Origin: Phytoseiulus persimilis
Taxonomy: Eukaryota > Arthropoda > Arachnida > Mesostigmata > Phytoseiidae
Direction of reading: 5' to 3'
Assembly: GCA_037576195.1 (NCBI GenBank)
Contig: CM075101.1
Coordinates: forward strand, 20,646,001 to 20,710,000
Length of the DNA stretch: 64,000 bases
This document shows, piece after piece, positions 1-64,000 of this stretch (the first letter of the stretch is position 1; each line of letters opens with the position of its first letter). The notes under the pieces were generated by a model. That model was not told the origin of the DNA. It saw only the letters and a program-made list of their open reading frames with translations, and did not search any database. Made by a program: the position numbers and the translations under genes.

Positions 1-980
1 ATCGAGACGAACGTTGTCGTCTCCAGGGGCTGGAGCCCGTTGTCTCTTGCGACAACGACCAACTCGTGGCTTTCTTTCGTCTCGAAGTCCAGCGGTTTGT
101 TCACGAAAATCTCGCCGCTCTTCGGGTCGATGTTGAAGTACTGCTCTCGGTCGCTTTGGCGCCGGTTGATCGAATAGCGGACCTCGCCGTTCGGGCCCTC
201 GTCGGTGTCGGTCGCGAGCACCCTGAGCACGGACGTGCCGACCGTCGCGTTCTCCGCGATCGTCGCCACGTAGTTTCCCTGGCCAAATATCGGCTGGTTG
301 TCATTCACGTCCTGGATGGTGATGTTGACCTGGAGGACGCCTTTCAGAGGGGGGCTCCCCCCGTCGTGGGCCTCGACGATCAGCGAGAAGTTCGGGGTGA
401 TCTCCCGATCGAGCACCCCGTTCACCTGCAGGTCGAGATAGAGGACGTCGTCGCGTTCCCTGTGGTAGGACAACTTGAACGCGTTGTTCGTGTTGCCGGA
501 TATTATCGAGTAGAACTGGGTGTTGAACTGGCCGAGGTCGCGGTCCCTCGCGGGAGCCAGGGTTCTTTTGGCGTCGCGCGGGGCGTTCTCCGCGAACTCG
601 ATGTGGATGAAGCTCGAGGGGAACTCGGGGGGATTGTCGTTCTCGTCGAGGACCTTGATGATGACTCGGACGTTCTCTCCGTGCTTGCTAGGGATCGCCG
701 TGAACGAGTACTCGGCGCGCGTTTCGCGATCCAGTGTCGTGTTGGTCCGAATTTCGCCGGTCGTTGTCACCACGACAAGATCCGAGTCAACATCGCTATT
801 GGCTACCGGAACGACGAAATAGGGAGGGGCCGGCGGACGATGAGTTGCTCCGTTCTTCGGTTGGCCGATGTATCCTATCACGGTACCGAGCGGCACGTTC
901 TCGCGGATTTCGAACTCCTGAAGGTACTCCGCCCCAGCCAGGGTCAGGAGACCCGAGAGCACGGGCAAGAGCAATCTCAT
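1..980 (-). CDS. ds: Dachsous-type cadherin, N-terminal exon (partial)
   Basis: Reading the minus strand from ATG at 980 gives about 326 residues with no stop before the window edge. Residues 1-17 are a signal peptide (MRLLLPVLSGLL...), followed by the start of an extracellular cadherin-repeat array. The calcium-binding signatures are clear: DENDNPPEF near the end of repeat 1, DVNDNQPIF at the end of repeat 2, several LDRE/LDFE motifs and DTDEGPNGE in repeat 3. The stretch SINRRQSDREQ followed by a FNIDPKSGEIF-like segment and LDFETKESHELVVVA resembles fly Dachsous as I remember it. Dachsous is a giant single-pass cadherin that binds Fat between cells in planar polarity and Hippo growth control. 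The rest of the gene lies to the left of the window. Cadherin identity is very safe; the choice of Dachsous over another large protocadherin is good but rests on memory of the family. Confidence 0.85.
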   Translation of the reverse strand, partial: MRLLLPVLSGLLTLAGAEYLQEFEIRENVPLGTVIGYIGQPKNGATHRPPAPPYFVVPVANSDVDSDLVVVTTTGEIRTNTTLDRETRAEYSFTAIPSKHGENVRVIIKVLDENDNPPEFPSSFIHIEFAENAPRDAKRTLAPARDRDLGQFNTQFYSIISGNTNNAFKLSYHRERDDVLYLDLQVNGVLDREITPNFSLIVEAHDGGSPPLKGVLQVNITIQDVNDNQPIFGQGNYVATIAENATVGTSVLRVLATDTDEGPNGEVRYSINRRQSDREQYFNIDPKSGEIFVNKPLDFETKESHELVVVARDNGLQPLETTTFVS

Positions 981-1019
981 CTCCCTGCGTCACCTTCCCG
1001 GATTGTCACCGACGATCAT
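981..1019 (-). promoter_or_regulatory. 5' leader of the cadherin with splice acceptor and tiny upstream ORF
   Basis: On the minus strand a pyrimidine-rich tract ending in TTCGCAG (cut after 1020) looks like a splice acceptor 39 bases before the cadherin ATG, so the leader is probably spliced and the promoter lies further right. The leader exon itself begins with an ATG opening a nine-codon frame that ends in TGA around 990, before the main start. It could dampen translation, or be chance. Confidence 0.4.
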
Positions 1020-4000
1020 CTGCGAACAAAAACAACGAGTCAGTAACTGAGTCGTTCCCAGCCGTCCTGCAGTCCCCACTCCGCTCAGTCGAGCGCTGAA
1101 GCGGCCGCGCTGAGAAAAGAACACCGCCGCCGGTCTCTTGTCGCAGTTTGTCCGTCTCAAAAATGTTCGTAATCTTTGTATCGACTGTCGTGACGACGCC
1201 GTAAGAGGACGATGACATCGTTGGGACTCGTCAGAAACACCGCACCATAAAGATGGAACGCTGCTTGCGGTGTGCGCGTCCCGTGCGTGAGACGCTGACC
1301 AGTCCCTCCGACCGATCGCCGGTCAGACAACGCCGCGGCCAGTGCGGCTCGAGCTTCGTCACCGGGGTTTTCCTCCGAGGCATAATTTGTCACGGCTCAG
1401 GATCTTGACTCCCATCGCGTAGTTTCCGACCGAACTAGACCGCTTACCACACGAGCCGAGACCAAGAGCTCCATCACCTTCCGCGAGCTGGAGTCGAGGG
1501 AAGAATTAGTGAACTCGGAGACGGCGGCATTTCGCGTTTGGTTCGATGAGGCTTCCGTGTCGGGCCGGACCGCCGCCGCCGTCGTCGTCGAAGTCCAAGC
1601 TGGTGGAGTTGGCAGGCCTCGTCGTTCTCTCTGTCGCGGCCGTGTTGGACGGGGTGTGGGAGCCGAGTAGGTTGCGACCGAAGTCGTCAGCGAGGGTTCG
1701 GGCCTCTGTCCCGGCATTCGTAGAACGAGAGCCGCTATTTAATGATACGTCTATGGCGAAATTCGTCGCCGGACGACACATTCATGCGAGGGGTCGGTCG
1801 TCGTCAACAATTAACCAGAAAAAAACCGAAAGCAGCATCGAAGCCCCTCATCATCCCGTCGGTACAGCACGCAACTCACGCATCCAGAATCCCAGACCTG
1901 TCTGCTCGTTCTCGAAACTACGGTTTTCGATCCTAGCGAGACGCGAAAACTCCGCAGATCCGCGGTTTTTATTCCGGATCGCTCTCGGTCCATGTCCTCG
2001 AGCGCCCCAGCCGCTGTTGATCGCGACCGACGCTCCTCCGATGTTGGATGACTGCTCGCCTTGGAGTTAGAGACCGGAGACTTGGTCGGCTCTTTGAGAA
2101 CAGTATCCCGTTGGTCGTAAAGCGGCACGTTTTTTTCTCTCTCCCTCCCAAGACGAAGAACAAGCGCGCCGCCGATCTCACCGCACATTATGACTCGCTC
2201 CGATTCTCATTCAAAGACCGGAAGTCCTCACGAGCTCTGAGAACGGAGGGTGGAGATGACCGGCGCCACCCTTCTGCTCAGACCCGACCCTGGGTTGGAA
2301 CCGGCGATCGCGCAACCGAACGAGCCCAGAGCAGTATTTTCGCAGTTCGCCTTTCAGGTGAACAGGACGCGGCGCTGTTCTGAGATCAGAAACTGCGGTC
2401 CGTTAGCTGGCCGATCGAGCGCTCGCGGTGTCGCCTCCGCTTTACGGGAACTGAGCGCCGACCGTTCGTGGACACGGCGCCTCGGAACCCGAGCTCGAGA
2501 GCCGGAGGCGTGCACGGAGGAGGTGGCGTCTTATCGATAATCCATCATGCGTCCGACACGCAGCGTTATCTTTCAATTTATGTATCAGTACCGCGTCTTT
2601 CGCATTTTTTTTTATCGCGCTCGGATCCAAAATTCAGTGTTTCTCGTCATCCGCCGAAAGAACACAGAGGCTCGAGCACATGTCAGATTTCTCGATCCGT
2701 CTCGTATCTGGTCACTGTGCGCACATCGTGACGCCGTTCGTGAGCGGTCTTCACTAAAAGCATTCCCTCAACCTGGTAGAATCCCTTCGTCACAGATAAA
2801 GCCGCGTCTTGTGTCCCAAAAGAAATGGATGCTGAACATCATTTTTCTTCAAGACATTATTTTCACACAACACAACTGAGTTGAGGCGGACGGAGTCGCC
2901 CACGAATCGTCGTGTGATACAGCATTGCCCGGGCTGTCGTCACGAAGAACGCTGTATCGTGGTCCACGTCCATGCACGAATGTGTCTCTGAACGCGGCTC
3001 TCCGCCGTCTTGAAGAGAATCTACGACACACCGGGGCTGGACAAAAGTGTCCATTGTGCGCCGCTGAATCCGATGCCCTGCTCAACGAGCCGACGGATCG
3101 AACGAGCCCTGCCTTCACATCAGAGAACGTCTTTCGAGAACGAACGCGACAGGGTTTGGTTGCGTTCACTCCGGGAGTGGAGCTCTTCGCCAACCGCTGA
3201 CGAACCTGATCTCTCGTCGCTCCACGTTCCCGCCGCGGTCTACGGGAAACACGCCACTGCCGCCCTGGAAAAGGCAGTGCTCCGATGCTTCCCAGGGAGA
3301 TGGAACATCTCGTTCTGATATTGATCATCGGCTCAAGTGGCTCCGAGAGAGGTTGGTGTGCTATTGGACACCGAACGGGGTTCATCTCGGGTCGGGTTGT
3401 TATACTTTGATTCGGTTGGCTGTCAGAGTGGCTGACGTGGTTTTTCTCAACCCATTGTTTAGGTTTCGGCCACTCTTCCGCTTGGCCCAGCCGAGCCGGC
3501 TGTTCTCCCGGAGCCCCTCGGAGATACTGTCGGTTTTTCAACCAAACGAACCGGCAGCAGAGCGCCCGACCAACTGGTTTACCCCGAGTTGACATGTCAG
3601 CGATGCCTTCTTTCGAGCACAAACAAAAAACGACAATCTTTGATCGTCAACGACTGTTCTTAAAACGCCGAGCCACTTCGTCATCTTCTGTTCGTCGCTT
3701 TCTCGGGGAATATTATGCGTTGCGGCGAAGACGTCGACGAATAGAGCTATCAAAGCTCCAACAAAACTGAAGCAGTTCGCGATAGTGGCGCTCGTCAGGC
3801 CCTTGATCGATTCGACTCTTCACGCAAACGGTCCCGAAGCTTGTTTCCGATAAGGACGTCTCGTCCACCGTCGCTCGGAGCTCCGCGCCGTCAGGATCCG
3901 AGGCCTGGACCCCATTCAAATGCATGAGTCGCCACAACATTTCGAAGTCTCGATCTCTGATCTCACATTTAGGTGTTAATATAGACCAGATTCATGCCGC

Positions 4001-4943
4001 GTTAATCCTCAACGCTCTGCTCCGCGTGCTATTTTTTCTCTGCAAAGAGTCTCTCGCTGTGCAGGGCGATTGTACGCTTTGTGTCCGTGGAGTCTGAGGA
4101 AACAAGCAAGCGAGCGAGCCATCGATCGATTGAGCCAGCTGCGCGAGGAGCTGAACGAAGTAGGACATCGAGGGAGGAAGCTCACAATTTCAAGTTCGAC
4201 TGCCGTTTGTTCGGCCGACCGACCTTCGTGCATGCTTCTCTGTCTATCCGGCGCGTTCGTCCGCTCTCTTCGCTGTCTAACTCGGCTCGCCCACCAGCAG
4301 CCTCCCTGTTGATCTCCGAGAACACAGAGCGGCGTTCCCCACATCTTCTTCTTCGAGGGCCATTGATGGAACTCGGAGAACGTTCTCTGAGTGTACTCGG
4401 TATCTGCGAGGAGCGTGACCGCGGTTTCCCTCCGCAGCAAGCGATGCATCCCTGACGTGAAACTCGACCGCTGCGTCGAACACTGCATAAAAATTCTGAA
4501 CGCCACGCCGGTCGTCACGAGCCCCAGCGGTGTTGGCGGCGGCTGCGGCGGCGGCAACACACCGGTTTGTTGTTATCGCGTGCGTTGGTTTTCCTCCACT
4601 CTTCATTCCGACTGAAAGCTTTCTGGTGTACGGCCGCGAGTCGTATTGCGAAGCGTGGAAACATGCGACAGTGGCGAGTTTGAAATAATCGATAAAGCTT
4701 CCAGAAGAGTCAGAGCGGGATGAGATTGGAAACTCGCGCCGGCAAACGGAGCGCTGGGCTTTCAGTGCAGAAGGTCGCTTCGAATTCGGTCGTGTAAAGT
4801 CGCCCTCGTTCACAACAAGAAATCCGATGCCTCCGTAGCACTGGCAGCGGCGGCAGCTGGGAGGAGGGAAGCACCGAGAAGTACATACAGCCGACGGGGC
4901 CTCAGAGCGAAAAGAAGAGCGAAGACCCACGACGGCAACAGCC

Positions 4944-4984
4944 ATGATGATGATGACAGCAACAACAACAACGACGACGACGAT
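4944..4984 (+). repeat. Trinucleotide microsatellite (ATG)n-(ACA)n-(ACG)n
   Basis: Three adjoining imperfect triplet runs: ATG units, then ACA units, then ACG units, each drifting into the next by single substitutions. It lies in the apparently non-coding stretch right of the cadherin. Confidence 0.8.
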
Positions 4985-7206
4985 CCGAACGGAGAAGACG
5001 AATAAGAAGAAGAAGCCTCCGAGAGCGAGGGGTTCTCCGGCATCGAGCCACTCGGCCAGCCGGGCAAACAGGCGCAGTAGCAGCGCAGAAGACAGCATTC
5101 AATTTGTTGCTGACAGAACAACAGCTCGAAATTAGAGATTCGTCGAACACCCGCCACGAGCTCCGTCATCACATCAGAATCCCGGGCGGAGATCCTCTTC
5201 GTCAGAGTCTCGGATTCATTTCTAGTGGCGGGCCATCGTTCAGCTTCGAGCGTTTCGATAAATGCGCTCATTGATTGCTCTGCCATTAAAATGATCGCCG
5301 ATTGTTTCGCCGTCCGGATCTTTTGGAAATGCCTCCGTGTCCGACACGACGCGACCGTTGGAAGCCTTCGTCTCAGAAACTCCCGCGGTTTGAGTTGAGC
5401 TCGAGTCACGGTGTTGCGACAAATCCGACGTCGATCGTTTTTGGCGCATGCTCCTCCATCTCGGGTCCACAAGCCCGTTCTCCAAGATCAGCCGGGAGAT
5501 TCCGAAGAATCTATCCAGGTCCCGGAGTCGAGTCTTCTCTTCCTCCCGCAGCATCTCTCTCGTGTCTGGTTTTCGATTTTGTCACGCGATGCTGATCCGA
5601 AGAGTCCACGTTCTTACAATCCACTCGGGGTGAAGAATGGCGAGGCGTTGCACTCAGCTCCGGAAACGTTCTGTGGTCGGTGTTCCTCATGCCAGTGGAT
5701 CTAGGAACGACCTCCCGAGAGCACTCGACCACTTCCACCGGAGAACCACGGTCTGTGATTCGTTGCTCCAATCGCGGACATTGCCAAAGGTTTTGTGACG
5801 CCATGATTGACGGAGTTTCCTCGTTGCCCCGATTTCAGTCATTCAGACCGCAGTAGTTGTAGCATTTCGCGTCGCCAAGGGTTCCGTGGCGCCCAGAGAC
5901 CACTTTCCTTGGATCCTGCGCTCGAACGCTCCAAGCTCTGTCAGTTTCGGTTTTGACGTTACCGATCGAGACGCATACCGCATGTCCATACAGGAGCCCG
6001 AATCGCCTCAAGATCGAAAAGTAAACACAACAGCTAACGTGGTCTAACCAGCAACAGGCTACACTTGACATTCTGAACTTTGATCGATCACCTCCGAAGT
6101 GTCTTCCCGCAACTAATAACCATGCGCTGAGAAACTTACACTCTTGGTCCCTCCGGAGGTTCCCCGTGTGTTCGAGTGCAGCACAGTATCCTTCTGATCA
6201 AAGTTAGTAATCCTGTTGTCTGAGGAATCCCGAACCGAACGCTACACTTTCTGAGCCCACCGGTATAAAGCAGAGTCACAGGACGAAGTTGCTCCGCTCT
6301 AAATGAATTCAGCCGCCAGCTTCTGTAGAGCGGGAAAGGAGAATTTTTCGAGGGAGAGGGCGATCAACCACGATCCGGAGGCAGAGACGAACTTTCTGCT
6401 CTTCAATCCGGTCCGAAGGCTCCGCAGAAGATGCTCCGTCCTCGTACATCACTTCCAGTCTACCGGTCGTCGACTAGTTCCGAGCCATCAACAAAGGTGC
6501 TTCTAATTGAGCAATAAAAAAATCGTGCGATCCCAGTGGCATGGCGGGGTTTGTGTCCGCTGTCTTCTCCCGACACAATGGCTGGATTTCGTGGTCTTGA
6601 GCTTCACAAGATCTGCACTGTAAACCGGGATGCACGACGGAGCCGGCTTCGGAGCTCCTATGCGGCACATCCTGAACTTTCTGGGGGAAGTTCATCTCGC
6701 TCCGAGTTTTACATGCTGCGATCTCATTTTCGGATAGAGGAGTTTTCTGCTCTGACCTCGTCCCTCTTGTCCGAATTTCGGCATTCCATCTGCTTTCAAG
6801 GAGCGAATCGATCGCTGGATCGCTCCCGACCTCCGTGGTGCTTGGAAGGACAGGCGGCGGAGGCAAGCGGCGGAGATTTAACTGAAACTTTCGATCGAGA
6901 AGAGCACAGCACATTCCGTTCTAGTCGAAAAAATGACGCATCGAACGACTGGTTAGTGGGGAAGGTGTCCATCATCTGTCTCCCTGTTTATGTGAGAGAC
7001 CAAGGTTCAAACAAGAAGAAAAAACTCGGAACGGAGGAACATATCTTCGAGTTGCTGACACAATTGGCCATCCTGGGTGCGACTGATCCAAATATTCACC
7101 CGGTCGAGTATCGCGGAGAGCTAATCCTCCGTCAGGATGTTCAGTTAGCCAGGGTCTCGAAGAAGGGAGGAACGGATGGGGATCCTGTGGTTAGGGCAGA
7201 GAGGTG

Positions 7207-7223
7207 ATCGCGGAAACCGCGAT
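7207..7223. repeat. Perfect 7-bp hairpin ATCGCGG-AAA-CCGCGAT
   Basis: Seven-base arms pair exactly around a three-base loop. The following 80 bases repeat fragments of the same words (CCGCGATTTC, CCGCATT, CCGTTTCCGG). No gene is adjacent and no function is evident. Confidence 0.6.
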
Positions 7224-7379
7224 TTTCGGCCTCTTCCGCATTTTTTGACCTCCTCCGCGATTTCTGCCGTTTCCGGCATTGACCGCGATAACCGAGAACG
7301 CTCGAATCTCTTCGTCCATCTAAGTGGTATTCAATCCACTCTTCCCAATATATTCGAAGAGTTTTGGGTCAAGGGGACC

Positions 7380-7415
7380 ATGCACCTCACCCCCCCCCCC
7401 CTGGGTACGCCACTG
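7380..7415 (-). mobile_element. End of a hAT-like DNA transposon (CAGTGGCGTA family)
   Basis: Read on the minus strand from 7415 the sequence begins CAGTGGCGTACCCAGGGG and runs into a poly-G tract. This is the same terminus as the complete short element at 17521-17744. I could not find the other end or a matching target duplication, so this copy is truncated or too diverged. Confidence 0.5.
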
Positions 7416-8904
7416 ATCATATTCCCTGGTTCGACGAGAACGACTTGGCGGAGCTCAGAATGTTTTTCAACTCGATCGAGGACTTCAATAGTTTCAGTCA
7501 CCCCGGGGACTGCTGGCTTGCCTCAGCCCAACGCTTCACGAAACTTTCTTGAGCAGCGCTTGTTCGCAGTGTTGCCGCGGAGCGGTCTTTCAGCATGTAC
7601 TCGAAAGTATCGAGAAATGACCGCCGTAGCATCGTTGATCCAAACTTAGTCGTCTACAACATGCTTCATCCAAACGCCGGGATGGTCCAGACTCTAAAGC
7701 TTGCGAATCAAGTTCAACGCGAATCCACATTGTCATATTCTGAGTCGAATCCGTCCTCAGCGCCTGAGGTAGACGAATCCCCAGGCTGTGATAGGACCTC
7801 TCTAGTATTGCAAGATGCTCATGTTGCGTCCAAATGAAGAAAACAGTTTGCTCCTGCATCGTTACATCATGTACTCAGTTTTGATCAAGTTTGTTGCGGA
7901 ATATACACGATATTCATCACTCTCCAGGATTCTCGAGCGATTTACTCAGTTTTCGCGGTTTTCCGAGCCGCGACAAGTTCACAGCCCCACCTATGGGGTC
8001 CTTCCCGATGACACCACCACTCTGGGAGACATAGTCGTGCCCAGCACAGCCGCCCGTTCCTCACATGGAAGCTCTTTGTATTTGAGCTGATAAACGGAAT
8101 TCCATCACTTCGTGCCATCAAGCGAAGCCTCCGAAACTTTGCGCATACCTGACTTATGGCTTGATAATTCAAAAGATAATTCTCTGAGTCCCAATGGACG
8201 ATCATGAAGACGATCTGGGATGCTGTCCCGCGTTGGTTCCGCGGTGCCCTTGGTCGGATCACTCGTCCAGCCGTCACGCCGGAGAACACCCTGAACTGTC
8301 TCTCGAGTCCAACCGTGCCCAGCCCTGTTTCTAGATGATTCCAACAAAAAACAGGGGTTCGGACCAGGTGAAGAATTGTGAGCTGAAACGAGCCTCGGAA
8401 GCTCAATAATCCTCCCCTGCAATTTTCTCCAATCCGCAGCTGGGAAACATGGGATTACTCAGCAGAGGATGCTGAATCGTCCAGTTTGAGAGTTCACCAG
8501 ATTTCAATGCGAGCTGGAAAGTTGCCTGGAGTTCTCTAGCTTCCAAAATATCCGAGCCAGATCTGAAGGCGAAATAAAAAAAAATCAAGGCCCCCTATCG
8601 ACGAAGTCCAGACGTGGGAGTCCATGGGAGTCCGAATTTCTGTCGGGATCAAGTCACTGAGTCGAACCACGTAGTTCGGAACTCTGGAAGGAGTTCATGC
8701 ATCGAGAACTGAAAATAGCTTTACGTAGCTGCGACAAATATTTGACGCGTTCGCTCCGCATATCGCCGAATGGAATTCCTTCAGTCTTTGGGGCCTCACG
8801 AACATTTATCAGGCGAATCTGTTCTCTGCAAAGGATGTCAACTCACGCTCAGAGGCAATAAATCGTTATCAGCTCCACGAGCGAATAAATATCTGATTCC
8901 CTCC

Positions 8905-8910
8905 TTTATT
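8905..8910 (-). promoter_or_regulatory. Polyadenylation signal of the LysA-like gene
   Basis: AATAAA on the minus strand, about 175 bases after the stop codon of the decarboxylase gene at 9083. Confidence 0.5.
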
Positions 8911-9082
8911 GAGAAGCTCGAGGTCTCGCGAGCGCCGTGCGGAAGTGGGTGGATGTTTGCGAATGCTCGATTCTCGGAATTCATGATCGTGAAAACTAAA
9001 CCACAGAGTATGAGTGTGCGCCGATCGCAGTCCATTTGGTAACTTCGATGGGATTTCCATCATTTGGCTTGGCTCAGACATT

Positions 9083-11601
9083 TCAGCGGTTTTCGAAGCC
9101 GTCCAGGTTCCGCTCGAGCATCAGTTGGTCCTCGAGCATTTGTCGTCGACTTATGAGCTTGAGCTTCCCGTTAGCGAGGATCATCACCTGGGGAGCGAGA
9201 AACGCACTAAATTTCTACGATTCCTCCTCCGGGAACATCGATGACTGAACGGGCTGGCCCCTCTCTTGGAGGTTAGTCAAGTAATCCCACACTGTTCCAG
9301 TGAATCTTACCTGAGCCGGCTTGTTCCTCGAATTGTAATTTGACGCCATCGAATACCCGTACGCGCCCACGTCGGTGACGACCAGCAGATCCGCCATTCT
9401 CAGTCGAGGCAAGGCACGAGATAATCCGAGGAAATCGGCGCATTCGCAAACGGGTCCGACGATGTCGTAGGTGACCGGCTCCTCAAGATTCGACCTGCGG
9501 AATGTTCTCGGACTCGGAACCGGGGCGCAAGTCCTCTTGAACAATCTGTTCCCCTGCAACTCGTTCAGAAGATCTTCGAAAGATTCTTTTGAGCCGCGGA
9601 GGTCTGGCGGCATCGAGTCCACTCGTCTCGAAAGGCGGGGGCTCGGGATGGGTTTTTTCGAGTTCCCGGGCAGTCTGAAACTCTCGGATGTTCTCAGGAG
9701 GTTCCCGGGGGAAGGAGGTGTTGAGGATTCGGGAATCATCCTGTCAGTGTTCAATTTTTCCGGCTGCATGGGAGGCTCGAATTCCGGCAGAATCCTGTGA
9801 GCGGTGCCGTAAAGGGCTGGCCTGATGAAGTCGTTCATGCCCGCATCGACCAGGACGAAATTTTTCTCCGATGAGTTCTTGATGTACTCCACTCGCGTCA
9901 GCAATAGACCACTCTGAGCTACAATAGATCTGCCCGGTTCCAAGAAGACGCGAATGTCTGTCAAGTACAGAATAAATCACATGAGGGATCAATGACACCA
10001 ATGCAAAGCTCATGAGTGGAACCTGGAGGAACTAGTTGAATTGTCGACCAGATGACGGAGGTTTCTATCTTCATGCGGGGAACCTACGAGCTCACTCGAT
10101 GAGCCCATGATGTACGTCAAAGGACAAGCATTCCGCATGAAAAAAGCTCCAACCTTTGTTGAGGAAGGGTGTCACGATTCTGTCAATGACTACCGGCAAG
10201 TTCAGTGGCATTTCGGCATCATCGTAGGGGACGCCGAACGACCCGCCGACGTCAACGTATGCTATCTTGAAACGTTTCGACTCGAACTGTTCCACGAGAT
10301 CGAGCGCATGGTCCCGCGCAATGTACAGTACCTGTCAACGTGGCAGCGTGGCAACGAGCATGAGTCATCTTCAAGTTTGAGGTGAGCACTAGCTCTTTCA
10401 GGTCACGGCCTTGGGCGGAAGAGGAACGACAAAATTTTGGGTGGCGCAAACGGGTTTGACCGAGTGTAACAGGAAGAGCTCCTGACTTACTTCTTCGTTG
10501 AGCATGGAACATCCAATATGGTAATGTAGACCCTCGACTTGGAATCGCTCTGCCAAACGAAGCGCTTCACCGGGGGAGATTCCGAATTTACCGTTCGCTG
10601 CACCAGTCGCCGAGCATACTTGGTCTGCACCTTCAACCACGTCGAAACTGATTCTGAGCGCCACTTTTGTTGTCGATTGGGGGCAGCTCTGCCGCAGAAT
10701 CTCGATTCGTTCTAGTTCTTCCTCACACTCCGCGTTAATTGAAAATATCTGTGAAAAGAGGACCAGCTCAGGTGCGGCTCAGGGTAAGATTTCGAGCACT
10801 TCTCCATGATGATCTCAAACATTGAAAATTCGCGAGGTGAGCGACGAAAAATGCGAAATCTCATTGCTCGCTCGAGTGGGTAACTCACATTATTGTAGAG
10901 ACAGTCTTTGAGAAAAGTCACCGACTTGGCTGGACCAGTTGCCACACAGTTCCTCAAAACCTGGAAAATATTGCAATGCTCTAAATCATAGTTCCCTCCA
11001 AGATTCTCGATTCGTTCACTTTCCTTAACAGGAACACTGTCAAAACTATCGGATCCGATTCCGCGCAGATTTATCACCATGAACATGAGATGCTGTCCAA
11101 CCCAACACGAACCTCCGGTTTGGTCGCTGTGACAACCCGTCGTAGCTCTTCAGAAGAAGCAACTTCGAAGAATGCTCCGCTTCTGTGCAATAGTTCCAAA
11201 ATCGAGAGGTTATTGTTCGCCTTGACTGCGTAGCACACCGTTACACCAGGCCGGTTGAGCGGGAACTGAGCGAGACAATCTCCCAAAACCTGGGAAAGTT
11301 GGGGTGAGCAAATCAGAGTTTCCTTGAAGCTACCGCTCCGAATGATGGGATCAGCTTCCTTGGAGCCAACGCTCATCTGAGTTCACGGAGTTAATCCGAT
11401 TTCTCGGAAAAATGATCAGGCGGTAGGTGTTCGGTGACACTTCGAATTTTCATCACTTACGGATTCAGAATATATGTATGTTGGAGTACCGTAGAGTTCC
11501 GCTATTTCTGAAACGGTTCGGCTGGAGAATGTCAGACGACCGTTGACGTAACTCAACCCCTTCGGTAGTTGTGTCATCACGTTCTTGTCAAGTGACTCCA
11601 T
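9083..11601 (-). CDS. Diaminopimelate decarboxylase-like protein (LysA family), 525 aa, seven exons
   Basis: Exons 11461-11601, 11113-11289, 10889-10960, 10491-10748, 10154-10331, 9311-9957 and 9083-9187 join in phase to give 525 residues. The ATG at 11601 fits the family N-terminus. Fold-III PLP decarboxylase marks: YAVKAN with the Schiff-base lysine (Lys70), HIGCS (207-211), the phosphate-binding GGSFG (245-249), EPGR (282-285), MNDFIRPALYG (316-326), CECADF (446-451), GAYG (473-476) and SNYNSR (481-486). The last four separate LysA from ornithine decarboxylase. LysA converts meso-diaminopimelate to lysine and CO2, the last step of bacterial and plant lysine synthesis, a pathway animals lack. 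About 95 residues (340-436), rich in Ser/Pro/Arg, are inserted between the two C-terminal halves. Some usual residues differ (HIGS to HIGC, CESGD to CECAD, GGG to GGS), so altered substrate use is possible. Ordinary introns and an AATAAA place it in the host genome. One weaker donor (GTTGGA at 10153) was chosen because only it fits the phase. Confidence 0.88.
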
Positions 11602-12720
11602 GTCAGCAGTGCAGCGCGAGCTCACGGGGTGAATCTCGCGGATTGACGCGAGTGCCGGTTCTCGTGTTTCTCTGCTCGGGGCACGGAAAGGGATCTGTTT
11701 TTTTCTCGAATTCTATGAGCCAGTTGTTCTGAGTCGATCCCAACACGCTTTGTGGAACTTTTCGGTATCTTTCCGGTCAGCATCTTCTGTCACTCGATAT
11801 CATATCCACTTTGGTTGATCTTTGGCTTCGATGAATACTTTTGGAACTGTACTGAAAGAACCACTTCAAGCACAATCTCGTTGGCTAACTCATTTCAAGA
11901 ACTAGGTACCAAGCAGCTAACATCAGATGCCGCTGTCAGCGCTACCACCGTCAGGCGCCGTTGCGCAGCGCCACCACCCTGCTGTGGAAAGGAGGATCTT
12001 CTCGCGGAAAGGAGGCCTTTTCAGACCATCCAGCCGCAAAGCTTTACTGAACTCTCATGTCTTGAGCTTCTACCCCCGGGAAAGCCTAAGACGAAAGTGA
12101 CCATGCCCATTCCGGGCCGGCACTCACGTTCCTCTCGACGACGAATCGCTAACTGCTTCGCAATACATTGGGACCTCTTTCGCAGCCAGCAGGGGAGGGG
12201 TTCAGCCGCTGGAATCTAAGGAGCATGCATGCTGTTGTGCCTGGCTGAGGACTGCTCGATGCTACTCTGATTCCAAGGGCCGCGATCACAATGGAAGCCA
12301 CTGAGCTATTCGAGTGGACTGTCGAGAGATTAGACTTCTGTCATTCGACACGTAGTGGAGAGCTAATTCACAATCCGGCATACTCTATCGCAGTCAGGAT
12401 AAGGGCCTGACCGAGATCACTCCGCTGATATCACCGGTCGAAACGTACTCTTCACGTATATTTCAGCGGAAAGAACTGGCCGTCCTATTCGGATATAAAT
12501 GGAGAGCAGTTCTCCGAGCTCATTTGTCTGATCGACTTTCTTTCGGGCGGCCACGGAGGGCGACAAATGAGGGCACCGATTTGAACGCGAAGAGCTCAAC
12601 CCGATCGCTGCACCAATGCTGTTTGTAATTGAGTAATATGCAAGCATCGCATCTATTGCTCGACGTAAACGACCTTCCGCTGCTAAATATGCTCACAATT
12701 TCAAGATGGGCTTCACATGA
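11602..12720. other. Intergenic stretch between LysA-like gene and PPWD1
   Basis: About 1.1 kb. It should hold the promoter and leader of the leftward LysA-like gene at its left end and the 3' flank of PPWD1 at its right. No conserved coding sequence, repeat or transposon end was seen. Confidence 0.5.
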
Positions 12721-12726
12721 TTTATT
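12721..12726 (-). promoter_or_regulatory. Polyadenylation signal of PPWD1
   Basis: AATAAA on the minus strand about 35 bases after the PPWD1 stop codon (12760-12762). Confidence 0.6.
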
Positions 12727-12759
12727 TACATCTCGCTTATACATTGGCCGACAAGTTAT

Positions 12760-15221
12760 TTATTTGATCGTGATGCTTACGATGGTCACATCATCGTAGG
12801 GCTTGTCCGTTTTCGGGTGAGTCTTCACGAGTGAAATATTTTGAGCGACTTCCATTCCCTTGACAATCCGTCCGAACACAGTGTGTTTGTTGTCCAGCCA
12901 GGGGCATGGAACAACGGTCACAAAGAACTGTGAGCCATTCGTGTTCGGCCCGGCGTTAGCCATCGATAGAGTGTACGGTTTGTCGTGCTTCAAATCGGGA
13001 TGGAATTCATCCGCAAACTCCCCACCCCAGATAGATTCGCCGCCAGAACCGATACCAGTTGGATCTCCTGTTGTATCATGAAACCCTTGATAACTCGGTG
13101 GAAGATATGACCGTTATAATAACCGTTGCGGGAGTGCACGACGAAGTTTTCCACGGCCTTAGGGCATTCACGCGGGAAGAGCTTGATATGGATGTCTCCC
13201 ACGGACGTGTGAATAACAGCGTTCGACGCCAGGTTGGACTTCGACGATGTTTCTGTAGCGGCAACGATATCCTCTTTGGAAGGTTTCTCGTTGAAGACCT
13301 AAAATTGACCAAAATTCACATTCAGTAATCTTTAAGCAGTCAGCAGGCGAGGTCAACATCCGACCCAGTTGAAATCGATTCACGGAGTCCTCAGATGACA
13401 AAAAACACACTCACTTCTCTCTCCTCGTCTTCTCCAGGGACTCTGTTGGAGAAAAGATAGAATCTGTGCTTTCTAAAAGCACTGCACACGAGTGTTGGGT
13501 CGCAGAAGACGTCTTGAAGTGCAGGATTCTCCGCCGCTTGGGATTCTGCCGTGACCGACTTCTGATTGCTGCCAGGGATCCCTTGGTAAAGAGCGATGGC
13601 GAGAGGCCGAAGAGATTCGGGCTTCCCGAGAATCCGTACACATTTGTTCGATACCAAGTTGACCACCTGGAATACGCGGACAAAAGTCTAGTTAAGGGGT
13701 GGAGACCCAGCAGAAATTGGCGCTTTCCGCAGCAGGGCCAAGTCCATCCACTCACCTTAACACCAAGCAGAGTCGGGTAGAGCAGGAAGTTCCCGCTGTC
13801 ATCGAAAACAATATTCGATAAACGTAGCATGTCTGTCCGTTCCAAGTCTTTCTCCATGGCCATCCGTCGACCAAACTCCATGTTCGACAGCAGTTGGTTC
13901 TCGTTCTGGGCATCGGAAGCGGTTTTTAGGCTTTCGTCGAAAACTTTCCGAAGTCGCCCACTTCGGAAATCGAAGACACGGACCTGTGGAATCCAAACGT
14001 TCTAAGATTAGCGCCGCGGAAGAGGGAACCGAGGAGAACCGGGTTGCGTCGAGATCACTCACCTTGCGATCAGAAGCTGTGACGGCGAATCTATTCCCAT
14101 GTTTATCGAAAGCGATGTTGAAAGCGACGGCTTTGTCTTTCATCAGTTGGAATAGATCCGTGTCTAATTTGGAACTGAATTCTATGCATTCCGGTTCCTT
14201 GTAATCGGTAGAAGCACCAGACCAAATTTCGATGAAGCTCGTCTTGTCGATAGAAACCACGCAGTTCGTGCTCGGGCAGTACTTCAAACAAGCCACAGGA
14301 GCAGCGTGGAGCTTGTCGAGGACTCTCAGGGGAGTCGCGGTTTCCAGCCCATCATAGATGTAGATATGCGGTGTCTCTGATGCAGAGACGGCAACCACGC
14401 GCATCGCATCGCCTTGAGGATGAAAAAAGACTCGTGCCATCATTGTGAAAATAGTAACTATGTGATGCGATGTTTCTGAGATGCCTCTCCAAATAGGACC
14501 GACCTATTCGAATGATGTGAATCTAAGTGCGTTCTACCTTTTGTATAGATCCAGTCGCAGTGACTCGGAACGTAGTCGAACCGGAGTATATTGATGAGAT
14601 CGTAGTTGATGACATCGAAAACTTTCAAGGACTTGTCAGTGGAGATCGTGCAAAGGAGCGTTCCGTCCCAGTTGGCAGCGATATCCTGAATGTTACCTGT
14701 TTTTGAACAATTGGAATCATCTTCCCGGATAGGTATGAATATTTCGAGCCGAAAACTTCGACTTCGAGCATTCGAGGAACAAATCTCTATCGCGGACGAA
14801 CTACCTGTATGAGCTATGAAGAGTTTCACGAATTCGATTCCTGCTGTTAATTTCTTCCAAAACTTCACATGGCCATCCACCGACGCAGTGACGATGAACT
14901 CCGACTTTGTTACTACAATATGGCTTATCGTATCTCGATGCATGTACGATTTTTCGAACATCTCGGAGCTCGGTAGGTTGGCCAGAAACACCTGTGAAGG
15001 GGAGTCTGGAATCAGAACCGAAGAGAAAATATAGGCCCCTGGACGACAAGAAAGGAAAGCGCTCGGCTCATGCTGTTCATACCTTTTCAAACTTGAGAAC
15101 TTTCCGCTTCTTCGTCGGAGGCTGGATCCTCAGCTGCTAGTGTCGGTAGCGGACCAATCACATCCTCACCATCATTTCCGATGGTGTCGGGCTTTGACGG
15201 CGTTTGCTCCGACTCGGACAT
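12760..15221 (-). CDS. PPWD1: Peptidylprolyl isomerase domain and WD repeat protein 1 (PPWD1)
   Basis: Seven exons (15083-15221, 14805-14991, 14538-14696, 14063-14412, 13756-13983, 13415-13666, 12760-13298) give about 617 residues, close to the 646 of the human protein. An acidic N-terminus with IGPLP and KKRKVLKFE precedes WD40 repeats ([41 protein letters not shown]), then a C-terminal cyclophilin domain from about residue 455 with [45 protein letters not shown] and [10 protein letters not shown]. The isomerase arginine and glutamine positions ([10 protein letters not shown]) are present. PPWD1 is a nuclear spliceosome-associated prolyl isomerase. Two frame breaks: one surplus base between GPLP and KKRKV (about 15092-15110) and one missing A around 13069-13074 inside GFMIQ-TGDPTG. 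Everything else is intact, so both look like sequence errors rather than decay. A GT-AG 5' end and phase agree for all other junctions. Confidence 0.93.
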
Positions 15222-16804
15222 GATGTTCCTGATATAGACGAGCTTAACTGTTTAAACTGTACAGTGATTTGTGTCCGCCAACCCATAACCGCACATAGAG
15301 CGAGTGCCGAGCTTCCCCCGCAGAGAGGGATGACAAAGAGACGAGACCACTTTCCTCCACGCATTTTCGCTCCGGGCGGGGGTTCAGAAACTTCCCCGCC
15401 AAGAATATTCGAACAAACGTTATTCCTGGGCTCGGCAACACCTCCCAAGCTAAGAAGCTCATTCCTGTTTCGTAGCGACGATCCGATTACAATGGAGGAA
15501 ATCATGTCTCTACGACTCACAGTGATTCCGGGCGGCTGTCTACGAAGAGATGATAAGCTGAGATTATCAGACTTCCTCTCGATCACGGAGCTGGCGGTCA
15601 GATGGCCGAAACATGTAAACAAACAAGCGACCATTCGTGCGGAAGGCGGTCGCAGTCTCAATAACAATGTCTGCAGCCTCTCAGGTTCACAGGAAAAGGG
15701 AGAAACAGCCGGCGGAACACGAATTGATTTGGAATCATTCCTTCAGCTCGAACCATGAAACAAGTGTGGGGTCGGCTGAGTTGTGGATTGCTGTCTCTGA
15801 CAGATGCGCGAATTCCGCGTTCTACTCCTCGTCGACGGTTGGCAAATCCGAGGGTGAGGAAAGACCCGCGCAGCTTTGAATATGTGCACGAGGAAGCATA
15901 AACACGTGGAACAAGCCAACTCATGCGAAGTTCAGAGCCCTGGGATGGGGAAACGGGAATCGGACCCCGCTCATTGCCTCTGCTCGAAATGGGTTGTTCT
16001 CCGTCCTCTTCAATTGGAGAGCTTAATTCCAAAACGTCACATCTCCAAAATCACGGATTTTGAGATTCTTGCAGAATATTGTAGGCCTCGATATTCCGCC
16101 CTCTATGCTATAAATAGGAATCCGAAATTTGTCTCCTTTCTGTTTTGTTTCAAACCCAACGAAAATCGGTTTGAGATCCAAAACGGCACATCACCATCTA
16201 GGTGCCAGTTCCAAACGGCGCATATCCGGAATAAGGAGAAGCTAATCGATGTCCGGAGACTTCTCATGGAGTCAGGCATTAATCAAGAGCATCCATGCAT
16301 GTCATTCTATCGCGAAATCGAATCCCTGATTCCTCAAGACGAAGCTAGAACTCGTGCTAGCTCCAGCTCTTGCTCCTCAGACGATGATTGAAGTGCGATC
16401 CTGAGCATCATCATGGACTATCAACAATGTCTTCGTATTCAAGTTCTCAGCTAATAAACATCAACACCCAGGTCGGACTCGAAAGCGCGATCTGTTTTCT
16501 CTGTTTCGCATTCTGATTCCATGCACTCCTAGATACAGGTGTAGAAATTCCAGGCTTCCAGTTTCAAAACGTCACATCTCCAGGTCTCACTGACCGAGGT
16601 GGGTTTTTACCGTTTTCCGCAGGAATTTCGGGCGCCATTTACAGGAACGGATAGCGCGCCGTAGCTGTGTCACCTCAAATCAGTATCAAGAGAATTTCGT
16701 CGAGTGGATGAACGACCACAGTTTTTCTTGATTTCTCGACAGCCAAAAACGTGGAGATGTGAAGTTTTGGAACTGGGCTCTTCAATTCACTGCAACCAAG
16801 AAAG
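15222..16804. other. Upstream of PPWD1: no recognised gene, scattered repeat words
   Basis: The right flank of PPWD1, expected to hold its promoter. An open frame at 15876-16391 plus (171 codons) ends in a Ser/Asp tail but matches no family I know. The main structure is a set of dispersed copies of a 20-base word, listed separately. Confidence 0.45.
16027..16772. repeat. Dispersed 20-base word, four copies in 750 bases
   Basis: TTCCAAAACGTCACATCTCC occurs at 16027-16046; a near copy at 16563-16581; an inverted near copy at 16753-16772; and a weaker copy at 16209-16227. The words around them (CCAGTTCC, CCAGGCTTCC) also recur. The copies stop just where the PAPS synthetase fragment begins (16805). 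They may be remnants of one degenerate repeat unit. Confidence 0.5.
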
Positions 16805-17130
16805 CTCATAAAGATCTTTCTCAGTTTCAGGGTGTGGCATTCCTGCAGGATCTCGGCCTGCAAAAATTTTCGTAATGATTCTTCCCGGATTTTTCTCGTG
16901 TCCCGCACCGGTGTTCGCATACGAAATTCTAACTTACCCACAATGTAGAAGTTTGCGCCGCAATCATCCGAGATTTCGCATGCCATTGAACTTCACGCGG
17001 CCAGCATACAGCATGGGGCTGGGGAATCTCGCGAGAACTGTCAGCTCCTTCATGCAAAACGCATTTGAGCTGTTCGACACGAAAAGGCGGAGGAACATCA
17101 TCGTCCTCGGTCCAACCACCCAGCGTTTTC
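16805..17130 (-). pseudogene. PAPS synthetase remnant, C-terminal ATP-sulfurylase part
   Basis: Minus-strand translation gives LGGWTEDDDVP, then FPSPMLYAG and REVQWHAKSRMIA in different frames, GANFYIVG up to a clean donor (exon end 16938), and after a short intron GRDPAGMPHPETEKDLYE (16805-16857). These are consecutive segments of the sulfurylase domain of animal bifunctional PAPS synthetase. The frame is broken at least three times within 190 bases, and similarity stops abruptly after LYE, so the last roughly 90 residues of the domain are absent here. Splice sites are still recognisable. It continues, in the right order and orientation, the remnant at 28.6-30.2 kb. A missing-base artefact could explain some breaks, but not the truncated end. 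Confidence 0.75.
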
Positions 17131-17224
17131 GTCAATAGGTCTTCGCCTCTAAACCAAGGATTTCAGAAAGAATATCAGAGGAAGAACGCAAGTCCCTCGA
17201 TGAGACGGGCACGCAGAGGCATTC

Positions 17225-17285
17225 TGAAGCCCCCACCGAAGTGATGCCCGGGGCGGAACACTCCCCCCCCCTCGCTACGCTACTG
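17225..17285 (-). mobile_element. End of a hAT-like DNA transposon (CAGTRGCGTA family)
   Basis: Read leftward from 17285: CAGTAGCGTAGCGAGGGG, a G-run, then GTTCCGCCCCGGGCATC. The end at 27364 shares both the terminus and a GCCCGGGGCGG word. The opposite end was not found. Confidence 0.45.
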
Positions 17286-17520
17286 CTACTCTCAACTACT
17301 GAGGGTTGTTATCCTTAAGAAGGCGCCAACTCGATTGTCATGGATGATCCGTGGGCCAACGTAAGTCACACGAAGACGACGAACTCCGGGGTTATTGAAG
17401 AGGCGTAAGCGTAATAGCGGTGAGAGATCTCTCCATCGTTTATTTTCAGAAACCTTCAATCAGGGCACGACAAACATACAGGAAGATCAAACCTATAGCT
17501 CAAAAACTTCTCATCGTATT

Positions 17521-17744
17521 CAGTGGCGTACCCAGGAGAGGGGGCCTCCTTGGATAATAGTGAGAAGGGTGGAATGAATTCGACTGCGATTGACGAAATT
17601 GCTCCGCAAAGATTCAGTGTTATCAGGAAAACCCTCACAGCTTTGAAAATCGTGTTGGTCGCGTCATGAAAAGCTCGCGACGATTATCATCATTACATCT
17701 TTGCTCCCCCCTTCCCTCAGAGAATAAAGATGGTTGCGCCCCTG
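17521..17744. mobile_element. Complete 224-bp MITE, hAT-like, with target duplication
   Basis: The left end reads CAGTGGCGTACCCAGG and the right end, inverted, CAGGGGCGCAACCATC, imperfect terminal inverted repeats of about 13 bp. The flanks are ATCGTATT (17513-17520) and ATCGTATC (17745-17752), an 8-bp target duplication with one mismatch. CAGKGGCG ends and 8-bp duplications are typical of hAT elements. There is no room for a transposase, so it is non-autonomous and was moved by an enzyme from elsewhere. Confidence 0.75.
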
Positions 17745-17752
17745 ATCGTATC

Positions 17753-18685
17753 GATAGCGAAAGGGAGTTTCGAAAATTTCTGAGCCATATCGATGGATTG
17801 CCAATGATAGAATGAAATCGGAAATCAGCAGTGTTAGAGAGGGAATTCGTCCTCAATGGCACACTAGCTGGAAGGCTCCGTGCACAGGCAGCTTCACCTC
17901 GCGGACACTGATAAGGTAACAAGGAGAAGACCGTACGGCGTATAGATGAACATTAGTTTATTGTGGGATGGAGTATGGTTATATTTGGGGTTTAAGTAGG
18001 GGAGTGAGAGTTGTTATGGCTACCTACGAGGTCGAATCTTCGGGGAGTGCTGCGAGGGTGTTAGCCATTACGGCCCTGAGCCGGGGATGTAGATGAACGA
18101 GGGTTCACTGATGGAGGAATTGAATGTTCTAGCGCCTCAATTGACGTTGGTTCTAGTACCAACCGAGTCTGCTGAATCTAGATTCGGATGCATGCGCTTT
18201 CGCGGGTGCATCTTAACAAGTAGCAACGGCCAGACGGGAGAGTCCTCTCCATTGTGTTAGCCTGATCAGCCCGGCGGGAACCCCAACTTTTTTAAGGCCC
18301 CAGTCACGAAATATGACCAGTGGAGCACATTGAGGAGCAAGCTCCCGGAGAATGAGCTTTGCGACCGTCAGAGATAATTTCCCGCTTGATTCTGAAACCA
18401 AAGGGAATGAGACGGAAGCGAATTCGTGCTTGGATGTTTCGTGATATCTCAAGATGAGACGTTTTCAGGGGGAGTTCATGTAAAGGCAAGGCAGAAAAGC
18501 GTCTCTACTGTGACGGAAATCAATGAGATCGGGGGAACTGTCAATCTTCCATCAGCGTGTGAGCTCATCCATAGAAACTTCCTCCTTGGAAGCGTACTTT
18601 TCGCGTAGAGGAACGCGAATAAGTGGGTGAGATACCATACCTAACACACATCAGGATGAAAGAAATTCACGTCCAGGGCGCGGTA
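17753..18685. other. Non-coding stretch right of the MITE
   Basis: About 0.9 kb at the 3' side of the ABCH-like gene. Nothing recognised on either strand. Confidence 0.4.
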
Positions 18686-21600
18686 TCAAGGCAGGGATCC
18701 GTTGCTCATCTGGAACGACTTCGAGCAACACTTGTTGCCTTCGGCGGCCGACCGATCGTTTTCCTTTGGCACGGTCGAGTATGTTTGCGAATTACGACGT
18801 TTGTACCGAAACAACAGCCTACAGACGACAAAGATAGCTATAATAGTATGGAGGAATAATAAGAGAACATAAACAGCGACGAAGATGGGGAAGAATGCTA
18901 TCCACTGTCCTCGCTCGGTGAACCCGATCGCAACCTCCTGCTCCTCGAGACCCCAGCCACGGAACATGATATAGAAGAGTGATTCAATGGACCTCCTGGT
19001 AGGACATAGTATCGGATGCTGCGAATTATGTCCGGCCTCATAGAAAGGAACCAAAGCGACGCTGAAAATCGAAGTTCCTTCCGATGTAAGAGATTGAACT
19101 GTGAGAGCGGTGGCACCCACAGTGTTCACGAAGTCGGAGCTTATGCGATTGTTCCGGAGAAAATGCTCCAAGAAGGATTGGCTCATTCGTGATTATCATA
19201 TGAACGTCTGATTCGAATAATCGGCGTGATTCGTCCGAAACTGTTAACATTACAACTAAGGTCGATGCTTACCCAAGATGTGAATCATTGCGGACAGGTG
19301 TGTGCTACAATGAAATAACGCCCCGAAAAATGTATCAGCAGTCTCGATTCTGACGAGAAGGATAGGTAATGCAATCGTGAGTCCGACGGCCATGCCTTGA
19401 AGACCTTTCTCAAGTATCAGACGGATGACGAGAGTTGGTGACCCTTCCAGTGGGAGCAGACTAGCCCAGTATAAGAGGCTTACACAAACGAGGAGGACAG
19501 CTGCGTGTAGAGCCAGATGAAGCAGCAGCGACAAAAGAGTTGAAACAATTACTTCAACGGGTTTCACACCAGCTAACGCCAGCCGCGTATCCATAACGTT
19601 TATATTTATCTGAGTCTGGGTGGCTGCGACGAGCAGTGTTATTACGAAAGGGACCAGGAGGAGTAGTGTCGGGGCCAGGAACTCGAATCGACTTATAAAT
19701 CTCGATCCGTAGACGGGATCACGGATTTCCAAATTCACTTGGGCATGGGAAGCGTTCTTTGTTCTGACAATATTCAGCCGGAAGTCCTGGAATCAGAGCA
19801 TTAAGGAAGTGTCTTATCAACCCTGCAATCGTTGGGCCGTATCTGGTCGAAGGGGCAACCTGAACACCCAGAGTTGGGAGATGTTCGCCGAATCTCCATC
19901 TCAGATCTCAGTCCTGGATTGTTACACTAACCTCCAAGACGTCATACCAAGGCACCTTCCAAGACGTGAATATGTTTTGCAGCAAAACGAATCTCGTTTC
20001 TTGGTCGACTGTTTCGAGGTCGATGTCGAGCGTGGAGTTGTGTGAGGTTTGGTTGTCTTCGGTCGCAAACGTGCACTGGAGTCGATATTGAGGAGCTGCT
20101 GAGAAGTTCTGTCCGATTTCCATCATGGCGAACGTTTCGCCTCGTTCCATACTGCAAGGGCCTCAAGCCGGTTGCTATATGGTACTTGCTGAAACTTCTC
20201 TTCTGGCAAGGAATCGAGAAATGCTTCCGCGAAGGTTGAATTCCCATCCGATTTCACCACAGCGAGCCTCTGGGAGCCGACCGTCATGAATACGAGGTAG
20301 TGTATCGAAACAAATACGATTGCGAACCATGTGATTCTCCGTAATGCTCTATAATTATCTGCCTTGAGCAGCTTATTTTTATACACGTAGAGCAAGAGAA
20401 TCCGACGCCAGGAGTCCAAGAGCATTTTGAGGTGTTCAGTTAATCCGGTAGAGCCGCTGGTCGCCGCAGAGGCCGAGGTGAATTCCATTCCCTGAGAAGC
20501 TTTGCATAACGGAGCCTTCTGTGGAAACAGAAGTGACATCGGTTGAGATTCTCGCTCTCCCACGGTGAAGATCCGTGCGTTTGATGAGGAATATAACACA
20601 CAGACCTCTAGTTTGGTTTCCCACGCAGTCTCGTGGCATTCTTCTGTAACAGGCCCGCCGCTTTCGCTGTGTCGAACGACCTTTCCCCGTTGTCCATCCT
20701 GAAGTTTGCGAAAAACTTCTCCGAGATCTCCGCATTGGAACTCCTGCAGCAGCCTGTCGGGTGAATCTTCAGCAATGAGTCGCCCGTGATTGAAGAAGCC
20801 GACGATGTCGGCATGACCTGCTTCCTCGGGGTCTGCTGTCAGAAGCAGGACGGCTACGTCCTCGTCACGAGTCAGCGTCGTGAAGAAACTCCAGATCCTG
20901 CAAGAATAACCAAATGGTCCCGAGAATCTTTTCACTTGGACGCTTGCATTGTCCGAGACAGCGCGAACGAGCTGCCCTTCGTCTTCTTCTCTTTCATTCT
21001 ATTGTCGAAGACAGAAATGAAGGCGAATGCTGATTCGACACCAACGGAACTCACTTCTCCCGAGATGACGCGTCTTGTTCCCATGTAGGCTCCTCAACGA
21101 TCAGCAGCGAAGGCGAATGGATGAAAGCAGCTGCCAGGTCCACTCGGCGCATATCCAAATACGGTAAATCAATGAATCGAGAGCATTCGTGCGGGAGCTG
21201 CAGCAACTCTGAGAGAGCCGGAAACGCTCTGTGGATGGGTCAGACGAAAATTGGACACCGAGGAACAGCTTGTAATCATAACTTGGAGCGATATTCGAGT
21301 CGACGGATCTTTGATGCCAGTATTTTCGAAGCCCGTCGGTTTCCCTCCCGATTCAGTAGGGCAAAACTAGAGAATGTTCTTTGCTGAACTCACGCAGGAT
21401 CAGACCAGCGGACATTTATGGAGTCTCCCGAGAAAAGTCAAGTAATCTTGAATCGTAGTGAGCGCCTCGAAACGTTGCTTCAGTGGAAGGTAGCCGACAG
21501 CTTGTCCAGGTGGGATCTTCTCCAGCGTTGACGCTATCCATTTCGGGAGCAGCGTCTGTGGAGGAAGGTCGATGCCCGCTATCTCTTCGTATTTAGTCCT

Positions 21601-22120
21601 CTCGAAGCGACGACCTATGTCTTCGCTAACATCGAACATTGCGTAGCTGAAACGAACGAACGTGAGAGGTCAGATAATGGACTGTATCAAGATGAAAGAC
21701 GAGAAGAACATGTACATATATCGACGGCGTTCCGAACGGTTCGGGATATTGAAGCTGCTGAGGAAACTGCAGAGGCGTTTCTATCGCCTCTTCAGGAATC
21801 GATTCGAGTCCACTGATTCTTCGGGGAAGCATCCTCCGAACTATGTAGTTTACGGACACAACAGGATTCAGTTAGGGATGCTATATTCACATTTTTCCCT
21901 CGGGCAGAAGGATACTCGACTCTCCGAGCACAATTTTGCGATGTCTCGCAGTCCGGTTCCTGGCTCGAAGATCACCCACGTCCACAACATGGTCCCGCAT
22001 CCTCGTACTTGCATCCAAGGGGGGTCTTGAAGAAGACGCGTTCTCGTTCTGGTGGGTAACATCGCCATCGTTGGTATGTTCAGCATTGACGTTTTCGTCT
22101 CTCGCTCCACCTCGAACGAG
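18686..22120 (-). CDS. Divergent ABCH-subfamily transporter-like gene with altered ATPase motifs
   Basis: Visible exons are about 21891-22120, 21412-21646, 21055-21228, 19932-20897, 19273-19786 and a last part ending at 18686; the first coding exon was not found. The domain order is that of half-size ABCH transporters: nucleotide-binding domain, then a membrane domain with NLEIRDPVYGS, several hydrophobic helices, TRRSIESLFYIMFRGWGL and a C-terminal helix. Aligned by eye, every ATPase motif is changed: Walker A region IYAMFDVSEDIGRR lacks the P-loop Gly and Lys; the Q-loop is VGYLPLK; the LSGGQ signature reads LPYLDMRRV; Walker B is LLIVEEPT; the H-loop is LLLTADPEEA. Frame gaps occur near 20150 and 19000, each equal to one missing base. 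Either a fast-evolving, non-hydrolysing paralogue or a decaying gene; exon frames remain largely open. ABCH proteins are known from arthropods, where some carry surface lipids. It lies between two parts of a PAPS synthetase remnant on the same strand. Confidence 0.62.
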
Positions 22121-25100
22121 CTGAAACGAAAGCAGGATAGTCCAGATTAATTGAAGTAATGATAGAGAGAGAATCGCTCTCGAATGGTTGCCTGGGCATG
22201 AGGTTTGACTCAAAGTTAGCAATGAAACACGGATACTTGTATCAGGGTCTGATGATCCTGAATCGCGGTGATAATCCTGAGTCTGATGGTCCTGAATGGA
22301 GCGCAATCGCTCCAATCGCGTGGAACGTTTCTGGGGAATCCCAGCGCGGGCATGCGGCGGAGAGCGGACGTGAACGCCTCAAAATGTTCTACGTGCTTCT
22401 CGCGCACAGAAACATTGGTCCGAAACTTTGCATCAAGAGAGAGAGAGGGAATTCAAGCTGCCAGGGCCCCCCTAATTCTCGAGGATGAACACGATAAAAA
22501 AGATTTCCGGGTTTCTCTCAAAGAGTATCACTCGAAGAGTTACTACAACTCTGGGCTGGGTTACCGGGTACAAATTATTTTTTCATACTTTTCAAACGTC
22601 TTCGAGAGCGCCTGGCCCTCGCCGGGTTTGCGCGGTCCATTCCTCGGCCCGCTGAGTTCCCTTCCACCTGAACATTGGGTCCTTGTCGGCCCACCCGTTC
22701 TTCGCACACTCCTCGCAGAAATCCACCATCTATCCAGAGGTAACGTTCCTTCAGACGATTTCTCGAATAGTGTAGACGAAATGGAATACCTGGCGAGGAT
22801 TCCCACGCCCGGCACGCAAGGCACGTTGAAGAGTCCGAGTCCACGAGGGCGATTGGGATGAGGCAACGCGAGCAGAGATGCGAGCTGAACTACCAGATGC
22901 ACGCATTTCCGGATGCTTGCTCCACTTCGCGCAATGCTTGGTGGAACACATCGACCACGAGTGGAGCATCAGGAGTCAGGCGTCTGGGCCCTGTGCTGTG
23001 CGAGTTTCTAGCTTCTTCAGCACTCCCTCCGCTTTCCACGTCGCTATAATCTCAACCTTCGTTGAGTCGCAAACGAAGACCTCGAAGTCAGCGAGCAAGT
23101 CAATCGACCGCCGGTTTCCTTCGAGTTGCTGCTGAAGAATACTTGGCCGACGGAGTTGTACTGCGCTCGTTCCTCAGTGTTCCTTCCTTCAACTTCTTGC
23201 CTTCCCGGAAGTACTTCTGGAGCGATTGGCTCGTGGCCATAGGTCCTGAACTCTCTCTGAATACCGCTTGGTCGATCGTATGAACAACATAATCGAATCG
23301 AACAACCGGTCTCTGAAACGGTATCTGAAGCCCCCCGTGGCAGTCTGGTCGATGATGGGTGAGCGTTCGTTCTCGACTCTGACACACCTCTTGAAGATGT
23401 CAGCTATTTCCGTAGTGAACTTTCGAGGTGCACAACATGTTCGCGGCATTTGGACATGAGTAGTGAGAATGTTCTTCAGCTCCATTCTGCAAGATTGCAC
23501 AGGACACGGCAATCGAACGTGAGTCCCAGTTGCAAGGTTCCGCAGATGTTCGATCAAATCTGAGTCGGGCCACCTTTATGAGCTACGCATCATCGCGTCA
23601 TGCTGGCACCGTCTCGAGGCCCGCCTCATCTCGACGACGATGTCTATAGATCGGACGAAACTTAGGAACGGCGGGGGTGAGTCACCGGTTCGCGAAGGCT
23701 CAGAAGGTTAAGCTTCCAACTCCCCCTTTTTCTCCGCTTTTAAAACCATCTGTTTCCTCTATTGAAGCCGGATCGCAACACGGCCTCTTCCATGAGGATG
23801 ACAACACTCATCCTGAAGTGACCACAGAGTGGATCTCGTTTGTTGGGGCGAACCGCGAGCATGCACCGAACCTCCCCGCAGCACGAGACCATGATTACAG
23901 CCGACGGCTGCCCCCACGTCAAACAAGTGTCTCCAGCTAGGAAGAGCCGCTACGAAGGCTGCTACATAATGAATATTCGAATGCATATATGTATGATAGA
24001 GTAAAGTGTGATGGAACAAACACTAATCTGAACCAATTCCACGGCCGGCTTATTCGCGGTTCTCTGGCCCCACCCCCTATACGCTGGGACCGCGAATGCT
24101 GCTCGGAAAAGATGGCGGCTCCAGACGCATTCAAGCGAGAGAATGAAAACGGAGTGCGCAAACGGTCATTTTTCCAATGTATAGGGGCCAACAGACCGTT
24201 CCAACGACCCGAAGCCAGCGCATGCATCGGTCAGCTTAGGCTCCAGACTTATTCGAGGAAACTCTTATTGCTTTTCCTACCTTGCTCGCTTCGCTTTAAC
24301 AGCGCGGCATTGAGCTCGAAATCGAGGATTCTGGCCAGAACCATGAAAATTTCACCGGAATACTCCCCTACACGGCCACAATGTCTGGGAATATCCCACT
24401 CTAGCTTTTCCCAAATGATCCCAGGTTGTGGACGGTCGAAGTCGCCACACCACTGCTACGCATCTTCAACACTTATCATACTAACCCGGGGCTCATCAGG
24501 TCCCTTCCCGTCCTCGAGCATCATTTGGATGGTTCTGGGCCAAATGGCAGAAGTTCTCGGAGTGGCCCGCCGAGCCGCTCCAACCACGCTCGTTGCGACG
24601 AAGACAGTGCTCTGAACGAGGGGGTTGGCTATTGACTTGTTTTCGCTGAGGTTTATTGAAGTTCGAGTTCAATCTCCGAGGCAACGGCTCGCACTCAACG
24701 GAGCTCACAACAAGAGACGAATTCGGTGCTTCGCTGAGATACCGACAGCGTGCTCTCAGCCGTTACGGTGTTGTGGGATCAGACATGCGATTTACGATAT
24801 CAGCGGAGGGCGGTCTCAGGAAACCATAGAGCTCCAAACGGGCACTGGTCTGTTGAGTTGGAGAGCGTCACAGCGCGACCTTGGCTCTGGGGAATGATGG
24901 CGACGCGGGTAACATCGAGAGAAGGATGACTGTGATCTCTGATTGAGGTGGAGTTGGCTTCGGGGATTCGGTTATGCCAGGTCTAGGCCACAAGCGCTCA
25001 AAAATGCGATGCTCTGTGGGAGATATTGCTGTATCGCTCAGCTCAGGCAGGTCTCGTTGCAACACCGTCCACAGAGCTCATTTTCTACGATGAGCACCAG

Positions 25101-28100
25101 TGGATTCGCGTGGAAAAGAAGGGGAGCATTGATAGTGTTCATTACATTCCACAATATGTTGGGTATCCACCCTTGTCAGACTCTCCATATCGGCTTTCTT
25201 CCATATTCTGAGTCTGCGCTTCGTCCGGCTCATCGCCAAGTTTCTATGCCGAGATCACTTCGCCCAAATAGCGGCCAGCCTAGCTCGGCGGCGTCACCTG
25301 GCAGAACCTCTCTGTCGGTCCCTCTAAGTGATGCGTTCATTGTGCACTCTCTGAAAGCGAGTGGCCGCCTCCCGACTCCCGAGCTCGAGCCGGCCGCCAT
25401 CTTGGCGAAGGAATCTCAGCCGAGAGGCTGGGCAGAGTGGCGGGAAAGCGCAGAGCAAGTAGAAGTCCTTCCAGAGCCAATGCAACGGAGAAATACGCTA
25501 CAGATTGCGATGTATTCCAGACCAGTCTTGAGGCTTAACCCGAACGGTGAGCGACTGATGGGACAATCGACCCCTGGCTCACCTCGAGTTGGTTGGAGCC
25601 TAAGAGAACACTACCGAGTTGATTCTGGGCTGTTCTCGAGCCTCTGATGGAAACGACCGAAAAGAATGTCGGATGATTATGAGTAGGCTCGGATTGAACC
25701 GTTGGGCTGGTCAATCGACACGCCCGCAGTCGAACTCTGTTGAATTTCTACATCCACGACTGCTGCCGCCTGCAGACACGAAGCAAAACCCAAACTTTCA
25801 GAGGAAACTATTGAGCGATGGCTGGACTCCCCGATCAGGAGCGCGGCCAAATACTCTGAGAATCCCTCGAGTCCAAACTGATGGAAGTGGTTTTCAATCA
25901 ATCTCATGATCCCAAATCAAGCCCGATGAGGCCTGATTACCTTCTCGATTCAGCATCAAGAGCCAGCGAATCCCGTGCCCCGTCAAAACTGAAGACTCAT
26001 GAGAATGAGAGACGAGAGTGAATTCTGCGCTCATCCGATGACTCCAAATCTCGCTGAGATTAGACCGCAATCCATATCAAACATTTCCATAGCCTCGCAA
26101 TAGCATTCGTCTCTGATGATCTGCCCAACTCGGATTCGAGCTCCGTCAGGTTCACGCTTTTCAATCCGAATTCCCGACAGGCTGCGAACTCTCTGGTCCG
26201 CCATCGTTGGGTATGCTTTGCGGAATGGAATTGACGGACTCGTGGCACTGCGTTTTATCTTAGTCTGAGCCCTCTACATCGAAAACGAAAACTCGCCGCA
26301 TCGATCCTATCCCGGCACGTGACGTTGGAAAAAAACTCTGGGTGGGCTCTGCCGTTGCTGGATGTTGTTCTTACGTACGCACCCCAAATACAAAATCGCG
26401 AAGAGAAACAAGGACAACTATTAAAAATATACAGCTAAAAAGAAAGTGCTACAACTTCGGCAATTCGCAAAGCAGTCAACATGACGACGGCCCCGAAGCA
26501 GGTACGGACATTCCCCGTCTGAGGGTGAATGAGCCAAGCAAATCAAGGCTTTCGAAGGGAGAGAATAGAGTTTTTCTCCCTGAGCGCGTACGTGCATCTC
26601 ACGCTGTAGAAAAGATTGTGCGTGTGTGTTCAGGCAGAAGAGATGTCACTAACAATGAAAGTGCTGAACCGATATCGAAAACCCGAATGAACGGGCGCTA
26701 TCTCTCCCAAAAAGGTGACGGATTTCGCTAGAATCTGCACTGAGGCGTCCGGACGTTGAGTGGAGCTCCTGTAGCTAAGTTTCAGCCTCCGGCGATCTAC
26801 CTTTCGTTCGCAATAACGGAGTTAAGACTTGAAAAAAATAATTAAAAATCGTGATATCTCGAGAACCACTGGTGCTACAGCGTCGATCGACAACTTTTTG
26901 GAACGCTCTCACCGAGGGCGCTTTTTGACCGTCCAAGATCGGTCGACGGCTTCCACGATTTTGTTTCTCGGAGTGAAACTTCACGACGAGTGGCCACTCT
27001 AGTAACTACCTAGAAATATTGTCCCAGGAGCCCCCCACGTAGTCCTGCATTGACTTGATCGACTCTGTTCGAGGACAGAAACAGAAATCGGAACCGAATA
27101 ATTTCGGCACATCAATGCAACCTCTCAGGATGAAATGTTCCTTTCACGATCGAGACGATAACAAGAGTGAGGTCTGAAAAGTAAGCCAGGTCCCTAGTGG
27201 GAATCAGACGGTGAGTCGACGGTTTCAGAATGTGTGTCGAGAGCACTCGTTCCACTGAGTACACCACGATCATCTGGGCCGTATTGAGTTCAGTCGATGA
27301 TGGATCGCTCCGAAAATTTTTGTGCTCGCACGAGCTTCATAATCCCCCTATGGAAAATGAGAGCAGTGGCGTAGTGAGCCCCCTCGATGCCCGGGGCGGA
27401 TCTCTACTTTGATGCTCCCCCTTTCTCGCAAGGTTCGAGGAGACAAATGTATACGACGCACCCAGACTGTTGTTTGGGTGACCTCAAGTGCCCGAAAATG
27501 ATTACCTGGAATGTAGTTCTGCAACATTCGGAAAAATGGAGACCGCTCGCGCGATTTACGCAGATGCCGTGATCTGCCTCCGATCACCCTGAACTCGCGC
27601 GTATGAAGAGGCCTTCCTCGAAAGACAGAAACCTTCCAGAAAACGGACTTCGGTCGAAACGCGGATAGCTCAATGAATCTTCTCGAGAGACGATGATTTC
27701 GACAGTACTATTGAACGTGTTGTATGCTCCGTTCAAGATTTCAATAAGGTCAAAAATTGAGAGCTTTGTGAACACAAAGGCTCTTCTTAGGCGCGAGCTC
27801 AGGTGAGTTCAACCGGATTCCCTTTTCTCGAAGCATTCATCACCAGCAACTGCGTAATAAATATATTAGCCATCCACCGCCAACCATTCGCCGTGAGTTT
27901 TCAATCACATTATTGAGGAAGTGATCCAGATGAATCATGGGAAACGAGCAATTTCATTGATGAAGTAGCACAATCAGCTAACCTCGTGAGGATGAGGAAT
28001 GGCCTTTGCAAGTTCGGAGCCCCTTAAAGACCCGAATTCTCTGAAAGAGGTACCGGAGGTAAGAGTGGGCGGCCAGATATTTCGTTCCGCAGGATGCCCC

Positions 28101-28601
28101 CTCCCGGTCTAAACAATGTCGTAACTGGTGGGCTCTACGTGGCAAGACTTCCTCCTGGACCTCGACCGTTGCCCGCTCCACATGGACGTGCATTGTTCGA
28201 GACGGTTCTGAAAAGTGAGAAAGCTTCGAAAATAATTTGCAACGATTTCTCTCAAAAACCTAAACAGAGAACAATAGTTTTTTTCATTCACGTTTCCCCA
28301 TGGTTTCTTCCTCATTCCTGCCTCCTGACTCTGTCGCTTCCTTTTTCCGGGACGACCTCGAGCAGAAGATCACAATGAAGGCGCGCAACTCAGGTTCCAT
28401 CAAGATATTCCTACACACAAAAAATTCTCCCACGAGTTTATATTACTGTGTTCAAACTGATTCGCTCTGGACCATCATCCAGGATCAGGAAATTATCGAA
28501 CGCGGAAGTTCACCGAGTCGATCGTCAGAGCGCCTCAAGCTACAGATTGTTCCACGAGCTTACGGTAACTTTCTCCGGTAAGAAATCAGCGTCGCGTTTA
28601 C
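22121..28601. other. 6.5 kb of gene debris and unassigned sequence
   Basis: Right of the ABCH-like gene. Minus-strand segments at 22.6-22.9 and 23.1-23.56 kb look faintly protein-like: CLACR...PGIPFR and DFCEECAKNGW lie in different frames in a spacing like a ZZ zinc finger, and LPCPVQSCRMELKNILTTH resembles a C2H2-like unit. No gene can be assembled. A plus-strand frame at 24943-25647 (234 codons) matches nothing known. At 27985-28200 minus, FQ-LR-KGH words may be a further, very eroded piece of the sulfurylase domain. One transposon end lies at 27364. Confidence 0.4.
27364..27410 (+). mobile_element. End of a hAT-like DNA transposon (CAGTGGCGTA family)
   Basis: Begins CAGTGGCGTAGTGAGCC and contains GCCCGGGGCGG, like the inverted end at 17285. 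No matching right end or target duplication was found within the next few hundred bases. Confidence 0.45.
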
Positions 28602-30150
28602 CTTCGGAGTTTTTCTGTATACATCCAAGCCGTCACCCCACCTGATTCTTTCTAAGACCTCAAGATCACACCCACAGAGCCAATCACCGCTATCAATGAT
28701 CATCTGAAGAGAAAATATTCCGGACTCGATTGTGAAATTCCGAAGCGAGTCCACAGCCTTTGGCCGAGAAAGAGCAAAACGACGACGTAACTCAATACAT
28801 GGATGGCCAGGATGTGTGGTTCCGAAAGTGTTGGCGCTTCGATTCTCTTTCCTATGCTCGTAGAACTCGGCATTCCTTGCAATGGCCAGCGCTTTACCCT
28901 GTAACCACATCAGAGTTTCATGGATGCTTTCCCGGGAGCTTGCGATTTTTTTTCTCGCTAGAAGATTCCGCTGGGATAGCTCTCCAATTGCCAAGAAAGC
29001 TATTTCTAGATGCCAACCTGGTATCGGAGGGTGGAAGCTTTTTCATCCACTAATCTCTTTCTGTCTCCGGTTGAAACCGGCACTACTATTGGCACCGATT
29101 GGTTTGTGTCTCCCTCTGCAATCGGGAGATATTCCTTTGAAAATGCCTACGCAGTCCTGAATTCGGCCAGGATTCGAGATCTATCGAGGAGGCAGTGTCA
29201 ACATAATCCATTCTGATTGTTTCTTACCGAGTGGAAGGTCACGTTTAAACAAAACATTGGATTGGAGGGACTGTAAATACTCGCTACCCCTCATGAAGCC
29301 CCGAGGAGGTGTGGCTCAACCCTCACTTAAAACTTGGAGCCATTGAGTGTCGAGCATGTTTATCTGCAGGAGGCAATTGCATTGAGTTCGTCTTATCATG
29401 TGTATAGTAGTGCCGAGTATTTTCGTTTGTTGAAACCTCTGTCGCTCCACTGTACTCACTTCCAATGCTGGCAGTTTTTCAGCTTACTTTTTGGCGCTTT
29501 CCAGATTCTCAGGAGCAACGAAGAGCTCGTCAACAGCAAATCGCATGCCCTCAGGGAGAATTTTCTGGAGAACGATTTTATGACGATCACATAACGACGA
29601 GAAGGTTCTTCTATTCGAAAATCAGTTCCAAGACACGCACTATTTCTCGAAGTAACGTCACAACGCGATGGACACTCTCTTCCTCGGTCTCCTCGTTCGT
29701 TCTCACCTCCAACTCTGGATTCAGAGGCACCTCATAAGGCTCCTGTGAAGCCTTTGATCTGCCCAGCGCGCGCCTGGATCGGAGGCGAAATTGGCCTGAG
29801 CATGGCAGATCTATGAATTTCATTTCTTCGTTGGGCGCGTGTTACCTTTTTGTGGAAACCTTTGACGTCACGATCGTCACACACGTCCGGAGGCGTATTG
29901 ACGAAGACTTCGAGGAACTGCAGACCATCTTTCTCGTGAATCTCCCTCGCCAGCTGACGATCCTGTGGAAGGTCGAATGCAAGTCGGCATGAATAACATG
30001 AAGCGACGTGAAGAGTTTTGTCGAATGAACGCTCAAAAGAGATGTCACGAGGATTCGAACTCCGATTTCACCTTCGCGAATGGCGAGACGAAACTGGTGA
30101 TCCAAACAACGCCACCGTCAGCGAATGGCTTGGCCACTCCCGCGACTCGT
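28602..30150 (-). pseudogene. PAPS synthetase remnant: APS-kinase and first sulfurylase exons
   Basis: Minus-strand exons in family order: 30072-30150 (RVAGVAKPFADGG, WITSFVSPFAK), 29846-29962 (an intact 39-codon exon with [17 protein letters not shown] and VKGFHKK), from 29773 ([11 protein letters not shown], then [18 protein letters not shown] in another frame), 29229-29363 (QWLQVLSEG-stop-ATPPRGFMRG), about 28790-28898 ([20 protein letters not shown]) and 28602-28703 ([18 protein letters not shown]). PAPS synthetase makes the sulfate donor PAPS from ATP and sulfate in two steps, kinase and sulfurylase. The nearly invariant Trp of SEGWATP is TGA (29316-29318), about eight bases are lost after GFTG, the P-loop exon GLSGAGKT was not found, and one junction does not fit in phase. 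Splice signals survive, so this was a genomic duplicate rather than a retrocopy. Its C-terminal part is at 16.8-17.1 kb, with the ABCH-like gene between. Confidence 0.75.
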
Positions 30151-32563
30151 CTGCAACAAAACGGGATTGGGGATTTATAGTCTCGCAACTTGAGATCTAG
30201 AACCAAAACTCGGAGGTCCCAGATCACGCAAGGTGGAACGGCGTAACGTTTGCGCGATCCTCATTTCTGAATAGTAACGTTCTTTGAAAGGTCGCATACC
30301 TTCACTCCAATCGTACAACACACGCTCATACCATCTCGACAATGAATTCCATTTCTCCAGAGTTCTACCTTGTGCCTAGACATCCCTTCCCGCGCCGCGG
30401 AAAGTATTTGCGCTCTCCCCAGAGCGGAAAATCACATTTCCGCTTCGGTCGGCGCGGAAATCAATTGGAAGCATTCTCGATGGGCATTCATTGAGCCGAG
30501 GGTTCCTCAAAGCAATCATACCGGAAACGTACCTAATGGAACCGGCCCCACGCATTCGACAATCTTTCATGCCTATGTAAGCGGTCGACTCGCCCTGAAA
30601 AATCATCAGCTCAAGGAGTCATCAGAGTATAGGCCTGACAATAATTTCCTCGGCGATGGGGAAGGAAGTAATAATCTCCGCTCTGAGTGTGATGGAACTT
30701 ATTTCTGATCTCAAGATGCCCATTCGGCATCAGGCCTGGTTTGGTTGAGGTCAGATATCAATGTTCGCTTCGATTAACGCAGGAATTCTCATTCATTATC
30801 ATTATCGCCGATGGTCATCATTCCCGCTGGTATAGGGGCGGAAATTAGGTTGAACCAATCGAAAAAGTCAATGAGAACACTCCCTGATGGAGGCTAGTGA
30901 CTAGTGACTGTTGGCGCTTCTCGCAGAGACTTGGATGAATGCATTTCCTTCAGAGGAGTTGCAGCATCAGCGCTTTCGATCTCCGGTCGATTCGTGACTG
31001 CCATTCCTCATGCGATTCCAAGCTCGAGCCTGTCCTTACTCTCATCGCTCTTCGAATCAAATTATATATCCCTCAGGATACCAACTACGATCGAGAGCGA
31101 AAGAGCATTGATCTTCGGTATCCATGTTTATATTTCGCTCCGAGGAAGCCCGCCAGTCACCGGGAGGCCTTTACCTGAAGACGTTACGCAGCTGAAGTCT
31201 CTTCAAAAAAGCCAGAGCTGCGCTTACCTTATCTGAGAGTATCCCTGGTCCGGTAGCGTGTGTGAATTTCTGAAAAAAACTCCTGAATCGGCGAATTACC
31301 GGTAGGAAAAATCGTTTTCCCCTGCCTCGGAATGCTTCAGTCGTAGCCTGAACGTGGTCAAGAGAGCGTCTCATAGGCTGGGTATAACGTGTGCTGAACG
31401 CTCAGGAGGTCTTGGCGCCCAGACTACGGAGAGCAGTCACGGCTGCTGCTGCTGCTTCGCTTGTGGTGCGTGTTCTCGACAAACAGCGAGTCGAGTCTCC
31501 AGAAGCTCCGTTGCTACCCCCGTCGTTTTCCTTCATTCGGCTGACTGTCGTTGCTGTGACTTTTCGACGACGGTTGGAAAAATGCAGCATTTGAATCCTT
31601 GACTTGACGTCCGGAAAGAATCCAGGTATGTCTCAGTGGCGCCCCCCTGTGTCGGGTTGCGTCTTCAGTCGCGACAGATGTCACACGTCAAGCAATCTGA
31701 TGATTTCCAATCTCGGAGGATACCTCTCGATCCATCAAGCGGGGTCCTTGGGAAGCCAACTCGTACAGATTCTGTCGGCCCTTTCAGTGTTATGGAATCA
31801 CCTGGAATGGGATCTAGAATTTTGGTTCCGAGGAACCGTTGAATATCGGGGATCGTTCCGCGCCTTTCCTAGATAGCCAACAATGCTGAGATTTGTCCGA
31901 AGCCTGAGACCGGGGGCGTTCGCGTTGTCAGAACAGCCAGACCCCAAATCCGATCCGAGTCTTGCTCGACGCCCTATATGATGCACAGACAGAATGTTGA
32001 CGGATGCAGCCAGTTGTAGCACCTATTCAAAAGCAAGAGGAGGGATTACGGAAGAATACTGAAGTCGGGCTTCTCAGTTCATGAATTCGAGACTTTTGAT
32101 GTGGCTTATGCTGTGCCACGCGCATTGCATCCAGGTCATCTGACAAAGGAATCGATCAAATCGCCAAACTCTCGTTCCAATCGCCTCACCGTTTTGATAG
32201 AGTATTTGCCGCAGCCAAGCCTCAGAGGTTTTCCCCCCCCGATGCCTGACTCAGGCTGACAGGATGGGAAAATATTTGACGACATCTGGTCGTCACAATG
32301 TACAGATGATGCACTATGGGGACTTTCTTCCGGAGGGAATGAGTCCGCATGAATGCGGGCCGCATATTTCTGCAATATTACAATGTACACACTCAAAGAG
32401 CTGTCATGCCGTCAGTTGCGACGCCCTTTCTGCTACCTCTGTTTGAGTCCTCCGGGAACGTATGCCGCCTAAATGGAATCAAATTCGACACTTTTCTGGC
32501 CCGTGCTGAACAATCCCTTTGTACTTTCTAACAATGCTTGGTTCCTGATTCCAGTGCGCAAGA
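30151..32563. other. Intergenic stretch left of BPTF
   Basis: About 2.4 kb; should include the BPTF promoter and leader near its right end. A short CTG-rich run lies near 31.44 kb. The missing N-terminal PAPS synthetase exons were looked for here and not found. Confidence 0.45.
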
Positions 32564-35500
32564 ATGTCCACCAGGGGACGATCGCGAGCCCGGGGCAGGC
32601 CTCCCAAGACGCAGTCGGGCGGTCGCGGTTCGACGAAGAAACCGCGCTACCTCTACGCTGGAGGCCACACGAGTACTGCACAGTATAGGCAACGACTGCG
32701 GGAAGGCTTACGTCAAGACGTTTACGCAGACACTGAAACCGATTCCGAACCTTCGGATAATGACGTGAGTTTTGCCAGAACCGCGCCTAGAGCGGCCAAG
32801 AGTGTTTCCATCCCTGTCAAGAAAATTCGCGAAGAAATCGCTTTGCCCAGGGCGTTAACGGAATCGCCTTCTTTCAGTTGGTTGACTTCGACATGAAATA
32901 CGAAGATGCCGACCTCGCCGATAATATCAAAATGGAGATGGACTCGTGGAAGGCGTCATCCGACGAAGATCGCGACGATGATGAGGACTATACCGAAGGT
33001 GGTACATATCTTATTTTCCTAATGCTATATCGTCCCGGGTCGGAGCTTCCCGATGCAAACTCAGAAGCCATCGCCTACGTTATATAATTTCATCCCACTT
33101 TTTTCCAGGAGCGGAACGCGCCTTAGAAAAGAGTGCTCCTGAAGAGCGACGCAAAGCCCACCGAAGACCGATCACTCCGGTTTTCCTCCAGGTAAAACAA
33201 GTCCTGTCTGAGAGATCCGTGTCTGAGAAACTCATGCAAACAATATTTCAACGATACTTAATGCCCTACGCAGGACCGGGAGAAGCCGGCACTGATTCTC
33301 CCACCATCCTCCGAAGATCTGCTACTCTCGCCTCAATACATCATGCGAGCTCTCAACGTGTATGAAGTCATGCGGCGGTTCAGCAACACACTGCGCTTGA
33401 CGCCATTCATTTTCGAAGACTTCTGTGCGGCTCTGGATTACTCGGAACATTCGGTCAGTATTTGTCCAGCGGAGGCTTAGAGAGTTATTCGATCGGATGT
33501 TCGCTACTGACACAAGAGCTTGTCATGCTAACTTGCAGGCGCTCCTGAGCGAATGCCACATCAGTCTCCTGAAAGCTGTGCTGCGAGAGGCTGACTCTCT
33601 GAACACTCACTTCGGTCCCCAAGATTTGAAAGATTCCATCAATATTCATTTCTACCTAGTCGACCACATAACTTGGCCCGCTGCTCTCCAACTGTATCTG
33701 CTCGCCGATCCGTGAGTAAACTCATTCGCTGGGCCATGAGCAAGCTAATCGACATTATCATACTTCCGAGAACATCAATCAGTGAGGAAGACGCGAAAAA
33801 CCGAAGCAATCATATACTTCCCTGTCAGTGAAATTGGGAAACATCAAGAAGGCTGAAAATATATTCTTGCAGTGAGCACCGACCTACCCTCCTTTCCTTC
33901 TTGGGTCTGCCGGCTGATCACGACGATGCGAATCGCTCAGATGTGCAATACCAGGTGAATTAAATGCGATGTCTCCACTGCACTGCCCATCCAAGAAGAC
34001 ACATATTGTTCTCCCCATGATATACGGACAATGGATATACTTACCGAGCCTATTACAGTCTGAATATCCGCTGAACGTCGGAATCGAGTGCCGGCTGGAT
34101 ATCTTGGAGTTCCTCGTGAATCAATTCCTGAGCACAACTTCGGTTCGAGACGAAACGATCCGAGAGGGCGTCCCGGACCATGACGACCATTGCCGGTTAG
34201 TGGAAGCCATTGAGTCTGGCTCGTTGCTGTTTGTAGGAAGAGATTATCCTCGGCCCGACTTCAGACCTTGCCAAACGTTCATGGTACACATTTTCGCTTT
34301 TAGGGTTTGCCACAAATTGGGGGATCTGCTGTGTTGTGAGCGGTGTCCGGCAGTTTTCCATTTGGGATGTCTCGATCCACCGTTGGAAGATGTGAGTAGC
34401 GTTCGAGTGTGGTATTGAGCGAATTCCTTGTTATCGGTGTCATTGACAGCTCTGTTCTTATTCCCTGACAGGTTCCATCAGAGGAATGGATTTGCCCGGT
34501 GTGTGAAACCAACTCTGTTCCTGGGGTGACTGACTGTGTCAGTGAAATGGAGAAGGCGGGTCTGTTAGCCCGTCACGGGATGTTGGGACTCGATCGAGAA
34601 GGCCGCAAGTATTGGTTCATCGCAAGACGTATCATAGGGTGAGTAGAACCGAGCTCTAAGAAGACTGAGACTAGCGTTCGATCCTGTTCTGGTGATGATT
34701 AGAGCTATGAAGCTGAGGCATTCATCAAATTATACCCCCCGTATGGGGAGATGGATGAGTGAGCCTCTGAAGGCTTAGTTTATCAGTTCGCATGGCAATA
34801 ATTTATAGTTCTCCAATCTGCCCATGCATCTGCGCATAGATCCATGGATTCATGGATGATGATTAATGAATAATGCCTGAACTTCTTAGCTCTAGTGATG
34901 ATGTTGGTTGAAACAGTTTTCTCCGCACGCAATGCCAGTGCTGACGCTCGAAAGTAACTCCGATTTCAGGGAAAGCGAAAGTAAAGGCGATGTTCGGTAC
35001 TACTCGACCATCACTCAGCTCAATGAACTGCTATGTTATCTCGATGCGAACGACTTCGAAGCTGACCTCGTGAGAACCATCAACGAGCAGCTGCATGAGA
35101 TCGAACGTCAGGTGAGTTAGCCTGGCATTGTTTGGCCGCTTTTGTGCTGTGGGAAACGGTCGGGAGATCTCGATCTCCACGTTGAGATGAGCTTCACTGA
35201 ACTCGATCGATTTTCTAGATGAACATCACCATGGATCTCACGAACGCCGCCAATAAAACCTCTCGGAAAAGCTGGCTGGAAGAGAATCAAGCCGACGTGG
35301 AAACGCGGATAAAAATCTACAATGAGAGCCTCGTAAGTTTCTTCTAACGTCATGAGATATTCGAACCAAGGGAAGGGCAAACGAAAATGAGTTTTGACTC
35401 CCCACTCATCTAGGAGTTGATGGATATCAAACCCGTAAAGGAAGAGCCAGTCGAAATGCAGACCCGGAGCAAGACAGCGGCTCAAAGCCAAGCGCCCTTC

Positions 35501-38500
35501 AAATTGGGCTCGGAAGGCGGCTTCAAAACCTACTCCAAGGTCTATACGAATCACATGCTGGCTCTCAACAAGCACCAGCATGCCGAAGAACGAGACAAGA
35601 AGCGTCACTTATCGCACAAGTTCTCTCTGACACCAGCGTCAGAGTTCAAATGGATTTCTGTTCCAAGTGAGTGAAAACTGCGCAGGATAGTTGCTCCCTC
35701 ACAGACGGGATCAAAATAACAGATCTTCCACTTTGCCACGAGTTTGGTCTCAATCACATTTTTCCCCCCGCCATCGGCCATCAGCTCAAGCGACGCCTGT
35801 TTCGGACCTGACATCGGTGCTGAGCACGGTTCGAAGCACCATAGTCCACTTGGAATCTCAGTTGGGGAGCTGCTTGTTCCACCCTCAGTGGACTTCCACT
35901 TTCCGCGCGGAATGGCTGCAAGCCGTCAACAAAAGTGCGAGGACGCGAGACTACGTCAGAGCACTCCAGGTCTGGTGCTGGCATCCAATTATCTGAGTTG
36001 CTCCGTTCGGTGGTGGCTCGCTCGACTGACTCGATTCTTATTCACGATTCCAGCTGCTTGAGAGTGTGATCAAACCTTGCGCTCTAGTCACCGCTTGGAC
36101 GGAATGTCTCGGACACACTTTTCTTCGACGCACGACGCAGGTGGAACGCGAGGAGAAGAAGAAACAGGACAAGAAAGAGCGGCGTGGTATCGCCGGATTC
36201 ATGGCTCTGTATTCAGGGGTCACAGAAGATGGCGAAGACGTCAGCGACCGATCTCTGTGGTGTAAATACACCCTGGGTTTGAAACATCAGGTCTGGAAAC
36301 AGAAAGGAGAAGAGTTCCGGATCACAGGCACCGGCGGCTGGTTCTGGAACTCACGGACTCGAGTGGTCCGCCTCCAGCCGATGGCAAAGCAGGGACTACG
36401 CGCGGGTCCGGCCAAAGTCAGTATCTACATACCCAGCACCGACTCGTATCGTACCGTGGACGCATCCAAACTCGAGAACGCGTCAGTGACGAGGCCTTCT
36501 GGGAAATCGCGGAACTGACCGGCCCTGGACTGATCAGAGCGATCTGCGATCAGCACACACCGTCGATCGAAGACGTCATCGACGTCGGAGAGGCGCTCCT
36601 GGATCCGAAACGGAAATTTTATCCAAGGTAGGGTTCTTCTCCAGCGACGAGTTTTCCGGATCGAGATCCGCCCGACGCGTTGGTTCCTAGAGACTCTCCG
36701 CCTTAACTCGTACGACCTAACAACAACTTATCTGCAGGCTGACAACAGGGAAAGCGAAGCTGGACGCCCTGCTCGAGAAGCGAGTCAACTTCGGAAAAGA
36801 GGTCAAGAAAGAGAACGGGAAGTGTGACCCCGACAAGTTTCTGCCACCGGGTCTGAGATGCTACGGCTGTACGGAAGCCACTCGGCATCAATGCTACTCG
36901 CCTTTGTGTCGCGCTCATGTAAATCACGCGGTCGAGAGCAGCAAGCGAGGCGATACCAAACAGAAGTTCGACCTAGGGTTTCGCAGTGGCCCCCAGAAGA
37001 AGGTTTTGCGGAAGAAAGTTCTGCCCCCGATCCAAACGTTCATGACGAACATAGGGAAACGACGATCGGTATTGGTCCTGGACAAAGTCGACTATAAGAA
37101 ATTGTCACGGAAAGGTGGCCTGGGAGAAGCCCAAGGCTTCAACTATTTATCCAAGTCGAACAGTGAAGTGTGGAACTACGGCTCGTCCCCGCGACCGGTT
37201 CTTCGGACCATGTGGCGATGGCGGAACACGCAGAGCCTTCATAACAGCTGCAGTTGGATCGCTCTGCAGTTGAGAATCCTGTGGCATTGTCTCAAGTGGA
37301 TGACATCGCCATGAAACCTCCACCGGGCGGCTCGAACACGGTCACGACTGATTCTCAAGTGGAGACCAGTGAGCTCGTAAAACGTCGGGATCTCCCGCCC
37401 TACTTGTTGAGATCAGAGTATCTCGTAGGAAGATAACGGTCCCGATCGACTTGCCGACGAAACCTCGAGAGAAGACGACCCCGCAGCGGAGCGGGCTGCG
37501 GGAACGGCGACGTCCGGAATCGCCTCAAAACAAAGGACCGCAAGTAGGTGTTCTTTCCTCGACCGCGGATGTCATGTTTTGACACGTTGCCCTCACGAGG
37601 ATGATTTCCGTGACTAAAATCGGAGCCCTTCACAGATAAGCGAGGTTTGGACAGCCGAGAGCACCTAGAAATCTGGGAACTCAAGATTTTCCAAGAAAAA
37701 TTGGAAAAACAGATCAAGGATCGCCAGCAGGAGAAAGTACGCGTAAGGGAATTTCAGTTTCGTTCTGCAGTGGAATTTGCCTCCGATTCCATCTCCCTGT
37801 GCCCATCTTCCTGTGCTGCTTTCAGATCAACACCCCAGCAACCCAAATCGGTGATAGAGTGCAATTGGTTCACATCACCCCGAGAACGACAGTGGTCTCG
37901 GCCGGCGTCACGACCCCTATCAACTCGAACAACATCATCGGTGTGAAAGTCGGTGCGTATCACGGCGAGCGTAATCTGCTCTGACTTGCTGCCCTCGTGG
38001 AACTTTCTCCATACCTTTGCGATCCTAACGGTTTTCGATATTTTTCCCCAGTGGGACCAGGAAAGAGTCCGGCGGAAATTCGAGCCACCATGGAAGCTAA
38101 CCTTCGAGCTCAACGATTGGCACATCAGAATAACAAGAAAATCATGTCTGTCACTACGACCACCACGAACTCTCTCGGGACCGTGGTCGTTAGCGGTGCG
38201 GGCATGATCAGCGGGCAAGGCGGCACCGTGGTTCAGACAAACATCGGAGGACTCGGGGTGCGAAGAATAGTTGCGCAAGCCGGACAGGGACAACTAGCAC
38301 AATTGCAAACCGTTAGAAATACCGGCCCGAAACAGGTAGGCGACACGAGTACCATGGCATTGTGGTGGAAATCCAAGAGCCGCAAAACTCACGATCTGGG
38401 AGAAAAACTGCCACTGACCCGGAAACTCGATTGCAGATTATCATACGTCCTGCCGGTGCTAATGCAACAGTCATCGCATCCGGTTCAGGCACCAGAATGG

Positions 38501-41500
38501 TATCTCCCACGATCGGAGCCGTCATTAGACAAGGAGGAGTCCGTCCTCAGGTATTGTTGGATCCCAGCAGAAGAGAGTATCTCTCCAAGCGTCCGGGCGT
38601 TTTGGCTCGATGCCACAGTGCCCGCGCCTCGCTTTTGTTCGCTCGAGATCTCATGGAGTATGCCCGATTGTTCTGCAGGTTCAGATTCTCCAAGGACCCA
38701 ACGGCCAACTGACAGTTCGAGGACTACAGCCGGGTCAGCAACTGCTCAAGCTGCCTGATGGACGCCTCCAACTTGTCAACATGAATCAGCAGAAACCGAT
38801 TTCCCTTCCCACCCAGTCTGGCCAACCTGTCCAGAAAATAATGATTCAGACAGCACCCACCGGACAGCCGGGGGGTGCCGGTCAGAGATTCATCCAAATT
38901 CGCCCGGCCCTACCCGTCGGAACTCCGACGCATTTGCCAACCACCACCGTTCGTGCAGTCAAGATAATCCAGGCAGCGCAGCCAACTGGCTCTCCCGTCG
39001 TGCGTTCCCAACTCGATAACATATTTGAAAACTAATTCTGCGTTTGAATAATCCATCTTAGAGAAGATCTCCCTAATTATTTCCGTTCTCCTCGCGGCCC
39101 AGGTAACCGCCGTGTCTCAAGCCGGTTCCATAATACAGGCGGGTTCGGGCCAAACCGTTCAAGTCGTGCAGGCTAGTTCCGGTCAAGCCATGTTGTTGAA
39201 CGCGGGCACTGTGCTCACGACGAACGCAGGACAAGGCTCAACTACAACCACGTTCGTCCACCCCGGCGGCGGACAACTCCCACAAAAAGTACGTCCCCCG
39301 ATTCAGGGCTTCGAAAGCTCTGGGCCCGACATTCTTCCGCCCAATTCTGTTTGGTTTTCAGTGGGAATCGACCGGCTCCGGTATCGATGACTTCGACCAT
39401 TCTGGGTCGTTTGATTTGATCTGATGAAGTTTTTTCCTCCTTACCAGGTGGTCTTAAGTCCCATGGGGCAGACCCCGCAACTCATCGTGACGAATGCTGC
39501 TTCTTCATCCTCAAACGTCGTCCCGATGAAAACCGAAATCAAGAAAGAGCTCTTACCCAACCCCTCCACGCCGACGTCCATGGCTCCAAGAATCATCGTG
39601 GCGTCCCAACCATTGGGCCCAAAGGTATCTCTCCAAGTTCTCTCCTTATCTCACCTCCGTCATTCATGTCTGACTCCTGATTCCACGGCTTCATTCGGGG
39701 AATCCGTCCATTTTCCAGTTGGTATCGAACACCATCGCCCCGGTACAGGTGGTTCGAGCAACACCAGTGGCTTCTATAAAAAGTGGGGCGAGCCCTCAAG
39801 CGATCGGTGCTGCTGCTTCCACTGCTCCGGCAACGGGTGGCAGCACGACGTTTGTTTTGGGTCCAGCTATCACACAGCAGATCGTGAAGCAGGTAAACAG
39901 CGATGCGAAAGTAGGAAATAGTTACGAGACGGTTGAGGCGCCCTGCGTTGAAAACGAACTCAACTCAAAGGGCGAACGGTCAGCGGCCCTCTCGTAACTA
40001 GCTTCGATTTTGAAGGCCTCCATGAACACAACGAACGTTGAAACTCGGGAGTTTGGTTTCCAAACTTCTGAAGCCAGTCGTACCCCGACGCCGATACAAA
40101 ACCAGACAAAAACCCTGCCACCTCTACTACCTTTGAACAAGGTGGCTATCTCGTCCTCGTCGTTTCCGTGGTCGTTGTCCAATGCCCCCGTTCCGTTGAA
40201 AAGTTTGCGTACAAGTTGCGAGATACTGGGCTGAAAGCGTTCCCGGGACACGAAGCGAGCCAAACTCAGCGAAACTTCCGATTGCAGAAACAGACTCCTC
40301 AAATAGTTTCCAAAGCGGTGAACGCGGTCGCCGTGAAGCCGGAACCTCCCAATGATGAAAATTCAACGAATCCCAACACTCGCCAAGATGAAGTCAAAGA
40401 CCCAATCGACGCGACTGTGCCCGCGGTCACCCCTCCAGCAGTTGTACAAGCCCCAGCGACGTGTGACTCAAGCCAAGTATCTCAACAAGTGCTTGGGAGC
40501 GCTGCCGCTCCGACAGAGAAGGAAGAAAAGCGAACGCATCCCGCGCCAGCGAGGAAACCAAAATTGCGGGACCCGGAATTTCAGCGCAGATTGCAACGTA
40601 GCAAGGTTCGCATTCCGATCTTGTGTTTGATCATGGATTCTTGTCTCCCGGATGAACGTGGATAGACATGGATTGGTTGTGGTGTCGGAGCGGTGATACA
40701 CTCCTCGACGTTTGCGAATCGTCAGCCCGCGGTCGTAGGAATAGCTCGCGTTATCGATCGTAGTTCGAATCTCGGCAACAAAGGCATTTGCATCTCTTCT
40801 AGGCTCTGGTTAACCGCCATGCTGATATTCTTCGGAAGAGCATCATGCGCAAAAGAGCTCTCATGGAGAAGAAGCTTGCCCTACAAATTGAGAATGAGGT
40901 TCAGAAGGAAAGACTGAAAGTGTGTCAAGTACAGCCCCAACAGCAGCCACAGCCGCAGCCGTCGAAGTTTGCCTCAAATGTAAATTGGAGTCAAACTCTT
41001 CCTGTTGCTCGGAATTTCCGTTCTCTTGTCGCTGTCTCCGAGGACATTCATGCTTACCTCACTCCCCTCGTGTCTCTCGAGTTCTCTTGACCGATGCCCA
41101 TCTAGTCTTCTCTTAGGTTTTGTTTACAAAATCAGATATTCCATCATGAGTTCTCCTCTGTTACAGTCCCCATCTCTGGCGACGAGCAATGGCTCACAAC
41201 TAAAAACCGTCCCGGCTGTTGCGAAAAAAGTCCCGCCGCAAGGCCCCGTGAAGACAGCACAACTCAAGCCGCCAGGGCAGCCGGCCAACAAGAAACGAGC
41301 AGCTTCGAATGCGTCTCCTGCAACCGTAAGTTCCGCCGAAAACTGGTTGGCCTGGAAAAGTGTTTTCGGAGTCCGATCTCGGACTGACATGAAATTCAAC
41401 TTCAGAATGCTCCCTGTCCGTCGTCGTCGCCTGCCAAGAAGAGAGCCCACGCAGTGGCCACCCCGAGCACGGAGGATTCCACGGTAATCTTTGCTTCCCA

Positions 41501-42603
41501 TAAGACGAGCCTGCGCGATTATAATGCGTTTCCGAGTCGTGCTCCTCGGCAAGTTTATTCAGCGAGCTGTTCCCTGCAGGTGTATTGCATTTGCAAACGG
41601 CGGTACGACCCGACGAAATTCATGATTGGCTGCGATCTTTGTGAGAATTGGTTCCACATAGCGTGTATCGGGGTATCAGAAGCTGAAGCTCAGAGGATGG
41701 ATGGGTGAGATTTCAATGAATCTGAAAGATGATGAATATTTGTCTCCTGGGGAAACGGACGGCAAATCCGAATGGGAGCCATGCATTCCGAAGATAACTG
41801 TTCGGGTTCTTTCCTCCTCCAGATGGGTGTGCTTGGATTGCACGCAGAAGAAATCTGACGCGGCTGTTGAATTGTTCTGCATTTGTCGTACCCCGTACGA
41901 CGAATCGCAGTTTTACATCTACTGCGATAACTGTCAGGGCTGGTTCCACGGCCGTTGCGTGGGAGTGCTTCAATCAGAAGCTAACAACATCGATGTCTAT
42001 ATTTGTCCAGACTGTAAGTAAGTTAAATCTCGCTCCCCCTCTTTCTCTCTCTATTCTGGTGTGAGTAGTCTCTCCCATGAAACCCATCTCATGCCTAGCG
42101 CCGTTTCCAGATTAAAACAGGAGCTGACGAGGAGTCTCTGAAGCTATTGAATAAACCGCTGACGAAAATAGATTTAGACAGCCTCAAAAAACTGTTGCTA
42201 GCTGTGCGCAACCATAAACAAGCTTGGCCTTTCAAAGAACCTGTCAACCGAAAACAGGCCCCTGACTACTATAAGGTGAGTTAGCCTCTTCGGCGTGGAT
42301 GCCGTAGGTCAGGCTCGTTCACTTCGTCCAACACCGAGGACTCGCGTTCGAGGGTATCATTCATGTTACGCTGTCTTATAGGTTATCAAGAATCCAATGG
42401 ACCTCCGCACTGTAGAGCAAAATTTGACCGCATCGAAATACACGACACTGCAGCAGTTCGTGAATGACATGACTCTCATTTTCGACAACTGCCGCTACTA
42501 CAATTCGAAGCAGAGTAACTTCTATTCGTGCGCGGATCTCCTCGAGGCGTTCTTTGTACAGAAGATGAAACTTTACAAGGAGGCACTACAGAGAAGGATG
42601 TAG
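32564..42603 (+). CDS. BPTF: BPTF / NURF301 chromatin-remodelling subunit, 31 exons
   Basis: Exons run from ATG at 32564 to the TAG at 42603. Examples: 32564-32764, 33274-33453, 33539-33711, 34304-34391, 34472-34638, 35414-35666 or 35670, 36054-36627, 36738-37543, 38679-38999, 40288-40605, 41580-41704, 41823-42017, 42111-42275, 42382-42603. The product is about 2,100 residues. Order: AT-hook-like start (GRSRARGRPPK), DDT domain (FIFEDFCAAL, LLKAVLREAD), PHD finger (CHKLGDLLCCERCP), HQH motif (ALNKHQHAEERDKKRHL), WHIM-type segments (WKQKGEEFRITG, PPPGGSNTV), a long Gln/Thr/Gly-rich middle, two adjacent PHD fingers (YCICKRRYDPTKF; FCICRTPYDESQF) and a bromodomain (NPMDLRTVEQNL, DNCRYYNS). BPTF is the large NURF subunit; its last PHD finger reads H3K4me3 and its bromodomain acetyl-lysine. 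Five one-base gaps (in or near 36440-36480, 37300, 37430, 37655, 42017) break the frame at conserved places. Paired C-terminal PHD fingers match fly NURF301. Confidence 0.95.
34700..34894. mobile_element. 195-bp hAT-like MITE in a BPTF intron
   Basis: Ends TAGAGCTATGAAGC and, inverted, TAGAGCTAAGAAGT; the inner arms share AGGCATT. It is flanked on both sides by the exact 8-bp repeat GTGATGAT (34692-34699 and 34895-34902), a target duplication as made by hAT transposases. The exact duplication suggests a fairly recent insertion. It sits in the intron 34639-34969 and does not disturb the splice sites. A second copy is at 59076-59288. Confidence 0.8.
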
Positions 42604-45290
42604 TTTCTCACCGTTGACGGCACTCACCCAACAGAATCATGGACAGCAGGCTGCCTTCAGGAGCATGTCCTGAGCTCGTTGTTGTTCCCGATCGAACCAA
42701 GGCTTTCGATACGTCACGGGACCGGGCCGTAATTGACACCTACCTCGAACCGACATTGAGGTCGGGATCGGTTCCTCCAACGCGGCATTCGTCGCGACGG
42801 GTGGCGGAGCTCTGGAACGTGCTCCATCGGAGGTTCTCGGTGCGGAGAAAATCCTCAAATTTCCTCATCCTCACGAAGCCCATCATGTACTCCTTCGTAC
42901 CGATCATTCATGGATGCTTATGATGGACTAGCTCGAGTGGCTTCGAGTCGGAAAAATGCAGCGATGCGCACAACGCGTCCACCGACCCCTCCAAGAAGCA
43001 TAATTCGACCGCCCGCCACGAGCAGGGATCTTCACCGGATCGTAACGGCGCGCTGATCGCACCACGCACCTGAAGACTCGAGACAACCTCCGACCACGCC
43101 TGTCGCAGCACTGGGCCCGGTCGCAACTCTGGGAACTCATCGTCTGTCATATACTTATCATGTAGCCATCAGAGCCCTTCCTTCCTAGGCCCGAAAACCT
43201 TCGAGTGTATTTTTCATACCGCAGAAAATAGTACGTTTCGGGCGTCTCGATATAACGGGTGAGTTCGTCGGAAAGCAGCTTCTCATCGTATTCAAACGGT
43301 CATTCCCATGGAGACATCATCTTTTAGGCGAGAAGGGAACACAGTTATTTTTTGAGTTTGCTCCCTCAAATGTGTGTATAGTGTGCATCTCGACATACCA
43401 TTTGGAGAAGTAATAATGTTCTGGAACAATAATCACATCACGGAACATGAACGCGAATGCTGCTGAGTTGGCGGCGACACCTTCTTGTATCAAATTATTC
43501 CAAATCGATGTGGTCCGGAAATTATGTTTATGGATCTGCTTTAAGATTTGTACGGGTCAGCGAGAATATATTCATAAATCAGTCAGTCTGTTTGCCTCCA
43601 ACATCGATTGTGACGTTCTTCCTTCTCGGTCGAAAATAATATTTCCTCTCCTGACATAAGCGTACCTAAGGACAACGGAACCCAAGCGGACATAAGGAAA
43701 CAGGAATTCATCCCGCGTGCGATTCTGAACTCAACTCCCAGCCACGACCGCTGATTTCCTTCGGGAGCCACAAACTTCGTTCCAGGCGTTCAGAGAATGA
43801 GTAGCTCTAGTTTCGGGTCTCAACGCGGTGGTGAAAACCCTAAAGCGACCCAGCCATCCACGAAATCTACGGCTCCCCGCTAAGCTACAATGCTTTTGCA
43901 CCTCGATCGTCCTCCCAATCGGATTTCTGGTTTCCCTTGTTCGTTTTGTCAGATTTCCGGGAAAGACACGCAAATCTACGAGCGGCTCAGTACGCGGAGC
44001 TTTCTTTCATATGCAAGTTGGTTCTGTAAGGCTCGATTTCTGACCGATTTGGAACTCGGACTGTGGAAATCGCCGAGTTTCCGCCGAACTGGCTCATTAG
44101 GGGAGCAGGTGTTTGCCGCGTCGGTTGATCGCCCACTCGGGGGTCGGGGGGACCACTGTGAGACATTCGCGAACACTCATCGAATCGGATCTCGTAGACG
44201 TGACAACATGTCGCACCCCTGACGATGACTTATCTTGCGATGAGTTTGCCATGCTCGGCGACGAGTTCTACCGAACCGACTTGCACGTTATGGCTGCAGT
44301 CGTGGAAGTTCATTGATACGCCCCAAGTTGCGAATACCGTGCACTGATTTGGTGAGCCCCATTCCTTGATGGCTGCAAAAGTCCGTAGACTTGTTCCACG
44401 ATCCGAGTAAGTATCTTACGGATGCCTCTCCCGTGAATTATCCTGAGTTTCAGGGAGACCGTATGGCACGGTTGGGTTCGGGCCGGCTCCACCCAACTTT
44501 TTGCCAGAGAACCTAGAAACCGCTGAGCTTTCTGAGCGCTTCGTCCGACGAGGTCGTTCAGAAGTCACAGTTGAGTACGGCATTCGCTTCGTAGAAATCA
44601 CCGTGCGTGGGATTTCTTCTAGTGTCCCTCAATGTCCAAGGGCCGAGACTACAGTCAGAGATACCATCCTCAGTATCAAGATCGAATTGACGGGAAGCGT
44701 TCTGGATTCCGCCCACCCAAATGCATGATTTTGGTGTCTACGTGAGCGCGCACTCTGATCATACGCAACATTCCGACGAGCGCAGCCTCTGGGTGAACTC
44801 TCGTGGACTACGTGTCGACCGTACGCCGGTCAATCTCGAACGGGTGCTCTCCGCCCGCGGCGCCGGTCGAGAGGCAGCGCCTCCTGGGAAGACCCGAACG
44901 AATCACTGCCGCAACCCTTCAAGGAGTTTGCCGGAAGAACTTTCTCGCTTGGGAGTCCTGACGAAACTCAACTATCCCGTCAATCATCCGCGCTGCTCAC
45001 TTGTTGACCATTCACCCTGAAAGTGACTAAAACCTCTCATGGAAGTGCATTGAATTTATTCAAAACGGCGCTCGCTCTCTCCCACGCTGGTACATCGTTG
45101 AATGACAACGAATCGGCGACTTCTCTCTCCACACTACGACAGCGCCATCGACGGAGACCACTCGGTTGCCCTTGGCCGTCTCCTTGCAGTTGCCTGCACC
45201 CACTGATCGTGCTCGTCGGCCTTCTTGCACTGTCCGAATTATTCCGTTCGTCTTCCCGAACGTCAGACCAAGCCAAGCTAATCAATCGAC
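42604..45290. other. BPTF 3' flank and aldolase promoter region
   Basis: About 2.7 kb. The left part should be the BPTF 3' UTR, though no clean AATAAA was found; the right part, with CT-rich runs near 45.08 kb, should hold the aldolase promoter and leader. An 80-codon minus-strand frame at 42908-43150 begins with a true ATG and has protein-like composition, but no family or neighbouring exon supports it. Confidence 0.45.
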
Positions 45291-48159
45291 ATGGCTGGAA
45301 ACTTCAGTTATCTCACTCCTGAGCAGCAGGCTGAGCTGCGCGAAACTGCGAACAAGATCGTTGCCCCCGGAAAAGGTATTCTCGCCGCCGATGAATCCAC
45401 TGGAACCATGGGCAAACGTCTTCAGGGAATCGGTGCCGAAAACTCCGAAGAGCTGCGACGCAAGTACCGGTGGGTTTATCTGCAGTTTTCGAATTGTGAG
45501 CGACGGTAGGGAAGTTGTTGCTGGTTTCTCTTCAGGCGCGGTGCCAACGAACGGGTTAATGTCCTTAGGGAAGGTCTCCCATAGGGCATCGTTCTCTTGA
45601 ACTAGTTTGACACTCCTGGCAGCGCTTGTATGAATCAAACGTGATGAGAAAAGGAGGAATCAGGAGCGGTTCCCGGATGGATCGCGTATTTCATTCGACT
45701 TCTCACGAATCTCAGAGGGGATAGAATCTGCTCCGCGAAGCCGCAGCTTCCGCATCGTCTGAATTTCAACTCCGGTGACCGCGATCACAGATGATACGTT
45801 TGCACTGGAGACGGGAGTCAAAGGGTCCCTCGACTACTTCGTTGTTCATGATCGGCTACGTGCCCGTCGTGAACACCAGGCCAACTCGTTGAGGAGACAG
45901 ACGCTTACGTCACGTATAGCTCCTTGGTGATGTCGGTCTCAACAACGTCAGTCACAGAGACCTTAGTTGGTGCTTCTCGCGAGTTTGTTTTGATCACGGG
46001 CCTGCCAGAGGTTTTCCTCTGATCATTCTCCAGCGAGTTCGCACTTTCAAAGTTCCAACACGGAGTCTCAAGCCTGATTTGCGTCTCATAGAGGCCGAGC
46101 CCACTGTCTCGCGATCTCAGCGAAAAGCAAAGAGCTAGGACGTGCTGCCCGAAAACTGGCGTCTCAGGATCCTCGAATGTTTGTATCTGAAAATTATCAT
46201 CAGCATTTCTTCGAACGAATTCGTTACAACAGCGTGATGGGTCGGCAGAGGACAGGTTTTCATCTGAAACACCGCGATATTAGGAAATACCTTGCGGAAG
46301 AGAATGCGAGTTTGAGGTCGTGATTGATTGTGCATTTATCAACACGTGAACCCGAGCATCAGCAACAAGCTCAGTTGGAAAATGTAGGAGTCCTCCGAAA
46401 TTAAGTTGACTGAGTTTAAGGATCCGTCCTGGATAATGGCCTCGACTCTGAATCTGATCCGATCTTATCCAGCCTCTTCGCACCCTTGAACCTGTATGGC
46501 ACTCCCCCCTTGATGTCGAAGCGTTCATCGTTAGGATCAGGAAAAATTATTCAGTTTTTCTTCCTGTTTACTGGAAATATCGACCATTATCGCGATGCTG
46601 TCGCGGTAGTACGCAAGACCTCGCGACATTGAACGAAAGCGAGTGGTTACAAAAAAGAGATACCAACTCAAATCTTATCGTCAGCGCAAACAATTACGAC
46701 AGAACCCTTTTTGTTTTCCGGCTGAACCTCTCAGCCAGCCCTCAGAAGTGTCCCGGAATCACCTTTCGGTATTGCTTCAGAAACACTCCCTATCGCCTCG
46801 CAAATCCCATTGCGGGCGGTGGGCTTGGGTCTTAAGATGGTTCAGATTCAATTCTGATATAAATTGAATCCTCTTTTTACCACTCAAGAAATTTGCTGTC
46901 CCGGCCGGGGACTGAACCCTGAAAGGGCTCAACCAGTCAGGTGTCGAGGAAGTTGATCGCGGACCTTGTAGCCACGACTGAACTCATGGACCCTTTGGAG
47001 TATCGTTCCGAGTCAGCTCCCTAGGCGTTCGAGCGCGTGACAATTGAAACGAAATGAAAGATCCCTCGATATATTTTCAGTCAATTGCTCTTCACATCAG
47101 ACAAAATCATGGACTCTTGCATCTCCGGTGTGATTCTCTTCCATGAGACTCTTTACCAGAAGGCGGATGACGGAACTCCATTCGTGAAGATCCTGCAGGA
47201 CCGAGGCATCATTCCCGGAATTAAGGTCGACACCGGAGTCGTGCCCCTGATGGGAACCAACGATGAAAGCACCACTCAGGGCCTCGACGATCTTGGCAAG
47301 CGATGCGCGCAGTACTACCAAGACGGATGCCGATTCGCCAAGTGGAGATGCGTGCTCCGCATCCGCAAGGATGCCCCAACGGCTCTCGCCGTGCTCGAGA
47401 ACGCCAACGTTCTCGCAAGGTGAGCCTCGAATCATCTGATGGGATTGGAATATCCGCTGCAGCTTCGACTCCGAGAACCTCGGAACGACGGGATTTCCCT
47501 GCCAGAGCATCCTGTGATACTTTTGTGCCTCGTTCCTATCCTTTCTTCCGGAACGCGGAGTCAAGAGCAACTCGCTTTATTCCAGGTACGCCACCGAATG
47601 TCAGAAAAATGGCATCGTTCCCATCGTTGAGCCTGAGATCCTTCCCGATGGAGACCATGACATCGTTACTTGCCAGAAAATCACTGAGAAGGTTCTTGCC
47701 GCTGTTTACAAGGCTCTCAGCGACCATCATGTCTTTCTGGAGGGAACTCTCTTGAAACCGAACATGGTCACTCACGGACAATCGTGCCCCAACAAAGCGG
47801 ATGCCATCCAAATCGCCAAGGCAACTGTCACGGCTCTGCAGCGCACCGTCCCCGTCGCCGTTCCCGGAATCGTCTTCCTTTCGGGCGGTCAGAGCGAAGA
47901 AGAGGCTTCTGTCAATCTCGACGCAATGAACAAGTTGCAGGGTAAGAAGCCTTGGGCCCTCACTTTCTCGTACGGTCGGGCTCTGCAGGCCTCGGCCCTG
48001 AAGGCGTGGGGAGGCAAGGACGAAAACTGCAAGGCAGGTCAAGAGGAATTCCTGAAGCGTGCTAAGGCCAACTCCGATGCCTCCCTCGGAAAGTACGCCG
48101 GAGGCGTCAAGGGCGCAGCCACCGAAGACACCCTCTTCGTGAAGAATCATCAGTACTGA
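45291..48159 (+). CDS. Ald: Fructose-bisphosphate aldolase (class I)
   Basis: Three exons, 45291-45469, 47081-47419 and 47586-48159, join in phase to exactly 363 residues, the standard animal length. The protein starts [12 protein letters not shown] and holds [28 protein letters not shown], the substrate-binding [11 protein letters not shown], the Schiff-base lysine in [32 protein letters not shown] and a C-terminal tyrosine (NHQY) needed for full activity. It cleaves fructose-1,6-bisphosphate to two triose phosphates in cytosolic glycolysis and runs the reverse step in gluconeogenesis. The 1.6-kb first intron is large for this window and is a likely place for regulatory sites. No frame breaks; codon use favours C-ending codons, as usual for a highly expressed gene. 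Confidence 0.98.
46895..46990 (-). repeat. tRNA-like sequence in aldolase intron 1, possible SINE
   Basis: On the minus strand GGGTTCAGTCCCC (46907-46919) fits an RNA polymerase III B box, and TGGCTACAAGG about 55 bases before it is a poor A box. A cloverleaf with a full acceptor stem cannot be drawn, so it is not a working tRNA gene. It might be a tRNA-derived SINE head or chance. Confidence 0.2.
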
Positions 48160-48548
48160 GCGAGGAACAGGCACATCAGGCAGGAATCCGGATGGCAAGA
48201 TGGTTATCATATGTACCCGATAGGTTTAGAGAACATGACGTCATCGAATCATTTAAAATATGGTTGCAATTAGGTCGAAGTGAAATTAAAATGATGCAGA
48301 TTCTGGAGATTAGCATCTGCCTAGTCTTTCTTACGCTCGGCGGCTGTGTTGCGAGGTAACACTGCTCACGGCGTGACGAGCCGAGTCGGCCCGCTTCGGG
48401 ACTCCCGCATTGCGTGATGTGTTACCGCACAAGCGAACCGAACGAAAATTCCAGTTTCAATACATTCATGTGTAATCTGTTCCTCAGCGACTCGTTGTCC
48501 GATATGAAATCAATATTTAAATGTCTATGTTTGTTGAACAGTGAATGG

Positions 48549-48554
48549 AATAAA
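48549..48554 (+). promoter_or_regulatory. Polyadenylation signal of aldolase
   Basis: AATAAA about 390 bases after the aldolase stop codon; no earlier AATAAA was seen. Confidence 0.55.
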
Positions 48555-50256
48555 ATCTGCTAGTGACATAGTCTACGCAATTAATAATCCCTCCGTACAC
48601 TTGCGTTTGGAAGAGAGTTCGGCATGGCCCCGTCGAACGAGTTTGCCGTCGAAGAGCGTAGTACGGCTCACTAAATCAATTGTGAGGTTCGGTCTTATAT
48701 GTTGTTTGAGAGTTTTCTCACCAGGAGACGGAGGTCTGTTCCAGATACTGAGTTTGCCCAGTGTAGTGCGCGTAACGGCTACGTGCATCAGTATATCGCG
48801 GCATGACGATACGAAGTTGACGTCCTGCGCGAAGATTCTCGGGATCGATGTGGAGGAACGCCATGAACAGGTGTCCCTCGGCTCCGGATTATGCAACAGC
48901 TGTAGGCCCTGATTGACTTGCTTTCCTGATTCTGAGGGAGAGGGTCGCGGATTCGCCGCCCATGGGCTGAATCGATCTGCTTCCTCGTTTTGTGCGGGTA
49001 TCATATCGGAGACAAATAGTTTCATGACGACGTCTATCCAGACGACGAGCCGAAAGCGTCTGGACCGGCTCTTCCCATTTCCGGTCGGAGGGCTCTCTTT
49101 GAGTTCCCCTCAGCCTATGAAACTCGTCCTCAGACTCAGTATTGATCTCTCTGGTCGTCTGTCGGTCAACGCACCCCGTATTCCCACTCATATGCACGTT
49201 ACTCGCTGCGCCTCTCTCGTACAGGTCGTGATTGACTGTCGGTCTATGCGTCAGCGGACGCTCGTTTCGAGAGGGTTTTACGATACAAGATGAAGTCGGT
49301 CGGCCCTGCCGCGACCCATGCGCCAGACGGCCAACAAGGGTTCTGAATTTGCTCTGACTCGGAAAACAGAGCTCAGAACGAGCTCACGCGAGTCCCTCCG
49401 TGCTGAGAAGCAGCAGGAGGAACGAATATTCGAATGATTTCGTCATTCGCGATCGCGGGCTCGCGTTACGAAGGACGGGAGCGGAGTTCAAGTATTGGAG
49501 ATTGTGGGAGATATGAGGATCGCCGGACGGAGCAGAGCACTCGATCACATGAGGCGCTCCTATAGATCGCGTCAGGAAGTGGAGAACAGGCTCAGCAATC
49601 GCTTAGCTATGATCTCACAAAACTCGGGCAATCAGATGTACAAGATCAGTTCTGTCGATATTTAGCCCCAACGTGAATGAGCTCTTTGGCTCTTTTCGAT
49701 TGCATCCATAGCTCCTGAAGTCCGTTGTCTTCTCATTCTGTTCGTTCCAGCGACCCTTGAATGATAGCGCGCTTCAGATGCGACTGCCTGAGGGGAGAGT
49801 CGCGTGTGGCAGACGACTCTCGGAGGTAGAGGTGGAGCAAACCTCCTAAAATCGCGCTTTTCAACCCAAAATCGTCATGTCTAGTTAATCTCAGTTTGGA
49901 AGAGGTGAGCTGTGCGCTATGTCACTCGGGGCATTCCGTCGCTCCTGCTGTTGTTCTCTTGTGGCACTTGAAGGTTGTGGCTTGCGATCATGTCCGACGT
50001 TCTGCTACTGACTGTCGGTTCGCGCAAGGGTGGTCCATGAGGCAGGGAATCCCGCGTTTCTCATGATCCAGCCGTGGTCCCTCAAGTTCCAAACTCCCTG
50101 TCATAATATCAGCCTCCAGGAAACAACAGGGCGAGAGGCTGCCAGAAGGGGTGAACCCTCTTCGCTTGAGGGATAACCGAAAGCAGACCCCATGTGACGG
50201 CTCAATCTGATTTCGACCATTTCTCCATCAGATGGCGTGCGCTTAGTACGAATCGG
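48555..50256. other. Intergenic stretch between aldolase and COQ2
   Basis: About 1.7 kb. A 150-codon minus-strand frame at 48573-49025 lacks any recognised motif. Otherwise nothing seen; the COQ2 promoter should lie at the right end. Confidence 0.4.
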
Positions 50257-51958
50257 ATGAGTGTGCTTCGACTCGGCGGTCTCTGCTGCTGTAGGGCCTC
50301 ACAACTGCAAGGTCGGCTGCTGAGTAGATGGAGCTGCAGCGTTGCTCGAAGCAAAGACGATGGCGCAACACCGCTACAAGCGAAGGTACACACGGAGCAG
50401 CATTTATTCGAAGCTTATACCAAATTTTCATACTGATGATGAGTTATGCTCTCATTTCTCAGCATATTCTTAGTTTTTGAAGTCCCTCGAAGGAATCGAG
50501 GCGTCGAGAGAGATTAACGGATATTTGCATGCTTTCGAGAATATTTTTGAGATCCTCTAGATATAATTCTGTTTTACAAAAATCCGCAATCGTATGAGGA
50601 CCAGTCGTAGACCGCGAATCTCATCTAATTCTCAAGGAGAATGGCCTCTAGAATAGCCCACTTTGTATTTTCCAGGCGAGAGACATCAACGCCCCGATAC
50701 TGGAGAAGTTCGTCCTTGCCATGCCGAAGAATTGTCAACCGTATTTACGTTTGATGAGAGTTGAGCGGCCCATAGGAACTTGGTTGACTCTGCTTCCAGG
50801 CCTATGGAGTTTGGCTTTGGCGACTCCCGCGGGACAACTTCCCGATTTGAAGTTGGTTGCGCTGTTCGGTGCCGGCGCTCTCCTCATGAGGGGCTTCGGT
50901 TGTACTGTGAACGACATGTGGGATAAGGACATCGACAGGAAAGTCGAGAGGACCAAGGATCGACCTTTGGCAGCTGGAGAACTTTCGCGTTGGGATGCCC
51001 TATGGTTTTCGGCGGGACAAGCTGGCTTGGCCTGCCTCATACTACTACAACTCAACTGGGAAAGGTCTACCGCCAATCGAATCATTCCGCTGTTTCGCCA
51101 GGTATCGTGGAGTGCCTCTTTAACGTCAATCTCCTGTTGCAGTGTGCAGCTCGGCACAGCTTCAGTCGGACTTGTTGTGCTGTATCCTTTCATGAAGAGG
51201 ATCACCTACTGGCCGCAAGCTTATCTGGCCGTCGTTTTCAATTGGGGCGCGCTCCTGGGATTCTCCGCAGTTCAAGTGAGTCGAATCGCTCCATTTTCTC
51301 CACAATACTCCGCGGTAGTCGTGTGCAAGACGCGAGAGTCGAAAACTACTGATCCTTTTCAGGGGTCCTCTATGAGCTGGGCAGCGGCCCTCCCCGTATA
51401 CGCCGCGGCTCTCTCGTGGACAATGGTATACGATACAATATACGCACATCAGGTGAGTTTTCAGGATCGTCGACAATTCCATTGATAAACGTTCCTGCTA
51501 CCCGTTCACTGGAAGTTTGATTTTCGCGAATTCGAGATTCACCTTCTGCACTTCGCAGGATAAGAAGGACGATCTCATGATCGGCACGAAGTCCACGGCC
51601 CTCAGATTCGGATCCAGAACCCCGCTGTGGTTGGGTGCGTTCACGACTTCGATGGCCACGAATCTTCTGCTCGCGGGCGCAACCAGTGGACAGACTTGGC
51701 CTTATTATTCGGCAGTAGCCATCGCGACAGCTCATCTCCTCAAACAAGTAGGCGCTCGAGGTTACAAATCTAGAGAGGAAACTTAAGGAGGCGATAGTTC
51801 GCGCAAACGGTCTAGTGATCAATTATATTCGTTCCCAGGTGTGTACATTGGACATTACAAATCCTAAAGACTGTGCGACAAAGTTCGTATCCAACAAGAA
51901 TGTCGGTCTGCTCATCTGGGCCGGTAGTGTTGCCGGAACGTTCCTGAAACCGGTTTGA
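50257..51958 (+). CDS. COQ2: 4-hydroxybenzoate polyprenyltransferase, mitochondrial (COQ2)
   Basis: Six exons (50257-50385, 50676-51064, 51143-51275, 51363-51452, 51559-51747, 51839-51958) give 349 residues with no frame break. Exon 1 encodes an arginine- and cysteine-rich, acid-poor leader (MSVLRLGG, LLSRWSCSVARSK) typical of mitochondrial import; the ATG at 50257 is preferred over the internal Met at 50721, which would lose it. The enzyme core follows: QPYLRLMRVERPIGTWL, the first Asp-rich motif NDMWDKDIDRKVERTKDRP, TYWPQAYLAVVFNWGALLG, and the second motif YDTIYAHQDKKDD split across exons 4 and 5. Several membrane helices lie between. COQ2 attaches the polyprenyl tail to 4-hydroxybenzoate in the inner mitochondrial membrane, the committed step of ubiquinone synthesis. 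Confidence 0.96.
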
Positions 51959-52290
51959 AAGCATCCATGGAGAACGGATCTCTTTCGAGAACGTCGGAGC
52001 CATCATATGCGGAAACGAAACACAGCTCAATCGCGCTCGTGCGGGATCAACACTCTGTTACGTTTTGTTGAATTCTCTATTGTGATAAGGACGGGCGGTG
52101 GCCCATACTTAATTTCCGAAGTTTAGATCAATCCTAGAGCGACCGCCTCATGTGAGAATCTTCATTTTGCGGTCATCTACAAATATCGAGATTTCATCGG
52201 GGAGCGAAGGAAGTAGACAAATTTTTATAAGATCCCGCGTCCGATTCAACGGTCCCGGAATATGCTATACCAGCGATCAAGGCTCCTGAG

Positions 52291-52296
52291 AATAAA
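52291..52296 (+). promoter_or_regulatory. Polyadenylation signal of COQ2
   Basis: AATAAA about 330 bases after the COQ2 stop codon. Confidence 0.5.
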
Positions 52297-54815
52297 GACC
52301 TATCGATTTAATTTATTGCCCGAAAGTTCCGCACGCTGGGAGAGAGTTTCCATCAAGCGAGAGTCTCCACACGGTTTGTACAGTCGCCGTCATTTGAAAC
52401 CCTAAATCCGCGTCCATAATAATCCGAGTGCACTGTACCAAAGGGAATCTGCACGATTTCATGCAGCGGTCCCGTTTAGCAATGTCGTGTACTCGGTTTC
52501 TTTAGCCTCATCCTCCCGGGGCGCAGGGAGGAGCACCGGGACCTCCATCTAATCCCAATCCCGCGATCTTTCTTCGAGGCGGTGGTCGTTTTCCTCTGTC
52601 GGTGCCTGGTCCTCTATTTGATTGGGTTTGTGGTCGCGCAGACTGCCCGAACAAGGATCTGCGAAAACCGTCGCGAGTTATTGTACGATGTTGTGCCTTG
52701 AAGACTATCCCAAGGCCATCCACAGAATCCATGATCCAGTGAGACTCTCCACCTAACCTTCCCTACCTGAAGAACATTTGGACTCCGTCAACGAAACCGA
52801 AAATGAAATCCGCAAGGTTGGCGAGGAAAGGTCTGTGCTGCACGACCTCGCCGCCTGAAATGGGATCATGTTTCACTTCGTCTTGGATTGAGAGTTCTTG
52901 CACGCGGCAGAGAACTACGCACGCGAGTCCTTAGTTTCCAGGCTGTCATGCGAATTGCGTCCGCGGAAGAGGTAAAGAAAACGCACGCCCCGTATTCTTC
53001 TTTCGCTGCTTGCGTCTGTTCGTCACATGGTCACCATGAGCCAGACAGAGGTCATATGAATTTTTCGGCAAGGCGGACAGAAGTATTTCAGCGTGTATGC
53101 GGGGGCTGTCAACAGCACCAAAATACACGTCGACGAATGTTTGGTGCATTTCATATGTACGTGGATGACTCGATTACTCATACATCACTGCAGCTACAGC
53201 GAGCGTTCCGAACTTACGCGAATTTATGTACACCATCCTCGAACTCCAGCTTTATGAATGTCTCTACCGAATCATGAGTTCACCGCGATGAATTTCCTCC
53301 TTCCAGGAAATTGCGCTCGAAGGTTTCAGTCTGATGTCGCACAACAACTATTGTTCCGTAGCGAATGAATGGACGCATTCGTCCTCCGAATGGCTTCAAG
53401 TCCACGTAACAATCTACTCTAACTTGTAACGACTCTTTCGATGCTCGGAACGAGCCCAGACAGTATCTGGAGATCACCTCCAGTCTCCGCTCGAAGTAAT
53501 TGCCGTCTGGCTAGAGTTCTTGGACAGAAATATCGGATCTTATGCGGGGCAGCTGATCCAACATATTCTGCTATTGCTTACAAACAATCACGCTGGCGGA
53601 TTGCTTGGCTTATCCGCCGCAGTATGATTTCGCCGCTGAGAGGGAGCGAATAAGTGGCAAGTGATGGCCGTCCACCCCTCAACAACGTCGAGAAGGAGTT
53701 AACCAAACAGAGAAAACCAAGGCGTATGAGATCCAAATGACAGGGACACCCGCTCCGTGAGTCTAGGCTCCTGGTGAGTGAGATGGAATTACGCTGTCAC
53801 ATGGTTGACGTGTGAGCAAGACAGAACATGTGGGAAGAACTCGACTGTTTCCGACACTCAGTGAAAGTCCAGCTTTCGTTCTCCAGCCTGGGAAGAATCG
53901 GGTTTTAAGGAGCAGTAAGTCAGATAGACGGAAGAGTCCGTCGGTGTTCTACGTTGTTCAGCGAGCTATGAATAACGACAGGAAGAAAAGTTCGGATGGG
54001 ACAAGTTTCTCCCGGTGAACATATTGTTGTAATGCTGTGAAACGTGCCTGGATTCGGTGCGACGATCATTTGCCTTGAGATGTAAGCACAGCTCCCTCGG
54101 CTATGATCACATCCGAATTCACTGAGCTGTCCCTGTCAGTGCCTCAGTAGTCCTCAATCTCTCCGCTCGAGGTTTCAACCCCATTCAGACCGGTCGAGTT
54201 CTCGACCAACAAGTACAGCGATTCTTCTGTTGTTAGGAACATTGGATCCCCTTGGATTGTATCTTAGGGGTCATCGTTGGAAATTTTAGGCATGATGAGG
54301 CAAAAGATTCATGCTTGTTCCCAATGAGAGCTCCCCTGAGTCATGCTCTCTCTTAGATCGCGTAAATATCGGTTTCTGCTTCCGGATCGGGAGCTGGAAC
54401 ATCTTTTGTGGCGGCAAGTCATTCTGGAAGGATCGTCGAGCGCCGCTTCGGTAGTTTGTGCTTACGTTAGAGTCCTACCATTTCGAGCAAACTCTCCTGT
54501 GACTCAGGAATTCTCTTATTCGGCAATTCCAGGCGACAGTAGATTCGACTGAAATCGGAGAGGCGCAGCTCAAGACGGAAGTTTCCGAGGCAAGGAGAAT
54601 CGGGTTCGACATGATGACGGAAAACTGGGGTGCCTCGGCTCTTGGCAATAGCAAATTTTTTACACAGAGCCCCATAACGAGGTAAGCGTGAAAAAACTGC
54701 AGAGATCCTCCCGTTTGCTGGCAAATCGGATTATTCGACGAGTCAGATCAGAGTGATTCTAGAGTGCGAGCCATCATCTTCTCTTAGGAATTTCAGCGAT
54801 CTAGCGGATCCTGTG
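52297..54815. other. Intergenic stretch between COQ2 and TBC1D13
   Basis: About 2.5 kb. A proline- and glycine-rich frame at 52510-52740 (plus) opens after a TTTAG and could be mistaken for an exon, but has no family match. A plausible splice acceptor (TTTCAG at about 54796) just before the TBC1D13 ATG suggests a spliced leader. Nothing else seen. Confidence 0.4.
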
Positions 54816-56983
54816 ATGAATTCTCGCGGGAAAGCTCGCATACAAGTGTTTGAAGACCTTCTGAGCTGCAACGAAATAGACGTTCTGGCGCTCCGCAAGG
54901 CTTGTTTCCACGGAATTCCTGACAATCCCGGAGTGCGTCCCCTGTGCTGGAAACTACTTCTCGGTGAGTCCAGTGGTGATTCAGGAGGTTCAGTGTCGGT
55001 TCTCCCATTTCAGGGCTGATCTCTCGCACTGGATGGCTTTGCACCGGATAATCCTCCGCATTGTCAGACTTTTGGAAAGCCTTCATCCATTAGATCGGGC
55101 TATTGGTCCGACTTGTTGATATCTCTGCGTGAGGCGACAGGTCCAAGGTTCTCTTCCCGAGAACGCCGTACAGTGGTCACGTTGCCGACCCTATCAATCA
55201 TAGCGAACCGTTTGTTTGAAGGTTGAGACGACGAACGATGCACGTCATCCTCATTCCAAAAGTCTTGTTGCAGGTTATCTCAGCGGTGACAAGACTCAGT
55301 GGCCAGCGTATCTCGAACAACAACGCCAGTTGTACGGCCGTTTCGTTCAGGAAATGGTGAGTTTCCCGCTTTGTGATGCGATAAAAGCTCACTGATCACG
55401 CTGGTGGCGTAAGATCAAAGCCGCATAAGCGTCAGCAGCTTTCACGCTGCTCAAGAGCAACGTTCGAACAACACAGGTTATCGAGTCGGCCACCGGCGGT
55501 GAAACCGCGGAGGATCACCCACTCAACATGAACCCGGAATCGAGATGGCAAAGCTATTTCAAAGACAACGACGTTCTGTTGCAAATCGACAAAGATGTTC
55601 GCAGGCTCTGCCCCGACATTTCGTTCTTCCAGCAACCCACTCAGTTCCCATGCAAGAATATCGTTGATGATCCCCTCGTGAGTTGCTCGTCATTTGCTGG
55701 AACAGTACCTTGAGTTATGGCGCATCGCGCAACGACCCCATCCTGGTTCGGAGAACTCGGTCGCACTCACGAGTTGCTCGATTCATGCAGGTTGATTCCC
55801 TTCGCGAAAGAGTCGCCAGGACGGTTCTGCGCTCCGGAGCCGTTCAGCGGAGCCGCACGGGACTTACCAATGTATCACTCTTCAAAAAAATCGCGACGGA
55901 GGAATACACAGCTCTTCCGGATGGCCAGGAAGCGCACTGGGAGGTGGGATTCACACGATAAAGTAGTCTCTTCCGATTGCGTCGCCCCAGGTCCGGAACT
56001 TCATCAGGGTCATTTTTTCTTCACCAGGTTGTCGAGAGGATTCTCTTCATTTACGCGAAACTCAATCCAGGCGTCAGCTATGTCCAGGTTAGAGAACGAT
56101 TCCCGCCGAGCTCTTCCCCGATTCTCTCATATTTTCCAGACTTGCGCGAACCCGTCTGAAAATGCTCGAACTGGACTGAAAAAGTTCATGGATTTCATGG
56201 TTTCCTCATTGATTGTAGGGTATGAATGAAATTATCGGCCCCATTTATTACACCTTTGCGAACGACGCTGACCTAGACGTGAAGGAGTTCGCTGAGGCCG
56301 ACGCATTCTTCTGCTTCACGCAGTTGATGTCAGCGATGCGAGATTTCTTCCTCAACACCATGGATAACACCGTGAGTACCCTCCAAGCGCTGTCGACGTT
56401 GGAAACAGGCCCGATGGGGTTTGAGCCTCCCCGCGGAAACAGGAAAGATATTAAAGAGGCGAACTGCAGGTGAGCGGCATCGGTGCGATGATGAATCGTT
56501 TCATGAATCAGTTGCGGGATCTGGACCCGGAACTCCATCAAAAATTGACATCGCAAGACATCAAGCCACAGTTCTACGCATTCCGGTGGATAACGCTGCT
56601 GCTCAGCCAGGTAGGATCTTTGTGACGGGGCTCCCGGCTCATGAAGTTGATCGAATCGCCCAAATGTGAGCCTCGTCATGCAACTATGTTCGTGTCAGCT
56701 TCTGATTAAAAAATTCTCGTGGTCGCAGGAATTCTCTCTTCCGGAAGTCGTTCGACTCTGGGACTCGATCTTCGCGATGAACGAGCGCCTGGATTTCAAA
56801 TTCCTTCTGTCAACTTGCTGCGCTATGGTGATTTTAATCCGAGACAGATTGCTAGCGGGAGATTTCGCGCACAACATGAAACTCTTGCAAAACTTCCCGC
56901 ATGATGACTTGGAAGGCTCCACAATCGATCGGATTCTGGCCAAAGCCCTTTGTCTCAATGACAGTTCTGCCGCAGAAAGTTAG
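54816..56983 (+). CDS. TBC1D13: TBC1 domain family member 13 (Rab GTPase-activating protein)
   Basis: Eight exons (54816-54963, 55274-55356, 55477-55677, 55791-55943, 56028-56087, 56219-56371, 56470-56610, 56729-56983) join in phase to 397 residues; the human protein has 400. The TBC domain spans nearly the whole protein: GIPDNPGVRPLCWKLLL, the arginine-finger motif IDKDVRRLCPDISFF (IxxDxxR), the glutamine-finger motif SYVQGMNEI (YxQ), EADAFFCFTQLM, FYAFRWITLLLSQEF and RLWDSIFAMNERLDF. Both catalytic fingers are present, so GAP activity is expected. TBC1D13 stimulates GTP hydrolysis by Rab proteins (Rab35 and others are reported for the mammalian protein) in membrane traffic. No frame break. 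The ATG at 54816 matches the family start; the frame remains open upstream. Confidence 0.96.
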
Positions 56984-57526
56984 CAAATATTGATCTTGAG
57001 ACGCTAGAAAATAACAATCATTGACATTGCTCTGCGGAAACTTCCAAATAGATACTTCCGTAGTTCTGTATTCGGGAAAATCCGGTGATTCCGGTGGAAG
57101 AGATCTGCCTAATTTAATATCGGACTAGCCAGGCTTTTGCTATGGTTTATCGTCGTCAGAGAGAGTTGTCTATTATCCTCAAATGACAGTTGCCTCAGTG
57201 TATTTTCTTACAGTAAGTAGATTCGAACTTCCTGGCATTGAGTTCGTGAACTCAACGATCCCACTCTACATTAGCTGTAGACGACTACCTCAGAGTTCAC
57301 CAGTAAACCGTGGCTCGAACCGACTTCGCACAACAGCTGACAAACTTACGACTTAGTTTTTCACACAGCATCAACCTCGTCACGCATACACGGTGAAGAG
57401 TTCCCCTCGACCCGCTTTTATATTCGTGGTTCATGAGCAACCGACTTATATTCAGAAGAACCCTAAATACTTGACTATTGACACATGACTCAAACTATCC
57501 GTATGCGATCCTCAGAAGAGTCTGTA

Positions 57527-57532
57527 AATAAA
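57527..57532 (+). promoter_or_regulatory. Possible polyadenylation signal of TBC1D13
   Basis: AATAAA about 545 bases after the TBC1D13 stop. A nearer non-canonical signal may be used instead. Confidence 0.4.
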
Positions 57533-60500
57533 ATGTGCAAATCGAAGCTAGTGATTTGAACTTCCGTCTCTGGTTTTGGATCATCGCTATATTCTGTATC
57601 ATTGACTTCCTCGATCACATGTTTCTCTCACTTACGACCATTGTCGAGGGAAGCGCGGAAACGAAACTCTGATCAGATCCTTTTCAGCGTGGTTGACCAA
57701 GGTTCAAGGGTTCCTAAGAAGGAGTGATGCATGTGAGTCCGATCCCCGGTGTCGGTTGATCTCACGAGATGTTTGTGTGTCGGCATCTTAACGTGGCTGA
57801 CACCCGCTCCATTCGAAGTTCGACGCGTAATTGTCATACGCGTTGCAAATCCTGAAGTTCGAGCGAAACAAAGTGAGGTCGACCTGGCAGAGTCGCGATC
57901 GAAGGATCCATACCGCCGGGAAGGGCTACCTGGACTCAACATCCCACGGACTGACTCTGTTCGCGTTAGCTGCGACTCTATTTTAGCGGGAAGCTCTCAA
58001 TATCCCTAACGCACGTCATTATGGTTTCGGAAACCGTTTTTTGATGAAGGTCATCTTGCGTCTGGTTCCCCCTGTCCCCTCGTCTCCGTCGAGCAAGACT
58101 TAATACGTAGTTATACGTAGACTGAATACGTACATTATGCTGTAGTGTCAGCGTCTCTTCGTGACTTTAGTTTTCTATCAGGATCCCCTGACGTTTCAAC
58201 GCAAACGGTAGGTCGTGGCGTGGTTCTCCGATCTACAGGTTCACTGCGACCGCTCTTGCCTCGAAGTTGTCCCATGTGGGCCATCATCGGTTCGCAGAGA
58301 TGAAGACGAGAGAACTGCGTATTGAAGAGGCAGACGAACGCCGGTTCGTCAGTAATTTATTCCGTGACCGACCCGGAGGAACATCGGCTTCGATTTTCGG
58401 ACGCAGGAGATATTCCTTGCGTTGGTTCCAGAAGCTGTACCTCGGATCTAGAGTTCCCACTTTGAAACCAATCGACTCCTCTCATGAGTTCTCCTCGCGA
58501 CATTCAGCTAGGAGTGAAGAGAGTATTGCCCGAAGTTTTCCGCTTTCGAGTTGGTTGCGAAACCTTGAAGTTGTCAAGCTTCTCTATACTTCGTTCATTA
58601 CCGGGGCCAGCTCTGTGAATTTGGTGAGCTGGATCCCTCCGGCCTCATCCCCTACCTTTCGAAGAGCATGGCAGCCACATTCTACGGCAGGGCGCAAACC
58701 ACAGAGTCCAAGGCAGAGTCCAGTGCCTCTCACGAAACATGCGCACGTGCGAACTTGAAGGAGCAAATCAGAGGCGCACCACACCTTAAAGGGAGGATGG
58801 CGGTTCGAGGACGGCCCAAAGATGCTTTCGAAAGATCCTAATGACTGGTGTTGAAAACAAACCACCGTTCTGACTGACCGAAGCCTTTGCAGTGAGCGAC
58901 CTCTTGAGAATTTACAATATTACGAACCCGAGGAAGGTTCGAAAGCCAACGAAACTCCATTTCCGACTTGACTAATTGATTTCCAGGTTCATTACCACAA
59001 ATTATTTGATTGAAACAGCGACTATGCCGATCGACTCCATAGCTGTAAGCGGAGATGGGCTTTCGGGGATCATGAGTGGTGCTGAGAAGTTCAGGCATCA
59101 TTCATTAATCATCATCCAACGGTCCATAGAGGTATGGGTAGATGCGGAGATAGATTCATGAATTGCGCATCACTGCCATGGGAACTGGTAAACTCAGCCA
59201 TCAGAGACTCATTTACCAATCTCCCTATATGGATAGATGGGGGGGGGGGGGGGCACAAAATGATGAATGCCTGAACTTCTCCAGCTCCGATCATGGAGCA
59301 GCTCTAATCATGGAGTTGGCTAAAGAATCACCTTGCCTCGATGTCGGCATGAGCTCCGGCGAGGTTCTCGGGTCGGGTGCTGCGGCTGCCGGTTCGCTGC
59401 AGCCGCGGCGGGGCCGCGATCGCTTAGGATTTGCTTCACGAGGATCGAGCCCATTCTCCCAATAGTTCACCGCCTCGGTCTCTGTCCTGTCTTCCATCGT
59501 CGGCGTTCCCGGGTGTCTTCTGGACGGCGAACGCTGTACGCATAGGAACCGATGGATTCCCGGTTCGCATCCGAAGATCGCTCTCAGACATTGTTCCTGG
59601 TCGCTCCCATCTATCTTTATAACAGCATGGTTGAGCAACATCGCTTGGCCTTCACACAAGAATTTCAACGAGGGAGCTATCCAAACCTTACAGTTCCGAG
59701 AGCGGACTTTCGAAACCAGTTTGGAAAGCACCAAAAAATCCCTAGACATCAATTAGGCGGAATGAAGGTGGAATCAGGCCCCGATCCTTGGACGCGAGAA
59801 TCTCCGCCTGGATCGAAAACAATTCGGCGACACAGCTCCAAAATTGCTGCTCGGACAATTTTGATCGGGTGTTTCCAAACTGGGATTTGCGAGCGGTTTC
59901 CCCATACACTCGAGATCCGGATTGCTTCGGCGCACGAACAGTCTCCGACGTGAGTCAATGGAGGGGGGTAAACGAAAGGCGCATCGTGCCATCCTGTGGT
60001 GTGGGATGCAAACACATGACGTAGCGGGAAGAGTTGGGCAATTGCTGACTAAGATCGAAACTTTTGATCGAATCGATCCGAAGCTAGGATTGCATAGCTA
60101 GCTCAAGGGTCACACGCAGGACTCCCTGGTTTCGCGGGTCGGCGTGTTCCGTTTAAATCGTGAAATTTCTAATCGGTGCTGCCCCAAAGCTCAGCTCGAA
60201 TTTATTTCTCCGGGAAGGATTGTGCAACTTTGTCTCTTTAAATATTAGCTTTGGAAAGCGGCTGCGAGTTCGCGACCTACCGTGGTCCTCTCGTTTCCGG
60301 TTGCGCTGATGTTGATCGGAGGGCAAATTAAAGCAAACTACTTGGCTGTCTATCTTTAGTCTTCTATGTGTACGTTGCTCTGCTCGCTCACTTGCTGGTC
60401 GGTGGGGTCCAGTCAATTTCCTTCGTTGAGCGACCAGCCACCCCCGCCAGCTTCCCGCTCAATCGGCGCTCGTCTGCCCCAAGTCCCTATTCAGTTCCCT

Positions 60501-63500
60501 TCGGACCCCCATGTGGCCCGGTTCGGCCCCCGAGCTCGGAACGGAGTTGTCCGAAGGCAGTTCTTCCGATAGCTTCCGACGTTCGCGACGATGCGATTTC
60601 TACTTGCTTTGCTCTTAATTGGAGGACTCGGGCCTTTTTTTCCACCAGGATCTCATCGAGTCTTTTTTCTTCTCAAAAGAGTCCCTCCCCGTCGCTCCCC
60701 CGCACCCTGCTCGAAACTCCCACCCCACTCGTCGTCTCCGCTGCCCCTCGGCCGGTCTCGTCGTCGTCCACCACCAGCGCCGCACTTTTTAAGAAACTGC
60801 TCGGCGTCCTGCTCGGCGTGGATCGGTCGATCGCCTTGGGTGTTTCCTCATGAAATGAATGAATTCTTTGTCCTGTGCCTCTTCTCTTTTCTTGATTAGT
60901 TGCGCCCGCATAGCAACCGGGCTCGCGATCTCAGTCGCTTGGAAGCGCACCCGAACGGAACGAGACCAGCAAGTGGCATACCAAGGTCGGAGAGCATACC
61001 TGTCTCCGTTTCTCTGATTTCGAACGTCCCCCACGGCGCGCCTCTCCTTTGCGACTCGGCGTTGGTATTAATCTCCGCTGCTCCGAGAAAGCAAAACGCC
61101 GAGTGTCGCGTCTTCGGTATCGAGTCTTGACTGGCCTGCTCTTTTCGGTCGTTGTCCCCAGCCTCTCGTCACGCGGTGGTCCCTCGTCGTCCTTTGCGCC
61201 TCCTTTAAAAGTTTTCCAAAGTCTCCCTTCTCGAACCGTCGGACGCTCGGTCGGGGATATTTTTAAGTGTGTGGCTTTTTTGCCTTGGCCACGACGGAGA
61301 TCCAAAGAGGAGGACAAGGAACGACGGACGGGAGCTGGGAGAAAAAAGACGTTTTCAGGGAAAGAAGCTGCTCGCTCGCTCACTAAGAACGAGAAATAAA
61401 GCAGCACGGTCACTACGTACAGCTCGCCCGACCCTCGGCTCGCTCTATCACTCTCGACGTTCTTCCGCGAACCGTACTGCCGGCTAGCCCTCGGTGATTG
61501 CTGACTTTCGCGTCGATTGCCGAAAAAATTGTACAATTCAACTTCGATATCAGCACCGTTGTGACGCCTCGCACCACTGTGTTTCTTTCGCCTGGATTGG
61601 ATCCGTGTTTACGTCTGCGTCGTGCTCGAGAAACTGTTTCTGTGGTTCAACGAAGCCAGACGGTATTGCCACAGTTGACTCTTGGGATCAGCAGAGCTCT
61701 GGCGAATTCTGTTGGTTTCTCTCTGCTCCTCCCGTAGTTCTTTCGGTTGTTCTTTTCTTCTTGTACGGTCGAGCTCATGCATTCCGCCCGAAAAGAACCC
61801 AGATCCGATGCTCTCCACGATCGGTGCGATAACTCACGACGGTCTCGCTGAACGTATGTAATCGACTGCTTCCCGTCGACTTTCTGTGAGATCAGCGCTC
61901 AAAAGTCAAGAAACCCTTGCCGATTTCGAGTGAAAGAAGTATCTCGGATCAAGATCGACCATTGCGTCCCAATGAGGCCAATTCGCGTCCGAATGGAAAT
62001 TATTTCCCCTTCAGAATAACAAATGTTGGGAAGTTAGATTGCCAGTGACGCGGGATTTCTGAATCGTGGCTCGGCCAGCCCCGTTGTTCCCGGGCAGAAT
62101 CCTCGTAGCATTGGAAGCTTTCACACGAAGGACTGATTGCGTCGGCGGCTAACTCTGGCATCGAAATCGAGCTCAGAATCTCATTCTAGAGATGAGAGCG
62201 GAGAGCCGAAATCTGGAGATTTGCTTTCAAAAAAGTCCATCCCAGGAATTGTTCCCGAGATTGATCCCGCACACTCGACTCCCGGGCCGTAAACTATAGG
62301 CGGAGTGAAGGCGCAGTAGGGTGCCGTTGGCAAAATGGTCGAACAGTCTTGCCAGACCTGGATAACCAACTCGTTCCCTTGTAACCGTTTTCTCTGAAAC
62401 AGATGGTACCTGGTGGCTACCGCAGAGGATACAGTAAAATACCGTCATGTTGGGGATTCCTTCGGCGAAGTTCTCGTTACGAGCGATCAGTGATACCCGA
62501 CCGTTTGGCCAGGCCATGGACTCTGTAACCCCTCATTTGGTCAGTTTCTTCTAATATGGCCCTCCCGACCCGACCAGTCTAATATTTCGAGCACGAATCT
62601 CGAGTTCAAATTCGGAATGAGCTCTGGGTTCGGACAGAGGCATCATACGGAACTACCGTTGCAGAACTGAGGATCCAGAATTCGGAAGGAGACACTTCAC
62701 ATTCGTTGCCTTCCTCAAGGTTGCGGGCGCTACAGATTCCGCGCTCCATCAACGGTTGTGCGGCTTCAGTCAGGGTTTGTTTTGTTACCTCTTCGGGAAG
62801 CGACGAGACGATGGAGCCTCCAGGAAATCCAGTACGACGCAAGAGGAGAGTCGAGACTTCGCAGAGCTTGAACCCTTCAAGTCTGTGAGCTCAGCAGGTC
62901 TCTGGAATTGTGCCAGAAGCTGTCGCAGGAGACCAGCAACCGGGATAACGATCAATAATCCAAGACGTGATGCACTCTCAGTTTAATCATCATGAAACAC
63001 TATAGATGTGGTCCGGCAATCGATGGGGCGGTTGTTCTCTCAAACGACGCATCTCAAAGATGGAGATCCATTCAATGAACCGACCGGCAAGTTGATTTCA
63101 TAAGCATGTCGGAAGATCCAAGAGCTTTCATTTCCTCAGAACCTTCATTGTCGGTGCTTCCTCTGCGAGCTTCCGTGTCCAAATCAAGTGAACGTCGCCG
63201 CCAGATAGGGAAATATACATGCATTCCAATTTTCGAGTATCACCGAGAATCTGAATCGACGTCGCGTTTTGTCCACATAAAAACACGCATTGAAAACATC
63301 CTGGATCGGGACTTCATCGAATTTTGAGCGAAAAGGACTCACCATGCATCCCCTAAATCCGAGAGTCTTTCATGTGATATAAGCAAAGAAGGAAGGATAA
63401 GGAAATTCCCGACTTTCGTTGACCACCCTGTATTTGAGCAGAAAAATCATGATCCCACCATCCGAGTGCTCCTATGTGGAGCACATCCCCTTGAGGGATC

Positions 63501-64000
63501 CATCAAATCTCATTGACTTTTTCACGACTTTGATAAGGGGACCGAATCTCACCGAGCTCATGACTCCTCGGAGCATCTGACATGCTCATCCAATGTAGCC
63601 CGATTCTCCCGCAGTCTTACTTCGCGGGAAGAACTTCGAAAACAGTCATGTTAAGCAAACTCCGCTCGAATCCCGAAGGTTCCTTGATCTCAGGGTTCTT
63701 GAGGGGTAGTCATTCCTTGAGTTAGAAGTTAGGGGTCAGATCCTAGCGAGATTCAGATAGGGAAAATCTCACCAAACTGACGCGTGAGATGGTATCGCAC
63801 GGTTTCGATGGATTCTTCGGATGATTATTCTCGCCCACAGCTTTTCATATTGGAGAGGATACTATCACGGATTCTGGATCCAATTGTTTATGACAATCTA
63901 TCAACGTTTTCACGCGAGGACTCCGAGAGTTTTTTTTTGCCGCCAGGGGCGCTAGTTTCTCTCTATGGCTTGGGAACAGCGGCCTTGACCGTCTGTTGAG
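57533..64000. other. 6.5 kb without a recognised gene
   Basis: No conserved protein found. It holds a MITE (59076-59288) and a strongly pyrimidine-rich tract at about 60.36-61.45 kb on the plus strand, which produces arginine-rich frames on the minus strand and looks like a promoter or 5' leader region rather than coding sequence. The frame open to the right edge (from 63784, plus) has no known motif. Confidence 0.45.
59076..59288. mobile_element. 213-bp hAT-like MITE, older copy of the element at 34.7 kb
   Basis: The left arm reads GCTGAGAAGTTCAGGCAT and the right arm, inverted, GCTGGAGAAGTTCAGGCAT. The left arm through CATTAATCATCATCC matches the inverted right end of the copy at 34700-34894. 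Flanks GATCATGA (59068-59075) and GATCATGG (59289-59296) are an 8-bp duplication with one mismatch. A run of 15 G (59239-59253) lies inside. Diverged ends and a mismatched duplication suggest it is older than the BPTF-intron copy. Confidence 0.7.

Follow-up and report, generated by a model that had tools for sequence, protein, structure and literature searches.

A spliced, bacterial-type lysA gene among animal genes in Phytoseiulus persimilis and the possible use of diaminopimelate by its product

Introduction

For animals, lysine is among the essential amino acids, and the diaminopimelate (DAP) route to it is one that they normally lack. The presence of a gene resembling bacterial lysA, which encodes diaminopimelate decarboxylase (LysA), in a 64,000-nucleotide stretch of Phytoseiulus persimilis DNA (this whole stretch is called the window below) raises three questions: whether the gene belongs to the animal, where it came from, and what its product does. 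Host lysA genes have been described in the whitefly Bemisia tabaci and the mealybug Planococcus citri, where they were inferred to derive from independent transfers; the whitefly gene clusters with Isosphaera (Planctomycetes), and the symbiont Portiera lacks lysA (PMC4607527, in part). The preliminary description of the window had named sap-feeding insects as a precedent, which agrees with these portions of that paper. The acquisition of a peptidoglycan-recycling gene by aphids is a related case (PMC8689515, in part). In choanoflagellates dapF has been reported, and lysAC was flagged and failed a later filter (PMC7971027, in part). Among the matches listed in the open-access literature on transferred genes, lysA and mites, none described lysA from a mite or from another chelicerate; public annotation may well name the gene already.

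Results

Gene structure and family assignment

The gene lies on the minus strand at 9083-11601, where a spliced gene for 525 residues had been proposed. Seven exons (Table 1) and six introns, all of them GT-AG and measuring 171, 152, 140, 159, 196 and 123 bp in transcript order, give a spliced translation of 525 residues with no internal stop, and the proposal is thus borne out; the reading frame past successive exons is 0, 0, 0, 0, 1 and 0. The four motifs on which the preliminary description relied (YAVKAN, EPGR, MNDFIRPALYG and SNYNSR) are all present in the translation, and the polyadenylation signal that it listed was also found, as a candidate AATAAA. The introns are shorter than the mean of 420 bp given for the phytoseiid Neoseiulus cucumeris (PMC6902594, in part). 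An Rfam gathering search and a tRNA search returned no matches in the window.

Table 1. Positions of the lysA parts and of neighbouring features, in window coordinates
Feature	Position	Strand	Remarks
CELSR-type cadherin-repeat open stretch	3-989	-	closest CELSR1, 366 bits; on lysA's other side from PPWD1
AATAAA, candidate polyadenylation signal	8905-8910	-	172 nt beyond lysA stop
lysA exon 7, including stop codon	9083-9187	-	
lysA exon 6	9311-9957	-	carries EPGR, MNDFIRPALYG, CECAD, GAYGYSMASNYNSR
lysA Pro/Ser/Arg-rich insert of 99 residues	9485-9781	-	residues 335-433
lysA exon 5	10154-10331	-	carries GGS (G247S)
lysA exon 4	10491-10748	-	carries active-site loop and HIGC (S210C)
lysA rewritten active-site loop	10605-10625	-	residues 172-178 DQVCSAT; most LysA rows THPYIST
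lysA exon 3	10889-10960	-	
lysA exon 2	11113-11289	-	carries PLP lysine K70 (YAVKAN) and D89E
lysA exon 1	11461-11601	-	start codon at 11601
PPWD1, cyclophilin-domain open stretch	12763-13113	-	on the strand of lysA, roughly 1.2 kb upstream of it
PPWD1, WD-repeat open stretch	13802-14503	-	
UbiA-type prenyltransferase open stretch	50652-51482	+	nearest to 4-hydroxybenzoate octaprenyltransferase; 209 bits, short of the 275 required by the prokaryotic cut-off

Against TIGR01048, the NCBIfam equivalog model for lysA, the protein scored 313.4 bits with E = 1.7e-93, so that open stretches joined by mere chance can be dismissed as an explanation. The curated cut-off of 297.9 bits is cleared narrowly, by 15.5 bits, three prokaryotic LysA proteins scoring 507-522 bits. 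Pfam recognized the PLP-binding domain (1.5e-36) and the C-terminal domain (4.2e-21) of the decarboxylase superfamily. Animal ornithine decarboxylase (ODC) and antizyme inhibitor (AZIN) share this superfamily by their Pfam domains; in a search of solved structures, however, the human ornithine decarboxylase reached 58 bits and antizyme inhibitor 1 (AZIN1) 37 bits, against 219, 217 and 212 bits for the top matches, the LysA proteins of Aquifex, Psychromonas and Vibrio. Two chloroplast enzymes scored 162 and 161 bits. Judged by its sequence, the window gene encodes a bacterial-type LysA, as the preliminary description had held, and not an animal ODC or AZIN; the product is a PLP-dependent fold-III decarboxylase.

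With bacterial LysA (TIGR01048; Aquifex aeolicus 2p3e) the protein has in common the fold-III type, as read from sequence, the catalytic lysine, and the motifs EPGR, NDxxRP, CE..D and GAYG. It differs from bacterial LysA in the 99-residue insert, the altered active-site loop, HIGC, GGS and the six introns, and identity is 38-39% at best.

Genomic setting

The gene had been described as flanked by ordinary animal genes and adjoining PPWD1, and both points hold. The two PPWD1 open stretches have PPWD1 itself as their top solved relatives, a CELSR-like cadherin stretch lies on the other side, and farther along the same contig there are a class I aldolase, whose top solved matches are mainly aldolase A, and the UbiA-type stretch, which is probably the animal COQ2 gene as far as sequence similarity tells. 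These other genes were sampled rather than covered exhaustively: open reading frames were ranked, and 20 were scanned in Pfam and 10 in NCBIfam. No further gene of the lysine pathway occurred among those scanned.

Two other regions of the window deserve mention. The stretch at 20126-20998 (-) has weak similarity to ABC-transporter ATPases (RbbA and DrrA models, E 2.7e-6 and 1.1e-4) and is possibly part of an animal ABC transporter. A run of long open stretches at 36030-41484 (+), six of which were scanned and gave no Pfam matches, is perhaps one large gene of no recognised family.

In base composition and codon usage lysA resembles its neighbours. Its GC3 is 0.61, and six neighbouring stretches span 0.48-0.82; the upper value belongs to the CELSR-like stretch, which stands above the other five (0.48-0.66). 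The codon usage of lysA correlates with that of neighbouring host stretches with r = 0.61, compared with -0.02 for its introns read as codons. The GC content of the window is about 0.51; a table in PMC5467014 (seen in part) gives 52% for Metaseiulus occidentalis and 30-45% for nine other chelicerates, so that the value would suit a phytoseiid mite. Given the animal genes elsewhere on the contig and the neighbour-like GC3 and codon usage, bacterial contamination is a very unlikely source of the gene. The earlier judgement to this effect is upheld by the six spliceosomal introns as well. Of the features that mark the whitefly-type cases, a place in the nuclear genome beside animal genes and the possession of introns are found here.

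Origin of the gene

The closest prokaryotic LysA is 37.7% identical to the window protein in an alignment of 82 rows and 39.2% identical by BLAST. In whole-genome searches identity did not exceed 40% over the barrel and rose to 56% for C-terminal pieces. Several prokaryotic phyla are about equally near. These searches were made at E <= 0.001, except for the alphaproteobacterial class (1e-40), in which 18 of 96 genomes had a match. At the general threshold there were matches in 9 of 116 genomes of the chlamydial phylum, in 35 of 40 of the Sumerlaeota phylum and in 131 of 149 of the planctomycete phylum, none of the last closer than those of other phyla. A scan of genome contigs gave at least 592 stretches, of which 584 encode a relative and 80 were kept, and all 14 genomes holding such loci matched the window LysA. 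Viral contigs gave no match with the window protein as sole query; in an alignment-based search one of 188 pattern matches was a LysA, and it was placed among alphaproteobacteria in the 86-row tree.

For the trees, 113 loci were read, 110 of which had a long enough alignment, and five later loci (L114-L118) were added. Repeats (L088, L102, L108-L110), one short row (L036) and 24 rows more than 72% identical to another were removed. The largest tree comprised 85 rows and the window protein with its insert excised; L093, L111, L117 and L118 were left out of an 82-row quick tree and of the AU tests. A 58-row tree was made also without L114, L089-L091 and 24 proteobacterial rows, and with L119, L120, L122 and L123 added. 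The rows were drawn without animal ODC and without known Bacteroidota, cyanobacterial, archaeal, plant, choanoflagellate or other-animal sequences.

In the 86-row tree the window LysA falls inside the main LysA group, apart from two paralogous rows, on a long end branch of 2.71 changes per column (2.7 to 3.1 across trees). It is joined there to one Sumerlaeota row (99/81). In the 82-row quick tree it falls in no starred set, and in the 58-row tree, which has three more rows of the Sumerlaeota phylum, it leaves Sumerlaeota for an open fork. We discarded the Sumerlaeota sister grouping, as it is undone either by leaving out four long rows or by adding rows of that phylum. AU tests rejected none of the joins to alphaproteobacteria (p 0.776), to Bacillota plus Fusobacteria (0.833) or to Acidobacteriota (0.766), and in each of the three the constrained tree did better than the unconstrained one. 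The tree check that had been suggested was carried out in part, among LysA rows, and the join found there is unstable.

Membership in the LysA family is thus clear. No donor emerges from the sequences compared, as identity is 38-39% at best and the position shifts with sampling. The best reading is that of an old bacterial lysA domesticated in an animal nuclear genome. The idea of an old transfer that later gained introns, put forward from the sequence beforehand, fits the six introns, the host-like codons and the lack of a close donor.

One row of the 86-row tree is of separate interest. The LysA of a chlamydial genome (L068, Candidatus Rhabdochlamydia MAG) groups with proteobacteria, which reflects either a bacteria-to-bacteria transfer or a binning error.

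Active-site residues

The window protein was compared, residue by residue, with 82 LysA rows (L093, L111 and L117 being left out), a few of which come from plasmid, viral or phage-collection records. Conservation reaches 90% or more in 82 columns; the window protein has the conserved residue in 64 of these (78%) and a changed one in 18. For comparison, the median row retains 99% of such columns; retention is 89% or higher in 73 of the 82 rows and 68-81% in the other nine.

Retained residues are K70, H207, E282-R285 (EPGR), R321 and Y325 (NDFIRPALY), C446, E447 and D450, Y475 and Y483. The LysA catalytic set is present in K70, H207, E282 and R285, which we take to be the PLP lysine, the stacking histidine, and the EPGR glutamate and arginine. 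The residues of NDxxRPxxY (R321, Y325), CExxD (C446, E447), GAYG (Y475) and SNYN (Y483) presumably surround the distal end of DAP. Part of these distal-end roles can be found in PMC12599289 (in part).

The changes concern features that are usual in LysA without defining it, the THxYIxTG loop, HIGS and GGG, which are replaced by DQVCSATG, HIGC and GGS. The loop reads THPYISTG in most LysA rows; T172D and H173Q alter positions that are T in 76 and H in 77 of the 82 rows. We take the DQVCSATG segment to be the active-site loop, because the structure search included 2qgh, the LysA of Helicobacter pylori, and 3c5q, its I148L active-site-loop mutant, and the I/L difference between these two chains lies in YIST. 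Of the other changes, D89E affects a residue that is D in all 82 rows, S210C (HIGS to HIGC) one that is S in 80, and G247S the third glycine of the PLP-phosphate loop (79 G and 3 S); N164S and P165F also belong to the 18.

In a cyanobacterial LysA, docking ties D118, S249 and G286, among others, to PLP or DAP, and seven of eight mutants were nearly inactive, R196A being the named exception (PMC12599289, in part). By our own motif count, not that of the paper, these three residues would correspond to D89, S210 and G247 here. As the pocket changes D89E, S210C and G247S would thus fall on docking-linked positions, it is not safe to assume that the window protein acts as an unaltered LysA.

Exon 6, which encodes mostly the C-terminal domain, is 43-55% identical to 30 prokaryotic rows, compared with 38-39% at best for the whole protein. 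The barrel has accordingly diverged faster.

The insert

The loop between the NDFIRPALYG and VGPVCE strands has 117 residues in the window protein; in the 82 LysA rows its median length is 23 residues and the longest has 38. The extra 99 residues lie wholly within exon 6 and include 16 Pro, 13 Ser and 12 Arg. The motif PSPRxxRR occurs twice; none of 100,000 shuffles reproduced this, a result that is only indicative since the motif was picked after being seen. A random stretch of 99 codons would stay open with a probability of 0.011. We considered the possibility that the insert is an unspliced intron and rejected it: no GT donor in exon 6 scored above 2.6, against 3.6-11.1 for the six real donors, on a generic animal splice consensus. 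When frame-keeping removals of at least 60 bp were listed, no good in-frame GT-AG pair excising the insert was found. When exon 6 alone was modelled in AlphaFold2 together with 30 prokaryotic rows, the mean pLDDT was 60 and the insert was drawn, at low confidence, as coil with one helix. The insert may be a flexible segment, perhaps phosphorylated, that serves in regulation or binding.

Discussion

When columns are ranked by falling conservation, the window protein agrees with the consensus of the 82 LysA rows at 78, 53, 34, 25 and 15%. Such a gradient is expected under constraint, and some gradient of this kind would be seen in any homologue. Together with the intact splice sites and 525 open codons, its smoothness suggests a protein that evolves fast but under constraint, and not a relic.

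In the scenario that we propose, an ancestor of the animal would long ago have acquired a bacterial gene for LysA. Six introns would then have been added and codon usage would have come to resemble that of the host, with selection maintaining the gene. The product would be a PLP-dependent fold-III decarboxylase, presumably cytosolic, and is expected to form a dimer in which one subunit supplies C446 and E447 to the site that surrounds K70 of its partner. It would make L-lysine from meso-diaminopimelate set free by symbionts or gut bacteria or from bacterial cell walls taken in with prey, and the insert could serve as a flexible regulatory or interaction segment. That the protein is a working PLP-dependent decarboxylase which turns bacterial-origin meso-diaminopimelate into lysine seems to us somewhat probable, going by its sequence. 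A broader possibility, which we regard as tentative and on the doubtful side, is that the animal has made a bacterial lysA its own enzyme, with a loop of new sequence, an altered cofactor pocket and a regulatory insert that looks open to phosphorylation, and that this enzyme serves either symbiont-free lysine salvage from bacterial walls or the decarboxylation of a different amino acid.

The same bacterial origin might also have been followed by a shift in function, to a decarboxylase for a different amino acid or to a protein that is regulated or moonlights and acts on DAP only weakly. The rewritten loop, the three pocket changes at what we map as docking-linked positions, the insert with its two PSPRxxRR motifs and the long end branch all argue in this direction. 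However, the distal-DAP residues R321, Y325, C446 and E447 are retained, the lysA cut-off is passed, and the low retention of conserved columns is shared by nine comparison rows, not all of which are proven LysA proteins. We consider such a shift rather unlikely. It would be more improbable still that the donor was another eukaryote, such as an alga, or that the gene goes back to a lysA of early opisthokonts instead of coming directly from bacteria. The flagging of choanoflagellate DAP-pathway genes as candidate transfers (PMC7971027, in part) and the ambiguity of the donor, none of three different joins being rejected by the AU test (p 0.78, 0.83 and 0.77), would leave room for it, but the LysA proteins of Aquifex, Psychromonas and Vibrio outscore the two chloroplast enzymes by about 50 bits or more.

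A decayed relic that has lost its translation could account for the 18 changed columns; it is highly improbable given the 525 open codons, the intact splice sites at all six introns, and conserved columns that are kept far better than variable ones. An assembly chimera or bacterial contamination is scarcely credible in view of the spliceosomal introns, the polyadenylation signal, the host-like GC and codon use and the animal genes on both sides; moreover, no prokaryotic barrel was nearer than 40% in the searches made. The reading of a domesticated bacterial lysA whose product probably acts on diaminopimelate is the one that we retain.

Compared with known cases, the gene has in common with the host lysA of whitefly and mealybug a bacterial origin and a place in an animal genome. 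In the whitefly, the gene groups with that of Isosphaera, a planctomycete (PMC4607527, in part), whereas the window LysA had no nearer match in 149 genomes from the planctomycete phylum than in other phyla. Choanoflagellates, relatives of animals, likewise hold candidate horizontally acquired lysine-pathway genes; dapF is the one reported there (PMC7971027, in part), whereas lysA stands alone among the scanned open reading frames of the window. Transfer of lysA as such is known from whitefly and mealybug; the rewritten loop, the insert and the pocket changes in the window protein are additions to the preliminary description.

The window gene opens a direct test of the conversion of DAP to lysine by an animal protein, and of the entry of labelled DAP or peptidoglycan into the lysine pool. 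If lysA is present outside sap-feeding insects, and has been retained for a time sufficient for six introns to arise and identity to fall to 38-39%, some animals may use diaminopimelate, a molecule otherwise known as a component of bacterial cell walls and as an immune signal.
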